Origin: Methanolinea sp.
GTDB taxonomy: Archaea > Halobacteriota > Methanomicrobia > Methanomicrobiales > Methanospirillaceae
DNA: 64,000 nucleotides
NCBI GenBank assembly: GCA_018262855.1
Contig: JADFDO010000010.1
Span: 1-64,000, forward strand
Direction of reading: 5' to 3'
A model generated the notes under the pieces. It was not told the origin of the DNA. It was given only the letters and a program-made list of their open reading frames with translations, and made no database searches. Shown here piece by piece: positions 1 through 64,000 of this stretch. A program made the translations under genes and the position numbers. Numbering within the stretch: the first letter of the stretch is position 1; the number at the start of each line of letters is the position of its first letter.

Positions 1-2
1 TG

Positions 3-352
3 AACTCAAGAACGCTTCCATGCAATTTCATGGCTATCCACGAGGGACAGATCACGCTCGTCCGGGTCAGGAGACTACGGTACGGTCGTTACGGACTCCC
101 GGATATCGCGGTGTCATGCAGGAAAGAGATCCTTGAACTCCAGGGCATCCCGGTCTCTGATGATACCAACCGCGAACTCTGGGTCAGGGGCCCGGACAGG
201 CACTGACACCGGTATGTCATCTTCCCGGACAGGATTGATCCATCCGACTGGGATATCTTTGGAGTCCGGGCATCAAGGTACTTGGGGCAATAGATGCTTT
301 CGGTCGGGTGAATGCGGAGAAAGATAATTACAAGGATTATGAGGCGACCTAA
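3..352 (+). pseudogene. decayed gene of unknown family, 5' end outside the window
   Basis: Reading frame 3 is open from the window edge to a TGA at 204-206 and reads like normal protein (charged, ending ELWVRGPDRH). The same frame continues sensibly after the TGA (HRYVIFPDRIDPSDWDIF) to a TAG at 291-293. Stepping back one base in the GGGG run at 284-287 gives a third plausible piece (AIDAFGRVNAEKDNYKDYEA) that ends in TAA at 350-352. So one protein seems to run through an in-frame stop and a one-base frameshift, as in a recently broken gene. I do not recognise the family. The alternative, a short intact C-terminus ending at 206, would leave the protein-like sequence downstream unexplained. 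Sequencing error at the G run is possible. Confidence 0.5.
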
Positions 353-365
353 CCAACGAATTCCA

Positions 366-626
366 TTACTCCAGGTTTCTGTACACAACCTTCCTTTGGC
401 CGACCTTAATCACATATATTACCAATGTTTTTCGTTTTATATCAAGAATAACCCTGTATCTGCCCACCCGGTATTTATACCAGGATGATCCCGCCAAACG
501 GTCAATGTGTAGAAATGGATCGCCACGGATGATCTCGACACGTTCGATAATCCTGGCTGCGGTATCTTTTGGTATTTTTTCAAGGTTTTTCCGGGATTTA
601 TCGGTCCAGATAATGGTGTATCCCAT
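366..626 (-). CDS. RelE/ParE-type toxin of a toxin-antitoxin pair
   Basis: This 86-residue protein has the RelE-fold pattern: an N-terminal strand (YTIIWTDKSRKNLEKIPK), a helical pair, then strands rich in Arg and Lys (YKYRVGRYRVILDIKRKTL) and a C-terminal KVGQRKVVYRNLE segment. In the family such proteins are usually ribosome-dependent mRNA nucleases (RelE) or gyrase inhibitors (ParE). The Arg-rich core and the KVGHR-like motif favour the RelE branch. The ATG directly abuts the stop codon of the upstream antitoxin gene (627-629), so the two are almost surely co-transcribed and translationally coupled. The length is normal and the gene looks intact. Confidence 0.85.
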   Translation of the reverse strand: MGYTIIWTDKSRKNLEKIPKDTAARIIERVEIIRGDPFLHIDRLAGSSWYKYRVGRYRVILDIKRKTLVIYVIKVGQRKVVYRNLE

Positions 627-863
627 TCAATCAAGACCGAGTTTTTCTTTCAGCTGGACGGTCGAATATACTCGACCTGCCTTGATATCCTCCAGCGCTT
701 CCTCAATATCCCTAATATCTTCTTCGGTTATTCCTTCTTCCTCATCTTCCATCGTAAGCCGTGAGATTATCTCGTTATAAGACTCACGGGGATATCGTCT
801 CAACTTATCCAGTCTTCGTTTCACAATGGGAGTAATCTTGATTGTGGTCACTTCTCCTACCAT
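627..863 (-). CDS. antitoxin partner of the RelE-type toxin
   Basis: This is a 78-residue acidic protein. The N-terminal 30 residues (TTIKITPIVKRRLDKLRRYP) look like a short DNA-binding strand followed by a helix, as in ribbon-helix-helix antitoxins. The middle is very acidic (EDEEEGITEEDIRDIEEALEDI), and the tail (STVQLKEKLGLD) would wrap the toxin. The family resembles archaeal proteins often annotated as DUF7557 or VapB/RelB-like, though I am unsure of the exact family name. It is the first gene of the pair, so it can bind and silence its own promoter. A 14-base palindrome overlaps its start codon (863-876). Confidence 0.8.
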   Translation of the reverse strand: MVGEVTTIKITPIVKRRLDKLRRYPRESYNEIISRLTMEDEEEGITEEDIRDIEEALEDIKAGRVYSTVQLKEKLGLD

Positions 864-892
864 ATACTTAAGTATACTTGAAGAGATATAGG
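863..892 (-). promoter_or_regulatory. toxin-antitoxin promoter with palindromic operator
   Basis: Bases 863-876 form a perfect 14-base palindrome (tatacttaagtata) that overlaps the last base of the antitoxin start codon. On the minus strand a TATA-like stretch (ctatatctc) lies about 24 bases upstream of the ATG, so transcription probably starts at or near the ATG, giving a leaderless message. A palindrome exactly at the transcription start is what would be expected of an autorepression operator bound by the antitoxin. The binding itself is inferred. Confidence 0.5.
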
Positions 893-1065
893 TATTCCGT
901 CAGACCTTGAGGGATGTGGGAATCCCGAGATAACGAAAATCTAGCCGTGCTACCCCGAATTCCCCCCCTTCTTAAAATACCCCCAATTTGTTCTCCGTTT
1001 CCCCCATAATCGCCCTCCACTACAATACACCACCAGAAATTGCAATGAAAAAAAGGGTTTAAAGT

Positions 1066-2316
1066 TCACAACTTCCTGTAATATACCCCGGCTTTCTCCG
1101 CTTCATCCCGATCCACCATACCCCTTACATCAATCAATACCGGGTTGTGATTCATGAAACGGCAGATATCAGCAATTCCCATCTTCCTGAACACGGAGTG
1201 AGCCACTGCAATGATCACTGCATCCATCTTCTTGTTCAGCGTAGGGAGCGGTTTCGCACCGAAATGCTCAATCACATTATTGGAAAGTAACGGGTCGTAC
1301 CCAAACACGTCTACGTCATATTCCTTGAGCTCTTCCACCATCTTCTCGACAGGGGACTCCCGGATATCCGCAACATCCTCCTTGTAGGTCAGCCCCATGA
1401 TGAGAACCTTTGATCCCTTGATGGTCTTGCCGACCTTGTTGAGGCTTTTTACCGTCATCTCCGCAACATATTTCGGCATACCATCGTTGATTGCCCTCCC
1501 GGCAAGGATGACCTGGGGATGGTACCCGACTTCCTTGGCTTTCTGGACGAGGTAGTAAGGATCGACCGGGATGCAGTGCCCTCCGACAAGCCCGGGTTTA
1601 TAGGAGTGGAAATTCCACTTGGTGCCAGCGGCCTTGAGCACCTCCTCCGTATCAATCCCGAGCCTGGCGAAGATCATGGAGAGCTCGTTCATGAGTGCAA
1701 TGTTCAGGTCCCGCTGGACGTTCTCGATCACTTTTGCCGCTTCTGCGGTCTTTATGTCAGGTGCCCGGTATACGGTGGTGATAAGTCCGTATAATTCGCA
1801 GAGGGCATCGGTCGTCTTCTTATCCATCCCCGCAACGACCTTGGTGATGTTCTTCAGGATATGCTCTTCATCGCCAGGATTGATCCGTTCAGGGGAGTAC
1901 CCGACGAAGAAGTCCCTGCCGCACTTCATGCCCGATGTACGTTCAAGGATAGGTGCCATGAGGTCTTCAGTAACGCCGGGATAGACAGTCGATTCAAGGA
2001 CGACGACTGCTCCTTTCTTTAAGTGATTTCCTATTGTCGCTGACGCAGAAAGAACTGGTTCGAGATCAGGATCCTTCGTTTTCGTCACCGGTGTTGGAAC
2101 GGCGATAATCACGAAGTCGGCTTCCTTGATCTTGGCGGGATCGGTCGTTGCCTCGATCCTGTTACCGGGTGTGTGGTTGAGTGCATCGACCTCCTTCTGG
2201 TCCCTCCGGAATCCGAGAGTGCGGAGGTGCTCTGAGAAATCCTCCGCTAGAGGCAGTCCGACATAGCCAAGTCCGACAACACATACAGTCTTATCAGTTA
2301 TTTTTTTCTGTACCAT
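1066..2316 (-). CDS. UDP-N-acetylhexosamine 6-dehydrogenase (TviB/WbpO-like; WecC possible)
   Basis: This 416-residue nucleotide-sugar dehydrogenase oxidises C6 of a UDP-HexNAc to a uronic acid with two NAD+. The Rossmann motif is VVGLGYVGLPLA (13-24). The ESTVYPG segment (108-114) and the stretch FFVGYSPERINPGD (136-149) are typical of the TviB/WbpO/CapL branch. The catalytic cysteine is C248 in GGHCIPVDPYY, and K196 lies in AEAAKVIEN. A C-terminal UDP-binding domain follows. The gene overlaps the upstream C4-epimerase gene by 19 bases. That pairing matches WbpP-WbpO and TviC-TviB, which make UDP-GalNAcA. A WecB gene lies across a divergent promoter, so a UDP-ManNAc dehydrogenase (WecC) role cannot be excluded. 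The product probably feeds surface glycan or N-glycan assembly. Confidence 0.85.
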   Translation of the reverse strand: MVQKKITDKTVCVVGLGYVGLPLAEDFSEHLRTLGFRRDQKEVDALNHTPGNRIEATTDPAKIKEADFVIIAVPTPVTKTKDPDLEPVLSASATIGNHLKKGAVVVLESTVYPGVTEDLMAPILERTSGMKCGRDFFVGYSPERINPGDEEHILKNITKVVAGMDKKTTDALCELYGLITTVYRAPDIKTAEAAKVIENVQRDLNIALMNELSMIFARLGIDTEEVLKAAGTKWNFHSYKPGLVGGHCIPVDPYYLVQKAKEVGYHPQVILAGRAINDGMPKYVAEMTVKSLNKVGKTIKGSKVLIMGLTYKEDVADIRESPVEKMVEELKEYDVDVFGYDPLLSNNVIEHFGAKPLPTLNKKMDAVIIAVAHSVFRKMGIADICRFMNHNPVLIDVRGMVDRDEAEKAGVYYRKL

Positions 2317-3227
2317 GCAATGGTCTCCTTCAGCCCGGTTCGAACTGTATATTCCGGTGCATACCTAAATGCCGCCCGGGCTGCTGAAATATCCGCCTGG
2401 GAGTCATGGATGTCTCCAGGCCGTGCTGGCTCAAACAGTGGATTTAGCCTGACACCCGTCTCTTCTGCAATGTGATCAACCAGCGAGAGAAGGGAGATGC
2501 GTGTATTATAGGCCACATTGAATACTCCTTCCGCACAGCTTTCCATTGCTTTTGCGTTCGCCTGGACAACATCTTTGACATATGTGAAATCGCGGGTCTG
2601 GGTCCCGTCACCGTACATGATCGGCGGCTGGCCGGCAAGAGCCCTTGTGATGAATCTTGGGATCACTGCAGCATACTGTGACTCCGGGTCCTGACGGGGT
2701 CCGAACACGTTGAAGTACCGCAACGCCACAGTCCTGACCCCATACACATCAGAGAAGATCTTGCAGTAATACTCGCCTGTGAGTTTTGACACGGCATAGG
2801 GTGACTTCGGATTGGGACTCATGGTCTCTACTTTGGGCAGGGAAGGAGTGTCGCCATACACAGACGATGAGGATGCATACACAACTTTCTTCACCCCGCA
2901 TTCTTTTGCCGAAACGAGCACATTCAGCGTCCCATTCACATTCACTTCGTGTGTCGCAACCGGATCCTTGATCGATCTCGGGACTGAGGGGATGGCTGCC
3001 TGGTGGAAGATGCCATCCGCATCACGAAATACTTCATTCAGGAGATCGAGGTCGGTAATGCTCCCCTGCACGAAGTTGAGATGAGAATCTTCGAGCAAAT
3101 CCTGGATATTATCCTTCTTCCCCGTGAACAGGTTATCAAGGACGGTGACATCATGTCTATGATTGACGAGGTACTCTACAATATGAGACCCGATAAACCC
3201 CGCACCACCTGTAACAACGTAATTCAT
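2298..3227 (-). CDS. UDP-GlcNAc/UDP-Glc C4-epimerase (WbpP/GalE-like SDR)
   Basis: This is a 309-residue extended short-chain dehydrogenase. The NAD-binding motif is TGGAGFIGSH at residues 6-15. The catalytic pair Y144 and K148 lies in SPYAVSK, with a serine-rich strand (YASSSSVYG) before it. RYFNVFGPRQDP and GDGTQTRDFTYVKDV are typical of WbpP-like UDP-GlcNAc 4-epimerases. It is the first gene of a two-gene operon; its end overlaps the dehydrogenase start. It would convert UDP-GlcNAc to UDP-GalNAc before oxidation to UDP-GalNAcA. Substrate choice between Glc and GlcNAc cannot be read from the sequence alone. Two paralogues occur in this window (8934-9857 and 57262-58191). Confidence 0.85.
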   Translation of the reverse strand: MNYVVTGGAGFIGSHIVEYLVNHRHDVTVLDNLFTGKKDNIQDLLEDSHLNFVQGSITDLDLLNEVFRDADGIFHQAAIPSVPRSIKDPVATHEVNVNGTLNVLVSAKECGVKKVVYASSSSVYGDTPSLPKVETMSPNPKSPYAVSKLTGEYYCKIFSDVYGVRTVALRYFNVFGPRQDPESQYAAVIPRFITRALAGQPPIMYGDGTQTRDFTYVKDVVQANAKAMESCAEGVFNVAYNTRISLLSLVDHIAEETGVRLNPLFEPARPGDIHDSQADISAARAAFRYAPEYTVRTGLKETIAWYRKK

Positions 3228-3506
3228 GATTCTGCTGATTTTTTGGATTGGAATAGCAATTTACTCTGGCATTCGTGGAATAATAATTATTTCCTTGAAA
3301 TAAGGGGAGTATTCCATTGTTACTTGCTCTTTATATCAGGATAGAACCAGCCTTTCTCCATGGATAATTCCCAGCAGCAGTGTGAACAATAGTCACAACA
3401 CAACTACGATGCCATTCGAAATAAGCGATTAATCCCTGAAATACCATACGAGCCAAAAAAAATCCCGCCCCCTTTTTATTCTCCCGTTCCCAACATCTTC
3501 TTTATT

Positions 3507-4589
3507 ATGATCTCCTTTGTTCTCGGCACCCGGCCGGAGATAATCAAGCTCTCCCCGGTTATACGTGAGTGCGAGAGAAGGACCATTCCATTCTCCATAC
3601 TTCACACAGGGCAACACTATTCCTATGAGATGGATCGTATCTTTTTTGAGGAACTGGAGCTTCCAGAGCCGGACTTCCCGCTCGACGTGGGTTCCGGATT
3701 GCATGGGGAGCAGACAGGAAAGATCCTTGCCGGGGTGGAACGCGTGCTTTCAGGACACAGGCCCGGCATAGTTCTGGTGCAAGGAGATACCAATACCGTA
3801 CTAGGAGGAGCACTTGCTGCGGCGAAACTACATATCCCGGTAGGTCATGTCGAGGCAGGCCTCCGGAGCTTTGACCGGAACATGCCCGAGGAGATCAACC
3901 GAATCGTTGCGGACCATGTAGGGGACTTTCTCTTCGCTCCCACAGGTACTGCAGCAGATTACCTCCGTCATGAAGGTATTCCTGATGAGAAGATCTTCAT
4001 CACGGGAAACACGGTAGTGGATGCAGTAAGGGAACATCTCACAATAGCACAGAAGAGGACAGACCTCCTGAGCCGGCTTGGATTAGAAGAAATGGAGTTC
4101 ATCCTGGTAACTGCCCACCGGTCCGAGAATGTTGACGTGAGGGAGAAACTGATGGGTATCCTGGATGGACTTGCTGCCGTCCATGAAAAGACCGGAATAC
4201 CGGTGATCTTCCCGGTCCACCCAAGGACGAGAAAGATGATGGAGGAATTCGGACTTTACCTACCTTCAATCCGACTCATCGAACCCCTGGGATACCTCGA
4301 CTTCCTGCTCCTCGAATCAAACGCTGCTCTACTCCTGACCGATTCCGGGGGCATCCAGGAGGAGGGGTGCGTGCTCAAAATCCCGTGCGTTACACTGAGG
4401 GAGAACACCGAGAGGCCTGAGACATTAGAGGTTGGATCGAACGTGCTTGCCGGAACAAATCCCCATACGATCCTGGATAAAGCGATGGAAATGATCAACC
4501 GAAATCCTTCCTGGGAGAATCCCTTTGGAGATGGGAGAGCCGCGAAAAAGATCGTGGATATACTGGAAGATAAGAGTCTCATTCAATAA
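3507..4589 (+). CDS. wecB: UDP-N-acetylglucosamine 2-epimerase (non-hydrolysing)
   Basis: This 360-residue GT-B fold enzyme interconverts UDP-GlcNAc and UDP-ManNAc. It opens with FVLGTRPEIIKLSPVI and contains HTGQHYSYEM, VQGDTNT, GHVEAGLRS, MPEEINR and the late SDSGGIQEEG motif, all family hallmarks. The length is normal. It is transcribed away from the dehydrogenase/epimerase pair across a 279-base divergent intergenic region. A T-rich TATA-like stretch (tttttat, about 3474-3480) sits about 27 bases upstream of the ATG, and no ribosome site is visible, so the message may be leaderless. Together with a 6-dehydrogenase it could supply UDP-ManNAcA for archaellin or S-layer glycans; that pathway assignment is inferred. 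Confidence 0.93.
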   Translation: MISFVLGTRPEIIKLSPVIRECERRTIPFSILHTGQHYSYEMDRIFFEELELPEPDFPLDVGSGLHGEQTGKILAGVERVLSGHRPGIVLVQGDTNTVLGGALAAAKLHIPVGHVEAGLRSFDRNMPEEINRIVADHVGDFLFAPTGTAADYLRHEGIPDEKIFITGNTVVDAVREHLTIAQKRTDLLSRLGLEEMEFILVTAHRSENVDVREKLMGILDGLAAVHEKTGIPVIFPVHPRTRKMMEEFGLYLPSIRLIEPLGYLDFLLLESNAALLLTDSGGIQEEGCVLKIPCVTLRENTERPETLEVGSNVLAGTNPHTILDKAMEMINRNPSWENPFGDGRAAKKIVDILEDKSLIQ

Positions 4590-4740
4590 GCACCACGTGC
4601 ACACCGGGCGGAGAAAGAGCCCCCGATGATACACAGAACATCATTGACGCTGCATAAACCAACAAAATAGATCCAGGATCATCCAACACCCTTAAGGTTC
4701 CCATCACCAATCCAATGATATCCAGAATTGAGATGATCCC

Positions 4741-5880
4741 ATGAGATTCATTCCCCTTGTTGTCTCCCTTCTCATCCTCGCCCTCCCGGCAGTCGCGGTC
4801 ACCATCACCGAGCGTCCCGACACCATCGGAAACGGCCAGCCCATATATATCACCATCCGCAACCTTCCCGAGGACTCGACCTTCTCGCTCCTCGTCGAAT
4901 CCACATCCGCGGTCCAGCCCGATTCAGAGTTCGTGTTCCAGATGAGCCAGTTCGTGATGCCGTTTGCGCTAAAAAAGAGCAGCGTCACGGCGACCCTCTC
5001 CGGGACGTCCCAGAACAAGCTCGAAGTGATGAAGGAATCAACCATCGTCACGGTATCGGGAAAATCGGTTGACGGCCACTTCTCCACCACCAAGACCTAT
5101 GATATCACGCAGGGGACCTATGACTACTTCAGGCTCTCCGGGACGAGTCTCCCGTCGAGCACCAGCATCACGGCACAGATCCAGGTGACCGGGACCAAGC
5201 AGGGTCCGGACGATTCGGAGATCTCGTTCGTGGTTGAAGGACTCACCACGGGATTCATCACCACGGCAGTACTCGTGGACGGCCGCCAGGTCATGTATAA
5301 GACAATCCCCGTGGGAGGAACACCGGGCCCAGGCGGTTCCTCGACCAGTTACAGTGGACCCAGCACCTCTGCAACGGCGCCCCCGCCGGAACAGTGGAAT
5401 ACCTTCACTTCAGCCGATGGGCTGGCCAGCATCACCGTCTCACAGGCAGGAACCGTAGGATTCCTGAAGGTCCCTGCAGAGCACGTGACACAGGAGATGC
5501 GGGTGATCTCAGGCCCCTACTCCCTTGTGCCGCAGAACGCCACCTACCTCCCGCCGGCAAAGCTCCAGTTCCAGATCCCTGAAGGGACCCATCTCGGCGG
5601 GCTCGCGATTGCATCACTCTCCGGGGAAACCTGGACACTGCTCCCTTCGAAGATCCAGAATGACACAATGTCAGCCACGATCACATCGAGCGGGACCTAC
5701 GCCCTCTTCGGACCGGTTGTCACTCCGGCAACCACGCTTACTAGCGTCACAACGACGACTACCCTCCTGACAACCACGGCCCCGACTACGCCTTCCACCA
5801 CGAAGACCAGCCTTTCACCCTTCACCCTCGTACTGGCAATTGGGATCGGGTGCATAGTGCTGCTGGTAAAGAAGAGATAA
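4741..5880 (+). CDS. secreted cell-surface protein with Thr-rich stalk and C-terminal anchor
   Basis: This 379-residue protein starts with a signal peptide (MRFIPLVVSLLILALPAVAV, 1-20). A beta-rich ectodomain follows, with a Ser/Thr/Pro/Gly-rich hinge near 190-215 and a second beta domain near 220-325 (FTSADGLASITVSQAGTVGF). A long Thr-rich stalk of TTTTT blocks (about 328-358) leads to a final membrane helix (FTLVLAIGIGCIVLLV) with a KKR tail. This layout is typical of methanogen envelope proteins, where the stalk is expected to be O-glycosylated. I do not recognise a named domain. The gene stands alone, and a run of seven T follows the stop. A weak GATGATC-like ribosome site precedes the ATG. 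Confidence 0.75.
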   Translation: MRFIPLVVSLLILALPAVAVTITERPDTIGNGQPIYITIRNLPEDSTFSLLVESTSAVQPDSEFVFQMSQFVMPFALKKSSVTATLSGTSQNKLEVMKESTIVTVSGKSVDGHFSTTKTYDITQGTYDYFRLSGTSLPSSTSITAQIQVTGTKQGPDDSEISFVVEGLTTGFITTAVLVDGRQVMYKTIPVGGTPGPGGSSTSYSGPSTSATAPPPEQWNTFTSADGLASITVSQAGTVGFLKVPAEHVTQEMRVISGPYSLVPQNATYLPPAKLQFQIPEGTHLGGLAIASLSGETWTLLPSKIQNDTMSATITSSGTYALFGPVVTPATTLTSVTTTTTLLTTTAPTTPSTTKTSLSPFTLVLAIGIGCIVLLVKKR

Positions 5881-5990
5881 CCTTTTTTTGACTGAAACTG
5901 GCTTCCCCATGGTAAGGGTGCATGCATGGGTCCCGAAAGGGAATTTTCGTGATTTATCAATGCGGGAATTTGGTCTTTCCCTCCATTCCT

Positions 5991-6836
5991 TCATCCCATC
6001 TCGAAACTGGTCACCCCGTAGATCCCGGAAATGGGGAGCGGAGGGATCTCACGGCTGTACATCCGGGCGGTCCCAAAGACCTCCTCCATCCCCCTGTCAA
6101 GGGCCATCCTTACCGCGTCTCTGTTCGGTTCGGGGGTGTCGAAAAAGAATGGCTGACCCAGAACCTCTTTCTTTGATGTCAGGTCATCCAGAATTCGCTC
6201 GGCAATCACGGGGCTGTCGGCAAAGAGCGGGCCGATCTTGAAGCCCTCATAACATCTCCTGATAATCCCGTACCCCTGGAGGACACCTCCATCGTAGCAG
6301 GCAGATGACCAGGATTCCGGCATGCGGATCCATTTTTCCAGGAATTTTTTCCTCCCGGCAGGGAAATGCAGGGAATCGTACGTGAGAACTTCGGAGAATA
6401 AGACATCCTCGACGGAACAGAGACTTGGCTGGCTCTTCCCCTTCGCGATACCCCGCCAGCGGATATTCCGATAGGCGAACCGGAAACCCATCCGCGAAGA
6501 ATACTTATCCTGCATCTCATAGACTCCGTCGATGCCAAGGTTCCGTGACCCAGCATGCCGAATGGCAGTGCTCGAGAGGTTCCAGCCTATCCCCCGGGAC
6601 CGCATATCTTCCCTGATGATGAAAAATCCTCCGTGCGAATAATCCGAATCATAATTGCTGACCGCGACGGTTCCGGCCACCTCCCCGCCAATTTCCGCGA
6701 TGTACCACCCGTCGGGGTCGATTGCATAGTGACACTCACCGTCGTGAAGCCCGGGGTTCCACCCCTGCTCCCTTGCCCAGTCGAGAAATATGTGGATCTC
6801 ATCCCTTTGGGCCTTTCGAATGACCGGCTCAACCAT
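5991..6836 (-). CDS. GNAT-family N-acetyltransferase, two-domain
   Basis: The N-terminal half carries a GNAT core: GWYIAEIGGEVAGTVAVSNY gives strands 2-4, and IREDMRSRGIGWNLSSTAIRH contains the acetyl-CoA loop (R-x-x-G-I-G/W). The C-terminal half (roughly residues 150-281) resembles the second domain seen in YitH-like acetyltransferases (Acetyltransf_18). The frame is open further upstream to 6956. I prefer the ATG at 6836 because the GNAT fold begins right there (MVEPVIRKAQRDE) and an AGATTGATC stretch lies just upstream; an ATG at 6878 is the alternative. The substrate is unknown. The gene is isolated, with no operon partner. Confidence 0.8.
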   Translation of the reverse strand: MVEPVIRKAQRDEIHIFLDWAREQGWNPGLHDGECHYAIDPDGWYIAEIGGEVAGTVAVSNYDSDYSHGGFFIIREDMRSRGIGWNLSSTAIRHAGSRNLGIDGVYEMQDKYSSRMGFRFAYRNIRWRGIAKGKSQPSLCSVEDVLFSEVLTYDSLHFPAGRKKFLEKWIRMPESWSSACYDGGVLQGYGIIRRCYEGFKIGPLFADSPVIAERILDDLTSKKEVLGQPFFFDTPEPNRDAVRMALDRGMEEVFGTARMYSREIPPLPISGIYGVTSFEMG

Positions 6837-7208
6837 ATGATCAATCTCTTGATCGGGAAATGGGAAGAGTCTACTCATCGTGAAAGATGTGACGGGAGAT
6901 AGATCCCCGGTTTCCAGACTGGCACTCTGAACACATACCTGGATCCTTGATACCATTCTGAAATTACTGGAAAAACCTGCCTGTTCCCGCCATTATACCA
7001 TCTCCCATGAATATTTCCAGTGTCACATCGATCAAGAGTGAAAGGTGAATTGGTTGGGGAAACAACAGCCATTCACCAGAGGACATGGATTCCAGAAGAT
7101 CCCTGCGTCGATTGAAAAAAGACATTCACCCGTTGCCCGGAAAAAGGGTGGATACGTGAGAGGATCCTTTCAGACCTGTCGGGATCAAAACACCCTGTTC
7201 TCTCCCGG
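6837..7208. other. intergenic stretch without a gene
   Basis: These 372 bases hold the promoter side of the GNAT gene and the 3' flank of the Cache lipoprotein gene. I see no convincing coding frame, repeat or strong hairpin here. Confidence 0.6.
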
Positions 7209-8870
7209 TTATACCGCGGTCGAATACACTCCCGATCCCACCAGCCAATCATCATCGACAGGAACCACGTAGCAGAGCTTGAGGGCCTCATAGCCCGTAT
7301 CGGGATTGAGGTACACCACGTAGACAAACCCTCCACCCCCACGGGCGACGCTGATCTCCCAGTCCGTGATCTCAACACCATAGTGATCCTTGAATCCATG
7401 CCGGTTGGTACCGATCACCTCCGGCTGGTGGGGGAGTGCAAGGGTGGTCCCGTTCAAATCGTAGGCAAAAATATAGTCACTGCCCGGCGCCCATTTCCCG
7501 GTCAGGTCATTGAATGCGGCGAGAGCGGCATCCCTCCCAACCTGCCGCGCGAAGTCCCGCGCTGCATTCACCCGGTGCATCAGGGTATCCTTCTCCTGCT
7601 GTGTGAAGTTGGCTTCCATGTGAGGGAGGTAAATCCCCGACCCGACAAACCAGTCGTCGTCGACAGGGACGACTGATGAGAGTTTGAGTTGCTCGGTAAA
7701 TCCTGCAGCCGGGTTCGGATAGACATAGTACACTCTCCCCCCGCCGCGGGATGCAGCATCATGCATCGCCCTGATGAATGCAACCCCGTGGGCATCCTGC
7801 ACTTCAATGCGGTTGACACCAACAAGGCCCTGCTGGAAAGGCAGCGCGAGTACCGTCCCGTTCATATCGTAAGCAAATACATACTGCTCTCCGTGTATAA
7901 AGCGGCCTTTCGGGTCATTGAACTCCCGCAATGCTTCCACCCTGCTCTTTTCATGGGCAATGGTCAGCGCCTCGTTCACGTACCGATCGAGATCCGCTGC
8001 TTCATTGAGGGATTCATTCCTCCCTGAGGAGACCGCCCCTGTATTCGCAGGACCTCTTTCCAGGGTCAGCACCACCCGCCACTCAGCCCCGTCAATCCCT
8101 GCAGTCCCCCAAACGGCATCCTTGTCGATCTCCCGCTCCCAGTCCCGGTCCCAGTACCGGTACGTCCCCCTCCCGGATGGTTCAGAGACGGTGCGTGACA
8201 GGACTGCCTGGAGACCGGGGTCCTGGTAGGATGCATCGGAAAAGAGGTTCTTCCCGATCTCCTCCTCCATCACATCATAGATGATCCTGCCATCGGTCTG
8301 GACTACCCAGAGGCTGTACGGGGTCCAGTCGATGACCGGGAGCACTGCTCTCCCGATGAGCGTCTCGGGGCGGTACGTCACATCGGTATAACCAAGGTAC
8401 GACCCGTTCTTCGCAAAGACCGGGGCACTCTGCGAGATCCCCGCGAATCCCTCATCCATCATGAAGACCTCGCTCACGCGGGGAACCTTCATGGTGAGGG
8501 CTTCCCGGGTCGGGGCCTGGTACCTGACATCACTTCCAACAATCCCATGGTAATGCTCGGGAATTGCGGCAACAATGATCCCGTCCGGCGAGATTGTCAC
8601 TGATGAGAGCGCCCACGGGAGTGCATCCAGTTTCTGCTGAAGGATCACTTCGGCACGATATCCAGTGAGACCCGTCTCCGCGAGAAGCCGGGAACTGGCA
8701 AGATTCTGGTCGGCGACGCCGGTAAGTTCCGCGTTGATTGCAGCAATTGCCTTGTGAAGCGTTGCATTCTCAGCGGAATCCCGGGACTCGGGTCCCTGCG
8801 GTGTCGTGCATCCGGCAAGGAGCAGAACCAGAACCACGATGAGAATGGGCAGTACGATACGGGTATTCAT
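7209..8870 (-). CDS. lipoprotein with repeated Cache sensor domains
   Basis: This is a 553-residue extracellular binding protein. The N-terminus is a lipoprotein signal with lipobox LLLAGC, so Cys21 would be lipidated and the rest displayed outside the cell. A dCache-like region covers about residues 35-270 (DGIIVAAIPEHYHGIVGSDV is typical of Cache_1). Two tandem sCache-type repeats follow, at about 300-420 and 430-553. The repeats share YxFAYDxNGTxLALP, a glycine-rich GGGxVYxVYxNP segment and SVVPVDDDWFVGSG or YVVPVDDDWLVGSG. There is no membrane helix after the signal and no kinase or HAMP domain, so it probably presents a small-molecule ligand to a partner or to transport. The ligand is unknown, and no sensor partner is adjacent. 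Confidence 0.85.
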   Translation of the reverse strand: MNTRIVLPILIVVLVLLLAGCTTPQGPESRDSAENATLHKAIAAINAELTGVADQNLASSRLLAETGLTGYRAEVILQQKLDALPWALSSVTISPDGIIVAAIPEHYHGIVGSDVRYQAPTREALTMKVPRVSEVFMMDEGFAGISQSAPVFAKNGSYLGYTDVTYRPETLIGRAVLPVIDWTPYSLWVVQTDGRIIYDVMEEEIGKNLFSDASYQDPGLQAVLSRTVSEPSGRGTYRYWDRDWEREIDKDAVWGTAGIDGAEWRVVLTLERGPANTGAVSSGRNESLNEAADLDRYVNEALTIAHEKSRVEALREFNDPKGRFIHGEQYVFAYDMNGTVLALPFQQGLVGVNRIEVQDAHGVAFIRAMHDAASRGGGRVYYVYPNPAAGFTEQLKLSSVVPVDDDWFVGSGIYLPHMEANFTQQEKDTLMHRVNAARDFARQVGRDAALAAFNDLTGKWAPGSDYIFAYDLNGTTLALPHQPEVIGTNRHGFKDHYGVEITDWEISVARGGGGFVYVVYLNPDTGYEALKLCYVVPVDDDWLVGSGVYSTAV

Positions 8871-8933
8871 ATATTGACGGTTGCTTAACCGGTCCGCATA
8901 AGAGTTGTGGAATGAACTCGGGACCGCTTCATC

Positions 8934-9857
8934 TCATGACGTACCCAAAATGGTCTCAGAAAGCCCTTCCTTCAGGCTGAACAGGGGATGAAATCCGAAT
9001 GCCTGCGTCGCACGCGAGATATCTGCAACGGACCTCTTCACCTCCCCGGATCTCTCATGGCAATAGAGGGGCTCAAACTTTAGATCGAAGAGATCAAGAA
9101 GGGTATTGGCAAGGTCATTCACGCTGGTCTCCCTGCCCGAAGCGATATTGAAGACCCCCTGGCTCTCTGCTTCCATGACCTGGATATTTGCTTTAACGAC
9201 ATCCTTGACATACACGAAATCCCGTGTCTGGGTGCCGTCGCCGAAGATCATTGGAGCCTCTCCTGCCTTTATCCTCGCGATGAACCGGGGAATAACCGCA
9301 GCATACTCCGATGACGGGTCCTGCCGGGGCCCATAGACATTGAAATACCTGAGAGATGCAGTGTTCACACCATAAAGTTCAGAAAAAACTCTGCAGTACT
9401 GCTCCCCTGCATATTTCGCAACCGCATAAGGCGAGAGGGGATCGACAGGCATACCCTCCCGCTTGGGAAGACCGGGGAGGTTGCCGTACACCGCGGCCGA
9501 TGATGCATGTACCACCTTCTTAACCCCGCAATCCCGGGCCGCAAGAAGCACGTTCAGGGTCCCTGTCAAAGTGATCTCATGGCTCTCCCGGGGATGTTCG
9601 ATAGATCCGGGGACAGAGACCATCGCCGCCTGGTGGAAGATCCCATCAACTCCTGAACAGTGGTCCGTGAGCGAAGCAATATTCTGCACGCTGTCCTGGA
9701 TAAAAGTGACCCGCGGATTCGGGAGCAGGGGCTGAATATATTCCAGTCTTCCTGAAGAAAGGTCATCGATGATCGTCACATGGTGCCCTGATTCAACGAG
9801 TGCTTCAGAGAGATGGGACCCTATGAACCCCGCGCCCCCGCTCACAACATACTGCAT
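8934..9857 (-). CDS. NAD-dependent sugar-nucleotide epimerase, paralogue of the 2298-3227 gene
   Basis: This 307-residue extended SDR is collinear with the epimerase at 2298-3227. It has SGGAGFIGSH at 6-15, Y144 and K148 in SPYAVAK, RYFNVYGPRQDPSSEY and GDGTQTRDFVYVKDV. It is probably another UDP-GlcNAc/UDP-Glc 4-epimerase for glycan precursors. It stands alone, sitting 63 bases downstream of the Cache lipoprotein start on the same strand and divergent from threonine dehydratase. The two copies may serve different glycans; this is inferred. Confidence 0.85.
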   Translation of the reverse strand: MQYVVSGGAGFIGSHLSEALVESGHHVTIIDDLSSGRLEYIQPLLPNPRVTFIQDSVQNIASLTDHCSGVDGIFHQAAMVSVPGSIEHPRESHEITLTGTLNVLLAARDCGVKKVVHASSAAVYGNLPGLPKREGMPVDPLSPYAVAKYAGEQYCRVFSELYGVNTASLRYFNVYGPRQDPSSEYAAVIPRFIARIKAGEAPMIFGDGTQTRDFVYVKDVVKANIQVMEAESQGVFNIASGRETSVNDLANTLLDLFDLKFEPLYCHERSGEVKRSVADISRATQAFGFHPLFSLKEGLSETILGTS

Positions 9858-9998
9858 GAGAATCCTTCTTCCCTATGTTTGGTCACATGCCACAAAAACC
9901 ACATGGGATCCCACTCACTGACAATTCCACGAACCCCAGGGGAATGCGACATGGAGACAGGGAATCCCTCCCTGGTGTGCCAAGGCCGAATCCTTAAC

Positions 9999-11240
9999 AT
10001 GACCAACGCAGAATCTTTCCCCATGGTCACCCTTGCCGAGATCCAGGCAGCCTCCCTGCTCCTCGAAGGAAAGGTGATCCGGACTCCGCTTGTGTACTCA
10101 CCGACATTCTCCGAGATGTCCGGCGCCGAGGTCTATTTAAAACTCGAGACAATGCAGAAGGCCGGATCGTTCAAGGTACGCGGTGCTGCGAACAGGATTC
10201 TTTCATCAGCGGGTGAACTAGGCACGCAGGGGGTGATTGCAGCATCCGCCGGAAACCATGCCCAGGGAGTGGCGGTCGCAGCCTCCATGGCGGGTGTTCC
10301 GGCGACCATCATCATGCCAGAATGGGTCTCCCTTGCAAAGCAGGAAGCGACACTCGCATATGGAGCGAAGGTGATCCTGAAGGGCAGCAGCCTCGAAGAG
10401 AGCATCGGCGAAGCCCTGGCAATGGCAGAGCGCGGGCACATGACCTTCATCCATCCCTACAATGATCCGCTGGTGATCGCCGGGCAGGGCACAATAGGGC
10501 TTGAGATCCTGGAGGATCTCCCGGAGACAGACCTGGTAGTGGTCCCTGTCGGAGGCGGTGGCCTCATTTCGGGGATCGCAACTGCGGTCAAATCATTGCG
10601 CACGAGTGCAAGGATTGTCGGTGTCCAGGCCCAGGCATGCCCATCCGCACTCTCGGCACTCGGAGCGGGAATCCCGACCACGGTCGATGCACAGCCCACC
10701 ATTGCCGACGGGATCAGGGTGAAGCGGATCGGCGATCTTGCGTTCCCTGTTATGAAAGACCTGGTGGATGAGGTAGTCCTTGTCGATGAGCAGGCGATCG
10801 TCAATGCGATACTCACACTCCTGGAACGAAAAAAGGTCCTTTCGGAGGGTGCCGGCGCTGCACCACTTGCCGCGCTCCTCTCGCACAGGGTCCGGATCCA
10901 GGAAGGAGAGCACGTGGTGCTCTTGATCAGCGGAGGAAACGTGGATACATTCCTCCTCGAACGGATTCTCAAGAAAGGACTCTATGCCAGCGGGAGGATG
11001 GTGCAACTTCGCGTTCCGGTCGAGGACGAGGCCCAGAGCATATCCCTGCTTTTAGAGACACTCGCCCGGCAGGGTGCGGTGATCAACCAGATTGGTCAGG
11101 AACGGAGCGCCCCCGATCTGCCCGTCCACCAGATGCGGGTGATACTGGAACTTGAGGTCCGGGGCCGTCCTCATCTAAAAGGGTTGATTGCCGCCCTGAA
11201 CGCGGCCGGTTTCCCTGTACAACCCTTCCCGGGGGATTAG
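9999..11240 (+). CDS. ilvA: threonine ammonia-lyase (threonine dehydratase) with ACT domain
   Basis: This PLP enzyme converts L-threonine to 2-oxobutanoate and ammonia, the entry to isoleucine synthesis. From the ATG at 9999 it has 413 residues. K59 in KAGSFKVRGA binds PLP. ASAGNHAQGVA, VPVGGGGLISGIA and the late SGGN are family motifs, and a C-terminal ACT domain (about 335-413) should give feedback control. The frame is open upstream to 9813, but that would overlap the divergent epimerase and add non-conserved sequence. An internal ATG at 10023 is also possible. Its last 158 bases overlap the convergent Clp1/Grc3-like gene. Many methanogens make 2-oxobutanoate by the citramalate route, so a threonine lyase here may be catabolic or redundant. 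Confidence 0.92.
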   Translation: MTNAESFPMVTLAEIQAASLLLEGKVIRTPLVYSPTFSEMSGAEVYLKLETMQKAGSFKVRGAANRILSSAGELGTQGVIAASAGNHAQGVAVAASMAGVPATIIMPEWVSLAKQEATLAYGAKVILKGSSLEESIGEALAMAERGHMTFIHPYNDPLVIAGQGTIGLEILEDLPETDLVVVPVGGGGLISGIATAVKSLRTSARIVGVQAQACPSALSALGAGIPTTVDAQPTIADGIRVKRIGDLAFPVMKDLVDEVVLVDEQAIVNAILTLLERKKVLSEGAGAAPLAALLSHRVRIQEGEHVVLLISGGNVDTFLLERILKKGLYASGRMVQLRVPVEDEAQSISLLLETLARQGAVINQIGQERSAPDLPVHQMRVILELEVRGRPHLKGLIAALNAAGFPVQPFPGD

Positions 11241-12099
11241 ACAGGTCGAGCTGGAGTGAACCGACATGGACGGTTGCCACACGATGGGCATCATGGGGGG
11301 GAGCACGGAACGTGAGGGTTCCTGTCACCAGGTCCAGCCTGTCGACGAGCCCGAGCACGACGACCATCATCTCAGCATCACAGAGTGCAATCAGGAGATC
11401 GTGCCAGGATTCCTCCCTGAAAGATTCGGGCATCCTGCCATGGACACCCAGCCCCGAAAGAAAACGGGCATGGGGAACAGCATTCTCGAAATACTGTGAA
11501 AAACGCTGGAAACGATACAGGCGCCTCCAGTCCCTCTTCCGCTCCATAACCTCCATGGGAACCGGACACTCGATGATCCGAATCCTGGGGTGGCGACGGA
11601 AGTTCACGAGGATTCCCTCAAGTTCAGGCCCCCTCTCGAAGCCGATCACAAGATCAGGCTGGAGGAGGTCGATCATCCTGACGTGGAACTCCTGTGCCGC
11701 CGGCTCTACCACCCATCCCGGTGAGTCTACGATAAGGAAGGGTGCACCCTCTTCGCGTGCCTTTTCTTTCAGCCGGAGCGCTCCCACCAGCTCCTGAACC
11801 ATGTGCCCGCTCGGGGTCACTGCGCCGACGAACTTGAAAAATGTGGACTCGGGTGCATCAAGGTTCCCGCGGTAGAGTGCAAGTCCCACGGTTGCAGGGG
11901 GACCGAGGGTCGACTGCCCGATGTCGCAATCAAGAAAGCCCGTCAGATCGGTCTCTGAGAGCCTGCCAGAAAGCCATCTGCAGAAGGTGGTTTTTCCCCT
12001 GTCAGCGGCACCAAGTACATACACAATTCCTGATCCCCTCTCCAGGAGCATGTGATAGACTGCTCCCCATTCTTCCGGGACGACAATATCAGGTGCCAC
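11083..12099 (-). CDS. Clp1/Grc3-like polynucleotide 5'-hydroxyl kinase
   Basis: This is a 338-residue P-loop protein. Walker A is GAADRGKTTF (30-39). LDCDIGQSTLGPPATVGLAL is the CDxGQ signature of the Clp1/Grc3 polynucleotide kinase family, and LIVDSPGWV is the later motif. Family members phosphorylate the 5'-OH of RNA in tRNA or rRNA processing. The last ~50 residues lie antisense to ilvA and are Pro/Gly/Arg-rich (GPGPQVPVSPASGGRADRGR), unlike a folded end; the domain seems complete near TVHVGSLQLDL, at about residue 286. A lost native stop or a frameshift is likely. The start is only 27 bases after the stop of the RsbW-like ATPase gene, so it is probably the last gene of the partner-switching operon. 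Confidence 0.8.
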   Translation of the reverse strand: MAPDIVVPEEWGAVYHMLLERGSGIVYVLGAADRGKTTFCRWLSGRLSETDLTGFLDCDIGQSTLGPPATVGLALYRGNLDAPESTFFKFVGAVTPSGHMVQELVGALRLKEKAREEGAPFLIVDSPGWVVEPAAQEFHVRMIDLLQPDLVIGFERGPELEGILVNFRRHPRIRIIECPVPMEVMERKRDWRRLYRFQRFSQYFENAVPHARFLSGLGVHGRMPESFREESWHDLLIALCDAEMMVVVLGLVDRLDLVTGTLTFRAPPHDAHRVATVHVGSLQLDLSNPPGRVVQGNRPRSGRQSTLLDEDGPGPQVPVSPASGGRADRGRSVPDQSG

Positions 12100-12126
12100 T
12101 CTACTCTTTCTCTTGGTTCTCCTTGC

Positions 12127-12579
12127 TCATAAATTATCAGATTTCTCGTCTTTTGGGTGGATCGGGAGACCCTTGGTCATGCAGAGGATATTCTTACCCT
12201 GACGGTAATGATAGCTCACCCTGTCCATAAGCGTTCTGATGAGATGCACACCGAGACCTCCTATCGCGCGATCCTCCACGTCACCCGTGAGGTCCGGAGG
12301 TTTTACATTGAGGGGATTGAAAGGAACCCCCTGATCCATGATGCATACTCTCACCTCATGTGGATCAATGCTGCACATCACGGTCACGTCACCTTCGCCC
12401 CCGGGACCGTATGCGTAGCGGATCACATTGGTGCATGCCTCATCCACCGCAAGGTCCACCTCAAATGCCACCTTTTCGGGGATCTCATGAGCACTCAGAT
12501 GCTCCGTGACCATACCTGTCAGCGCTTCCAAGTGATCGAGGGTCGCAGGGACGGTTATCGTACGGGTATTCCGCTTCAT
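12127..12579 (-). CDS. RsbW/SpoIIAB-like GHKL ATPase (partner-switch kinase)
   Basis: This 150-residue HATPase_c_2 protein is the size of the bacterial anti-sigma kinases RsbW and SpoIIAB. The N box is VDEACTNVIRYAY (E47, N51), the G1 box is MDQGVPFNP (81-89) and the G2 box is GGLGVHLI (107-114). All ATP-binding residues look intact. In bacteria such proteins phosphorylate a STAS partner on Ser and, when free, bind a sigma factor. Archaea have no sigma-70 factors, so the output target must differ. The ATG overlaps the stop of the PP2C phosphatase gene by four bases (ATGA), indicating coupled translation. Confidence 0.88.
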   Translation of the reverse strand: MKRNTRTITVPATLDHLEALTGMVTEHLSAHEIPEKVAFEVDLAVDEACTNVIRYAYGPGGEGDVTVMCSIDPHEVRVCIMDQGVPFNPLNVKPPDLTGDVEDRAIGGLGVHLIRTLMDRVSYHYRQGKNILCMTKGLPIHPKDEKSDNL

Positions 12580-13946
12580 GAGCCCACCTTCAGGACCACG
12601 AGGGTCATGTCATCGTATTGGGGCATCGCGTTAGTATACATCGATACTTCAGATTGAATGGTTGCCAGTACTTCAGCTGCGGAATGCGATCTCTTCTGAC
12701 GGGCTATGGATTCGAGGCGCTCCTCCCCAAACTGCCGGTGCAGCGAGTCCTCAGCCTCGGTCACCCCGTCTGTATAAAGGACCAGGAGGTCTCCCGGGCA
12801 GAGTGAGAGCGATCTCTCTTCATAGGATTCTGAGGTATCAACGCCAAGTGCCATACCGGTCATCGAAAGAGAGATACTCGTCCCGTCATTTCTCACAAGG
12901 ATGGGAGGATTATGGCCGGCATTCACGTAGGTGATGGTTCCCTTATCAGGGTCAAGGAGGCAGAAGAACAGTGTGACAAACATCCCCGAACTCGATTCCC
13001 TTGCAATCAGAGAATTTGCATCCTGCACGGCATCGCCAGGCTTCTGGTGCCAGGCAGCACTTGCACGCATGACCGTTGATGAAAGCGCCATGAAGAGGGC
13101 TGCAGGCACCCCCTTGTCCGAGACGTCGGCGATCACAAGACCAATCCTCCCTCCGGGAGAGGCAAGCACATCGTAAAAATCACCTCCCACCTCCCTCGCC
13201 GGGCGGCTCTCTGCGGCAAGCGTATACCCGGGAAGGGAGGGGAGTGCGGGGGGGAGGAAGCTCTCCTGGATCTCGCGGGCGATATGGAGCTCTGCATTTT
13301 TTCTCTGCAGCTCTCCCTGGTAGCGATCCCGCTCCCGTGCGGTCTCCTTCTCTTTCTTCAGGTTAAGGGTGATAAACCCAAAGATGAATATTCCCACCGC
13401 ATTGGCTGCAATCATGGGAAATGCCACATCGGATACCAGTGCTACTGCCTGGGAAAATGGTCTGCTGAACAGCAGTACAAGGCCCATGTGGACCCCCTCG
13501 ATAATGATTGCGGCTGCCACACCAACAGCAAGTCCCGGGATCTCTCTCCTGTGGGCGAGGTAGATCAACCCGGCAATGAGCCCGGAGAGTAGGGTAGCAA
13601 CGGAGCATGCCACCATCGTGAAACCACCGAGCGTCATACGGTATGCGGCTCCTATCAACCCAGCACCAATCCCGGCAACAGGACCTCCGATAAAACCCGC
13701 GACCATGGGGCCGGTGTCACGGATATTCAGGGGAGCGCCGAGGATCTCGATCCCACTCATCGATCCATACACCGAGACAATGCCGAACACCAGGATAAGA
13801 AGCACCTGGTTCTTCCATGTGAGTATACCATCGAGGACCTCCTGGTAAAAACGGGTCCGTGTCACGAGATACGCAAAGACCACCACCACACACATCATCT
13901 GGAAGAGGACTATGAACTCATTGACCGGATCGGCAGGCATGGGCAT
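12576..13946 (-). CDS. membrane 5TM-LYT receptor fused to SpoIIE/RsbU-type PP2C phosphatase
   Basis: This is a 456-residue protein. Residues 10-195 form about six membrane helices that resemble the 5TMR-LYT sensor of LytS (GPMVAGFIGGPVAGIGAGLI, then AYRMTLGGF). A short charged helix (about 197-228) joins this to a SpoIIE/RsbU PP2C domain. The metal-binding acidic residues are visible: D256 in GGDFYD, D274 and D277 in IADVSDKG, PGDLLVLYTDG near 395, and YDDMTLVV near the C-terminus. By family analogy it dephosphorylates the STAS protein encoded 33 bases upstream when the membrane part senses a signal. It is the second gene of the operon; the following ATPase start overlaps its stop. The ligand is unknown. 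Confidence 0.9.
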   Translation of the reverse strand: MPMPADPVNEFIVLFQMMCVVVVFAYLVTRTRFYQEVLDGILTWKNQVLLILVFGIVSVYGSMSGIEILGAPLNIRDTGPMVAGFIGGPVAGIGAGLIGAAYRMTLGGFTMVACSVATLLSGLIAGLIYLAHRREIPGLAVGVAAAIIIEGVHMGLVLLFSRPFSQAVALVSDVAFPMIAANAVGIFIFGFITLNLKKEKETARERDRYQGELQRKNAELHIAREIQESFLPPALPSLPGYTLAAESRPAREVGGDFYDVLASPGGRIGLVIADVSDKGVPAALFMALSSTVMRASAAWHQKPGDAVQDANSLIARESSSGMFVTLFFCLLDPDKGTITYVNAGHNPPILVRNDGTSISLSMTGMALGVDTSESYEERSLSLCPGDLLVLYTDGVTEAEDSLHRQFGEERLESIARQKRSHSAAEVLATIQSEVSMYTNAMPQYDDMTLVVLKVGS

Positions 13947-13979
13947 CGCGGGAGTTCACTGGATTGAATGGGGGGGCGG

Positions 13980-14333
13980 TTACCTGCCCTGTCCTGTTCC
14001 CAGAGCTTCTTCTATGGAGGGAGAGATGGAGAAGAGCCTGTTGAATCCTGCGATATCAAAGACCTTCCGGATCTCGGGCCGGAGTGCCGCGAGCAGTACT
14101 GTTCCTCCTGTCTGCTTCATCCTCTTCTGGGCAGCGAGCAGAACCCGGAGGCCTGCACTGCTGATGTACTCAAGGTCCGAGAAATCAATGACAATATGCT
14201 GCGCTCCCTCGCCAATCAACCGGTTGAGCTGTCCTTCAGCCTCCGGAGACGTGGTCGAATCCATCCTTCCCCGGAGGAGGAGGACGGGGATATTGCCCTG
14301 GCGCTGCTCTTCGACCTGCAATATAGTGCTCAT
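13980..14333 (-). CDS. STAS-domain anti-anti-sigma-like protein (RsbV/SpoIIAA type)
   Basis: This is a 117-residue single STAS domain. It shows the core strand PVLLLRGRMD, HIVIDFSDLEYISSAGLRVL and a C-terminal helix region (FDIAGFNRLFSISPSIEEAL). Ser59 in SSAGL aligns with the phosphorylated serine of RsbV and SpoIIAA. It is the first gene of the block STAS, PP2C phosphatase, GHKL ATPase, Clp1-like kinase, and so completes a partner-switching module. The upstream side (14334-14400) is AT-rich and should hold the operon promoter. Confidence 0.9.
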   Translation of the reverse strand: MSTILQVEEQRQGNIPVLLLRGRMDSTTSPEAEGQLNRLIGEGAQHIVIDFSDLEYISSAGLRVLLAAQKRMKQTGGTVLLAALRPEIRKVFDIAGFNRLFSISPSIEEALGTGQGR

Positions 14334-14775
14334 CAGGTGATCTGTACTTCGTCATTACATATGAGGGTAGCGAGGAGGGGGAATATTCCAAAAGTAACAG
14401 ATTTATTTCTTATGGAGAAAATATATGGTTGCTGATAAAATAAATAAAAAATGTTGCTTATTTCATTTTTTAGACTTTAATATTCGTTTATTCTAATACT
14501 TTTTTGTATGACCGATCTTATATCTCAGGGCCCGGATTTTTTGACTGGGGGTTCCAAATGCCACTCAGGATATGCTGGTTCGATAATTTTGGAATACCTT
14601 TTTTGATATAGCATTATATGGTTTATTGGTTATTATTCCTTGATACCGCTCGAAAGGGAACGAAGAATAAAAATCCCGTGAAAACCAGAATCAAGTAAAA
14701 ATTCCGGAGATAGGAGGATAAGAAAAAACGCCCTCAATAGACACCCTCGTCTCATTTTTGCAAGATTCTTTCAGG

Positions 14776-14808
14776 ATGCCCGAAACCCTTGCGAAGGGTC
14801 CCGGGCAT
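14776..14808. ncRNA. two-tier hairpin, possible small RNA or terminator
   Basis: Bases 14776-14782 (atgcccg) pair perfectly with 14802-14808 (cgggcat). Inside them 14785-14790 (accctt) pair with 14794-14799 (aagggt) around a GCG loop. The result is a 13-bp stem with a small two-by-two internal loop. A TATA-like actatatatct follows directly at 14809. The GC-rich island within AT-rich DNA suggests a structured RNA, but no family is recognised. Confidence 0.3.
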
Positions 14809-15044
14809 ACTATATATCTTCAACAGAATTCCGGGTGGAAGAATAACCAGGAAAGCAGTGAATATTCTGTCGTTATCCCTTGACTAAGAAATCATAAAAA
14901 ATGGGTATAATGACAATCTAGCCACTGACTTTTTTTTGTCAACCTGTGAATAGAATCGCATTCCATAGAGGCGGGTTTCCATGTTGTGTTATGAATATCA
15001 GATGATAATTTCGTTTTCAATGCCAATGTGAATAGTTACTGAAT

Positions 15045-15073
15045 CGCCGCCGGGGCGCCCATCGGGGGCGGCG
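15045..15073. other. GC-rich hairpin beside the recombinase gene
   Basis: Bases 15045-15051 (cgccgcc) pair with 15067-15073 (ggcggcg), and the loop itself contains the palindrome gggcgccc (15053-15060). It lies about 180 bases beyond the 3' end of the XerA-type gene in otherwise AT-rich DNA. It could be a small RNA or a relic of coding DNA; no further support is visible. Confidence 0.25.
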
Positions 15074-15252
15074 GGGTCAATCGCATATGCGGAATAAAAC
15101 CGACAACCCGCTCTTCTTTCTCTTGGATTTAGTAACTGGAATTTCTTTAATTTCTCGTCGTGATTTGAGAACGAGATTGGTGGTAACAATGACACTATAC
15201 CCAAAATATTACAGCGGAAATCCAATCGTATCAACCAGGGAAAAGGTTGCCC

Positions 15253-16188
15253 CTATACCTCATTCTTCTCTTCGGGGGTCTTTTTCCCTGCCAGCGGGAA
15301 GAATTCCTGGTACACCCGCTTTCTTTCCTCAAGGTCCGTATGCAGGTAGATCTCTGTGGTCTTGATCGAGGTGTGTCCAAGGTTCTCCTGCACAACCCGA
15401 AGGTTCTTGGACCTCCTGTAGAGTTCACTTGCATAGCTGTGGCGGATTTTGTGCGGCGTGATACCCTCGGGGGCATATTTCCTGAAGATATGCTGGACTG
15501 CTCTCGGGGATATGTGGTGGCCCTGCTGGCCGATGAACAAAGGGCCTTCGATCCGGGAACCGATGAACGTATCCATCTCCTGAAGTGTATCCGGATCTAC
15601 GAATACGATCCGTATCTTTTCCCCCTTCCCCCTCACTCGTATTGTGCCATCCTCAAAGTCAATATCCTCGATATTCATATCGCAGAGTTCCGAGACCCGC
15701 ACACCGGTCGCATAGATGGCTCTCACGATGAGCCTGTCCCTCTGGTCCTCGATCGAGTCAATGAGGCGGATCACCTGGCTGTGCTTGAGATACCGGAGTT
15801 CCTGGCCTTTGATCTTCGGCCGCTCCACCCCGAGCATAGGGTTGCTGGAGACTGCCCCCTGGGTATAGAGAAACCGGTAAAAAGAACTCAACGTCGAGAT
15901 GATCCGGTGAAGGGTCTTGGGCTTGTAGGTCCGCTGGGAGGTGATAAAGGTGAAATAATCTGCGAGAAGGACCGGCTCGACGTCCACGCTCGTCTCGAGC
16001 CTTGCATGCGAGAAGTCCTCCCAGTATACCATCAGCTTCTGGGGATCGATATTTCTCCGGAGCCAGACGTAATAGGCAAAGTGCCTGACCACCTGCTCAT
16101 AGCTCTGGATGGTCCGGGAGGAATAATTCCGCATTCTCAGGTAGTGGCGGTATCGATTGAGCCATTCCGAGAAAAATCCCCCCTGCAT
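15253..16188 (-). CDS. xerA: XerA-type tyrosine recombinase
   Basis: This is a 311-residue site-specific recombinase with a SAM-like N-terminal core-binding domain (about 5-110) and a C-terminal catalytic domain. Catalytic residues are all present: R164 in TGVRVSEL, K188 in RGKGEKIR, H246 and R249 in HKIRH, H272 in LGHTS and nucleophile Y281 in TEIYLH. The length and plain two-domain layout match archaeal XerA, which resolves chromosome dimers at dif, rather than a long phage integrase. It nevertheless sits in a gene-poor region, and I found no tRNA-flanking att repeats, so a mobile-element origin remains possible. No dif site could be identified by eye. Confidence 0.88.
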   Translation of the reverse strand: MQGGFFSEWLNRYRHYLRMRNYSSRTIQSYEQVVRHFAYYVWLRRNIDPQKLMVYWEDFSHARLETSVDVEPVLLADYFTFITSQRTYKPKTLHRIISTLSSFYRFLYTQGAVSSNPMLGVERPKIKGQELRYLKHSQVIRLIDSIEDQRDRLIVRAIYATGVRVSELCDMNIEDIDFEDGTIRVRGKGEKIRIVFVDPDTLQEMDTFIGSRIEGPLFIGQQGHHISPRAVQHIFRKYAPEGITPHKIRHSYASELYRRSKNLRVVQENLGHTSIKTTEIYLHTDLEERKRVYQEFFPLAGKKTPEEKNEV

Positions 16189-17288
16189 GCTCTATTCTTG
16201 CTTTGCTCGAATTATAAACTTTTTGCGCAGAATACACATTTCGCGACAACTCATCATCGGATTGAAAATTCCCACCGATCCAGCTCATGAAATGGGAGAA
16301 AGTGGCCTGAAACCTGGCGCTCGATACCCTCCTATCCCCCCAGAAGGCCCTATTGGCCTCCCAGCAGAATGCCGGGCTTTGGCCTATTATAGAGGGGCGT
16401 TGGTCAGGAAACGCAACTATGAGGGTCTGATTTTGCGTGGGGAGTCTTTTACATACCTGAATCCATGGAAACCGAAGCTGCAGTCAGGACAAAAAAAGAC
16501 ACGATTCTTTTCTCCTGGCCAGGCTATGTCCGGGTTTGATGGAATTGGGAGCGATAAGTGGATGATACAATGCTTGATGGGATGGATGGAGTATCAACAT
16601 ACGATTTCAATAGTAGTGAAGGGGCTGCGGATCAATCTATGGGTTGCGGTTATTTCTGGAATGATTCAACCAAGGACCTGGTATCAATTGCATGGTAGTC
16701 ATGAGACCATGATGTGGTGACATCATTGTATTTAGACTCCAGCAAGGAGAGAGAAAAATGTGAGCAAATCCCATCTCACCGCCATTCCTTTCCTTTTCTC
16801 GACCGATGATCATCGTTCCAGAGTCCAGGGATCCAACCTGGAATTGTGAACTGAAGGATTCCTGGGCACCAATGAATGAACCACTTTTATCATCGGTTAA
16901 AGTATTATTTTTTACCCCTCATCATCTCACAAATCACAATGAAAAATTTGAGTGATTCAACTCACATAGATCCAGGTGAAAAAAGTACGGGCTTGGGGTT
17001 TTACCTCTGATATGCGATTGAACCCACCGCTCCCGAAAATACCGCGAGGCATTCTCCCTCGACCCAGGGCGACCTGCGGTCACCTTCAAACTTACAGTGA
17101 TTTTTGAGTAATCAGGTATCAGTTAGGTGAAGGAGCACATCAGCGGCTCAAAAATATCCATTTTAGCCTTAAAACACGAAATTATCAAATGATACACAGA
17201 AAACAGAAAGGAAGCCTGTCTCAATGTATTCTGAGTATTGATAGAGATCGAAAAAAGGTAAGAGCCAAGTTGAACCTTGTCCCTATCA

Positions 17289-17558
17289 TTATTCCTGATA
17301 TATCGCATCGCTACTTGTCAGTTGATACATACTTGATTTTGGAAGCAATCCAATAGATCCTGGCGACAGGTCATTCCTGGTCTGATGTTTGAACAGCCTA
17401 AAATCCATGTTTGAATAGTGAAATCCTGGTTTACACACCGTTCCAGTCGTAATTCCATCAATAAAAAATTGAACATCATTATCTCCTGGTATGCTGCGCC
17501 ATGGCACTTCTACAGAAATTATACCAGGATTATGGGTCTCAGTGGGAATGAACACCAA
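17289..17558 (-). pseudogene. possible relic of a surface beta-sandwich (CARDB-like) protein
   Basis: The minus-strand frame contains HNPGIISVEVPWRSIPGDND followed by VQFFIDGITTG. This resembles one strand pair of a CARDB or similar adhesin repeat (a V-x-V-P-W-x-x-x-P-G-D/E turn and then a strand). It is cut off upstream by a TAG four codons before the TTG and ends soon after the repeat, so it is too short for a working protein. The call is an impression from one motif only. Confidence 0.25.
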
Positions 17559-18072
17559 TTGATAATTCTATACCAGAGTGCCCATGCTTCAGGCAGTTGC
17601 GGTGAGGAAAGAACATTTTTTTTCCAGGGACGATGTTGTAAATCTGTAATCAATACCTCTATCGGAATAGGGAGAGGGGCAAAGGTCAGGTTCCGGACTC
17701 ATCCTAAATAAACGGTGAAGGGAGAGAACTGATTGCAGCGGCACAGACTCTCAAATACTGATTAGATACCCGAAAAAGGGTTGAGGTGAAGCCTGGCCCG
17801 TGGCATTCAGAGAATGAATGGCCTTCCACCACCAGAAACACATAGATGACCCGTGTTGAAATACATCCTGAGATAAAACCAGTAGAGGGATCAAACGCTT
17901 TTCGGGACACCTATCCTCATCCATATCTTACGGCAGGAAAATAATTAGGGAGATTTATTCTCCGAGAACTTTTTATTGGTGGGTTCTCCATTGGTTTTCC
18001 TGATAAACGGGTCTATTCCAGGTAGTATCCAATAAAAATTGCAGGATCCTGAAACCCTTAGGACATTTTTTT

Positions 18073-18285
18073 TCACCTGATATCAGAAAAATCCAGACCT
18101 GTCACAACAATTTCTTCATTCACGATAACAAGGCATAAGAGTGTGCAGACAGGCTTGACCCCCCTCCTGATGCACATGTGATGTCCTGCACGGAGTAAGA
18201 GAGAACTCCCGGACCGAACATATATTCCAGGGGTGTCCACAGCCACGGTTACACCAATCGCTGAAAGAATTATAAAAAAGCCCTT
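18073..18285 (-). CDS. possible small secreted or membrane peptide
   Basis: This is a 70-codon frame starting MKGFFIILSAIGVTVAV, which looks like a signal peptide or membrane helix. An AGGTGG stretch lies just upstream of the ATG. The body has a second hydrophobic stretch (VCTLLCLVIVNEEIVV). The frame stays open upstream to 18390. It has no recognisable homology and sits in gene-poor DNA, so it may be spurious. Confidence 0.25.
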   Translation of the reverse strand, partial: KGFFIILSAIGVTVAVDTPGIYVRSGSSLLLRAGHHMCIRRGVKPVCTLLCLVIVNEEIVVTGLDFSDIR

Positions 18286-19082
18286 CATGCCACCTGGAAA
18301 GACAAGAGATCCAGGGATACCTGGCCCATCATGAGGCCAGGATACTTTCATTCCCCCCTCAAATGTTTTTCCGAACTCGAATAACCGCATCGAACGGGTA
18401 ATGGAGTCTATTGAAAAAGCGAACCGTGGAATATGCCGCAGCGGTATCCCGGAGGCACTTTCACACCGCCCGGCAGGAGTTTTTCATATACCATCTCACT
18501 CAATTGTAGTGTCTGTATCAAATGCCACCTTGAAGATACAGACCTGGGCTGAAGTGCCCTTGCACAGGTACTCTGCCAGCCAATGAAAACCTGGGGGACA
18601 TGAAGGAGTCCCGGTCACCCCCTTTTCTATCCGGGGCTCCCCCTCCTATTACAACATGGTTCGAGGTTCCCTTACGTACTCGTGAATCACGCTTATAAAC
18701 CTTTGAATTCTTAATCAAGAGCTAAATATCATGATATTCCCGGGAACATCGTGTGAGTGTACGAATATTTTATACACCATATGTTGCTATACAATTCGTT
18801 TGGATGAAAGGTACAGGAAAACCCGAATAAACCAGGATTAAAGAAGATCATCCCAATCTGATCATCCGACCGGCAAGGTGAAGCCAACTGCATACCCTGC
18901 TTATCGGCTGCCGGACACAATGTATGAACAATTGAATACTGTCGTGATATCCCCTGGCTCGTTGAAAATAATCCCCACAAGCCGTCTTTCCCTATACCCA
19001 GATACTTATTTGAAGGCATACACTGACCTCACTATTGCAGATCAGCAATACCCTCGCCGGGCTTGCATCCTGATGATATCCC

Positions 19083-20195
19083 ATGATCACAGTCCTTTTC
19101 GTGGACGATGAGCCTGCCCTTCTGGATGTCTCAAGGCGATACCTGGAGAAGACTGGGGATCTCAAGGTCGATACCTGTTTCTCTACAGAGCAGGCAATAG
19201 AGAAGCTCAAGGAACGTTCGTATGACGTGATCGTCTCTGATTATGAGATGCCAGGGATCGATGGTATAGAATTTCTCAAGATACTGAGAAATCTTGGTGA
19301 CTCAACACCATTTATCATTTTCACCGGGCGGGGGAGGGAACATGTGGTCATAGATGCCCTGAATAGCGGTGCGGATTTTTACCTCCAGAAAGGAGGGGAT
19401 CCCAAGTCGCAATTCACTGAACTCATACACAAGATACGCCTTGCGGTCCAGCGCCAGAGAAATGAACTCTCCCTCGAGATCACCCGGCATTCGGTAGAGA
19501 AGGCATCCATCCAGGTCTTCTGGCTTGATACACGTGGGAGATTCATCTATGTAAACGAGGCATCATGTCAGGCCCTGGGATACCGGGCAGACGAATTGCT
19601 TCTCCTCTCTATAGGGGATATCGATCCCCTCTTCCCACGTGAGGAATGGATTCGCTTCGTAGACCGCTTGAGGTATCATAAGTCTCTCGTCCTCAAGGCT
19701 GTTCATACAAGGAAAGATAAGACCTCGATTCCTGTACATATCTCATTCACATGGGGGGATTTCCAGGATAAGGGAATTATATTCGCATACGCATGGAATG
19801 AGCCTGGAGAGAAGAATACAGAATGGGTGAAAGATGCCTCAGAACAGAGGTGTTACCATATTGCGGATGCGTTCCAAGGTATGTTTTTTGAGATCGGACA
19901 TGACCTGACATTACGGTTCTGGAATGTTGCTGCATCCACTTTTACAGGATACTCCTATACTACCAGGCCTGAGAAAAAGATCATGTTCCCCGAACTCGTA
20001 TTGCATGGACAACGGGAGCACATTTCATCGATACTCACACGAATTGGTGAGGAACTCCTCACTGAGACAATCCAGATACCTATAACCCATCATGACGGCA
20101 CCTACCGCCCGATCCTCTTTCATGCACATGCGTACGAAATGACCCATGCACGCTACCTGATCCAACTCATCGAGATCACCCCGGAATCCGGCTGA
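19083..20195 (+). CDS. response regulator with receiver and PAS domains
   Basis: This is a 370-residue cytoplasmic signalling protein. The REC domain covers residues 1-120: acidic pair DDE at 8-10, phospho-acceptor Asp in VIVSDYEMPGIDG (about 54), Thr in IIFTGRG and Lys in YLQKGG. A PAS domain follows at about 135-240 (DTRGRFIYVNEASCQALGY) and a second PAS-like domain at about 255-365 (FFEIGHDLTLRFWNVAASTF). There is no kinase, DNA-binding or cyclase domain. This REC-PAS type is common in Methanomicrobiales and presumably relays signals by protein contacts. No histidine kinase gene is adjacent. A TGATGATATC stretch precedes the ATG. Confidence 0.9.
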   Translation: MITVLFVDDEPALLDVSRRYLEKTGDLKVDTCFSTEQAIEKLKERSYDVIVSDYEMPGIDGIEFLKILRNLGDSTPFIIFTGRGREHVVIDALNSGADFYLQKGGDPKSQFTELIHKIRLAVQRQRNELSLEITRHSVEKASIQVFWLDTRGRFIYVNEASCQALGYRADELLLLSIGDIDPLFPREEWIRFVDRLRYHKSLVLKAVHTRKDKTSIPVHISFTWGDFQDKGIIFAYAWNEPGEKNTEWVKDASEQRCYHIADAFQGMFFEIGHDLTLRFWNVAASTFTGYSYTTRPEKKIMFPELVLHGQREHISSILTRIGEELLTETIQIPITHHDGTYRPILFHAHAYEMTHARYLIQLIEITPESG

Positions 20196-20540
20196 AGCAA
20201 AGCGTATATTCATTGCCTGATTATACCCTCGTGTTCTGTTCCCGTTGATCAAAATTTTGGGACTATCCCTATGTAGTTGATATATAATAGTCCTAGTCTG
20301 ATACAGGTGAGTCCCTGCCGACGCTGCAATGAGGAAATCCTGCATCAGCGATCTAATCGTTCTCAAGAAGGTACGATATTGCCGGGCTGTATGGCCCAGG
20401 ATAGAGAAGCAGGCGAGGACAGTAGTGTCAGATTCTTTACATCAGAATTCATGTCGTAAAAATATCGAAATATCCTTTATTTTTTCGGGATTGGGGGCTA
20501 AAATGTCACATTATTGGAGTGATGTCTCGAAAGAGAATAA

Positions 20541-20560
20541 ACTATATAATGCTATATAAT
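20541..20560 (+). promoter_or_regulatory. tandem TATA boxes upstream of the DUF5806 operon
   Basis: Two near-identical TATA-like elements (actatataat and gctatataat) lie back to back, 50-70 bases upstream of the ATG at 20612. Initiation about 25 bases downstream would give a short leader that carries the GGGAGG ribosome site. A very similar element (aataatgctatatac, around 23431) precedes the acylphosphatase gene. Confidence 0.45.
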
Positions 20561-20611
20561 AAAAACCTTCACGAGAACCTGGGATCAGCGATACCGGGAC
20601 GGGAGGCTGGA

Positions 20612-21181
20612 ATGCGCACACAGTACGGGCAGGAAGATGTGAATAAATATAAGAAGTTCAAGAAAGTTGACGGTGCGACCTACAGGAAGGTCAACCAATT
20701 CTTACGAAAACGTACGTATGTCACTGCGAGAGAATGGGCCATAGCCCGCCTGTGCACTGATTTCCGCACGCGAAGCGGTGCAGAAATGACATTTATCGGA
20801 CAACATCTCCCTGAACTAGTACCATTCATGCAGGAAACCTACACCCCCCAGGCAGTAAACCAGGCCAGGAACTCTTTTAAAAAGAAGGTCTACAAGTCAG
20901 GAGCCACCTTTTTTTATGGGGCAATGTGCGGTTTTTTTACCAGCGAAGAGCTTGATGATCTCCTCTTCGAAGCAAGCGAAGTGGCTCGTTTCCTTCTGGA
21001 AGTCGAACGTACGTCTCTTGATATCGATGAGGAGATCGAGATTGAGGATCGCATTACCGAAGTGATGCGAAGTGTAGGAGAAGCAGCGATTCAAATCCTT
21101 CAGGCGAGGAGGAATGAGGGGAATCGCACCAAAGATGAAACCGCTCAGGAGCCTGAACCGCCCCGGGAGGATCACCTATGA
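20612..21181 (+). CDS. DUF5806 family protein
   Basis: This 189-residue soluble protein closely follows the DUF5806 pattern known from haloarchaea and methanogens. Visible segments are KYKKFKKVDGATYRKVNQFL, RTYVTAREWAIARLCTDFRT, ELVPFMQETYTPQAVNQARN, SGATFFYGAMCGFFTSEELD and EVARFLLEVE. The fold appears mostly helical, and the function is unknown. The start is taken at 20612, with GGGAGGC ten bases upstream; an extension to 20519 would run through the TATA boxes. Its stop overlaps the next ATG by four bases (ATGA), tying it to a MobB-like protein and perhaps to cofactor biology. Confidence 0.85.
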   Translation: MRTQYGQEDVNKYKKFKKVDGATYRKVNQFLRKRTYVTAREWAIARLCTDFRTRSGAEMTFIGQHLPELVPFMQETYTPQAVNQARNSFKKKVYKSGATFFYGAMCGFFTSEELDDLLFEASEVARFLLEVERTSLDIDEEIEIEDRITEVMRSVGEAAIQILQARRNEGNRTKDETAQEPEPPREDHL

Positions 21182-21918
21182 GAATCATCCATATTGCCGG
21201 ATTATCCGGTTCCGGTAAGACCACGTTTATCAGGAAACTTCTCCCCCTCCTGAATAAGAAAGGTCCAACGGCGGTGGTAAAACATCTTGGCCATCATCAA
21301 TTCCTTCTTGAAACCGGCAAGGATACCACCCACTTCTTCAGTGAGGGGGCCCTTGCATCTGCCGGAACAGATCCTGAAAAAACCATCCTTGTTTGGCGGG
21401 ATACATCTCTTGAGCACATTATGTCTATCCTCTCATCGGCCGGGACACAGTATATGCTGCTCGAAGGCTGGAAGACGCACCCATTCCCAAAGGTCACACT
21501 AGGGAATCTCCCCCTGGCACAGGGGGTCATTCTTTCCGATCCCTCACCAGAGCAGGTCCTTGGAGTGCTTGATAAGTTTCCGCATTACTATTCCCTCCAG
21601 GGACTGACCCTAGAGGTGCAGAGTGGCAGGGAACAGACAGTTCTTATTTCCGGAAGGTATCCTGCATGCGTCGCTGGTGCCGATCCTGATTCAAGAAGAG
21701 AGTTTTATCTCCATTTTTCACCCATTCTTGATACGATAACCAGGGAGGCAGAATCCAGTCCCGGAGAAGTGAAGGTGGGACTTCATCTGCACCAGGGCCT
21801 CATGTTCGGCGGAGAGGATGCAATCCTCGTTGCAGTGGGAGCGCGATCTCCCAGCGATGCAATCCGGGTATTCTCGTCACTCCAGGAGCGCCTCCTCCCT
21901 GTCATCCAAGGCGGATAA
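21178..21918 (+). CDS. mobB: MobB-like P-loop protein with a MoaE-like C-terminal segment
   Basis: This is a 246-residue protein. The N-terminal ~165 residues match MobB, the GTP-binding helper of molybdenum-cofactor nucleotide attachment: Walker A is GLSGSGKTTF (8-17), then VVKHLGHH, DTTHFFSEGALASA and LLEGWKTHPFPK. The C-terminal segment (about 195-246) includes HQGLMFGGEDAILVAVGARS and SDAIRVFSSLQERL, resembling the core of MoaE, the large subunit of molybdopterin synthase. It stops before the Lys-containing end that MoaE uses for catalysis, so this tail is probably structural or regulatory. It overlaps the DUF5806 stop by four bases and is followed 18 bases later by glmM. Methanogens need this cofactor for formylmethanofuran dehydrogenase. 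Confidence 0.82.
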   Translation: MRIIHIAGLSGSGKTTFIRKLLPLLNKKGPTAVVKHLGHHQFLLETGKDTTHFFSEGALASAGTDPEKTILVWRDTSLEHIMSILSSAGTQYMLLEGWKTHPFPKVTLGNLPLAQGVILSDPSPEQVLGVLDKFPHYYSLQGLTLEVQSGREQTVLISGRYPACVAGADPDSRREFYLHFSPILDTITREAESSPGEVKVGLHLHQGLMFGGEDAILVAVGARSPSDAIRVFSSLQERLLPVIQGG

Positions 21919-21936
21919 ATCATTGGAGGGGTGCGA

Positions 21937-23292
21937 ATGGAACAGAAAAAACTCGAGAAGAAACTCTTCGGCACGAATGGGGTGAGAGGAGTTGTAGGGA
22001 AGGAGATGACAACCAACCTTGCCCTGTCAATCGGTATGGCGCTTGGAACGATGCGCCCGGGAACCATCGCGGTGGGGAGAGACACGAGAACTTCGGGTCC
22101 ATCCCTCATAAGTGCCCTTAAGGCCGGTCTGCTTGCCGCCGGATGCGATGTGGTTGATCTCGGCATCCTTCCCACACCCGCTCTCCAGTTTATTGTACGA
22201 ACACATTTTGACGCCGGCGCGGTCGTGACAGCCTCGCATAATCCGCCCGAGTATAACGGGGTGAAGGTGATCGAACCCGACGGTACCGAGATGGGAGACG
22301 AGCAGAGTATCGCACTCGAAGGGCATATCTTCAGCGGTGACTCTTATGTTGCACCCTGGGATCATGTCGGGAAAGAACGGGCTGCCCCGTCCATGGTAGA
22401 TGAGTATGTGACTGCCGTCGTGAATTCATTCCCGCCAGGAACAGGCGAAGGATTCCTTGTCGCAGCAGATCCGGGATGCGGAGCTGCAGCATGGACCACC
22501 CCCGAAATCCTCAGCCGGATGGGTTGTCGTGTCTTTTCCCTCAACAGCCAGATGGACGGAACATTTCCGGGCCGCCTCCCGGAACCATCTCCTGAAGGAC
22601 TCGCCCCCCTAGCTGATCTTGTACGAGTCACCGGGGCCAGGTTCGGGGTCGCTCATGACGGAGATGCAGACCGTGCGGTCTTCATCGATGACAGGGGTAG
22701 ATTCCTCGAGGAAAACATGCTGTTCGGGCTTATTGCAGATTATATCTGCAGCGGCAGGAAGGGTGTCATCGTAACGCCAGTCAGTACCTCACGTCTGATC
22801 GAAGTGATCGCAAAACGTCATGGTTGCTCGGTCTGCTACACTCCGGTAGGGAGTATCTATGTGGCAAGGACCATGATCGAACTGGCACATGGTGGTACCG
22901 AAGTTGCATTCGGGGGTGAGGGGAATGGTGGCCTGATATTCCCGGAACACCAGCTCTGCAGGGATGGGGGGATGACCACTGCAACGATGGTTGCCCTTCT
23001 GGCACAGTCCTCCCGCCCATTCTCATCTCTTGTCGATGACCTCCCCCCATTCACCATGATCAAGGAGAAGATTCACGTAAAAGATGCCCCAGCCCTTATC
23101 GCCAGGCTGAAACAGGCGTTTGCCGGAGAATCACTCGATTGCACAGACGGCATCCGGATTAATCGCGAGGACTCGTGGGCACTGGTAAGACCATCCGGGA
23201 CCGAACCGCTGGTCCGCATCATGGTGGAATCAGCCTCTGAATCCCGTGCTCAACGGTTCTACGATGAGATTATACCCCATTTCAGAACCTGA
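21937..23292 (+). CDS. glmM: phosphoglucosamine mutase / phosphohexomutase
   Basis: This 451-residue alpha-D-phosphohexomutase carries the phosphoserine S100 in TASHNPPEYNG. It also has metal-binding HDGDADR, sugar-binding FGGEGNGGLIFPEH and phosphate-binding RPSGTEPLVRIMVE. It would convert glucosamine-6-P to glucosamine-1-P on the way to UDP-GlcNAc, the substrate of WecB and the epimerases in this window; phosphomannomutase activity is also common in archaeal members. The start is set at the ATG 21937 because the GGAGGG at 21925-21930 is too close to the GTG at 21931. It is probably co-transcribed with DUF5806 and mobB. Confidence 0.9.
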   Translation: MEQKKLEKKLFGTNGVRGVVGKEMTTNLALSIGMALGTMRPGTIAVGRDTRTSGPSLISALKAGLLAAGCDVVDLGILPTPALQFIVRTHFDAGAVVTASHNPPEYNGVKVIEPDGTEMGDEQSIALEGHIFSGDSYVAPWDHVGKERAAPSMVDEYVTAVVNSFPPGTGEGFLVAADPGCGAAAWTTPEILSRMGCRVFSLNSQMDGTFPGRLPEPSPEGLAPLADLVRVTGARFGVAHDGDADRAVFIDDRGRFLEENMLFGLIADYICSGRKGVIVTPVSTSRLIEVIAKRHGCSVCYTPVGSIYVARTMIELAHGGTEVAFGGEGNGGLIFPEHQLCRDGGMTTATMVALLAQSSRPFSSLVDDLPPFTMIKEKIHVKDAPALIARLKQAFAGESLDCTDGIRINREDSWALVRPSGTEPLVRIMVESASESRAQRFYDEIIPHFRT

Positions 23293-23552
23293 ATTTCCAC
23301 GTTTCACTACTTCTTTTCCAGGGTGTTATCCTCCATATTTATTCAACAAATCTCGCAATTAAAGCCTCATTTTCACAGTCAGGGCATTTTTTCTTGTTTA
23401 AATACGAAGCCGGAGCGTTTGATTATACACCAAATAATGCTATATACTACGATGACTGTCGATGGAAAGAAATCCTGATATAGGACCCGGGTACCAGTTC
23501 CGTTATCATAGTGGAGCGTCGGGTATACGACCAGCGGAGAGAAGAAGGCTCC

Positions 23553-23828
23553 ATGAACACGGTGGAAATAAAAATCACGGGGAGAGTCCAGGGGATTGGC
23601 ATGCGGAATTGTGTGCGGCATCTCGCCGGGAAACTCAATATCCGGGGAGAGGTTATGAATGTCCCTGATGGAACAGTCCGAATCCTGGCCACCCTGGATC
23701 CCATCATCCTGGATAAGTTCATCTCGATGATTTATGGGTGCCCGAGGGCCCTGATCAGGGATATTGAGATCTCGAAGGTCGAGTCCAGGACATTTAACGA
23801 TTTTTCGATAATCAGGGCTGCTGATTGA
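23553..23828 (+). CDS. acyP: acylphosphatase
   Basis: This is a 91-residue ferredoxin-like alpha/beta protein. The phosphate loop is GRVQGIGMRNCVRHLA, with the catalytic Arg right after GIGM, and the catalytic Asn lies in EVMNVPDGTV. Both residues are kept, although GIGMR replaces the usual GVGFR. It hydrolyses acyl-phosphates. The ATG at 23553 is chosen because the family begins there and GAGAAGAAGG lies upstream; the frame extends to 23511. It ends one base before the convergent Cas1-like gene. Confidence 0.85.
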   Translation: MNTVEIKITGRVQGIGMRNCVRHLAGKLNIRGEVMNVPDGTVRILATLDPIILDKFISMIYGCPRALIRDIEISKVESRTFNDFSIIRAAD

Positions 23829-23829
23829 A

Positions 23830-24789
23830 TTATCTGGTACCGAGATAGGGGCGAGCGATGTATTCTGTCTTTTTTACCAGTGCATCCTGAAGGGCCATCA
23901 CCTGGTTGTCAATAATATCCTGGCGGATGCTTTCCCGAATACACCCCAGAACCGTGTGCATCAGTTCATCGGAAAGAGTACATCTTGACGGGCCACATTC
24001 GTATTCATCATCCGGGATGCCTCCCCGAACGAGCGAAGAGATAGGGGCATCGACCATTTCTGCTTTCAGTGGATCAATTAGATCGTTGACAAGGCCGCCT
24101 TTCCCCCTATGCAGAAATCCGATATCCGGATCCAGGTGGGCACCCATCGCTGCCACGCACGCGTTTCCGAAAAGGAGGCCGTAGCCAAACGAGAGCAGGG
24201 TATTCACCACATCAACATGCGGCCGGGGAGTCCTCCGCCTGAAACCGAGCTCGTGAGGAAAGGTCCTTGCGAGGATCTCGTAATACATGTCGGTAACAAA
24301 GCGGTGGACCCGCCGAACCTCCTCCACCCTGACAAGGAACTCAAGTTCCGCGAGACTTTTTTCCATAATCTCGAATTCGCCCTTGTAGAAAAGGGACTCT
24401 CCGAGATCATCTTCGAGCTGGGTCAGTGCAAGGATTCGGGAATGCAGGCTTCCTCTGGCAGCAGCTATCGCAAAGGAGTGGGAAAATGCCTTCTGCTGCG
24501 CTTCCCTCACAGTTTCATCGTACTTGAAACCAAAGGGCTTTAGAATTCCCAGTGGTTCGCCATCAGCCTCGAAGAACGAGATACATGCACCGGAGGAGAG
24601 CAACCTCGATATCACGCTGCTGTGAATGGAATGCCCGCCCATCACCAGAAGGTGCCGTATCCTTGAAAGGGGCACCTCCTCAACCTGGCCGTTTTTCTGG
24701 ACAACCAGGGTCCGGGTTGTCGCTTTCAGATGCGCACCAAACCCGGATACCAGATACCAGGGGACAGGGATATTTCTGCTTTCCTCCAT
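23830..24789 (-). CDS. cas1: solo Cas1-family integrase/endonuclease (no cas2, no CRISPR nearby)
   Basis: This is a 319-residue Cas1 homologue. The N-terminal beta domain (1-85) has LVVQKNGQVEEVPLSRIRHL followed by HSIHSSVISRLLSSGACISF, a typical Cas1 start. In the helical domain, candidate catalytic residues are E156 or E157 (VRVEEVRRVHRF), H227 (GFLHRGKGG) and D236/D239 (LVNDLIDP); VNTLLSFGYGLLFGNACVAA is the conserved helix. All look intact, so the protein is probably an active DNA integrase. No cas2, effector genes, leader or repeat array lie in the window, and no PolB or HNH gene as in casposons. Solo Cas1 proteins are known in archaea with unknown roles. The start is the ATG after GGAGATAAG; upstream codons to 24825 are unlikely. 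Confidence 0.88.
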   Translation of the reverse strand: MEESRNIPVPWYLVSGFGAHLKATTRTLVVQKNGQVEEVPLSRIRHLLVMGGHSIHSSVISRLLSSGACISFFEADGEPLGILKPFGFKYDETVREAQQKAFSHSFAIAAARGSLHSRILALTQLEDDLGESLFYKGEFEIMEKSLAELEFLVRVEEVRRVHRFVTDMYYEILARTFPHELGFRRRTPRPHVDVVNTLLSFGYGLLFGNACVAAMGAHLDPDIGFLHRGKGGLVNDLIDPLKAEMVDAPISSLVRGGIPDDEYECGPSRCTLSDELMHTVLGCIRESIRQDIIDNQVMALQDALVKKTEYIARPYLGTR

Positions 24790-24964
24790 CTTATCTCCAC
24801 AACGGTTGAATTTTGATATACACATTTCCCGGATTATGCTACATCAATGCATCGTTTCCCGGATTTCCCGCCTTGTGCCATGCGGGGAACCCCATGATTC
24901 ACATTCCAGACCGTGACAACCCTTGACAATATTTTTTATCCGCCGGCACAAGGTTCTATGCAAG

Positions 24965-24981
24965 CTGCGTAAGATCCGCAG
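24965..24981 (+). other. small hairpin in the long leader of the aryl-CoA ligase operon
   Basis: An AT-rich TATA-like stretch (caatattttttat) near 24927 lies about 150 bases before the ATG at 25081, implying an unusually long leader. Within it 24965-24969 (ctgcg) pair with 24977-24981 (cgcag). A regulatory leader is possible but unproven; the stem is only five base pairs. Confidence 0.2.
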
Positions 24982-25080
24982 GACGCCCCATCATCGGTGT
25001 GCTGTAGACAGGAACAGGCAGATTTGGTGGCAGAATGAAGAACATCACAGTGACTCACACAGGATACAGGACAGGTTATC

Positions 25081-26370
25081 ATGTTCTGGGATGAAAAGGT
25101 TGAGACTCTCCCGAAGAGGGAACTCGAGAGGCTCCAGTTAAAAAGACTGAAAAAGACCTTCCTGCAGGTCCAGAACGTCGAGTTTTACCGGGAAAAATTA
25201 AAAGCTGCCAGGATAAGACCCTCGGATATCCGGACTCTCGACGATATACAGAAGATCCCGTTCACAAGGAAGCAGGATCTCCGCGACGGATACCCTTTCG
25301 GTTTCTTTGCCGTTCCGCTTCAGCAGGTGGTAAGGATTCATACCACATCAGGAACCACGGGAAAACCAACCGTTGTGGGATACACCAGGAAAGACCTGGA
25401 AACGTGGGCCAATCTGATCGCCAGGAACATGACTATGGTGGGACTCAGCGACTGCGACGTCTTCCAGAATATGGTCAATTACGGCATGTTCACAGGGGGT
25501 CTCGGTTTTCATTACGGTGCGGAGAAGATTGGGATGACCGTGATCCCGAGCGCCACTGGAAATACCCGGAGGCAAATTGAGATGATCCAGGATTTCGGTG
25601 TTACTGCAATCCACTGCACTCCGAGTTATGCAATGCACCTCGCGGAGGTTGCGGAAGAGATGGATGCACGGTTGGAATCCCTCACCACAGGGCTCTTTGG
25701 GGCCGAACCCTGGTCAGGTTCGATGCGGACCGAACTTGAGAAGAAGCTTGGAGTAACGGCATTTGATTCATACGGAATCTCTGAACTGTTCGGCCCCGGT
25801 GTGGCATTTGAATGCCCCGAACGGAACGGCCTGCACATCTGGCACGATTGCTATCTCGTCGAAATTATCAATCCAGCCACAGGTGAAGTACTGGGTGACG
25901 GAGAACGTGGGGAGCTGGTAGTCACGCCACTCGTAAAAGAGGCAATGCCGCTCCTCCGTTACAGAACCGGCGACATTACCATGCGGTTTGAAGATGACTG
26001 CCTTTGCGGGCGGGCAAAAAAGGTCTCCCGAATTACTGGCCGGAGTGATGATATGCTCGTTATCAGGGGAATCAACGTCTTCCCTTCACAGATCGAACAC
26101 GTGCTTCTTAAGATTCCCGAAGTCGGAAACCAGTTCATGGTCTACGTGGACAGGATCAACCATCTCGACGAGATGACGATTGATGTGGAGATAAACCGTG
26201 ATTACTTCTCGGGAGAATTGCAGGATCTTGCCCGGATCCAGAAGAAAGTCGTAAAAGAACTCCGCGACACACTTGAACTTCGCACCACCGTGAAACTGGT
26301 AGAACCGGGTTCACTTCCCAGGTTTGAAGGAAAGGCAAAACGGGTAATTGACCGCAGGGGGGAGATATGA
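25081..26370 (+). CDS. phenylacetate-CoA ligase family protein (PaaK-like), copy 1
   Basis: This 429-residue adenylate-forming enzyme activates an aryl acid with ATP and CoA. The ATP loop is TTSGTTGKPTVVGYT, followed by FTGGLGFHYGAEKIG, AIHCTPSYAMHLAEVAEEM, FDSYGISELFGPGVAFEC and the hinge/C-terminal part ITGRSDDMLVIRGINVFPSQ. KGKA-type Lys and Arg appear near the end (FEGKAKRVIDRR). In methanogens such ligases are thought to make arylacetyl-CoA, which indolepyruvate:ferredoxin oxidoreductase can carboxylate to aromatic amino acid precursors. No ior genes are in the window. Its stop overlaps the ATG of copy 2 by four bases. Confidence 0.9.
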   Translation: MFWDEKVETLPKRELERLQLKRLKKTFLQVQNVEFYREKLKAARIRPSDIRTLDDIQKIPFTRKQDLRDGYPFGFFAVPLQQVVRIHTTSGTTGKPTVVGYTRKDLETWANLIARNMTMVGLSDCDVFQNMVNYGMFTGGLGFHYGAEKIGMTVIPSATGNTRRQIEMIQDFGVTAIHCTPSYAMHLAEVAEEMDARLESLTTGLFGAEPWSGSMRTELEKKLGVTAFDSYGISELFGPGVAFECPERNGLHIWHDCYLVEIINPATGEVLGDGERGELVVTPLVKEAMPLLRYRTGDITMRFEDDCLCGRAKKVSRITGRSDDMLVIRGINVFPSQIEHVLLKIPEVGNQFMVYVDRINHLDEMTIDVEINRDYFSGELQDLARIQKKVVKELRDTLELRTTVKLVEPGSLPRFEGKAKRVIDRRGEI

Positions 26371-27671
26371 TGGGACCATGGGATCCCCGCATCGAGGAGA
26401 TGCCCAGGGAAGATCTCAAGAGGCTGCAATACAGGCTTCTCAAGACACGCATCTCCTATCTCTACAGTTTCAGCCCCTTCTATCATCACCGGATGGAGGA
26501 GACTCACGTCCATCCCGACGATATTAAGAACCTGGAAGATATCAGGAAACTCCCGTTCATGTACAAGCGGGATCTGCGGGATAACTACCCTGACAAGCTC
26601 TTTGTTGCGACGCAGGATGAACTGGTGAGATATCACGTCTCTTCAGGGACCACCGGAAAACCCACCGTTGTCGGGTACACCGAGCGGGACCTCGAGAACT
26701 GGACTATCTCGCTCGCCCGTGGTCTGGTCTCGTGCGGACTTGGACGCGGCGATGTGATGCAGGTCAGTTATGGGTACGGGCTCTTTACCGGAGGCCTCGG
26801 CCTGCATTACGGGGCTGAGCGTATCGGGGCAACTGTTCTTCCCACCAGCGTAGGTAACACAGAGCGACAGATCGAACTGATGCAGGATCTCAAGACCACC
26901 GCGATTGCCTGCACTCCTTCCTATCTCCTGCACATGGGCGAAGTTGCGGAAAAGATGGGAGTCAGCATCAAGAAGGACACCCTGCTCAGAACGGGTATCC
27001 TTGGTGCTGAACCATGGTCCGAACAGATGCGGCAGAGGATTCAGGACTGGCTTGGTATCAGGGCATATGATATCTACGGGACGAGCGAACTCTCCGGGCC
27101 CATGTTCTGCGAATGTACCGAGCAGAAAGGTTTCCATGTCTGGGGAGATCTCGCATATGTCGAGATCCTGGACCCCGAGACCCTCGAACCGCTTCCTTCC
27201 GGTGAGCGTGGGGAGATGGTGATCACCATGCTTCAAAAAGAGGCGCTTCCCCTGATCCGGTACCGGATCGGTGACATCAGTGCTATTGACGACTCGGTTT
27301 GTGCCTGCGGTCGGACCCATCCAAGGGTACAGAGAATCACCGGGAGAGTTGACGATATGCTGATTATCAGGGGAATCAACGTCTTCCCATCACAGATCGA
27401 GTACACATTGATGTCAATTCCCGAAGTGGGGCAGCACTTCCAGATCATCGTTGACAGGAAAGGAGCACTCGATGACATGCTGGTACAGGTGGAAGTGAAC
27501 AAGGATGCATTTTCCGACAAAATTACCGACCTGATGGGTATCAGGAAGAAAGTTGAGCACAGGCTTAGGAATATCCTCAATGTTGCGGTGGATGTTGAGC
27601 TTGTCGAACCGGGCTCACTCCCAAGGTTCGAGGGAAAAGCAAAGAGAGTGATCGACAGGAGGAAGATCTGA
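26367..27671 (+). CDS. phenylacetate-CoA ligase family protein (PaaK-like), copy 2
   Basis: This is a 434-residue paralogue of the preceding gene with the same motifs: SSGTTGKPTVVGYTERDLEN, FTGGLGLHYGAERIG, AYDIYGTSELSGPMFCECTE, ITGRVDDMLIIRGINVFPSQ and FEGKAKRVIDRR. A Cys pair (CACGRTH) before the hinge matches a similar CLCGRAKK in copy 1 and may bind a metal. The tandem copies could differ in substrate (phenyl-, hydroxyphenyl- or indole-acetate) or form a heteromer. The ATG overlaps the upstream stop, and an ACT-domain gene starts two bases after its stop codon, so the three form one operon. Confidence 0.9.
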   Translation: MMGPWDPRIEEMPREDLKRLQYRLLKTRISYLYSFSPFYHHRMEETHVHPDDIKNLEDIRKLPFMYKRDLRDNYPDKLFVATQDELVRYHVSSGTTGKPTVVGYTERDLENWTISLARGLVSCGLGRGDVMQVSYGYGLFTGGLGLHYGAERIGATVLPTSVGNTERQIELMQDLKTTAIACTPSYLLHMGEVAEKMGVSIKKDTLLRTGILGAEPWSEQMRQRIQDWLGIRAYDIYGTSELSGPMFCECTEQKGFHVWGDLAYVEILDPETLEPLPSGERGEMVITMLQKEALPLIRYRIGDISAIDDSVCACGRTHPRVQRITGRVDDMLIIRGINVFPSQIEYTLMSIPEVGQHFQIIVDRKGALDDMLVQVEVNKDAFSDKITDLMGIRKKVEHRLRNILNVAVDVELVEPGSLPRFEGKAKRVIDRRKI

Positions 27672-27672
27672 A

Positions 27673-28107
27673 ATGAAAAAGAACGCATTCGTCATCAAGC
27701 AGATATCAGTATTCTCTGAGAACAAACCTGGCCGTCTTGCTGCAATCGCGAAGGCACTCCAGGAAGAGAAGATCAACATCCTTGCCTTCTCGATAGCAGA
27801 AGCGGATGGTTTTGGTGTAGTGAGAGCACTTGTGGACAAACCGCACAAGGCACACGAAAAACTGGGGAAACTCGGGTTCAATGCCGCCTTTACCGATGTG
27901 ATTGCGGTCCGCATGAAGGATGAACCTGGCGGGCTCCATGAGATCGCACGAGTTCTGGGGGAAGGAAAGATCAACATCGAATATGCTTACGCCTATTCAG
28001 GAAAAGAGGGGGCTGTACTTATCCTGAGGGTGGATAATGTGGAATCTGCCATCACTGCGATCCAGAAGGGAGGGGGGACACTGCTCGAGAGTTCCCTCTT
28101 CCAATAA
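27673..28107 (+). CDS. tandem ACT-domain protein, likely regulator of the aryl-CoA ligases
   Basis: This 144-residue protein is made of two ACT domains, about 8-70 (QISVFSENKPGRLAAIAKAL) and 76-140 (AVRMKDEPGGLHEIARVLGE). No catalytic domain is present. ACT pairs bind amino acids, so it probably senses an aromatic amino acid and controls the two ligases encoded just upstream; this PaaK-ACT arrangement is common in methanogens. It is the last gene of the operon, convergent with the HPS-RraA gene only seven bases away, with a T6 stretch between and into that gene. Confidence 0.88.
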   Translation: MKKNAFVIKQISVFSENKPGRLAAIAKALQEEKINILAFSIAEADGFGVVRALVDKPHKAHEKLGKLGFNAAFTDVIAVRMKDEPGGLHEIARVLGEGKINIEYAYAYSGKEGAVLILRVDNVESAITAIQKGGGTLLESSLFQ

Positions 28108-28114
28108 GATCCTG

Positions 28115-29401
28115 TTATTTTTTCTCCCACCGGATGAGGTCTGATACTCGTGACAGGGTGCTGCCCCTGCGGATCTCCTCCCTGACCCTCTCTTCAGTCT
28201 TCTTCACCTCGAGGGCGCGGCGTGCGATCTCGAATGCCCGTTCCCTGGGAATGACCACCACTCCACTCGCATCGCCTGCTATCCAGTCGCCCGGGTGGAC
28301 TGTCTGGCCACCACACCTGATCTCAGTGTTGATCTCCCCAAAACCCTTGGGTTCTCCAGCATTCGGAGTGACTGCGCGGGAAAATACCGGGAATCCCAAT
28401 TTCCGGATATCATCCACATCCCTTGCGGATCCATCAATCACAACCCCGGAAAGTCCCCTTACCCTGGCGCTGATCGTGGCAAGCTCTCCCCAGCATGCAA
28501 CATGAGTCGCCCCTTCATTATCGATCACAAGCACATCCCCCGGTTCGGCAATGTCGATCGCTTCGACCGGCTTTGCCCAGTCTCCCGCGAAACCCTGGAT
28601 TGTCACTGCTCTCCCCACCATCCTGACATCCCCGCAGACCGAGACGATGCCTTCCATCGCACCTTTCCTGTGAATTGCATCAGAGATATTCGGGGTTGAG
28701 ACCGTGCTGAGAATCTCCCGGATCTTCTGATCAGGACTTGTTCGTTCTTCACGGGGCAGGGCAGGGGAATCAATGGCCTCCCTGATTATTCGTGTTGATC
28801 CTGTGACCCCCGCTGATTTGGTAATTGCACTTCCGACAATCACAATATCAGCCCCGCTGATGACTGCCTGAGGTGCCGTATGAGCGTCAAGCCCGCCTGC
28901 CACGGCAACCGGGATCGCGACCGATCCCTTCAGGGACTTCAACATCGAGAGGGAACTTTTCCCGAGCATTTGCTGGTCAATCCCTACATGCCCATTGATA
29001 ATATGAATACCAAGACCTTCGAGTTCAACTGCCCTCCGGCATGGATCGGGGACATTGATCATGTCAGCCATCAGCCGGACACCATAGAGACCGGCTGCAC
29101 GAACCGCCTCTGCTATGACGGAGTCATCCGCATCTGCAAGGATGCAGACCACCGACGCCCCAGCTTTTGCCGCCATCTCCACCTCAAGTGTCCCGGTATC
29201 GGCGATCTTCATGTCCGCCACAATCTCGTGCCCTGGGAAGAGTGCACGGAGACGCCGGACTGCCTCCATCCCCTCGCTCTTGATCAGAGGAGTTCCCGCC
29301 TCGATCCAGTCTGCCCCTCCATCCACCGCCTCCCGCGCAATCTGGACAGCCCGGTCGAGTTCAGTGATATCCAGAGCCACCTGGAGGACCGGTTGTTTCA
29401 T
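28115..29401 (-). CDS. fusion of 3-hexulose-6-phosphate synthase and RraA-like domain
   Basis: This is a 428-residue two-domain protein. Residues 1-210 form an HPS/OMP-decarboxylase-like TIM barrel: [48 protein letters not shown] and [20 protein letters not shown]. This enzyme links formaldehyde and ribulose-5-P, and archaea use it in reverse to make pentose phosphates. Residues 225-428 match RraA/HMG-aldolase-like proteins ([52 protein letters not shown]). The start is placed at 29401 (MKQPVLQ); ATG 29422 is an alternative, and codons up to 29599 do not look coding. HPS-RraA fusions are known in methanogens, but the RraA part's role is unclear. Confidence 0.87.
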
Positions 29402-29968
29402 GAGTGATAGTTGGTACGTCATGGTAGAAATTGTTGCTGACCAGTGGCCTTCTGCACTTCGAACCGGTGAGGCTGCGTGCACCTCATGGAAGGCCCATGG
29501 TGTTATTCCATTTCGGATCATCCAGAGGGACCAATACCCAACACAATTCCGATTTCTCTTCGACCGGAAGTCCCACACTGATCTATGCCGATACACCAAA
29601 CCTTATGGTTGTACCATTACAAAATCCAAGTTCGTGAATGAGGTTCATCGTCCTGAAACCGCGTGTTCCCATTCTACAGGATACGATATGTCTCCTATCC
29701 CTGCCAAGTTCCTAGATACTCTCCCAAAAGCAGGTGAGAAGAGATCCAGGTTCACGGATCTCGTTATGGGACACGCAGTATATTCTGCCGGAGTTCTGAC
29801 ATTAAAGAGTATGAAGGTCTCCTGGCATCCTTTACCTATGTTCTTGTGGCATTCTCCAGGCAGTAGTTCATGATATGCGCAAGGTTCACTCAAGGCATCC
29901 TTTCGGAGATGAAATGAGAAATGAGGATTCTGCAGGGACCCTCTCATACACGTTCCTGTCTGGTAGAA
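29402..29968. other. intergenic stretch without a gene
   Basis: These 567 bases lie between the HPS-RraA start and the nitroreductase stop, which are on the same strand. I see no convincing coding frame, repeat or strong hairpin. Fragments of open frame on both strands lack ribosome sites. Confidence 0.5.
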
Positions 29969-30475
29969 TTATCTCTCACTGTACCTGTCGTGAAATACAA
30001 TCAGTTCGAGGTCTTTCTTCTTCTGGATTGTGAGATCAGCAGGATATCCGGCCGGGACCAGGGATACTAGGGCGTATTCATCAGGGACTTCCAGGAGTTT
30101 TCTCACCGTATCTGCATACTCTTTCTTCTCTCCTGCTACCCAGCAACTGCCAACACCGTATGCCTGGAGGGCAAGGATCAGCGTCTCGGTCGCAGCGCAG
30201 CAGTCCTCCAGGTAATATTTGGCTGTCCTCTCCCCAAACACCGCAAAACAGAGTGCCGCATCAGCAATGAACTTTCCATGATCTGTGTGGCTGGCGATCT
30301 TCTTGAGAATTTCACGGTCACGAATCACCCCGAAGAGCCAGGGTTGCAGGTTCATCGCGGTGGGAGCATGCCTTGCACATTCCAGGATATCCCTGATCAC
30401 GATCTCGTCAACAGCGTCCGGTCTGTATTTTCGCACGCTGTGCCGGGACTTGATAGTAGTGGTCACAATATTCAT
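29969..30475 (-). CDS. nitroreductase-family flavoprotein
   Basis: This 168-residue FMN enzyme fits the family: IKSRHSVRKYRPDAVDEIVI at the start, ARHAPTAMNLQPWLFGVIRD as the FMN-binding segment, and ALQAYGVGSCWVAGE as the late motif. Such proteins reduce nitro groups, quinones or flavins with NAD(P)H; the physiological substrate is unknown. The ATG at 30475 is preferred because the family begins there; the frame is open to 30532. It is 65 bases downstream of the DUF3821-like gene on the same strand and may be read with it. Confidence 0.85.
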   Translation of the reverse strand: MNIVTTTIKSRHSVRKYRPDAVDEIVIRDILECARHAPTAMNLQPWLFGVIRDREILKKIASHTDHGKFIADAALCFAVFGERTAKYYLEDCCAATETLILALQAYGVGSCWVAGEKKEYADTVRKLLEVPDEYALVSLVPAGYPADLTIQKKKDLELIVFHDRYSER

Positions 30476-30540
30476 GGAGATCGCATTGCTGCCGGAGAAA
30501 AAAAAGGTGTCTTTCTCTGTTGCCTTGCGCAACGCAGTGG

Positions 30541-31500
30541 TCAGGATACCTTTCTGTTCAATACAGCCAGGAAGAGTGCAGACAGTATCGTGCAGAGTAT
30601 AAGTGGTATCCCTGGACCGGGGGACTGGGTAGATGCAACTGTTGGGGAAGTCGTGGTAAATGGGGCATCCTGGATCGTGGGAGATGGTGTCAGGAGAGTT
30701 GTGCCCGGGCTCTGTCCAATAGTCATCGCAGGAGACGGGGTTACAGCGGTGTGAGATATGCTTGTGACTGGAAAAGCGGTTGTGGGCTTGATCAGAGGAT
30801 TGTCTTTCTGAACGAGGAAGGTTACTTTCTGGCTATCCTTCGGATCAGTATCCAGATATACCGTGTAGTTTCCCGACGGATACTCTGAACTCCCGGTATT
30901 CCATACCGGACCGGTCTCATAAGGGGTAGAAGAGACGACGATATCCTGCAGTGAATAACCGCCTAGGGAAGAGTACTTGACATTTCCGGGCCCTGTCAGC
31001 CTTATACTCATCGGTGCTCCGTCACAATCGGGACGCTGTGCCATAACCCACATGTTTGTTTCGATCCTGAACCCCGCGGAATCTCCCTTGGGAACCCATG
31101 ATGAAGAAGAGCTAACCACGAAATCCGAGGAATAGTCAACCACACGGATCTCCAGTGCAGGTTCCTCGACATAGAATGCGACCGAGTTCCCAGGGAGGAG
31201 GAACCATGGACCGGTTTTACCTCCAAAAATAACCGAAGACACATAGAAGTCAAGCGGGTCAGCAACCGTGACCTGGGCTGCTGGTGCGTTGGAGACCTTT
31301 CCCCCGGGGCCATACCAGACCAGTGAGGCTCCCGCAGTTGCTCCCGATGCGGAAATATCGAGATTCTCCTCTCCTATGAACACAGTGCCGCTGGAAGGTA
31401 TTGTATACTCGTCCGCTGCCGCAGGGATTACCACATAGAAGATGCATATCAGTAAAACGAACGAAGACGAAGCCAATGATGCCGATGGTGAGAGTTGCAT
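30541..31500 (-). CDS. DUF3821-like surface protein with C-terminal anchor
   Basis: This 319-residue protein begins with a signal peptide (ending VVIPAAADEY). A beta-rich domain with the DUF3821 pattern follows: SSGTVFIGEENLDISASG, SLVWYGPGGKV, FYVSSVIFGGKTGPWFL and VAFYVEEPALEIRVVD. After a sandwich domain with YPSGNYTVYLDTDP comes a Thr/Ser/Pro-rich stalk (about 240-295), and then a terminal membrane helix (IPLILCTILSALFLAVL). It is an envelope protein of the kind abundant in Methanomicrobiales. The ATG at 31500 is chosen because the signal peptide starts there; the frame is open to 31563. Confidence 0.8.
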   Translation of the reverse strand: MQLSPSASLASSSFVLLICIFYVVIPAAADEYTIPSSGTVFIGEENLDISASGATAGASLVWYGPGGKVSNAPAAQVTVADPLDFYVSSVIFGGKTGPWFLLPGNSVAFYVEEPALEIRVVDYSSDFVVSSSSSWVPKGDSAGFRIETNMWVMAQRPDCDGAPMSIRLTGPGNVKYSSLGGYSLQDIVVSSTPYETGPVWNTGSSEYPSGNYTVYLDTDPKDSQKVTFLVQKDNPLIKPTTAFPVTSISHTAVTPSPAMTIGQSPGTTLLTPSPTIQDAPFTTTSPTVASTQSPGPGIPLILCTILSALFLAVLNRKVS

Positions 31501-31563
31501 ACACAGGAGAGCGCAATCTGAGTGATAAAACTTCTCCTGAACGAAAAAAAGGGATTTTCTCAA

Positions 31564-32766
31564 TTAATAAAAGAGTCCGGTTATGGTATTCCACATATTG
31601 GTAATTCCCTGGGTGACCAGAACCGCAGGATCGATGCCCAGAATCGGGAAGATCACCATGAAATAGATGATAGTGCCGAGTGTGCTCCCTACATTGGCAA
31701 GGGCTGCAACCAGCACCACCCGGAAAAGCGGAATCTTCATCATATCCGTGATGCTCTCAGCGACGAAGATCGCGCGAAAATCAGATGGGGCAGGCTTTCG
31801 TATCTTCGCCTCAACGATTGCTGAAAACCACCCCGCTGCGATAAGCGGATTCAATGCCGTAAACCAAGAAACGGCAAACCCGGTCAGTGCAGAGAGGGGG
31901 TGCCCACGGGCAGCGAGGGTAAACACCGCGGTCAGTATACCATGGACGAGCACCCAGTAGATGAGGGCCATGATCAACACCTCATACCCCACACCCGAGA
32001 ACGCGATTGCGAGGATGAGGAATGCAAAGAGGGCGGTCACTGCCACTCCAAAGATCAGGCCCCAGGGCAATGATTTCACGTCGGCAGTCAGCGATTGGAG
32101 TGGGGGAATACTGCCAGGCGATTCCACATACCTCTCAACTCCCCTGACGTGTCCTGCACCAAGGACCGCTAGTACCCTTTCATGGGTCCTGGTGAGATCC
32201 ACGATATTGTAAGCAAGGTAGGCATCACGCTCGTCAATGAGAGCCCGTGCTCCATTCGGGGAGAATTTCCGGAACTCGTCCATGGCCAGGGTTATCATAT
32301 CCTGCTTCTTGAGTTCCTCTACATCAATCTCCTCACCATCGATACTCACGACAGAGACGCCAAGCGCATAGATCATCCTTATCTTCTCGATGATCGAGAG
32401 GGATTTCCAGAACCTTCGCAGGGTGATATTGATATCCCGGTCGATAAGAGCGACAGGAGTATTCCGTGCCTCAGCCTCAACGATGGCAGCCTTCATCTCT
32501 GCCCCGGGCTCGACGCCGAGATCAAGTCCGATACGCCTCTGGAGATATGCGAGGATCCACTGCACCAGTACCTGGGTGAAATTTTTCGCTTCCAGGACAT
32601 CCTTCAGCGAAGGATCTTTCGCCTGTTTCCTGATTGCCGCGTAACGTCCCTGGTCGAGTTCCACCGCGATGACGTCCGGCTGAAACTCGGCAATCGCCTC
32701 CCTGACTTCATCGATACTCTTCTGTGAAACATGGGCAGTCCCCACGATTCGAACCGTTCCGGTCAT
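31564..32766 (-). CDS. TraB-family membrane protein
   Basis: This is a 400-residue TraB/TIKI-type protein. The N-terminal domain has the family's GTAHVSQKSIDEV motif (9-21), VIAVELDQGRY, and GAGHVRGVERY near residue 210, with the conserved His and Glu residues thought to form a metalloprotease-like site. The C-terminal half has about five membrane helices (from 227 on). In Enterococcus, TraB shuts down pheromone production; the archaeal role is unknown. Its ATG overlaps the stop of the upstream Cys-cluster gene by four bases, and that gene overlaps guaA likewise. Confidence 0.88.
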   Translation of the reverse strand: MTGTVRIVGTAHVSQKSIDEVREAIAEFQPDVIAVELDQGRYAAIRKQAKDPSLKDVLEAKNFTQVLVQWILAYLQRRIGLDLGVEPGAEMKAAIVEAEARNTPVALIDRDINITLRRFWKSLSIIEKIRMIYALGVSVVSIDGEEIDVEELKKQDMITLAMDEFRKFSPNGARALIDERDAYLAYNIVDLTRTHERVLAVLGAGHVRGVERYVESPGSIPPLQSLTADVKSLPWGLIFGVAVTALFAFLILAIAFSGVGYEVLIMALIYWVLVHGILTAVFTLAARGHPLSALTGFAVSWFTALNPLIAAGWFSAIVEAKIRKPAPSDFRAIFVAESITDMMKIPLFRVVLVAALANVGSTLGTIIYFMVIFPILGIDPAVLVTQGITNMWNTITGLFY

Positions 32767-33317
32767 AACAATGTCACTCCCTCGCTGTCAACAATCATCC
32801 TCTCCTTCCCTTCTGGAAGCGGCGATGCAAGCACTTCCCTGATCCTCTCCTCCTCATTCTCCTCCGCTTCCCTCCGTGAAAGGAGATCTCGCGCACATGC
32901 AAGGGCATCTTCAGGGCTTATGGACCCACCGAGACCGCTGCAGGGGAATACCCGGAGTTCCTCACCTTCTATCATGAAGGGATAAGTCCGGCAGATCCAT
33001 GGCCTGCATTCATACACAAGACATCTTCCATCCCTGAAGAACCTGCATTCTCCATGAACCCGGCGAATCGCCCACTCGAATGTGAGGCTGGTCCCATTCT
33101 CAAGAACAATACTTTCCGGATACGGTTCGGCGATCTCATCCCGCGGGACGTTGAGTGCCTCGGAGATCCGGCGAATTTCTGGAGGGGAGACCATTACAAG
33201 GTTGTTATCATCGGAAAAGCCCCTGCAGCAATCCCCGCACCGCGTGCATGAGAACCCGATTTCAAGTATCCGCTCAGCAATTCGTTCCGTGCTCAAGGAA
33301 GACTTCTCACCGGTCAC
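32763..33317 (-). CDS. YkgJ-type cysteine-cluster protein
   Basis: This 184-residue protein has the CxxCGxCC motif (FSCTRCGDCCRG, about 28-37) and later cysteines in CRFFRDGRCLVYECRPWICR and FPCSG. This pattern defines the YkgJ/UPF0153 family, in which an Fe-S or zinc cluster is expected; the biochemical role is unknown. It overlaps guaA upstream and traB downstream by four bases each, so the three are translated together. Confidence 0.87.
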   Translation of the reverse strand: MTGEKSSLSTERIAERILEIGFSCTRCGDCCRGFSDDNNLVMVSPPEIRRISEALNVPRDEIAEPYPESIVLENGTSLTFEWAIRRVHGECRFFRDGRCLVYECRPWICRTYPFMIEGEELRVFPCSGLGGSISPEDALACARDLLSRREAEENEEERIREVLASPLPEGKERMIVDSEGVTLL

Positions 33318-33877
33318 TGTTCATGCTCCCTGCAGATGCGATCAAAGTTTTCGTAGACCCTTCGACCATCCAGAGTATGGCTGACTTCCGGGTGCCATTG
33401 CAACCCGAAGATCTTCAGGTCAGGGCTTACTATGGCTTCATTGGCGCATACCGTGGACCTGGCAAATACCTTGAACCCTGGAGGTACCACTCCTACTTCA
33501 TCAGCATGAGAAGCCCATACCCTTATAGTGTCAGGATAGCCTGAGAGTATCTCCCCTTTTTCGATAACATCTACATCCACAGGTCCATACCCACCCATTT
33601 TTCCGGGATACACGTTTCCGCCGAATTCCGATGCAATGATGTGAAGGCCGAGGCAGATGCCAAGAACAGGGCACCCAAGTCTCAGGTATTTGGAGGAGTT
33701 TCCGCTTCTCCTGATGTCCGGTCCACCGCCCAGCACAATCCCCCTGCAGGATCCGGCCACCTCATCAGGAGAGGTGCTGTTCGGGACCATCCTCGCATCT
33801 ATGTCAAGATCCCGGAACATCCTGAGGATAAGATGGTTGAACTGCCCAAAGTTATTGATCACATAAATGGGGAGCAT
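33314..33877 (-). CDS. guaAA: GMP synthase, glutamine amidotransferase subunit
   Basis: This 187-residue class I glutaminase carries nucleophile Cys in LGICLGLHI and catalytic His/Glu in LQWHPEVSHT, and begins with MLPIYVINNFGQFNHLI. In archaea the ammonia-producing subunit is separate from the ATP-pyrophosphatase subunit that aminates XMP; the latter is not in this window. The start at 33877 fits the family and follows TTGAGGAAC; the frame is open to 33925. It is the first gene of the guaA-ykgJ-traB operon. Confidence 0.92.
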   Translation of the reverse strand: MLPIYVINNFGQFNHLILRMFRDLDIDARMVPNSTSPDEVAGSCRGIVLGGGPDIRRSGNSSKYLRLGCPVLGICLGLHIIASEFGGNVYPGKMGGYGPVDVDVIEKGEILSGYPDTIRVWASHADEVGVVPPGFKVFARSTVCANEAIVSPDLKIFGLQWHPEVSHTLDGRRVYENFDRICREHEQ

Positions 33878-33983
33878 GTTCCTCAAATTATTGGCGTTTT
33901 TTCCATTTAATGCCTCTTTTACCACGAAGCATTCCCGAATTCCGTCAGAGGGGGTTCCAATTCATCCCACCCGGGGAGATTTC

Positions 33984-35009
33984 TCAGGAGTATGCCCTGA
34001 CAGTCTCGAATATGCATTTTTTGATAACGGAGGGTGTGTGACCCATCACATATGCCAGAAACATTGCACCACCTGCACCCATACCCTCCTTGACCTCCCC
34101 GATACAGTACCTCGCAAGGCCAGAGTGCCCCAGGTCGCCAAATTCCGGGTCCACGTATACCACTGGAACACCGATACACCCTGCAATCTCGTCAAAATTC
34201 GCGGAGGGATCATCCCGAACATAGACTGTTGTGGCAATCGTCGGGACCCGGAGACCCATAGCCTTGGTGACCGCAGCAACAGCAAGCATCTGAGTTCCCC
34301 CCGCAAGCACCAGCCTTTGGGAGAAGGTACTTACCATCCCGGCGCATACAGGCATCATGGGATCTCCCGTATACTTCAGTATGTCAACAGGTGATGCCTT
34401 TTCTTCTTTTCCTGCCATCCTTTCTGCGACGTCCTGCCATACTGAATCCTTCAACAGAACCGGATTCTTCACGTAACTTGAACTGACCTTCGCCGGGTAA
34501 CCAAGGGCCCGCAGGACACAAAGGGCGGTGGTGGTTCCTCCCGGCACGCATTCACCGACCACAAGCAGGTCACTCACCCGGGAAAACGCATCTCCCAGCC
34601 ACTGCCCGGCCTGATACAGCTCCATCGCCCGCGGGACCGCATCCATGAACCGGGGATCATTTCCCGGCTCCCCATAGACATCGAAGCATGGAATTGTCGG
34701 GCGGTAGGTGAGGCCGGCATTGATGAAAAAAGGGACGATTCCACAGAGCTGCATCATTGCCCTTGTTATGGACGCCGGGGTGGGACAACCTGTGGGTGTA
34801 TCTGATCTCACGGGCATGCTCGTGATCTCGCCTCTTGCGACCAGCTCGGCATCGAGGATCGGGGTGAACAGGGTCTTTTCAGGGGACGGGCCAGCCCCTG
34901 AGATCCCGGGAACCCGGGATAGAAGTGTATTTGCGAGAATACTGCAGAAAAGCGGTTTTTCTGAACCACAGGGGGATTCCTGGGAGAGGAATGGCATATC
35001 AACAACCAC
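33984..35009 (-). CDS. cobT: archaeal CobT-type phosphoribosyltransferase
   Basis: This is a 341-residue protein of the archaeal nicotinate-nucleotide:base phosphoribosyltransferase family (TIGR00303 type). Visible features are ANTLLSRVPGISGAGPSPEK, CFDVYGEPGNDPRFMDAVPR, GECVPGGTTTALCVLRALGY and AGGTQMLAVAAV. It activates the lower-ligand base of cobamides to its riboside phosphate. It is transcribed away from cobZ-cobS across 79 bases, so a shared control region for cobamide synthesis lies at 35010-35088. An internal ATG at 34997 is an alternative start. Methanogens need cobamides for the methyl-H4MPT:CoM methyltransferase. Confidence 0.85.
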   Translation of the reverse strand: MVVDMPFLSQESPCGSEKPLFCSILANTLLSRVPGISGAGPSPEKTLFTPILDAELVARGEITSMPVRSDTPTGCPTPASITRAMMQLCGIVPFFINAGLTYRPTIPCFDVYGEPGNDPRFMDAVPRAMELYQAGQWLGDAFSRVSDLLVVGECVPGGTTTALCVLRALGYPAKVSSSYVKNPVLLKDSVWQDVAERMAGKEEKASPVDILKYTGDPMMPVCAGMVSTFSQRLVLAGGTQMLAVAAVTKAMGLRVPTIATTVYVRDDPSANFDEIAGCIGVPVVYVDPEFGDLGHSGLARYCIGEVKEGMGAGGAMFLAYVMGHTPSVIKKCIFETVRAYS

Positions 35010-35088
35010 CTTAATAATCGGAAGCAGGACTCCATCAACCTAGCGCCTACTTCAAGAGGCAACCCTGATAATCCCAAAAGAGAGACCA

Positions 35089-35547
35089 GTGAGTATACAG
35101 GAATACCCAGCCATGTTTGAGATTGCAGAGCGCCTTCTTGAGAAGGGCGCTGGAATGGATGAGATTGTCGCGGCTGCTATGGAACTCTACGTACCTCACG
35201 GGGTCCCTAAAGAGGATGCCAGGGGTTCCATAAGGCAGATGATCGGGAAATATATTGATGATCCCAATATTGCATCACTTCTCCTTGCTGCAGTCCTGCT
35301 GGAAGACGAGCTCTATTGGAAGCGGATCAATTCGGAGATCAAGGATGATCCTGTATTCCTCCTGTCAGACGAGATCATCGGGATGGCAATTGCCGAATGT
35401 ATCGGCGGAACCTATGCTCGTTTCGAGTTTACGCGATATGACCAGAAGAAACCCGGGATACTCGGGTCACTCGGCCCCTTCCTTGATGACGCTGTAGCCG
35501 GACTCATCGCAGGGTGCACCTCCAGGTTTTACAGCGAATGCCACTGA
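35089..35547 (+). CDS. cobZ: alpha-ribazole phosphatase CobZ (PgpA-related)
   Basis: This is a 152-residue protein of the archaeal CobZ family, related to phosphatidylglycerophosphatase A. It shows MAIAECIGGTYARFEFTRYD and KPGILGSLGPFLDDAVAGLI with conserved acidic residues. CobZ removes the phosphate from alpha-ribazole-phosphate, replacing CobC in archaea. The start is probably GTG at 35089; an ATG at 35113 would still keep the core. It overlaps cobS by ten bases, and cobT is divergent, so the context supports the cobalamin role. Confidence 0.87.
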   Translation: MSIQEYPAMFEIAERLLEKGAGMDEIVAAAMELYVPHGVPKEDARGSIRQMIGKYIDDPNIASLLLAAVLLEDELYWKRINSEIKDDPVFLLSDEIIGMAIAECIGGTYARFEFTRYDQKKPGILGSLGPFLDDAVAGLIAGCTSRFYSECH

Positions 35548-36254
35548 ATTCAATTGTCGCCCTGTTCCAGTTCACGACTATCCTGCCACTGGGGAGGATC
35601 CGCGAATTCGGTGACTTTGCCAGGCATTCCTGGGTCTACCCAATCGCCGGATACGTGATTGGAGGGATATGCGCGGTTCTGGTATATTTTATAGGCCAAC
35701 CACTCGTCGCCGCCTCGATTGCAATCGGTATCCTGTTCCTCATTTCAGGCTGCAACCATCTTGACGGACTCATGGATTTTGGAGATGGCCTGATGGCCCA
35801 CGGTGACAGGGAAAAAAGGATCAAAGCCCTCACGGACAGGCAGATCGGGACTGGTGGCATTGCACTTGCACTCGTAATCACCCTTATCTCCTTCTCTTCA
35901 CTCGCTGCTTCATCCTGCCTTGTCTGCGCTCTTCTCGTTGCAGAGGTCGGGGCAAAATTCTCAATGGCATTCCTTTCCACGGTCGGGAGTCCCTTCCACG
36001 ATGGATTGCACGCATCCATTCAAAAATATTCGCGGCCGTATTTCCCCTTCCTCGCCTTTATGCTCTGCATACCACTTGTGTTTCTCCCGGTTCCCCGACT
36101 ATCCCTTGCAATCAGCGCGATCGCCATGGTCGCCTGCCCGGTTGCTCTCCTGTTCATCTCAAAGAGGCTCTTTGGAGGAGTGAATGGTGACGTGGTAGGG
36201 GCCTCGAACGAGATTACGAGATCAATTATCCTTGCAATACTCTGTTTTGCATAG
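35538..36254 (+). CDS. cobS: adenosylcobinamide-GDP ribazoletransferase (cobalamin synthase)
   Basis: This is a 238-residue integral membrane enzyme with about six helices. It joins adenosylcobinamide-GDP with alpha-ribazole at the end of cobamide synthesis. Typical features are FTTILPLGRIREFGDFARHS, the acidic metal-binding HLDGLMDFGDGLMAHGDREK, and LTDRQIGTGG. The ATG at 35538 overlaps the last ten bases of cobZ. The frame is open to 35514, but the family begins close to PLNSIVALFQF. Confidence 0.92.
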   Translation: MPLNSIVALFQFTTILPLGRIREFGDFARHSWVYPIAGYVIGGICAVLVYFIGQPLVAASIAIGILFLISGCNHLDGLMDFGDGLMAHGDREKRIKALTDRQIGTGGIALALVITLISFSSLAASSCLVCALLVAEVGAKFSMAFLSTVGSPFHDGLHASIQKYSRPYFPFLAFMLCIPLVFLPVPRLSLAISAIAMVACPVALLFISKRLFGGVNGDVVGASNEITRSIILAILCFA

Positions 36255-36296
36255 CCAGATACGCACTTTTTTGCCATTCAGGCCGCAGTGTACAGC

Positions 36297-37181
36297 ATGC
36301 CCAGCGAGAACACCATCCACATGCGGGGCGGGGTTATTACGGAAAGGGACCCTGAGTTCTGCACTATCCGGACCCGGATACCTGCGGGGATCATTACTCC
36401 GGATATGCTCCGCGGTATTGCCGATATCGCGGAGAGATACAAGGCCCCGTATGCCCACATCACGACCCGGCAAACACTTGAACTTCCTCATATCCCGCAC
36501 GATCGTCTTGACGATATCTCCAGTGACCTTTCAGATATCGGAACCCCGGTAGGATCCGAGCGGGACGAGGTGGTGAATGTCACGGCATGCCCAGGGATAG
36601 ATCGCTGTGTTTTTGCGAATATTGACTCCTTATCCCTGGCGAGGGAGATTGATCGCCGCCTTTTTGGGAAGGAGATGCCGGTCAAGATCCGCATTGCAAT
36701 TTCCGGATGCCCCAATGCCTGTACCAGCCCAATGCTCAACGAGATAGGGATCATTGGCCGTATCGAGCCATTAAGGACCCCGGGTGTCTGTACCGGGTGT
36801 GGGACCTGCGTTGAATACTGCAGGGAGGGGGCAATTTCCATAAAAAAGGGTATCTCCGTGCTGGATACCTCAAAGTGCATCCAGTGCGGAACATGTGTCA
36901 GGTCATGCCCATTCAATCTTCTTAAATCCTCTGGGGAGCATTACCTCATTTCTGTAGGCGGCAGGAGGGGCAGGCATCCCAGAATTGGAAAAGAGCTGAT
37001 CATCGTAAATTCTGAGGAGGCTGTCGTGGATGTTGTGGAAAAGGTGGTCCAGTGGGTGTATCGAAGGGCATGGAGCGGCAGGCTCCTCTCAGAGCAGCTT
37101 GATGACATCCAGTTTGGGAAATTTAAAGAAGATATCAGAGAACAGATCCAGGCTTCCTCAATTGTCGATATCGTACAGTAA
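36297..37181 (+). CDS. sulfite-reductase-like protein (Dsr-LP) with two 4Fe-4S motifs
   Basis: This is a 294-residue protein with a half-size siroheme sulfite/nitrite reductase fold. The siroheme/4Fe-4S cysteines are C98 and C104 (CPGIDRC) and C138 and C142 (CPNAC). A ferredoxin insert carries C165, C168, C171, C175 and C194, C197, C200, C204. Such dissimilatory-reductase-like proteins are widespread in methanogens; most have no proven activity, although relatives reduce sulfite. The ATG at 36297 is chosen over 36288 on spacing. It follows cobS by 42 bases on the same strand and converges with the next gene after two bases. Confidence 0.87.
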   Translation: MPSENTIHMRGGVITERDPEFCTIRTRIPAGIITPDMLRGIADIAERYKAPYAHITTRQTLELPHIPHDRLDDISSDLSDIGTPVGSERDEVVNVTACPGIDRCVFANIDSLSLAREIDRRLFGKEMPVKIRIAISGCPNACTSPMLNEIGIIGRIEPLRTPGVCTGCGTCVEYCREGAISIKKGISVLDTSKCIQCGTCVRSCPFNLLKSSGEHYLISVGGRRGRHPRIGKELIIVNSEEAVVDVVEKVVQWVYRRAWSGRLLSEQLDDIQFGKFKEDIREQIQASSIVDIVQ

Positions 37182-37183
37182 GA

Positions 37184-37486
37184 TCAGAGCCTGTAGCGGG
37201 GTTTGAATCCCTTGTTCTCCTGATCCGCACATTCAATGGATGTACCGTCGCGGATCAGCTGGTTGAACTGGAGCGCAGCATTCATGAGGGCATCATCGGC
37301 TGAAGCTCCCCTCTTGACGTCTTTCAGCACTTGTTCCTGGGGAGCGGGATACACACGGGGGCCAACCCGAATGCCCTTGCAGTGTTCACAGAATGCACAG
37401 TAGCGATATGCAGAAACCTCCCCGTCTGCACAGTCGACCGTGGCGCGGTTTCCGCCAGCATCCTTGGAAAGTGGCAGAGTTTTCAT
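37184..37486 (-). CDS. small Cys-motif protein of unknown function
   Basis: This 100-residue protein has a CAFCEHC motif near residues 30-36 and additional Cys at 19 and 86, so it may bind zinc or a cluster. The rest is polar, with a likely helix (DDALMNAALQFNQLIRDG). I do not recognise the family. A TATA-like agtataatgc sits about 20 bases upstream of the ATG on the minus strand, which suggests a leaderless message. It converges with the Dsr-LP gene, and the two stop codons lie two bases apart. Confidence 0.65.
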   Translation of the reverse strand: MKTLPLSKDAGGNRATVDCADGEVSAYRYCAFCEHCKGIRVGPRVYPAPQEQVLKDVKRGASADDALMNAALQFNQLIRDGTSIECADQENKGFKPRYRL

Positions 37487-37665
37487 GATTGCGAACGTTG
37501 CATTATACTCCCACAGATATGATTCTGTCGGTAATTCCCCTAATTTTTGTCAAAACAGCCCAGAATACGGTCAATCGAAACGATTAATATGGATCCCTTT
37601 CCAATATTTTATACTCGTATAAATGGGCTGAACTCTGACAGGCTCATTTTTATCGGAGGAATTAT

Positions 37666-38943
37666 ATGGCAGCTGAAAAGCCTCACATGAACCTGGCGGT
37701 CATCGGACACATCGACCACGGAAAATCTACCACGGTCGGAAGGCTTATGTTCGAGACCGGGACTGTTCCCGCGCACATCATCGAGGGATACCGCAAGGAG
37801 GCCGAAGCCAAGGGCAAGGCCACATTCGAGTTCGCCTGGGTAATGGACAATCTGAAAGAAGAGCGTGAGAGGGGTATCACCATCGACATCGCTCACAAGC
37901 GTTTCGATACTCCCAAGTTCTATTTCACCGTCGTAGATTGTCCCGGACACAGGGATTTCGTGAAGAACATGATCACCGGTGCTTCCCAGGCAGATGCAGC
38001 AATTCTGGTCGTCGCAGCACCTGATGGTGTCATGGAGCAGACCAAGGAGCACGTCTTCCTCGCAAGGACTCTCGGTATCGGGCAGCTTATCATTGCAATC
38101 AACAAGATGGACGCTGCAAAATACGACCAGAAGAGGTTCGAAGAAGTGAAAAAGGACCTCTCAGCACTCATGCAGATGGTTGGTTACAAGCCATCAGAAA
38201 CCCTCTTTATCCCAATCAGCTCCCTTGCAGGTGCAAACATCTCTAAGAAGAGCCCGGACACTCCCTGGTATACCGGTCCTACCCTTCTCGAAGCCCTGGA
38301 CACTCTGAAGGAACCCGAAAAACCAGTCGATAAGCCCCTGCGCCTTCCTATCCAGGATGTCTACAGCATCAGCGGTATCGGGACTGTGCCTGTAGGCCGT
38401 GTCGAGACTGGTGTAATGAAGAAGGGAATGAAAGTCTCCTTCATGCCGGCTAACAAAGAGGGTGAGATCAAATCGATCGAGATGCACCACGAAGAGATCC
38501 CCCAGGCTCTCCCCGGGGACAACGTCGGCTTCAACGTCCGTGGTATCGCCAAGGGCGACCTGCGCCGTGGTGATGTCTGCGGCCCGTCCGATGCTCCACC
38601 GACTGTTGCAGAAGACTTCACTGCCCAGATCGTCGTTCTCCAGCACCCGAGCGCCATCACCGTGGGGTACACCCCTGTATTCCACTGCCATACAACCCAG
38701 ACCGCCTGCACATTCACCGAGCTCAAGAAGAAACTCGACCCGAGGACAGGACAGACCAAGGAGGAAAACCCGACCTTTATCAAGACCGGTGACGCTGCGA
38801 TTATCGTGGTCAAGCCATCCAAACCGATGGTCATTGAGAATGTGAAGGAACTTCCCCAGCTTGGGAGGTTTGCAATCCGGGACATGGGATCGACCATCGC
38901 AGCGGGTATGTGCATTGCCATCAACCCGAAACAGATGCGGTGA
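37666..38943 (+). CDS. tuf: translation elongation factor EF-1alpha
   Basis: This 425-residue GTPase delivers aminoacyl-tRNA to the ribosome. G1 is GHIDHGKST, switch II is DCPGHRDF, and NKMD is the guanine-specificity motif; the two beta-barrel domains follow and the length is normal. A strong GGAGGA (37655-37660) lies six bases before the ATG, with a T/A-rich promoter near 37605-37620 (ttttatactcg). It is followed by the S10 gene, the usual archaeal order. Confidence 0.98.
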
Positions 38944-38976
38944 AACCAACTCTCATCCATTTTTTGGTGAATAACC

Positions 38977-39285
38977 ATGCAAAAAGCCAGAATTCGCCTG
39001 ACAGGGACAGATTTCAAGAAAGTAGAGATGGTCTGTGATAGAATCCGCGAGATTGCGGAGCGCACGGGCGTGAATCTGGCTGGACCGATTCCGCTGCCAA
39101 CCAAGCGACTTGTCGTCCCAATAAGAAAGAGCCCTGATGGAGAAGGCACTGCTACCTGGGACCGGTGGCAGATGCGTGTTCATAAGAGACTCATTGATAT
39201 CGATGCAGACGAGCGGGCACTCCGCCAGCTGATGCGTACTCAGGTCCCAAAAGACATAGGCATAGAGATCGTACTGGAAAGCTGA
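38977..39285 (+). CDS. rps10: 30S ribosomal protein S10
   Basis: This 102-residue protein matches archaeal S10/uS10: [40 protein letters not shown] and [28 protein letters not shown] ribosome site precedes the ATG. It lies 33 bases after tuf, as usual in archaea, and nine bases before a TTG-started Agl23-like gene. Confidence 0.97.
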
Positions 39286-39294
39286 GGGAGCGGT

Positions 39295-40941
39295 TTGACC
39301 GCAGCCGGCATTATTCAGAGAATCCGGCCAATCTTTTCTTTCGAAGCACTCTTTCTGCTTGTTCTCATTTGCGGGATTTTCCTGCGATTCTATTCCCTGG
39401 ACCTCAAGCTCCTCCACCATGATGAGGCTATCCATGCCTGGTTTGCGTACGAACTTTTAACAAAAGGATCCTATGCATATGACCCGATGTATCACGGGCC
39501 GCTCCTCTATTATCTCACGGCAGGGATGTTTGCAATCTTGGGAGCATCGGATCTCGTAGCCCGCATCCTGCCTGCATTGTTTGGCGCTGCGATAATCCCT
39601 CTTGTCTATGCAATATACCGGCTTGGCTACCTGGACCGGAAACAGGCGCTGATTGCAGGCCTCTTCATCGCAATATCTCCAGACCTTGTATACTTCTCGC
39701 GTTTCCTCCGCCATGATATCTTCCAGCTCTTTTTCACAGTTCTGATACTCGTTGCATTGCTCGCATACCTGGAACGGGGGAAGCTCATCTATGCACTTGT
39801 TGCAGGGCTGGCGGCAGGGGGAGGGATGTGTCTCAAGGAGGACATGCCCTTATTTCTGGTGCTGATCGTGGCGTTTGGCGTCTTCCTCCTCTGGAGGAAG
39901 CATGTTCCATTCCCACGGACATGGAAGCGTGACATCCTCCTGGGGACCATTGTCGCGGTGGGCATCATGGCACTTTTTTATTCATCCTTCGGAGTCCATC
40001 CGGAGATACTGGAGACCGGGGTCCTTAAAGCGTACACTCACTGGGCTTCCATGCATGGGATGTGCCGTATCTGCGGACCCTGGTTCTTCTACCTCCTTCT
40101 CTTTCTCCTGTATGAGATCCCGGTTTTCTTCCTTGCACTCTTCGGAATGCTCCAGTTTGCTGACCACCACAATCCCTTCCCCGTGTGGATTGGAAGGATA
40201 AAAACATGGATCCACATTCGAAAAAGCCATGGACTTATTCCAGAAGGCGAAGGTTCGGATAAGGGAGAGAAACTGCCAATAGTGCCCTGGAACAGAAAGG
40301 AGCTCTTCTTCCTCTTCTCTGCACTGTGGTTCCTTGCTGGTCTCGCAGCATATGCCTATATCGGCGAGAAAGTGCCGTGGCTAATAATCCACCAGCTGAT
40401 CCCGGCAATATTCATCTCTGTCTACATGATGAGCAGGAAAAAGATGGTCTTTGCCCTGGCGGGATGCGTTTTTCTGATCCTGATGACCTGGCATGTGGCA
40501 TTCATCCCCGCGGATGTGAACGAACCGATTGTGCAGGTCCAGAACTCTGAGGATTTGCGGAAGGTGATGGGACTCATCGATGCCTCCGATTCTGTTGTCA
40601 TCGCATCGGAGAATTACTGGCCGCTCCCCTGGTATTATTACGGGGATGTCTGGAACAAGAAGATGCATTTCTATGGAAAACGGGTTGATGAAGGAACGAT
40701 ATTCCAGGTCAATCCTGACATGGTCATCACCCATGATCAGTCCAGTTTCATATCCCTCCAGGGTTATGACAAAAAGACCTACAAGCTCTCCTACTGGTTC
40801 TCAATCTATGATAACGAGAACCGGATCCCAGAATATTATGTCAAACGGGACGGAAAGATGGGAAGCATCAATATTGACATTTTTACAAAACCAGGGCTCT
40901 ATGAAAAAGCAGGGTTAAACTCCCCGGTTCCTGTCGTCTGA
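39295..40941 (+). CDS. Agl23-like membrane glycosyltransferase (TIGR03663 family)
   Basis: This 548-residue membrane protein has about ten helices. The first loop has LLHHDEAIHAWFAYELLTKG and YDPMYHGPLLYYLTAGMFAI, the acidic and His pattern of the GT39/PMT-like TIGR03663 family. FSRFLRHDIFQLFFTVLI, and later GEKVPWLIIHQLIPAIF, are also typical. In haloarchaea a member is linked to N-glycosylation and flippase activity. The C-terminal ~130 residues form an outer soluble domain. The start is TTG at 39295, with GAGGGAGCGG upstream, nine bases after the S10 stop. It therefore seems to be read with two translation genes, which is unusual. Confidence 0.85.
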   Translation: MTAAGIIQRIRPIFSFEALFLLVLICGIFLRFYSLDLKLLHHDEAIHAWFAYELLTKGSYAYDPMYHGPLLYYLTAGMFAILGASDLVARILPALFGAAIIPLVYAIYRLGYLDRKQALIAGLFIAISPDLVYFSRFLRHDIFQLFFTVLILVALLAYLERGKLIYALVAGLAAGGGMCLKEDMPLFLVLIVAFGVFLLWRKHVPFPRTWKRDILLGTIVAVGIMALFYSSFGVHPEILETGVLKAYTHWASMHGMCRICGPWFFYLLLFLLYEIPVFFLALFGMLQFADHHNPFPVWIGRIKTWIHIRKSHGLIPEGEGSDKGEKLPIVPWNRKELFFLFSALWFLAGLAAYAYIGEKVPWLIIHQLIPAIFISVYMMSRKKMVFALAGCVFLILMTWHVAFIPADVNEPIVQVQNSEDLRKVMGLIDASDSVVIASENYWPLPWYYYGDVWNKKMHFYGKRVDEGTIFQVNPDMVITHDQSSFISLQGYDKKTYKLSYWFSIYDNENRIPEYYVKRDGKMGSINIDIFTKPGLYEKAGLNSPVPVV

Positions 40942-41183
40942 AGTAAAATATTTTCTGGCTGGGATCTCACCTGATTTACGGTACCGCAGACAGTCCATCT
41001 CTTTCAGGATAGGGGATACATCATGAGGGGCTCTTGCATTCTCAAGATACTCTTCCAACAGGGAATTGAATTTCTATTCCCTATCGTCCTGTCAATGCTG
41101 CCTTTAGGAGAACGCTCAGGATGAAGAAGGCCGCAAATTGAAAAGACACATGATTCCCATCGACACACTAGCAAACAAAATAA

Positions 41184-41203
41184 AAAATCGCGAATGCGAT
41201 TTT
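41184..41203. terminator. bidirectional hairpin terminator
   Basis: A perfect 8-bp stem (aaaatcgc at 41184-41191 with gcgatttt at 41196-41203) surrounds a GAAT loop. The A- and T-runs give a T-rich end on both strands. It lies between the convergent Agl23-like and coiled-coil membrane protein genes. The rest of 40942-41230 holds no gene I can support. Confidence 0.55.
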
Positions 41204-41230
41204 CATAAAAATGAATTCAATAGAGATGTT

Positions 41231-42370
41231 CTAACCCAGTTCATCCCATTTCCGGCGCTTTCGGAAGAAATAAACCCCTATTACTGCAACCACAATGAGG
41301 ATTGCCACGACGATTGCAATCAGGATTCCTCCTGAGAATAGCCCTGCAAAAGGATTTCCTATCGAAGCGAACGGGCTTGCATCGAGTGAGGCCTTCAGGT
41401 TACGAGCCTGGGTCAGGGCTTCCTCTGCTTTTACCCTTGCTTCATCTGCTTTTGCTCTCGCTTCATCAAACTTCTTCTGTGAAAGCAAGCCTTTTGCTTC
41501 ACTCACAAGGTCAGCTGCATAATCATGCTGAAGCATGAGGGTGGTCACCCTGGGATCAGAAGTCATGCTCCTGTTCACCTTGAAATCGGTGATCAGGGCA
41601 TTCACTTCACCCATCGATACGTCGACATCGTTGATAGTCTTCTGTATGCCAAGTTCGCTGACCAGAGATTCGGCTGAAGCAAGGGCAGTATTTGCACTGT
41701 TGATCGACTGCGAGGATTTTGTTACGTCGGAGGATTTCTCAGCGTTCTGTATGGCGCTGTTGGCGTCACTGTAAAGTTTCTGGATGGATGAAACATCTAT
41801 ACCCGATACTGCCAGCTGGTCAATCTCACCCTGAAGAGCGGACAACCGGCTCTTCGCGTCGCTAATTGAACTTGTAATCTGAGCCGGGTTGATTACCAAC
41901 TTCTTCTTCGTCACTTCAGTGTTCTTGATGACTGCCCCGGCACTATTCAGTTCCCTCACCACGAGGACATTTTTTTCTTCAGATGTGGTCACCGTTGGTG
42001 CGACCGCCTCCATGGTCACCTTCATCGAGATCTCATTCTTTGACGAGGAATAAGAGAGGACGAACCCATTGATATTCACATTTTGGCCAACGGCAGTTGA
42101 AGAAGGGTTCTCAATACCATTCTGGACAATCGCATAGGTCCAGGTGGGATTGTTCATATCGCTCGACAACTGGAGGGTATTTTCTTGATTAAAAGTTGTC
42201 CCTCCGCTGGAGGGAAAATTGATGACGAAGGTGGTCCTGACCTGTGTCTGCCCCGAGATGAGATCAGACGATGGTAAAATTGCGATGTTTCCAACAGAGA
42301 ATGCTGCAACCCCCTGGATAAAAAGGCACGCCAGGGCAAGAACAACACAATACTTGAGAGACGTGTTCAT
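41231..42370 (-). CDS. signal-peptide coiled-coil protein with C-terminal membrane anchor, CetZ neighbour
   Basis: This is a 379-residue protein. A signal peptide (about 1-23, ending IQGVAAF) is followed by a beta-rich domain (24-165). A long helical, Ala/Ser/Glu-rich section (about 168-330) has coiled-coil character, including the charged repeat KKFDEARAKADEARVKAEEA. Gly/Phe linkers lead to a membrane helix (IAIVVAILIVVAVIGVYFF), and the tail RKRRKWDELG would face the cytoplasm. I do not recognise a family. The ATG lies six bases downstream of the CetZ stop, so the two are co-transcribed. This suggests a surface or membrane partner for the tubulin-like protein. Confidence 0.7.
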   Translation of the reverse strand: MNTSLKYCVVLALACLFIQGVAAFSVGNIAILPSSDLISGQTQVRTTFVINFPSSGGTTFNQENTLQLSSDMNNPTWTYAIVQNGIENPSSTAVGQNVNINGFVLSYSSSKNEISMKVTMEAVAPTVTTSEEKNVLVVRELNSAGAVIKNTEVTKKKLVINPAQITSSISDAKSRLSALQGEIDQLAVSGIDVSSIQKLYSDANSAIQNAEKSSDVTKSSQSINSANTALASAESLVSELGIQKTINDVDVSMGEVNALITDFKVNRSMTSDPRVTTLMLQHDYAADLVSEAKGLLSQKKFDEARAKADEARVKAEEALTQARNLKASLDASPFASIGNPFAGLFSGGILIAIVVAILIVVAVIGVYFFRKRRKWDELG

Positions 42371-42376
42371 GGTGGA

Positions 42377-43555
42377 TCACTCAAACAATGGTTCAATTTC
42401 CTCTTCGAACGAGAGCGGTTTCTTTTCATCAATCTTGGATGCATCGTCCCTGGTGGAACGTGCAATCTCCATCAACTCTTTGATCCGGGGTGCGTTTCCT
42501 ACCGTGGCCAGTACGACTACCGCAGCTACGAAATTGCTGTTGACCGGATAGTCTCCTCCCCGGACTTCAACCCCGGCAATATTCTCTTCGACCCAGCTCT
42601 TTGCCTTTTCAATACCCTTCCTGTCCAGTTCATCAGGAGGACCGGCGACCAGGACCAGGGCTCGTTCCGTGGTGCTGTAATCACATGGGAGAGTGAGCCT
42701 TCCCAGCATTGCTCTCCGTACGAGCGAGATCACCTTTGCAGTCCTGTCTTCGCCCAACAACACCTCCTCCGTTGCTTCTTTCTTCCGGATTGTGCCCTTG
42801 ATATCATTGAAGATCCCCGTCACGGTCTTCCTCTTGTTCTTTGAAATCACCTCGGTAATGGCATATCCGACAGAGGTTATCCCCCCTCCCCTGAGCGTGT
42901 TGATAATCTCGCTTGAATCTACTACCATCTCGCCAATGCCGGCAGACCCCACTTCTCCTGCCCGGAACAGCACACCGAACCGGCGGACTATCTCGTCATT
43001 CAGGCGTGAGAATGCAGACTTGATACTTTCTCCCTCGTTCTTCCACGCACTGTTATCGAAAATGAACGTATTGTCTGCCTCCTTCACAAGGGTTGCAAGG
43101 CTTCTGGCGGCGTTATACGAGTAGAGGCGTCCTTCTTCAGGTGCGGGGAGTATTCCCAGCACATAGACTGGTTCACGGTAGATCTTCTTCAGGGAACGGG
43201 CCAGCACCGGCGTTCCACCAGAGCCGGTTCCCCCTCCAAGACCTGCAACAATCATGAAGGCGTCCACATCATGGGTTCCCCTGGTATCAACTGCACTGAT
43301 GATGCTGTCAATCTCGTCAAATGTGATCTTTGCACCGGAGGCATTGTCAGTACCTACTCCATGACCTTTCACCACGGTCTGGCCAATGAGAAGGCGGTCT
43401 TTCAATTCTATATGTTTCAGGCCCATGAGATCAGTGCGGGCGGTGTTGACTGCGATGCCCCTGAAACTGCGCCTTCCGAGCTTCTTGTCCTGTTCAAGGA
43501 ACATATCAACAATTTTTCCGCCAGCCTGACCAAATCCGATGAAGAAAATCCTCAT
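42377..43555 (-). CDS. cetZ: CetZ-type tubulin/FtsZ-family GTPase
   Basis: This is a 392-residue protein of the tubulin superfamily. FFIGFGQAGGK (4-14) is the first GTP loop. GLGGGTGSGG (105-114) is the tubulin signature, with the GTGSG form typical of CetZ rather than the GTGTG of FtsZ. SAGIGEMVVDSSEI should hold the T7-loop Asp. The C-terminal EKKPLSFEEEIEPLFE is an acidic tail like those used for partner binding. CetZ proteins shape cells in haloarchaea and occur in Methanomicrobia. The ATG at 43555 follows GGTGGGAC; the frame is open to 43576. It is co-transcribed with the membrane coiled-coil protein and divergent from the FAD enzyme gene. Confidence 0.88.
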   Translation of the reverse strand: MRIFFIGFGQAGGKIVDMFLEQDKKLGRRSFRGIAVNTARTDLMGLKHIELKDRLLIGQTVVKGHGVGTDNASGAKITFDEIDSIISAVDTRGTHDVDAFMIVAGLGGGTGSGGTPVLARSLKKIYREPVYVLGILPAPEEGRLYSYNAARSLATLVKEADNTFIFDNSAWKNEGESIKSAFSRLNDEIVRRFGVLFRAGEVGSAGIGEMVVDSSEIINTLRGGGITSVGYAITEVISKNKRKTVTGIFNDIKGTIRKKEATEEVLLGEDRTAKVISLVRRAMLGRLTLPCDYSTTERALVLVAGPPDELDRKGIEKAKSWVEENIAGVEVRGGDYPVNSNFVAAVVVLATVGNAPRIKELMEIARSTRDDASKIDEKKPLSFEEEIEPLFE

Positions 43556-43737
43556 ATTATTGTCCCACCAGCCCACAAATTACGCACGATACTTTATTAT
43601 CCTCGAGTATTATGGTTTCTTGCATGAGTTCAAATACTTTCCTTCTTTTAAATTTCTTTCAAACTTGATTAAACCGCGAAATTTTGAATCCGGAGCCTTT
43701 TTCATCCCGTTTTTCCAATATACTCTGAGTATTCCAT

Positions 43738-44964
43738 ATGAGGATCTGCATCATAGGGGGGGGCCTGACCGGGCTTACCGCAGCGTATCACCTTGGAAAT
43801 GATCACGAGGTCGATATGTATGAGAAACGCCGTTTTCTTGGGGGCTGCCTTTCATCCTATGAGATCGGAGACTACCATATTGAGGAATTCTACCATCACT
43901 GTTTCGCCTGGGACACCCGTCTCTTCTCCCTGATGAGATCGCTTCATATCGCAGACAAACTCGAATGGCTGAGAGGAACCAGCGGGTATTTTTCAGGAGG
44001 GACCGTCTACCCCCTCAACACCCCCGTGGAGATAGTGAAATACCCCCTTCTCTCCCTCACTGACAAAGTGCGGCTTGGCCTCCTTACGCTTCGATCAAGG
44101 AACATGGATGTCGGCCCACTCGATGATATCACTGCCAGGGATTATGTTGTCAGCACTATCGGAGAGCGTGCATACAATTCATTCTTTGAGCCGCTGCTCA
44201 CCAGTAAATTCGGAGAACAGAGGGATGATGTCTCGGCAGCATGGCTGATCAGTCGGATCGGTGTCCGTTCAAACCGGGGCCTTTCAGGTGAACAACTTGG
44301 ATACCTGAAGGGAGGTTTCCATACGCTGATAGAAGCGCTCTCTGCACAGGTGGGCAGACAGTGTGTCGTCCGCCTCCTTGACCCAGTCACTTCCGTTTCA
44401 CGGGAACACGGCTCCTGGAGTGTGAACGGCCAGCAGTATGATGTCGTCATCTCCACGATACCCCCTTCGCTTCTTCCAGGCACCGGGCTGGCAGAAGGAT
44501 TCTCCATCCCCTACCAGGGAGCTGCCTGCATGCTCCTCTCAATGGAGAAGGAAGTGACTTCGGGAATCTACTGGCTGAACATGAAGGAAAGGGCACCCTA
44601 CGGTGCAGTAATCGCCCATACTAACTTTGTGCCTGTTGAGAGGTACGGGGAACATCTTGTCTACCTTGCCTCCTACTTCCAGGGATCCGTCGCCCAGAAC
44701 CTCGACCGGGTAATGATCGATGACTTTTGCCACCGTTTCCATGTCGATCCAGGTGCAATCCGCTGGCACAGGATGGCTGTCGACCCCTATGCCGGGCCGC
44801 TTTATACTGTTGGCTTCCGGAAATACATCCTTCCCTATCAGCAGAATGGCCTTTTCCTCGCGGGAATGTTCTCATCACCGAACTACCCTGAAAGGAGCAT
44901 GAACGGGGCTGTTATTGCAGGAGAAGAGGTTGCTGATCTTGTTTCCAGGAGGGCATCAGACTGA
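43738..44964 (+). CDS. FAD-dependent amine-oxidase/UDP-galactopyranose-mutase-like oxidoreductase
   Basis: This is a 408-residue flavoprotein. The FAD motif is IIGGGLTGLTAAYHL (4-18) followed by E33 in YEKRRFLGG, and the C-terminal FAD segment is FLAGMFSSPNYPERSMNGAVI. It resembles the protoporphyrinogen-oxidase/phytoene-desaturase-like proteins found in archaeal glycan clusters. The substrate is unknown; a lipid or a nucleotide sugar is likely from context. It is the first gene of a tight operon with a GT2, a flippase-like protein and a DUF2298 protein; the GT2 ATG comes two bases after its stop. Confidence 0.8.
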   Translation: MRICIIGGGLTGLTAAYHLGNDHEVDMYEKRRFLGGCLSSYEIGDYHIEEFYHHCFAWDTRLFSLMRSLHIADKLEWLRGTSGYFSGGTVYPLNTPVEIVKYPLLSLTDKVRLGLLTLRSRNMDVGPLDDITARDYVVSTIGERAYNSFFEPLLTSKFGEQRDDVSAAWLISRIGVRSNRGLSGEQLGYLKGGFHTLIEALSAQVGRQCVVRLLDPVTSVSREHGSWSVNGQQYDVVISTIPPSLLPGTGLAEGFSIPYQGAACMLLSMEKEVTSGIYWLNMKERAPYGAVIAHTNFVPVERYGEHLVYLASYFQGSVAQNLDRVMIDDFCHRFHVDPGAIRWHRMAVDPYAGPLYTVGFRKYILPYQQNGLFLAGMFSSPNYPERSMNGAVIAGEEVADLVSRRASD

Positions 44965-44966
44965 TA

Positions 44967-45683
44967 ATGGGTGCCCCTGATATTTCCGCGGTAATCCCTG
45001 TATATAATGACAGGGGGAGCCTTGAGACAGCAATACCCCGATCGATGGAGGTCCTTGCGGGCCTTGATCCCGGATTTGAACTGATAATCGCTGAAGATGG
45101 GAGTAGAGATGGATCGACGGAACTGGTAAGGGGGTGGGAGGCCCGCGATCCGAGAGTGCGTCTCCTGCACAGTGACATACGACTGGGCCGTGGAAAAGCT
45201 CTCACGCGGGCTTTTTGCGAGGCCAGAGGCAGTATCGTGTGCTACTATGACGTGGATATGGCGACAGACATCTCCCATCTCCCCGAACTGATCGGTTCTA
45301 TCAGAGATGGGTTTGATGTTGCAACCGGATCAAGGCTCCTCCCGGGAAGCTCAATTATCAGGAGCGGAGGCCGGGAAGTGGCGAGCAGAGGGTATAATTT
45401 CCTTGTCCGGGCATTCCTTCACAGTTCACTGTTCGATCACCAGTGTGGATTCAAGGCATTCCGGAAGGATCGGATACTGACACTCCTCCTCACCGTCCGG
45501 GACACACACTGGTTCTGGGACACCGAGATCCTGGTCAGGGCGCAGCGTGCCGGATACCGTATCAGGGAATTTCCGGTCCGATGGACAGAAGGACGCGGAA
45601 CCACGGTCCGGCGGAATGATGTACTGACAATGGGGAGATCAATCCTGCGGTTATGGTGGCAGTTGCATGTGGAAAAAGGCTAG
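44967..45683 (+). CDS. GT2 glycosyltransferase, dolichyl-phosphate sugar synthase-like
   Basis: This is a 238-residue GT-A enzyme of the Dpm1 type: ISAVIPVYNDRGSLETAIPR, IIAEDGSRDGST, LGRGKALTRAF, the metal-binding YYDVDMATD, and QCGFKAFRK with WFWDTEILVRA. It should move a sugar from a nucleotide to a polyprenyl phosphate on the cytoplasmic face. No membrane helices are attached. Its last 17 bases overlap the flippase-like gene. Confidence 0.87.
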   Translation: MGAPDISAVIPVYNDRGSLETAIPRSMEVLAGLDPGFELIIAEDGSRDGSTELVRGWEARDPRVRLLHSDIRLGRGKALTRAFCEARGSIVCYYDVDMATDISHLPELIGSIRDGFDVATGSRLLPGSSIIRSGGREVASRGYNFLVRAFLHSSLFDHQCGFKAFRKDRILTLLLTVRDTHWFWDTEILVRAQRAGYRIREFPVRWTEGRGTTVRRNDVLTMGRSILRLWWQLHVEKG

Positions 45684-46638
45684 CACTATCGCTCTCTCAA
45701 CCCTCATCGCGATGGGTATCATCTTCTACATGCTCTTTTCCGTGTGGGATGACCTCCTCCTCGCCATTGAGCATGCAATATGGTATTACCTTGTACTTGC
45801 TGCCATCGTCTGCCTGGCTGCCTGGTGGCTCAGGGGCCTTCGATACAGGAGCATCCTCTCTTCACTCGGGATTCCGGTCGGGATACACTTTTCCACTGCA
45901 TGTATCTTCGTCTCCCAGACCGCAAACCTGATCGTCCCTGCCCGGCTCGGGGATCTCGTAAGGATATTCATACTCGGACATGAACATCACGCTCCGGTCT
46001 CAAAGGGAATCTCCTCACTCGTTGTCGAGAGGGTCTTTGATATTCTGACCGTAGCCCTCCTCGGTGCAGCCGCTCTATTTTTTGTCCTCAATGTTCCCGA
46101 CTGGTTCTATTCCATCATACTCATCCCGATCGCTGCCGGGGTGGTTTTTTTTGGAATCCTTCTCTTTGCAGGGAAATTGTCTTCAAAAAACCGGATTGTC
46201 CAGTATGTGTTCACGCTCCTCGGACAGATAAAAGAGGCTTCCCTCTCACTCCGGGCAGTGGTGCTTCTCTCTGCAAGTTCCATTGTCATCTGGCTCATGG
46301 ACGTCATGGTCTGTGTCTTCGTCGTGCTCATGTTCCAGGACCAGATACCTTTCGCAGTGGTTGTCCTGGCCATCGTTGTCGGAAACCTTGTAAAAGCGGT
46401 CCCTATCACCCCGGGAGGAGTCGGGACCTACGAGATTGCCATGGCCCTTACCTTTACACTTGCCGGGGTCCCTGTTGCAGAGGCGACCATGATAGCCGTA
46501 ATCGACCACCTGATCAAGAACCTCATCACGGCTCTTGGGGGGATCGTCTCTATCTACTATTTCGGTGGGTGGGTGCTCGACAGCATCAGGAATGCCCTTC
46601 AAAAGCGATTCGGGGGTATTCAGTCTGACAGGGTATGA
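45667..46638 (+). CDS. UPF0104/AglD-like membrane protein, candidate flippase
   Basis: This is a 323-residue protein with about eight helices of the lysylphosphatidylglycerol-synthase TM family. ACIFVSQTANLIVPARLGDL, SSLVVERVFDILTVALLGAA and KAVPITPGGVGTYEIAMALT are the family's conserved loops. In Haloferax the same module forms the membrane part of AglD, which acts in S-layer glycosylation. It follows the GT2 gene with overlap and in turn overlaps the DUF2298 gene, so it may move lipid-linked sugars across the membrane. Confidence 0.87.
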   Translation: MWKKASTIALSTLIAMGIIFYMLFSVWDDLLLAIEHAIWYYLVLAAIVCLAAWWLRGLRYRSILSSLGIPVGIHFSTACIFVSQTANLIVPARLGDLVRIFILGHEHHAPVSKGISSLVVERVFDILTVALLGAAALFFVLNVPDWFYSIILIPIAAGVVFFGILLFAGKLSSKNRIVQYVFTLLGQIKEASLSLRAVVLLSASSIVIWLMDVMVCVFVVLMFQDQIPFAVVVLAIVVGNLVKAVPITPGGVGTYEIAMALTFTLAGVPVAEATMIAVIDHLIKNLITALGGIVSIYYFGGWVLDSIRNALQKRFGGIQSDRV

Positions 46639-48760
46639 GGTCCAGGTCCTTTCCGTCGCTTCATGGCTTTTCCTCATTTTTTTTCTTCAGATCTCACTCT
46701 GGCCTTACCTGAAGGGCTCCTTCAGAGAATTCGCATATCCTGTCTCGTTCCCTTCGTCCATACTCCTCCTCACGATCATCTCCTGGTACTGCGGGCTTTT
46801 GAAAATTCCCATCATCCTGGCCCTTATCCCCTTCGTCATCCTCTTCCTTTACGCAGCATGGAGAGGTGAGTATACAAGGGAGGCATTCACCGGGAAAGGA
46901 ACGTGGGTATTTCTCTTCTTACTCTTCTTCTTCTCGATGCTCTGTGTACGGTTCGTGAATCCCAGTATCTCGTATGCAGAGAAATTCATGGATCACGCTT
47001 TCCTGGCATCGATCATGCGGGTGCCCGTGGTTCCCCCACTTGACCCGTGGTTCCTCGGAGGTTACCTTGATGTCTACTATTACCTGGGCTACTGGATTTT
47101 CGGAATCATGGGGATCGTATCGGGAGTCCCATCATTCATCACGTTCAACCTGGCGCTTCCAACTGTCCTCGGCCTCTCGGCAGTCATGATGTATGCAGTC
47201 GGACAACTCCTCACCAGGAAATATGCATATCTCACCCTTGCTACGTTTCTTGTGGTAAATCCCTCCTTCATCTGGCAGATTCTCCAGGGCAAATCACTCG
47301 GGACCGTGTTCTGGGACAGCACACGGACCATTCCCAACACTATCAATGAATACCCGCTCTTCTCGTTCATCTGGGGGGATGTGCATCCCCACGTGATAGG
47401 GATATTCAATCAGGTGTTCTTCATTTTCCTGATGGTGTATGCGTGGACCCGGTGGAATTCACTTGGTTCGCGGGACAGGTTCGTCCTTATACTCCTCTCC
47501 GCAATGAGTCTCGGATCGATGCCGCTCATCAATACCTGGGATGTGATCGTGTATGCTCCTGCGACGCTTGTTACCGGCCTCATTATCTGGTACCGCAGTA
47601 CCTGCCCGGATCCTCGCGATCATAATAAAATCCGCAAAACTGCTGAAGGAATTGTAATAAGATTAAAAAAGAGCGCTTTTTCTGTTGTTGAGAGTGCAGC
47701 AAAGCTGCCTGATGAAGGGATACGAAAAACCCTTGGTAACCTTGCAGCATTCCCTTCTGCATACCTGCTATCCGTGCCTGTTGTCGCGGTTCTTGCGTTC
47801 CTGCCGTTCTACATCCAGATGAATACCCGGGGCATTCAGGGTGTGGGTTTTGTCCATACACCCACGAGCCCGGTTGATTTTCTCCTGGTACATGGTTTTT
47901 TCCTTCTCCTGATGATCATCTACCTTTTTCCCGATATCAGGAGCCGCCCCTGGTTGCTTGTATTCCCGTTCGGCATCGCTCTCACCGGATATACTGCCGC
48001 TGCACTGGCAACCCTCCCTCTTGTGTATCTCATCGCAAGGAAATCACGATCTTCCGCTGATATCATCGCTATCATGGGCCTTTTTGTGATCATCATGTGC
48101 GAGGTGTTCTATCTCGTGGACAATATGGGCGATACCTACTACAGGATGAATACCATCTTCAAGTTCTATATTGCAGCCTGGCTGATGATGGGTGCCTCTT
48201 CATGTGCTATGCTCGCCAATCTGTTTGAGAAGCGGGCTGGCATGGTATCCTGCCCATCCTGGATACCCAGGGTTGCACTGGTCGTGGTATCGGTCGCACT
48301 CCTTGTCGTCCCGCTCGTTCTCCCGCTTGATTCACCCTATAAAGGTGTCACCCTGGACGGTCTTGACTACGTCAGGAGTGCTCATCCTGGTGATGCTGAC
48401 GCCGTGGCATTCCTGCGATCGATTCCCGGGAATATAGGCCTCGTTGAGGCAGAAGGGGGTGACTACACCTACTATTCGCGGGTTTCATCCTTTACAGGCA
48501 TACCGTCTGTCATTGGCTGGACGTTCCACGAATACATGTGGCGTGATGACGCTGATGGCTGGTATGGAAGGCGTATGGCAGATATAAAAACGATATACGA
48601 GCAGCCTGAAAGGACAGAAGTCCTGATGCGGGCATATAATGCTACCCACTTGTATGTCGGAGATCTCGAACGGGAACGATACACAATACGGGTTCATGAA
48701 GCAGGCCTTCCACTCATCTACGACCGCGGGGGAGTCCAGATCTATTCCCTTCCAGCCTGA
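46592..48760 (+). CDS. DUF2298-family multispan membrane protein
   Basis: This 722-residue protein has about 14 helices and belongs to the archaeal/Chloroflexi DUF2298 (TIGR03662, YYY) family. The signature is DPWFLGGYLDVYYYLGYWIF, together with NEYPLFSFIWGDVHPHV and EVFYLVDNMGDTYYRMNTIF. It is distantly similar to GT39-type transferases and is believed to act in surface glycosylation. The extracytoplasmic C-terminal domain includes EAEGGDYTYYSRVSSFTGIP. The start is taken at ATG 46592, a 47-base overlap with the upstream gene; a later non-ATG start is possible. Confidence 0.85.
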   Translation: MPFKSDSGVFSLTGYEVQVLSVASWLFLIFFLQISLWPYLKGSFREFAYPVSFPSSILLLTIISWYCGLLKIPIILALIPFVILFLYAAWRGEYTREAFTGKGTWVFLFLLFFFSMLCVRFVNPSISYAEKFMDHAFLASIMRVPVVPPLDPWFLGGYLDVYYYLGYWIFGIMGIVSGVPSFITFNLALPTVLGLSAVMMYAVGQLLTRKYAYLTLATFLVVNPSFIWQILQGKSLGTVFWDSTRTIPNTINEYPLFSFIWGDVHPHVIGIFNQVFFIFLMVYAWTRWNSLGSRDRFVLILLSAMSLGSMPLINTWDVIVYAPATLVTGLIIWYRSTCPDPRDHNKIRKTAEGIVIRLKKSAFSVVESAAKLPDEGIRKTLGNLAAFPSAYLLSVPVVAVLAFLPFYIQMNTRGIQGVGFVHTPTSPVDFLLVHGFFLLLMIIYLFPDIRSRPWLLVFPFGIALTGYTAAALATLPLVYLIARKSRSSADIIAIMGLFVIIMCEVFYLVDNMGDTYYRMNTIFKFYIAAWLMMGASSCAMLANLFEKRAGMVSCPSWIPRVALVVVSVALLVVPLVLPLDSPYKGVTLDGLDYVRSAHPGDADAVAFLRSIPGNIGLVEAEGGDYTYYSRVSSFTGIPSVIGWTFHEYMWRDDADGWYGRRMADIKTIYEQPERTEVLMRAYNATHLYVGDLERERYTIRVHEAGLPLIYDRGGVQIYSLPA

Positions 48761-48896
48761 TTTCAGCCACGATAGTCTTCGGGAAATCCCGCCCTTCCAA
48801 ACCTTTATGTCCGCACCTGTCGAAATGATATGGCTACATCATCGTTACTGACTGATGAGTGATGAGGGAGCACGCTACTCCTGAATGAGGTGAGTT

Positions 48897-49265
48897 ATGG
48901 CAAAGACATATGTGAAATTCCAGGTTTCTGAAGAGATTCAGAACAAGGCCCTTGAAGCCCTGGAGGTAGCCAGGGACACGGGCAAAATCAAGAAGGGTTC
49001 AAACGAGGCGACCAAGGCAATTGAGCGCAGTATCGCCTCGCTTGTGCTGATCGGGGCCGATGTGGAGCCGGAAGAGATCGTGATGCACCTTCCCCCGCTC
49101 TGCGAGGAGAAGAAGATACCATTCGTCTTCATCAATAAGCAGAACGATATCGGCACCGCCAGCGGCCTAGACGTGGGATCTGCTGCTGCCGCCATTGTCA
49201 AGCCGGGAAAAGCCAAGGATATGATCGATGAGATCGTGAAGCAGGTAAGCGATCTGAGAGCGTGA
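48897..49265 (+). CDS. rpl7ae: 50S ribosomal protein L7Ae
   Basis: This 122-residue kink-turn binding protein sits in the ribosome and in box C/D and H/ACA RNPs and RNase P. Key stretches are [40 protein letters not shown] and [17 protein letters not shown] strong GAGGTGA (48887-48893) precedes the ATG. It leads the standard archaeal operon rpl7ae-rps28e-rpl24e-ndk. Confidence 0.97.
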
Positions 49266-49272
49266 ACTGGCC

Positions 49273-49482
49273 ATGGCAGATGAGGGAACTCCCGCAGAGG
49301 TTATCGAGGTGATCGGTTCCACCGGGATGCACGGAGAGGCCATGCAGGTGAAATGCAGGATCCTTGATGGGAACAACAAAGGCCGTATCATCACCCGCAA
49401 TACCGTCGGACCGATCCGGGAGGGGGACGTATTGATGCTGCTTGAGACCGAACGCGAGGCCAAGAAACTCTCCCGGAGATGA
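49273..49482 (+). CDS. rps28e: 30S ribosomal protein S28e
   Basis: This 69-residue small-subunit protein is recognised from [40 protein letters not shown] and [11 protein letters not shown]. It lies seven bases after L7Ae and seven bases before L24e. Confidence 0.96.
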
Positions 49483-49489
49483 GTGAATC

Positions 49490-49681
49490 ATGGTCGAACA
49501 GAGAAACTGCAGTTTCTGCGGGAATGCCATCGAGCCCGGAACGGGCAAGATGTTCGTGAAAAAAGACGGAACGGTCTATTATTTCTGCAGCACAAAATGC
49601 CAGAACAATTCCCGCCTCGGCAGGGCACCACGCAGGGTCGCCTGGACCCAGGCCGGACGTAAGGCCATGGGAAAGGAGTAA
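49490..49681 (+). CDS. rpl24e: 50S ribosomal protein L24e
   Basis: This 63-residue zinc-finger ribosomal protein contains CSFCGN (residues 6-11) and CSTKCQNN; the four cysteines bind zinc. [20 protein letters not shown] is the family core. It is in the expected place between S28e and Ndk. Confidence 0.96.
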
Positions 49682-49688
49682 TTGAACG

Positions 49689-50138
49689 ATGGACCGCACC
49701 TTTGTCATGGTCAAGCCTGACGGAGTGGCCAGGGGTCTTATCGGCGAGGTTGTCTCGAGACTGGAACGGAAAGGCTTCAAGCTTGTTGCTGCAAGGCTCG
49801 AGAAACTGCCCGAAAAACGGGTGATGGAACAGTACAGGGAGCACCTGGAGAAGCCTTTCTTCCCATCGCTGCGACACTACATCGAGAGCGGCCCGTGCTT
49901 CCTGATGGTCTGGGAAGGCAGGGATGCTGCCGCAGTGGTAAGAAAAATCGTCGGGGCGACGAATCCGGCTGAGGCTCTGCCCGGCACGATCCGCGGCGAC
50001 CTTGCGATGGACATCGGCAGAAATGTCATTCATGCCTCGGATTCCTCTGCGAGTGCTGCACGTGAGATAGGAATCCACTTCTCCTCCCACGAACTTGCCT
50101 CTTACAAGCGGGTGGATGAACCGGTCCTCTACGAATAA
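49689..50138 (+). CDS. ndk: nucleoside diphosphate kinase
   Basis: This 149-residue enzyme transfers phosphate between nucleotides through phosphohistidine H115 in [38 protein letters not shown] and the C-terminal [12 protein letters not shown] are typical. It is the last gene of the ribosomal operon, and a T6 run follows the stop. The usual infB neighbour is absent. Confidence 0.97.
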
Positions 50139-50248
50139 ATCCACTTTTTTCATTGATTCTGAAAATCCTTGATGATCTCTCCTGAAAGGTCCAAGCCCAG
50201 GTGATGATCCGGAAATATCAAAATATCCCATCGACCCCATCCACTAGT

Positions 50249-51046
50249 ATGAAGCTCTTCTGCGCTCAGGTGGCGAGTGTCTGGGAAGACCCGGAAGCAA
50301 CCCTGGAAAAAGTGGAGCCCTGCATCGCAAAGGCATCACGTGAAGGCGGAGACCTCATCTGCTTTCCTGAACAGTTTGCCACCGGCTGGGATCCTCGATC
50401 AACCCTGCATGTCCAGGGGATCAACGGCCCGATCGTCCAGAGGCTCCAGTCACTCGCAGAAGAATACTCAATCGCGATCCTTGGATCATTCAGGGAGCTC
50501 ACTGCTACTCTCCCCCGGAATTCATGCGTTGTGATAGATGCACATGGATCTGTCTCCTCAACCTATTCCAAGTGCCACCTTTTCTCACCTGCATCTGAAG
50601 ACAGGACGTATCTCAGGGGAGATACTATCTCAACGTTCTCTCTCGGGGGAATCGAATTTGGTCTTGCAATATGCTATGATCTGCGTTTTACCTCCATTTT
50701 CCGGCTTTATGCAGATGCAGGGGTACAGGCAGTGTTAATTCCATCCGCGTGGCCGGAATCCCGGCTCCAGCACTGGGAGCTCTTCATCAGGGCCAGGGCA
50801 GTCGAGTATCAGATCTACATCGCTGGAATCAATCCCACTGGGATGACTCCTGTCGACTCATATGCAGGGGGATCCATGGTTGCAGATCCCACCGGTGGCC
50901 TCCTGTTCCACGCTGGAAGGAGCGAGGAACTCCTCTCCTGCGATCTCGACCGCGAGTATGTGGCGCGGGTGAGGGCGGCATTTCCCGTGATAAGGGACAG
51001 GCGGGACGACCTCTCCTCACCCTCTGAAGAGATCCTTAAGGAGTAG
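50249..51046 (+). CDS. carbon-nitrogen hydrolase (nitrilase superfamily)
   Basis: This is a 265-residue amidase-type hydrolase with the Glu-Lys-Cys triad E41 (CFPEQFATGW), K108 (YSKCHLF) and C142 (LAICYDLRF). The fold is complete. Archaeal members act on omega-amides, N-carbamoyl compounds or unknown amides; the substrate here cannot be named. The ATG at 50249 matches the family start; the frame is open to 50201. It stands between ndk and thrC on the same strand. Confidence 0.88.
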   Translation: MKLFCAQVASVWEDPEATLEKVEPCIAKASREGGDLICFPEQFATGWDPRSTLHVQGINGPIVQRLQSLAEEYSIAILGSFRELTATLPRNSCVVIDAHGSVSSTYSKCHLFSPASEDRTYLRGDTISTFSLGGIEFGLAICYDLRFTSIFRLYADAGVQAVLIPSAWPESRLQHWELFIRARAVEYQIYIAGINPTGMTPVDSYAGGSMVADPTGGLLFHAGRSEELLSCDLDREYVARVRAAFPVIRDRRDDLSSPSEEILKE

Positions 51047-51179
51047 ATCTTCCGAAAATCCTGTCCTTTTGCCGGTGCCCGCACCCTCATCTCTCCCGAT
51101 ACTCTCGCTGAGCCGATCCAGGATAGCATATCCGTTTGGGACATTTCCTTTTTCGCCTCGAAGGACACACCTAGTATCC

Positions 51180-52388
51180 ATGTTCCGTCTCGTGTGCGTA
51201 GAATGCGGGAAAACCTTCCCGCCCGACGAGATTGTATACAACTGTACGAGCTGCGGCCACCTTCTTGCGGTCCAGTATGATCTCGATACTCTCAATGTTG
51301 ACAGGGGTGAATGGAACCGGAGACCACTCTCGGTCTGGCGTTACCGGGAGATCCTCCCGGTCACTATTCCCCCGGTCTCGCTCAAGGAAGGGGGGACCCC
51401 GCTTTACCACCTCTCGCGTATCGGCAAAGAGATCGGCCTTCCTTACCTTTATGCAAAGCACGAGGGGATGAATCCCACTGGGTCATTCAAGGACAGGGGG
51501 ATGACAGTCGGAGTGAGTATGGCACTCCAGCTGAAAAAGTCCTCTGTTGCCTGCGCGAGCACAGGGAATACCTCAGCAAGCCTTGCGGCGTACGCAGCGA
51601 AAGCAGGTATCCCTGCAGTCGTCCTTCTTCCTGCCGGCAAAGTTGCCCTCGGGAAGGTTGCCCAGGCACTCATGCATGGTGCGAAGGTCATCTCGATCCG
51701 GGGTAATTTTGACAGGGCTCTTGAGATGGTGCACGAGCTCTGTCTTTCCCATGGGCTGTACCTTCTCAATTCGGTCAATCCCTTCAGACTGGAAGGACAG
51801 AAGACCATCGGTTTCGAAGCGGTGGATCAGCTTGGAACCGTCCCCGACCGCATGATCCTTCCTGTCGGAAATGCCGGAAACATCTCTGCCGTGTACAAGG
51901 GTTTCACCGAGCTGATATCCCTGGGACTCATGGATAGAATGCCCATGATGACAGGGATACAGGCTGCGGGATCCAGCCCCGTGGTCAGGGCAGTTCACCA
52001 GAACCTCCCTGAGGTCATTCCCGAAGACCACCCCGAGACAGTAGCAACCGCTATACGCATAGGAGCTCCCGTGAATGCCGAGAAAGCCCTGGCTGCGATC
52101 CGAAAAACCGGTGGGACCGCCGAATCGGTAAGCGACGCGGAGATTCTCGCCATGCAGAAGGCCCTCGCACGGATGGAGGGGATTGGTGTCGAACCCGCCT
52201 CAGCAGCCTCCGTGGCAGGTGTCAAGAAACTCGTTGAAATGGGTGTGGTCGACCGCGATGAGAGAATTGTATGCGTGGTGACCGGGCACCTGCTTAAGGA
52301 CCCGGAGACGGTGATACGGCAATGCGAGCCCCCCGTGGAGATAGATGCGGATTTGCCTTCCTTGCTCTCTGCCTTGCAGCTCTCCTGA
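51180..52388 (+). CDS. thrC: threonine synthase
   Basis: This is a 402-residue PLP enzyme that converts O-phosphohomoserine to threonine. An N-terminal zinc ribbon (C6, C9, C22, C25) precedes the catalytic domain, as in many archaeal ThrC. K104 in PTGSFKDRGM binds PLP, and CASTGNTSASLAAYAAKAGI and PVGNAGNISAVYKGF are phosphate/PLP-binding loops. The ATG at 51180 begins directly at the zinc ribbon; the frame upstream to 51069 does not look coding. The last 67 bases overlap the following gene. Confidence 0.93.
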   Translation: MFRLVCVECGKTFPPDEIVYNCTSCGHLLAVQYDLDTLNVDRGEWNRRPLSVWRYREILPVTIPPVSLKEGGTPLYHLSRIGKEIGLPYLYAKHEGMNPTGSFKDRGMTVGVSMALQLKKSSVACASTGNTSASLAAYAAKAGIPAVVLLPAGKVALGKVAQALMHGAKVISIRGNFDRALEMVHELCLSHGLYLLNSVNPFRLEGQKTIGFEAVDQLGTVPDRMILPVGNAGNISAVYKGFTELISLGLMDRMPMMTGIQAAGSSPVVRAVHQNLPEVIPEDHPETVATAIRIGAPVNAEKALAAIRKTGGTAESVSDAEILAMQKALARMEGIGVEPASAASVAGVKKLVEMGVVDRDERIVCVVTGHLLKDPETVIRQCEPPVEIDADLPSLLSALQLS

Positions 52389-52936
52389 TGGTGGTGCCTG
52401 CAACCGCCCTGGAGGCAGAATATGCGATCGCACAAAATGGCACCGTGTACCATGCGGCCATAGATCTTCAGGAGCAGGAACGATATGACTTCTACGAGCC
52501 CGGCTTCCTCGGTGACAGGGTTCCACTCAAAGTCAACGATGTCACCCTCTCCGGTGACTGCAATCCCTGCGAGTTTGCTTGGAGCGGCAACTCCGCGATC
52601 ACCTTTGCGCGGGGAAACTATACTCTCTCTTTCAATGCGCCCCTGCATGAAAATCATTTCATGGTAGTCTTTGATGAGCCCCGGAATGTGACCATATCGC
52701 TCCCACACGGGCTCGATGTGCGAAATCCTGCGCTTGGAATGATAACCCCCGGTGGCCTGGTGCTCCCAGGGAGGGAGAATGGAACCGCGATAACCTGGAA
52801 TCACACAAAGACCGCCGAGATAAGGTTTTACGACGAAGGAAGGGAAAGCCTCCTGTATATCTTCGCCAATTTCTGGATCATAATCGCAGTGGTTCTGCTC
52901 CTTCCATTCCTCCTGACATGGCGAAAGAAAGGGTAG
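52322..52936 (+). CDS. DUF5803-like membrane-anchored extracytoplasmic protein
   Basis: This is a 204-residue protein. The N-terminal signal sequence (about 1-30, ending VVPATALEAEY) leads to an all-beta domain (AEYAIAQNGTVYHAAIDLQE, GNYTLSFNAPLHENHFMVVF), and a C-terminal helix (FANFWIIIAVVLLLPFLLTW) ends in RKKG. This matches archaeal proteins labelled DUF5803, as far as I can recall; the function is unknown. The start overlaps thrC by 67 bases in another frame. Confidence 0.72.
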   Translation: MRAPRGDRCGFAFLALCLAALLMVVPATALEAEYAIAQNGTVYHAAIDLQEQERYDFYEPGFLGDRVPLKVNDVTLSGDCNPCEFAWSGNSAITFARGNYTLSFNAPLHENHFMVVFDEPRNVTISLPHGLDVRNPALGMITPGGLVLPGRENGTAITWNHTKTAEIRFYDEGRESLLYIFANFWIIIAVVLLLPFLLTWRKKG

Positions 52937-53035
52937 GGACCACTTTTCCGCTTTTTATGCGGGCTCACAATCCTTCTTCAGATAATTCATGAAGGATAAC
53001 AGGTCAGGGTCACTTCAGTATTGAAAGAAAAGAAA

Positions 53036-53929
53036 TTATTTTTTCAGTTTGATATCAATCCCGAATTTTTCCGCATTCCAGTCTGCGATCGCCTGGATCT
53101 TGGCGATTTCTGCCTCGTTCCGGGATGGCTTGAAGAGGTGGCGGAACCTGCGCTGCTCCTTGAGGTAGGCTTCAACAGGCTTTCTTACGACTTTTTTCGC
53201 CCGGGTCACCTTGCCATCCTCCATCTCGTAATTGACCCATAATCCCGTCTCGATGGCAAGTTTCCCTATGTTCATGGTCTTCTCTCCCTCAAACCCCCAC
53301 CCGGTACAGCATGGAGCATGCACCTGGATGTAACATGGTCCCTCAGTCTGAAGGCCTTTCTCGACCTTCTTTTTCAGGTCAGGAAGGTAGGCAACAGAGG
53401 CGGTCGCGACATAGGGCGCCCCGTGGGCTGCAAGTATCATCGGAAGATCTTTCTTCGGTCGCCTGTTTCCCATCGAGCATTTGCCAGCCGGGCTCGTGGT
53501 AGTACTTGCGTCGTAGGGGGTAGCGCCGGACCTCTGGATGCCCGTATTCATATATGCCTCATTATCGTAACAGATATACAGGAAGTCATGGCCCCTCTCG
53601 AACGCCCCGGAAATGCAGAGCATTCCGATGTCAAAGGTTGCCCCGTCTCCTCCAATTGCGATGACCTTTTCTTTCCTCCCTTGCTTTTTTAAAGATGCCA
53701 CGATTCCCGATGCCACGGCAGAGTTGTTTTCAAAGAGTGAGTGGATCCACGGTACATTCCATGCTGTCTCCGGATATGGCGTTGAGAAGACCTCCATGCA
53801 TCCCGTTGAAGAGACGACGATGGTATTCTTTCCTGCTGCATCAAGGATAGTCCTTGCGACAAGAGCTGCGGCGCACCCTCCGCAGGCACGGTGACCAACC
53901 TCGAAGAGGTGGCAGGTTTCCCCCGTCAT
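53036..53929 (-). CDS. porB: pyruvate:ferredoxin oxidoreductase, beta subunit
   Basis: This 297-residue TPP-binding subunit has [20 protein letters not shown] and [16 protein letters not shown] for TPP and magnesium, and C16 and C19 ([11 protein letters not shown]) for a 4Fe-4S cluster. The enzyme makes pyruvate from acetyl-CoA and CO2 in methanogens. Its ATG overlaps porA by four bases. It is the last gene of porCDAB. Confidence 0.95.
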
Positions 53930-55083
53930 TCCAGCACCTCCTGGCGAAGGCCATAGAACAGGTCTCCTTTCCCTTTCTCGGCCAAGTCCACGACACTACG
54001 GATGTCCTTTTTACGAACGTCCCTGCCACCCAGGGCAATGATGTAATCGAAGACGGGAATCATAGAACCATAGAGTGCATCCTTGACCTCCAGGGCCACC
54101 GCCCCCTTTGCGCCTAGTGATATATTCTTATCGAGGACTGCCACCCTGCTCACACCCAAAAGGGCTTTTCTGACCTCCTTTTCCGGGAAGGGGCGGAAGG
54201 TCCGGAGTTTCAGCAAACCCACCTTCTTTCCGTCCTTTCGCATCTCATCAATAGCATCCTTCACGGTCCCGCAGATCGATCCCATCGCAACAAGTGCACA
54301 GTCGGCATCGTCCATGCGGTAAGCCTCCACCATTTCGCTGTAATCCCTCCCGAACATCTCTCCGAACTCCTTGCCTGCCAATGAGATTTTCTTCGTGGCA
54401 TCCTTCAGCGCCTTGTCGATCTGGTAACGGAATTCCGTGTAGTAATCAGGTGAAGCAAAAAGACCGAAGGACATGGGATCCTCACTGTCAAGGCGCTGAA
54501 CCGGGGAGTATGGGGGAAGGAAGCTATCGACCTGATCCTGGTTGAGCATGTCGACTGGTTCGTACGTATGGGAGAGGATGAAGCCATCGAAGCAGACGAA
54601 CGCTGGGAGTAGTATGTTCCTGTCTTCAGCCACCTTGTATGCCAGGTAGTGGAGATCAGTGGCTTCCTGGTTGTCCTCGGCGTAGAATTGCAGCCATCCT
54701 GAATCCCGAAGTGAAATCGAGTCCTGCTGGTCGTTCCAGATCGAGAGCGGTGCTCCGAGTGCCCTGTTGACGATAGACATCACAACTGGAATACGCATTC
54801 CAGCACAGTTGAAGCAGACCTCGAACATCAGGGCAAGACCCTGTGAAGTTGTGGCAGAATACACCCTTGATCCTGCTGCACTTGCACCGAGGCATGCAGA
54901 AAGGGCAGAAAACTCACTCTCCACGGTGATATACTCTGCATCAAGGTGACAGTTTGCCACCATGTCTGCCAGGGCCTCCACGATATGCGTCTGGGGGGTG
55001 ATGGGATATGCAGCGATAACCTGGGGGCGGCAGTACTTGACCGCATGGGCAACCGCGTGAGACCCTTCCATGAATTCCATCAT
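53926..55083 (-). CDS. porA: pyruvate:ferredoxin oxidoreductase, alpha subunit
   Basis: This is a 385-residue subunit with the usual [20 protein letters not shown] start, [40 protein letters not shown], and a C-terminal [20 protein letters not shown]. It starts one base before the porD stop region and overlaps porB by four bases. The order porC-porD-porA-porB is standard for archaeal four-subunit enzymes. Confidence 0.95.
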
Positions 55084-55084
55084 C

Positions 55085-55345
55085 TTATTTTTCCTCCTTT
55101 TTCATCTCTATAGCCTGGCTCGGGCATTCCTCAACACAGAGACCGCAACCCTTGCAGTAATCATAATCGGGGACAGGGAAACCCAGATCATCTTCACCAA
55201 TGCAGCCTTCGGGACATACCTGGGTACACATTCCACACTTCGTGCATTTTTCATGCATGAATTCCGGGCGGAAGGTTCTCCAGGAGCCCGTACGGTTTTC
55301 TTTTGCCTTTCCCGGCTTTGCCGAGCATCCAAGACCCAGCGCCAT
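55085..55345 (-). CDS. porD: pyruvate:ferredoxin oxidoreductase, delta (ferredoxin-like) subunit
   Basis: This 86-residue protein has two 4Fe-4S motifs, CTKCGMCTQVCPEGC and CKGCGLCVEECPSQA. It carries electrons from the TPP site to ferredoxin. It lies between porC (three bases upstream) and porA (one base downstream). Confidence 0.95.
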   Translation of the reverse strand: MALGLGCSAKPGKAKENRTGSWRTFRPEFMHEKCTKCGMCTQVCPEGCIGEDDLGFPVPDYDYCKGCGLCVEECPSQAIEMKKEEK

Positions 55346-55348
55346 GGT

Positions 55349-55900
55349 TCAGGACACCCCCTTGACATGCTCATACGCCTCACGGGCTGCTGCCACGTTC
55401 TTGTCAGCAAGCTCCCCGGAAAACCGCTGCCTGATAGCCCCCTCGAGAGCTTGCAGTCCAATTTCTCTGCTGGCTGCGGCAAAAGCTCCCATGAGAGTGG
55501 TATTGGTAATGGGTAGGCCGAGGTGTTTCAGGGCTATTGAAGTGGCATCAATAGTAATCACCTTGACTCCCGGGGGAATTGGGTACGAAATCGCCTTTTC
55601 GGTGTTGACGATCACGATACCCCCCTGCTTCAGACCCTGGAACACATTCACATCACGGATAAGGCTGCTGTCCTGCACAATGATGTAATCTGGCTCATAC
55701 ACCTGACTCCGAAGCCTCACTTTCTGGTTGTCAAAGCGGACGAACGCCTGGACAGGGGCCCCCCGGCGTTCCACTCCAAATGCCGGGAACGCCTGGGCAA
55801 AGACCCCGCCCGCGAAGGCCGCCACGGCAATCAATTCTGCGGCAGTCACCGAACCCTGTCCACCGCGGCCATGAATACGCAGCTCGCGCAATGAAATCAC
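55349..55900 (-). CDS. porC: pyruvate:ferredoxin oxidoreductase, gamma subunit
   Basis: This 183-residue subunit has the family's start LRIHGRGGQGSVTAAELIAV followed by FPAFGVERRGAPVQAFVRFD. It binds CoA in the complex. It is the first gene of porCDAB; the AT-rich stretch 55901-55940 (ttacatgattaatcatact) should contain the promoter. Confidence 0.95.
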   Translation of the reverse strand: MISLRELRIHGRGGQGSVTAAELIAVAAFAGGVFAQAFPAFGVERRGAPVQAFVRFDNQKVRLRSQVYEPDYIIVQDSSLIRDVNVFQGLKQGGIVIVNTEKAISYPIPPGVKVITIDATSIALKHLGLPITNTTLMGAFAAASREIGLQALEGAIRQRFSGELADKNVAAAREAYEHVKGVS

Positions 55901-56022
55901 TCTATAATTTTACATGATTAATCATACTAAAATGTTGAGATTTAAGGCTGGCCAGGAGAGCTGTACCAGATCAGGACAGTCGAAAAGATGCGTTCGAACG
56001 CACACTCTGGTATTTCGGATAC

Positions 56023-56898
56023 TTACCAGCGCACATCCAGCCCGAGGATATTCCTGGTCCCAGAGAAGACGCGGCTGGCAATCAGGGATAGTCCATCAGA
56101 CGCACACCATTCATCATAGACCCCAACTTTTCTCCCGAGAAGATTTTCGACCTCACTGGCAATAACCGGTGCCATGGTACCTGCAAGCGCGACCTTCGCC
56201 ACTGGATTGAGGAGAAGGAGTGCCGCACATTCCATTGCCGAGAAGAGTGCCAGTGCAGGAATCCTGACATCCGGGGGAAGTGTGTGGTTGACCCCGGCAT
56301 GGAGGAAGGCATCATTTGCTGACAGTACCTTCCTATCAATATTCCGAATGGCATCGACATCAAGCGCCCCATGTTCTGTCCCAGGTGCGAAGATGCATGC
56401 ATCCAGGGCTCCTACAAGGAGACCATCCTTGACAAGAAGGCTCACCGTATTTGAACTCACATCTGAGATCACAACATCACCACCAAGATCCTCTGTCACC
56501 CGGTACGCGATCCCTACCTTTTCAGGGCTTGTCTGGTGGGAATACGCTTTTAAACGGGGATCCGTGGGAGAGCCCCTGTGAATACCTGGGATTACCACCG
56601 CAGGAATACCACTCCCGGCAATCTCGTCAAATACGCGGGTACCCCCTCCAGTGTGTTTGCCCGCACCCTCCCTGCTGATCAGCCCACGGTTCACAAGGGC
56701 ATGTATAGGGGTGATCGCAGAGAAATTGTCACCCATCGAATAGGTGAGCGCAATCCCCTCGATGGATTCCAGTGGCCCGAGGCAGGACATATCAGAAGGA
56801 GAGAAGGAGACAGCCTTCTCCCTCATGATCTTGAAACGGCGGCCATTCCCTGAAGAGAACCGGAGGGCAGAAGTCCCGTGGTCGATCCCTATGAACAT
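56023..56898 (-). CDS. methanogenesis marker protein 12
   Basis: This is a 291-residue protein of the acetate/butyrate-kinase-like ASKHA fold. FIGIDHGTSALRF is the phosphate-1 loop. HALVNRGLISREGAGKHTGG and FAPGTEHGALDVDAIRNIDR match TIGR03281/methanogenesis marker 12. It is found in nearly all methanogens, and its substrate is not established. The gene lies upstream of porC on the same strand, with 122 bases between, and is probably separate. Confidence 0.9.
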   Translation of the reverse strand: MFIGIDHGTSALRFSSGNGRRFKIMREKAVSFSPSDMSCLGPLESIEGIALTYSMGDNFSAITPIHALVNRGLISREGAGKHTGGGTRVFDEIAGSGIPAVVIPGIHRGSPTDPRLKAYSHQTSPEKVGIAYRVTEDLGGDVVISDVSSNTVSLLVKDGLLVGALDACIFAPGTEHGALDVDAIRNIDRKVLSANDAFLHAGVNHTLPPDVRIPALALFSAMECAALLLLNPVAKVALAGTMAPVIASEVENLLGRKVGVYDEWCASDGLSLIASRVFSGTRNILGLDVRW

Positions 56899-57092
56899 AC
56901 CAATACTCCGTTTGCACCCGGTCGAATTTATCGTTGTGATCGGACACTGATCGCGACAGGGATAATCCCCGGATAGCCAGGGTCGGAATCGCGGTGGATG
57001 TCAACCCCCCTCTTCAACGCCCTGTATCCGCACTTCTGGAACTGGGAAATGAGCACACGCTCTCGAAATCAACAGATGATGACAGCCCACCA
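56899..57092. other. intergenic part upstream of the small acidic frame
   Basis: This stretch should hold the promoter of marker protein 12 on the minus strand and of the epimerase operon on the plus strand. No clear TATA box, hairpin or repeat stands out. Confidence 0.4.
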
Positions 57093-57242
57093 ATGGATCC
57101 CGATTCAGATGAACCGGAATACGAGGAATATTTGTCCCAAAACCCCCGCATTAGTCCTCTTTCAGGGGATAAGATCATGAAGCACCAGATCGCTGCGAGA
57201 AACCACACTTTTAGTATGAAGAGGAGAGAGCTTAACTACTGA
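57093..57242 (+). CDS. possible 49-residue acidic/basic peptide
   Basis: The frame starts MDPDSDEPEYEEYLSQNPRI with an acidic first half and ends with basic FSMKRRELNY. It stops 19 bases before the epimerase TTG and may be in the same operon. The frame is open upstream to a GTG at 56994. No homology or clear ribosome site is recognised, so it may be chance. Confidence 0.3.
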   Translation: MDPDSDEPEYEEYLSQNPRISPLSGDKIMKHQIAARNHTFSMKRRELNY

Positions 57243-57261
57243 AAATGGAGGGGAAAATTTC

Positions 57262-58191
57262 TTGAAATCGGTCGTCACCGGTGGGGCTGGATTTATTGGT
57301 TCACACCTTGTTGATGCCCTGGTTGCCAGGGGAGATGCTGTCACTGTCATTGACAACCTCTCCACCGGGGATCTAAAGCACATCAGCGATCATATCCAGT
57401 CCGGGTCTGTCGAGTTTATCCGTGCGGATCTCCTGGGAGTTGGCTGGCAGGACACATTCATGGGAAAGGATCGCGTCTATCACCTCGCTGCAGATCCTGA
57501 TGTCCGGGCAAGTTCCGGAAGACCTGCAGGGGTATTTGAACAGAATGTAGGCGCGACGCTTCGCGTCCTTGGGGCCATGAGGGATGCCGGGTGTGATGAG
57601 ATCGTATTTACATCCACTTCGACCATATACGGCGAGGCCGAGATCATACCGACTCCGGAGAACTACCACAGGATGGAGCCCATCTCCATTTATGGCGGGA
57701 CAAAACTGGCCTGCGAGGCGATGATCTCCAGCTTTGCCCATTCTTACGGTTGGAGATCCTGGATCTTCCGGTTCGCGAACATCATCGGGGAGCGCAGCAA
57801 CCATGGAGTGATATGGGATTTTATTCACAAACTCAGGGACGATCCCAGCATTCTCGAGATTCTGGGTGATGGCAGGCAAAGCAAGTCTTATCTCGAAGTA
57901 AGCGCATGTGTCCACGCGATGCTGTATGCCGCAGATCACTCAAAAAATACAGTGAATACCTTCAATATAGGCTCAGAAGACTGGATTGACGTCCGCACGA
58001 TCGCTGACCTTGTTGTGGAGGGAATGGGCCTTTCCGGGGTTACTTACCGTTTTACAGGGGGAGAGCGGGGATGGGTCGGGGACGTGCCGCGAATGCAGCT
58101 CTCTGTCGAGAAACTGCGTTCGCTCGGCTGGAGTCCGGGTGTCAATTCGAGAGAGAGCGTGAGAAAAGCCGTTAAAGCCATGCTGAAATGA
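57262..58191 (+). CDS. NAD-dependent epimerase/dehydratase, third paralogue
   Basis: This 309-residue extended SDR has TGGAGFIGSH (6-15), with Y144 and K148 in SIYGGTK. Compared with the other two it has HLAADPDVRASSGRPAGVFE and TSTSTIYGEAEIIP, and lacks the WbpP-like GPRQDP motif, so it belongs to another subgroup, perhaps UDP-glucose 4-epimerase or a dTDP-sugar enzyme. The start is TTG, eight bases after GGAGGGG. The apgM gene follows after 26 bases. Confidence 0.85.
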   Translation: MKSVVTGGAGFIGSHLVDALVARGDAVTVIDNLSTGDLKHISDHIQSGSVEFIRADLLGVGWQDTFMGKDRVYHLAADPDVRASSGRPAGVFEQNVGATLRVLGAMRDAGCDEIVFTSTSTIYGEAEIIPTPENYHRMEPISIYGGTKLACEAMISSFAHSYGWRSWIFRFANIIGERSNHGVIWDFIHKLRDDPSILEILGDGRQSKSYLEVSACVHAMLYAADHSKNTVNTFNIGSEDWIDVRTIADLVVEGMGLSGVTYRFTGGERGWVGDVPRMQLSVEKLRSLGWSPGVNSRESVRKAVKAMLK

Positions 58192-58217
58192 GAGACGCGG
58201 ATGAGGGTACCTGATTC

Positions 58218-59378
58218 ATGAAATACGTACTGATACTTGGAGACGGGATGGCAGACGAGCCTGTTGCTGCGCTCGGAGGCAGGACTCCCCTGGAAGCAGC
58301 ATATACTCCGAACATGGACCAGATCGCGAGAGACGGGTGCTGCGGGATGTTAAAGACAATCCCCGAAGGGTGCGAAGCGGGGTCCGATATTGCGAACCTC
58401 TCTATCCTTGGATACGACCCCAGGCGGTATTATACAGGGAGAGGCCCCCTGGAAGCAGCCAGCATGGGAATCCATCTCGAAAAATCGGACATGGCATACC
58501 GGTGCAATCTTTCCACAGTCACTGAAGGAGTCATGAATGACTTTTCTGCCGGCCACATCTCGAGTGGAGAGGGGGAAGCACTAATGATTGCCCTGGACAG
58601 GGAGATCTCCCCGGCCAGTGCATTTCCCGGGGTGAGTTACAGGAACCTCCTCGTGCTCCACGATGCAGGGGGTGCTGTCACTGTTCCACCGCATGATATC
58701 GTTGGACAGGATATTACTCCCCATCTCCCAACAGGGGCTGATGCCCCCCTCCTTATCCGGTGCATGGAGATCTCACGGGAAGTTTTTGCAGACCACCCGG
58801 TAAACCGGGACCGGATCTCGCGGGGTCTCGCACCGGCTTCCCAGATATGGCCGTGGAGTGGAGGAAAATCACCTGCCCTGCCCCTTTTTGGGGATAAATA
58901 CGGGAAAAAGGGGGGCATCATTTCAGCCGTTGACCTCCTGAAGGGGATAGGGAGGTGTGCGGGAATGGAGATAATCGACGTTCCAGGTGCTACTGGTTAC
59001 CTCGATACAGACTATCAGGCAAAAGCCCGGTATGCGCTTCTGGCATTGAAGCACCTTGACTTTGTATACATCCATGTGGAAGCGCCCGACGAGGCCGGGC
59101 ATCTTGGCAGCGTGAGAGAGAAGGTGAATTCCATCGAGCGGCTTGATGAGATGATAGGGACGATCATGGATGATTTCTCCGGTGTGATCTGCGTCCTTCC
59201 GGATCACCCGACCCCGATCGCAGTCCGGACCCACACACGCGATCCTGTTCCTTTCGCCATCCTCGGCCGTCACCGGGATTCATGCACCTCATACTCTGAG
59301 AGGGAAGCAGTCAGGGGAAAATACGGCATTCTGGAGGGTTTTGAGTTCCTGCCTCGCCTTTTCCGGGATAATCCCTGA
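58218..59378 (+). CDS. apgM: cofactor-independent phosphoglycerate mutase, archaeal type
   Basis: This is a 386-residue alkaline-phosphatase-fold enzyme. YVLILGDGMADEPVAALGGR holds the first metal ligand. SDIANLSILGYDPRRYYTGR has the catalytic Ser of the ApgM family, and FVYIHVEAPDEAGHLGSVRE and CVLPDHPTPIAVRTHTRDPV bind metals. It interconverts 2- and 3-phosphoglycerate in gluconeogenesis or glycolysis. The ATG follows the epimerase gene with a short gap, suggesting one transcript. Confidence 0.93.
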   Translation: MKYVLILGDGMADEPVAALGGRTPLEAAYTPNMDQIARDGCCGMLKTIPEGCEAGSDIANLSILGYDPRRYYTGRGPLEAASMGIHLEKSDMAYRCNLSTVTEGVMNDFSAGHISSGEGEALMIALDREISPASAFPGVSYRNLLVLHDAGGAVTVPPHDIVGQDITPHLPTGADAPLLIRCMEISREVFADHPVNRDRISRGLAPASQIWPWSGGKSPALPLFGDKYGKKGGIISAVDLLKGIGRCAGMEIIDVPGATGYLDTDYQAKARYALLALKHLDFVYIHVEAPDEAGHLGSVREKVNSIERLDEMIGTIMDDFSGVICVLPDHPTPIAVRTHTRDPVPFAILGRHRDSCTSYSEREAVRGKYGILEGFEFLPRLFRDNP

Positions 59379-59639
59379 ATGCGGGGAAGCATTCCCGAAA
59401 TTTCAATCTGGCATGGGGGGGTTTCTGACCCTCCGTTGTATCACCTTCCTTTTCGAGAGTCCTCGACTGTTCTTACGCTGGCTCCTGATCAAGGTGTATT
59501 GGATATAGTCTCCGGACAACATACAGATTCAACACATAGCATTGAAAAAAGCTCCAGGTATAGATCCGGCACAGGCTTCGGTATGCTTACCCGCATTCCG
59601 GAAACACTTTCATTAGAGACACCTACCGAATATGATAGT

Positions 59640-60158
59640 ATGAGCGGGCCAAAAACCCTCACCATCGGAATCACAGTCAATCTGGAGCACTACGAGAATC
59701 TCCGCCTGGAGGTGAGCGGGGAAGTGAAGTCGTATGAGGATGCTCTTGATCTGGCCCGCTTCTTGCATGAAGTTCTCGGAACCTACGGAGCTGGTGATCC
59801 GGGAACCCGGGACCGGATAGGGAACTTCCAGAAAAGGGTTTTCCCCCCCATATCATCACCCCCAGGAGTGCCCAAGGTAGTCGAATGCAGTGCGGGTATC
59901 TGTCCTATTCCAGAAAGTGAAGAACCAGAGCCTGCCGCCAGTGCCAGTCCGGACATCCCAGAGGCCACCGCAGCAACCGCTGGACCGTTCATGACGACCT
60001 CTCCACCAGTTCACACTTCATCCGCACCCATCGTGAATGAGGGAGAAGCCGTGATCACCTGCGAAGAATGTGGCGCTGTCGTGAACCCTTCAGAACAGAA
60101 GATGAGCATGCTCTTCACAAGCAGGACCCTGTGCCGGAAATGCTTGAAGAAGGTGTAA
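59640..60158 (+). CDS. unknown protein with C-terminal zinc ribbon
   Basis: This is a 172-residue protein. The N-terminal half looks like a folded domain (KTLTIGITVNLEHYENLRLE, SYEDALDLARFLHEVLGTYG). A long Pro/Ser/Ala-rich linker (about 78-130) joins it to a small CxxC...CxxC zinc ribbon (TCEECGAVV and LCRKCLKKV). I do not recognise the family. The frame is open back to 59379, directly after apgM, but that part has a non-coding look. It lies 47 bases before the Orc1/Cdc6 gene. Confidence 0.6.
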   Translation: MSGPKTLTIGITVNLEHYENLRLEVSGEVKSYEDALDLARFLHEVLGTYGAGDPGTRDRIGNFQKRVFPPISSPPGVPKVVECSAGICPIPESEEPEPAASASPDIPEATAATAGPFMTTSPPVHTSSAPIVNEGEAVITCEECGAVVNPSEQKMSMLFTSRTLCRKCLKKV

Positions 60159-60205
60159 AATCCCGTGAGCAGTATGGCAGAGATGGTACCAGGAGGCGAG
60201 TAAAA

Positions 60206-61330
60206 GTGAAGAAGAACCTCCTTATGTGGGACGAGACCCTCTTTCGTGACCCTGATGTCTTCGAGATCGACTACGTTCCCGAGCAGTTCAACTTCCGTGA
60301 GACCCAGATGAGGGAACTTGCATTCCAGATAAAGCCTGGATTGAGAGGGGGAAGGCCCCTCAATACCATATGCAGGGGTCTTCCCGGGACTGGCAAGACC
60401 ACGAGTGTAAAGAAACTTTTCACGGAGATCGAGGAGACCACGAAAAAACTTATTCCCATCCATATCAATTGCCAGATTGACAATACCAAGTTCGCAATCT
60501 TCTCCCAGATATATCGAAAGCTCTCGGGACATCTCCCCCCGGCATCCGGGACATCGTTCAAACAGGTCTTCGATGCAATCGCAAGAATCCTTGCAAAAGA
60601 GGAACAGGTTCTCCTTGTCGCACTCGACGATGCAAATTATCTCCTGTATGAGAACGAGATAAACAAGGTCCTGTATACCCTGCTCCGCTCACACGAGGCA
60701 TATCCCGGCACTCGGGTGGGTGTGATTGTAATCGTCAGCGATATGGACGTTGATATGGGAAAGGAGGTGGATGCACGTGTATCATCGGTCTTCCGCCCCA
60801 CTGAGATCTACTTCCCCCCCTATACCATCGACGAGTCGAGAACAATTATCGGAGAACGCGTGATGCAGGGGCTCTATCCCGGATGCCTTTCCCAGGCCAT
60901 GTTTGACCTCGTCGTCGAACAGACACAGAAGAGTGGGGATCTCAGGGTAGGGGTTGACCTGCTGAAAAGGGCTACCCTCAACGCCGAGAAGAGGGCGAGC
61001 AGGGTTATCGAGCGGGAGGACATCTGCAGTGCATATACTATTTCACGCTACCTTCACCTCTCTTATTCCGTCAAGACATTGAGGACCGAGGAGAAGGCAC
61101 TGCTTGCGGCGCTTGCTGCCCATGCCGGAAGCGGCGGGGAGATGAATGCAGGAGAGGTCTATAAATCTGTAAAAGAGGGATCAACGCTTGGATATACCCG
61201 TTTTTATGAAATCGTAAAAAAATTCGATGCCATGCGGCTGGTGAACCTCGAATACAGGGAGGGGAAAGGCCGGACAAGGGTGATAAGCCTCAGGTACGAT
61301 CCGGTAAAAATTCTCGAATATCTCTCCTGA
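60206..61330 (+). CDS. cdc6: Orc1/Cdc6-type replication initiator
   Basis: This is a 374-residue AAA+ protein. Walker A is RGLPGTGKTTSVKK, the Walker B region is LLVALDDANYLL, and sensor-2/arginine and C-terminal winged-helix segments follow (LLAALAAHAGSGGEMNAGEV, GYTRFYEIVKKFDAMRLVNL). Archaeal members bind origin repeats and load MCM. Walker B has DD-A-N rather than the usual DE, as in the second-type Orc1/Cdc6 of methanogens, so ATP hydrolysis may be altered. The GTG start at 60206 follows GGAGGCGAG; upstream ATG codons at 60068 and 60143 overlap or crowd the preceding gene. No clear origin repeats were found nearby. Confidence 0.9.
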   Translation: MKKNLLMWDETLFRDPDVFEIDYVPEQFNFRETQMRELAFQIKPGLRGGRPLNTICRGLPGTGKTTSVKKLFTEIEETTKKLIPIHINCQIDNTKFAIFSQIYRKLSGHLPPASGTSFKQVFDAIARILAKEEQVLLVALDDANYLLYENEINKVLYTLLRSHEAYPGTRVGVIVIVSDMDVDMGKEVDARVSSVFRPTEIYFPPYTIDESRTIIGERVMQGLYPGCLSQAMFDLVVEQTQKSGDLRVGVDLLKRATLNAEKRASRVIEREDICSAYTISRYLHLSYSVKTLRTEEKALLAALAAHAGSGGEMNAGEVYKSVKEGSTLGYTRFYEIVKKFDAMRLVNLEYREGKGRTRVISLRYDPVKILEYLS

Positions 61331-61343
61331 TCTTTTTTATATT

Positions 61344-61363
61344 AAAATCGCATGTGCAATTTT
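61344..61363 (+). terminator. imperfect hairpin after cdc6
   Basis: Bases 61344-61352 (aaaatcgca) and 61355-61363 (tgcaatttt) form a stem with one mismatch and a two-base loop, ending in a T run. It resembles the hairpin at 41184-41203 (aaaatcgc...gcgatttt), so it may be a recurring terminator type in this genome. A second inverted pair (cgcatg at 61349 and catgcg at 61371) overlaps it. Confidence 0.4.
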
Positions 61364-61402
61364 CATTTTGCATGCGTATGTCTCGATGGAAATCATGTGA
61401 TT

Positions 61403-61410
61403 TTTTATAA
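61403..61410 (+). promoter_or_regulatory. TATA box of mch
   Basis: The element ttttataa lies 44-51 bases upstream of the mch ATG. Initiation about 25 bases later (near 61433) would leave a leader of roughly 20 bases without a clear ribosome site. Confidence 0.45.
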
Positions 61411-61453
61411 AACGAACATTTGATAACTCTTATCACTTCCAGAGTTATGTTCT

Positions 61454-62419
61454 ATGGTAAAGGGGGTACTCCACGTGCTCAGTGTAAACGAACTTGCCCT
61501 TGAGATTTTTGAAAACCTGGCGGAATACGCCGAAGAATTCAACGCCGCATACCATGAACTTGATAACGGGGCCCGTATCATCGATTGCGGGGTTAGCACC
61601 CGGGGCGGCTATGCCGCAGGTCGTGCCTTCACCGAGATCTGCATGGGTGGGCTGGGAGAAGTCAACTTCAGAATGGCCAATATTTTGGAGTTCCCCCTTC
61701 CCTTCATCGATGTCTTCACCGATTTCCCGTCAGTCTCATGCCTTGGCGCCCAGAAAGCAGGATGGACGATCAAGCATAATAATTATTTTGCAATGGGGAG
61801 CGGCCCTGCAAGAGCCTTATCCCTCAAACCCAAGCACACCTTCGAAGTCATAGGATACGAGGATGATTTTGATTCAGCGGTGATAGCACTCGAGAGCGAC
61901 CACCTTCCGAATGGCGAGGTTATGGAGAAGATAGCGGAGGACTGCCACGTTGACGTCGGAAATGTCTGTGCTGTTGTGGCACCCACGGCATCAATCGTAG
62001 GTTCCATCCAGGTTGCAGGCAGGTGCGTGGAAACTGCCATATACAAACTGAACGAGCTCCACTTCGATACCAGGAAGATAAGCGCAGCATTCGGCTGTGC
62101 ACCGCTTCCCCCGGTCAGAGGGTCGAAACTGGCTATGGGTGTCACGAATGATGCGACCATATACCATGGGCGGATCATGCTCACCATGAAAGCTCCTGAG
62201 ATAAAGGACTACCTCGAAAAGATCCCGAGTAACAAATCAAAGGGATATGGAAAGCCGTTCAACGATATCTTCAAGGAGGCGGGCTATGACTTTTACAAGA
62301 TCGATACCTCCCTCTTCTCTCCCGCGGAAGTGGTAATCAACGAGACCTCTGAAGGTGTCGTGTATCACTGCGGTGCAGTCAACCCGACCGTGACGCTCAA
62401 GTCGTTCGGGCTCACCTGA
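61454..62419 (+). CDS. mch: methenyl-tetrahydromethanopterin cyclohydrolase
   Basis: This 321-residue enzyme interconverts methenyl- and formyl-H4MPT in the CO2-reducing pathway of methanogenesis. Family landmarks are LDNGARIIDCGVSTRGGYAA, AGRAFTEICMGGLGEVNF, YFAMGSGPARALSLKP, GCAPLPPVRGSKLAMGVTND and DFYKIDTSLFSPAEVVINET. The length is normal and the protein is cytoplasmic. It has its own promoter and is followed by a strong terminator. Confidence 0.97.
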   Translation: MVKGVLHVLSVNELALEIFENLAEYAEEFNAAYHELDNGARIIDCGVSTRGGYAAGRAFTEICMGGLGEVNFRMANILEFPLPFIDVFTDFPSVSCLGAQKAGWTIKHNNYFAMGSGPARALSLKPKHTFEVIGYEDDFDSAVIALESDHLPNGEVMEKIAEDCHVDVGNVCAVVAPTASIVGSIQVAGRCVETAIYKLNELHFDTRKISAAFGCAPLPPVRGSKLAMGVTNDATIYHGRIMLTMKAPEIKDYLEKIPSNKSKGYGKPFNDIFKEAGYDFYKIDTSLFSPAEVVINETSEGVVYHCGAVNPTVTLKSFGLT

Positions 62420-62441
62420 TCCGGTCGTTTCGTGTAGATAT

Positions 62442-62475
62442 GCCCGCAGGCTCCTTGCGGGCTTCGTTTTTCTTT
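62442..62475 (+). terminator. GC-rich hairpin terminator after mch
   Basis: A 7-bp perfect stem (gcccgca at 62442-62448 with tgcgggc at 62456-62462) is followed by a T-rich tail (ttcgtttttctttt). It lies 22 bases beyond the mch stop. Confidence 0.65.
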
Positions 62476-62592
62476 TCACACCGCTGCCCTTTGAAAGGTT
62501 GTTCTCCGGATATACCCAGATTATCCCCGGGATATACCGTGATCCTTACCATCAGGGACAACAATCTCAGCATCAAGGAACGAGCAGCCGAT

Positions 62593-63252
62593 ATGGACAC
62601 ACTCCGGGATGCCTGGAACAGGGATTATTCAGTGAGGGGTCGGCGCTGGGCAGGATTATCTGAAAGACTCCCCCCTGTCTCTGGATCCGACCGGGTGCTC
62701 GAAATCGGCTGCGGCGACGGGAAGACGCTCGTTGCGCTGGCGGGAACTGGACGATCACCCCCTGGCAATGATGGGGAGGGTCCTGAAATAGTGGGCCTTG
62801 ATTTCTCCATGGCGGCCCTCCGCCTGTGTTCCCATGCTGCAGGGGGGTATGCAAATATCACTCTTGTGTGCGCCGATGGTTCTAGCCTCCCGTTCGCTGA
62901 TTCTTCCTTTGATACCGTGCTTCTCATCCATGTTCTTGGCCATGCCCTATATCCTTCAAGGGTATTGATTTGCCAGGAGGCGGAAAGGGTGGTCCGGACG
63001 AAAGGTTTGATCATCATCCGTGTCTTTTCGGCGAACGACTTCCGTGCGGGAAAAGGGGAGGAGATCGAAGAGAGGACCTATCTCCGCGGCGACGGCACCT
63101 TCACCCATTATTTTCACAAAGATGAGATCTCTTCTTTCAACCCGTTGCTTTCCGTGCTATCCATTGAGACCTGCTCCTGGAACCTTAAAATCCGTGGGAC
63201 AACCTACCCCCGGGAAGAGTTCCATGCAATTCTTAGGAAAGATAATTCATGA
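62593..63252 (+). CDS. class I SAM-dependent methyltransferase
   Basis: This is a 219-residue methyltransferase: motif I is VLEIGCGDGKTLVALAG, motif II region is IVGLDFSMAALRLCSHAA, then VCADGSSLPFADSSFDTVLL and RVVRTKGLIIIRVFSANDF. It resembles the archaeal Methyltransf_11 group. The substrate is unknown, and tRNA, cofactor or small-molecule targets are all possible. The start at ATG 62593 precedes the folded domain; the frame is open upstream through the mch terminator, which is not plausible coding DNA. Confidence 0.8.
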   Translation: MDTLRDAWNRDYSVRGRRWAGLSERLPPVSGSDRVLEIGCGDGKTLVALAGTGRSPPGNDGEGPEIVGLDFSMAALRLCSHAAGGYANITLVCADGSSLPFADSSFDTVLLIHVLGHALYPSRVLICQEAERVVRTKGLIIIRVFSANDFRAGKGEEIEERTYLRGDGTFTHYFHKDEISSFNPLLSVLSIETCSWNLKIRGTTYPREEFHAILRKDNS

Positions 63253-63347
63253 TCATCTACAGCGACGGTCCCATTGAGAGAGACGAGATGTGTGAAATCC
63301 GATGGATGAATTTAATACCCTCACGGGTGAAACTTTCAGGCTGTTCC

Positions 63348-63421
63348 GGGCCCGTGGTCTAGTCGGTTATGACGTCGCCCTTACACGGCGGAGGTCGCCG
63401 GTTCGAATCCGGCCGGGCCCA
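63348..63421 (+). tRNA. tRNA-Val (anticodon TAC)
   Basis: The 74-base sequence folds as a cloverleaf. The acceptor arm is gggcccg (63348-63354) with cgggccc (63414-63420) and discriminator A at 63421. There is a D arm with agtcggttat, an anticodon loop cttacac with anticodon TAC, and a T arm with gttcgaatc. The CCA end is not encoded, as is common in archaea. A TATA-like tttaatacc lies about 35 bases upstream. Confidence 0.95.
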
Positions 63422-63896
63422 TATTCTCTTCTTTTGGTGATCAGGGGATTGGTTTGTATTGCGTTTTTGTATTCTTTAGGGACATACTAAGCCAATCTCC
63501 GGGTTATCCTGAAATATTTTGAAATTTCAGGCTTGGGTTATCATTTCTTCCATTGTTGATGAACCTTACAATACCCCCTTTGATACCTCCTGCACAGACC
63601 GGTCTGGTGGCTGGTAAAGGTATTTCAGGATACTCCAGGATTTAAAAAAATCAGAAAACCAAAAATTATATAAAGAAGAGCATGCGGCACCATACGAAAA
63701 TGATAAAAAAATTAATCGGATATTATGCGTTCTCTGGTAAATCTGTCCCATCATCCTGCTTGAAATGATGAGAGAATGATTTTTTGACGAAAATAAAAAA
63801 TTGTTGAATATTTGTTGTTTTTTTATTTTGTTCGTTTTTCTTAGTTTTTTTTACTTGCGAAACCATAAGGCTCCCGTTTGGCAATTCCGTCTTAAA
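63422..63896. other. AT-rich intergenic region with small inverted repeats
   Basis: No gene is supported here. It has an 8-bp hairpin (cctgaaat at 63508-63515 with atttcagg at 63524-63531) and a perfect 12-base palindrome (cagaccggtctg at 63595-63606). The hairpin motif returns near 63624 as tatttcaggata. The section 63780-63860 is a run of A/T-rich sequence that should contain a promoter. Confidence 0.45.
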
Positions 63897-64000
63897 ATGT
63901 CTGACGCATGCAAAAAGAGACCTGAAAAATCCACTTTGGACTGCTGCATTTATATAGATGAAGATGAAATGAAATTTTTGGTGCACCGTTCAGCGGGCGA
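63897..64000 (+). CDS. possible start of a gene running off the window
   Basis: From ATG 63897 the frame stays open to the window end (MSDACKKRPEKSTLDCCIYI then DEDEMKFLVHRSAG). The composition looks protein-like after a long AT-rich leader. No ribosome site is visible and the family cannot be told. Confidence 0.35.
   Translation, partial: MSDACKKRPEKSTLDCCIYIDEDEMKFLVHRSAG

Follow-up and report, generated by a model that had tools for sequence, protein, structure and literature searches.

A conserved predicted membrane protein encoded beside CetZ1-type genes in Methanomicrobiales, Halobacteria and other archaea

Introduction

In bacteria, FtsZ is held at the membrane by ZipA and FtsA, anchors that are mostly cytoplasmic, with a conserved short peptide that sits on FtsZ. 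In archaea, the membrane anchor of FtsZ is SepF (available text of PMC8178401 and PMC8187382). In the best archaeal model, CetZ1 is one of the main proteins of cell shape, and cells without CetZ1 make only disks (PMC10869688, available text). The route by which CetZ filaments reach the cell envelope goes without explanation in the portions of the CetZ literature that we examined.

Brown and Duggin (2023; PMC9856176) compared the synteny of 27 non-haloarchaeal cetZ genes, all from outside the branch of Halobacteria; the available text reports few similarities for Methanomicrobiales. A membrane partner of CetZ is not mentioned in the available parts of that paper, of PMC11621097 or of PMC10869688. 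Figure 5 of PMC9856176 shows uncharacterised arCOGs in grey, and the protein described here may be among them. Searches of the CetZ literature for a membrane anchor, the S-layer and cell shape, with most subscription journals and bioRxiv outside their scope, found no paper on such a protein among those listed, and none was found under the gene names HVO_2203, HVO_2204 and HVO_2205.

Here we describe the gene that follows cetZ in a 64,000-nucleotide stretch of Methanolinea sp. DNA (the window), and we refer to its product as the partner. Its proposed job, to keep a filament of the tubulin superfamily at the membrane, would be like that described for SepF in the available text. The partner differs in its predicted signal peptide, large outer part and true membrane helix, and no SepF domain is among its Pfam matches up to E 1. 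As with ZipA and FtsA, a short conserved peptide would join filament and membrane; the partner, however, is predicted to lie mostly outside the cell, and itself carries the invariant peptide. On balance, we consider it probable that the partner is a membrane anchor that couples CetZ to the surface layer via this C-terminal peptide.

The gene pair and the predicted architecture of the partner

The window encodes a CetZ (Table 1) in which the tubulin/FtsZ GTPase domain and the CetZ C-terminal domain are both present (Pfam Tubulin, 4.2e-30; CetZ_C, 4.1e-72; both above cut-off). The nearest solved structure is 4b46 (1.2e-117), which is H. volcanii CetZ1 (PMC9856176, available text), versus 3.6e-80 for 4b45, a CetZ2. 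The window CetZ is nearer to CetZ1 than to CetZ2 by these structure-sequence E-values, and is of the same type as CetZ1 of Haloferax volcanii and the Halobacteria-like CetZ of Methanomicrobiales and Archaeoglobales treated in the available text of PMC9856176. The start at ATG 43555, chosen in a sequence-only reading of the window that preceded this work, is the most likely one; a GTG at 43576 lies upstream of the conserved MR(I/V)FF start.

Table 1. Features of the cetZ locus in the window, with residue ranges of the predicted partner domains.
Feature	Coordinates	Strand	Description
cetZ	42377..43555	(-)	CetZ1-type (Halobacteria-like) tubulin/FtsZ-superfamily GTPase, 392 aa; coordinates include the stop
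Conserved CetZ C-terminal end (last ten residues, EEEIEPLFE)	42380..42409	(-)	Kept with or without partner
Gap, CetZ stop to partner ATG	42371..42376	(-)	Six bases; genes in the same frame
CetZ-adjacent gene, predicted type I membrane protein (partner)	41231..42370	(-)	379 aa; no family match above cut-off in Pfam or NCBIfam
Predicted Sec-type signal peptide, about residues 1-25 (approximate end)	42296..42370	(-)	Hydrophobicity; AlphaFold2 helix 3-17
Predicted outer beta-sandwich domain, residues 25-160	41891..42298	(-)	AlphaFold2, pLDDT mostly >90
Predicted outer five-helix bundle, residues 162-331	41378..41887	(-)	AlphaFold2
Predicted transmembrane helix, modelled at residues 348-372	41255..41329	(-)	AlphaFold2; hydrophobicity
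Predicted cytoplasmic tail RKRRKWDELG, 10 residues, invariant WDEL	41234..41263	(-)	72-sequence comparison

Both open frames and their close spacing are as the sequence-only reading described them. That reading also gave the partner a signal peptide, an outer beta domain, a long charged coiled coil and a membrane helix, and most of this layout is recovered. The N-terminal signal is hydrophobic (19-residue Kyte-Doolittle mean of at least 2.12 in all 72 Methanomicrobiales sequences compared) and there is one C-terminal membrane helix. An AlphaFold2 model built from 60 aligned sequences, those of the window and named loci (mean pLDDT 90.7), agrees with the outer beta domain, which it folds as a sandwich. 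In place of one long coiled coil, the model has five bundled helices (162-188, 194-212, 216-266, 273-297 and 301-331), although helix 216-266 is long. A flexible linker separates bundle and membrane helix, and confidence in the tail is low (52). The prediction for the partner is thus a type I membrane protein in which the signal peptide, beta-sandwich, helical bundle and single membrane helix are followed by a basic tail inside the cell.

A PDB sequence search with the partner returned no match better than E 0.0035, and weak matches below cut-off, such as DUF4398 (6.6e-4), fall in the helices. Fold comparison of the beta-sandwich found Ig-like pilin and adhesin domains best, at Z values of at most 8.8, which is about the background of the tool and points only to common Ig-like beta domains. 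Two other proteins of the same genome (G000:C25:89108-89581 and G000:C26:79181-79642) match the partner only in its beta-sandwich part; thus, envelope proteins other than the partner also carry the outer domain.

Signal peptide, outer domain and a C-terminal helix with basic residues are also found in PGF-CTERM surface proteins (Pfam PF18204), and this overall look, basic tail included, would suit an archaeosortase-type signal in which helix and tail are cleaved and the protein is lipid-anchored. We regard such processing as highly improbable and reject the sorting signal. No PGF-CTERM or other CTERM motif is matched in the window protein (Pfam, NCBIfam), though the same libraries recognise PGF-CTERM in neighbouring genes. 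By Pfam, the 60 members of alignment A3 likewise give no such match (11 families were matched by any member, with no sorting motif among them). Conservation, moreover, falls after the helix, and the peptide that follows the basic residues is invariant.

Conservation of the pair within Methanomicrobiales

The nearest named relatives of the window loci belong to Methanolinea and other Methanoregulaceae. Relatives of both genes were found in all 41 related genomes and are adjacent in 40; in the remaining genome (G004), which has a completeness of 67%, there are only partial relatives of each gene. For a survey of the phylum we searched an even draw of 392 genomes with the partner profile, and the best match adjoins a CetZ in each of the 83 matched genomes of the order (coordinates compared by eye). 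The pairing first noted in the window is thus kept far beyond the genus; by coordinates, the gap in L014 is also 6. Across 80 named loci, the next gene after cetZ is complete in 71 and always encodes the partner, while seven of the other nine are cut by the contig end (one in an uncertain frame) and two are without room for it.

The flanking genes are conserved too. Among these 80 loci we counted the FAD enzyme in 77, the flippase-like gene in 71, GT2 in 69, Agl23 in 53 and S10 in 45, within flanks of up to 4 kb and with some contigs short. Linkage inside the order is therefore weak evidence by itself, and the conserved flanks suit a reading in which the partner is an envelope protein that simply shares a transcript with cetZ, WDELG serving membrane insertion, stability or a partner other than CetZ. 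We consider this unlikely in view of the more distant genomes discussed below.

In the window, the pair lies within a conserved surface-glycosylation block (39295-48760) with Agl23, the FAD enzyme, a dolichyl-phosphate-hexose-transferase-like GT2, a flippase-like gene and chlor_Arch_YYY. The Agl23, dolichyl-phosphate-hexose-transferase-like and flippase-like genes flank cetZ and the partner gene. The sequence-only reading had proposed a unit that links a filament to the cell surface through direct contact of the two protein tails; the link itself fits the anatomy of the partner and this neighbourhood, but the direct contact is unsupported (see below).

The C-terminal tail

We compared the tails of 72 Methanomicrobiales sequences (71 named loci and the window). 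Of these tails, 70 have 10 residues, and the ending is WDELG in 71 and WDELA in one, so that WDEL is invariant; no part of the protein is more conserved. Lysine and arginine average 3.7 in the tail, versus 0.7 in an equal stretch preceding the membrane helix, and topology prediction places the tail inside the cell, in agreement with the earlier reading. That reading gave a basic tail too but stopped it at RKRRKW, and the tail continues to DELG. Synonymous codons for D, E, L and G are interchanged across the Methanomicrobiales loci; thus, selection acts on the peptide. A general C-terminal sorting signal is unsupported for WDELG, which is followed by a stop only once in its own 2.29-Mb genome by pattern search, and a looser pattern did not recur in seven other genomes.

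A tail this short resembles a docking peptide more than a load-bearing domain. This would suit a receptor whose outer domain senses surface-layer state and whose tail signals to CetZ or another cytoplasmic regulator, and both anatomy and linkage fit a receptor as well as they fit a structural tether. No signalling domain is present inside, however, and sequence separates the receptor in no way from the tether; we assign it a low probability.

The acidic CetZ end, given in the earlier reading as EEEIEPLF, is conserved, but one residue was missing (EEEIEPLFE). The form [DE][PR]LF[ED] occurs in 79/79 complete CetZ ends of the named Methanomicrobiales loci. The opposite charges in the window and the conservation of both ends favor the earlier version, a direct electrostatic contact of basic partner tail and acidic CetZ tail. 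The CetZ motif is, however, equally conserved in halobacterial genomes without the partner and is resembled in other CetZ paralogues, and it is therefore not partner-specific. Furthermore, partner tails of Halobacteria are not basic but acidic or neutral (e.g., QQDDYDKLG), so that charge pairing fails there. Tail-to-tail contact is thus unsupported, and we judge it distinctly improbable.

Distribution outside Methanomicrobiales and Halobacteria

In the 392-genome draw, the partner profile matches 51 further genomes at E <= 1e-8, mainly of family f9, which we take for Archaeoglobaceae from the account by Brown and Duggin (PMC9856176, available text) of the orders that carry CetZ1-type genes. 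Outside both the order and Halobacteria there are 29 partner loci, of which 13 directly follow CetZ (in one case a CetZ truncated at the contig edge) and 15 lie apart from it, while one (L111) is cut. The 15 unlinked loci favor mere co-transcription; against it stands the repeated retention of partner homologues beside CetZ1-type genes in several distant families beyond Methanomicrobiales.

Starting from CetZ instead, a signal-helix protein of partner-like layout follows in 19 of 26 loci (25 genomes), a count in which L201 repeats a locus already included and membership of f10, f11, f18 and f24 is mostly by layout. Five f10 genomes match the partner profile at 8.5e-10 to 7.1e-9, and the candidates of f11, f18 and f24 are placed by layout and position only. 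In three partner-less f9 loci (L200, L202 and L204), the gene after cetZ starts with M(R/K)F(I/V)VALTGASGQ and presumably encodes a UbiX-type flavin prenyltransferase.

Tails in these families end in (W/F)DEL(K/R) in f9 and f31, RRWERL in f19 and FRRL or FQRL in f26. The f9 ending is retained where the partner gene is not beside cetZ, and some families are divergent (RKRGIY, RPPLG, FRRL). In five of the 15 unlinked loci, all of f9, the partner gene directly follows a gene with a PGF-CTERM-like end (two of the five confirmed with Pfam and NCBIfam). Directly after one unlinked partner, a second protein with signal, beta, helices, membrane helix and the end GDKW is encoded (L092:2559-3686), perhaps a paralogue.

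A shorter relative in Halobacteria

At 13 of 19 best-CetZ halobacterial loci, a shorter partner relative lies beside cetZ1 and overlaps the CetZ end; rechecking the other six loci found none. YDKLG or a variant of it forms the C-terminus of most of these relatives. Twelve of the 13 (L226 left out) make up profile A5, which aligns with the Methanomicrobiales profile in hhalign with probability 98.8 and E 6.1e-17 over the N-terminal 126 columns, and G209 matches profile A1 at 1.3e-11. Judged by these profile comparisons, the halobacterial and Methanomicrobiales proteins are homologous.

A search of 48 halobacterial genomes with A5 (seven already among the 19 loci, six partner-less and one bearing) found the partner in 17, at E 4e-68 to 7e-103, and none in 31. 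All 17 genes lie at the 3' end of cetZ1; 16 of the matches overlap the CetZ frame and one (L272) is about 65 bases away. The partner is present in all three genomes of a genus in which CetZ1 is 98-99% identical to 4b46, an identity from which we infer that the genus is Haloferax. The overlap with cetZ1 weighs against mere co-transcription.

Among 30 halobacterial loci compared, 12 have the partner. A cofC-like gene, in loci where its motif was found, lies 10-168 bases after cetZ1 if the partner is absent and 769-791 bases if it is present. CetZ1 is present in the partner-less Halobacteria examined. In 40 aligned rows, no CetZ site is conserved at >=85% in partner-bearing and at <=40% in partner-less sequences, and at these thresholds no binding surface is therefore revealed. 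This absence of partner-dependent sites suits a protein that is simply co-transcribed. The presence/absence label changes five times on the tree, of which well-supported branches force only one; several losses within Halobacteria are likely.

Co-occurrence with CetZ

The partner is hardly found without CetZ, and CetZ is often found without a detected partner. Of 134 partner-positive genomes in the 392-genome draw, 132 have CetZ at E <= 1e-90, and the exceptions are a genome with CetZ cut at a contig edge (G084) and one that is 68% complete (G320); 135 of 258 partner-negative genomes also have CetZ. These counts are inflated by shared ancestry, and the profile misses divergent relatives, including most halobacterial ones. 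Such near-complete co-occurrence argues against a protein that is only co-transcribed with cetZ.

Proposed function

A membrane anchor seems to be the most economical reading, with outer domains toward the S-layer and the invariant peptide toward CetZ. The cetZ gene and the gene that follows it would form an old two-gene unit. The partner would cross the membrane once, N-terminus outward. Its outer domains, the beta-sandwich and the helical bundle, would lie beneath or touch the surface layer, and the C-terminal peptide (W/Y)D(E/K)L(G/K/R) would be presented at the inner membrane face. CetZ1-type filaments may bind this peptide, directly or via one adaptor, and so be tethered to the membrane. 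The tether would couple them to the S-layer, much as SepF or ZipA serve FtsZ but with a large outer domain. The analysis shows gene linkage, tail conservation, co-occurrence and, by prediction, the architecture; that CetZ binds the tail, that the partner touches the S-layer and that it acts in cell shape are inferences. An AlphaFold read-through pseudo-complex, in which W replaces the CetZ stop and two residues lead into the partner, was poor (mean pLDDT 69.4), with the CetZ half low and the tail at 38.

The pairing from methanogens to salt-loving archaea suggests an old, overlooked link from the inner skeleton to the cell surface. A broader version is possible, and we put it forward tentatively: an ancient transmembrane linker between the tubulin-like cytoskeleton and the S-layer, comparable in function to integrins, may have been present early across an entire archaeal phylum, with losses in parts of Halobacteria, acting via a five-residue C-terminal peptide bound by CetZ. 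Because Haloferax-type genomes have this conserved neighbor, with its invariant peptide predicted to be cytoplasmic, next to cetZ1, the question is open to direct test. Removal of all of cetZ1 may also affect the overlapping partner gene. If the linker reading is true, the phenotypes of cetZ1 deletions in Haloferax, where the partner overlaps cetZ1, may partly be those of the partner.

CetZ genes additional to those of the pair were also identified. Five genomes of one genus (G029, G034, G039, G206 and G309) encode a second full-length CetZ elsewhere, with no partner adjoining, that is about 75% identical to the window CetZ (identity given for three). Two halobacterial genomes have tandem CetZ-like genes three bases apart (L253 and L254).
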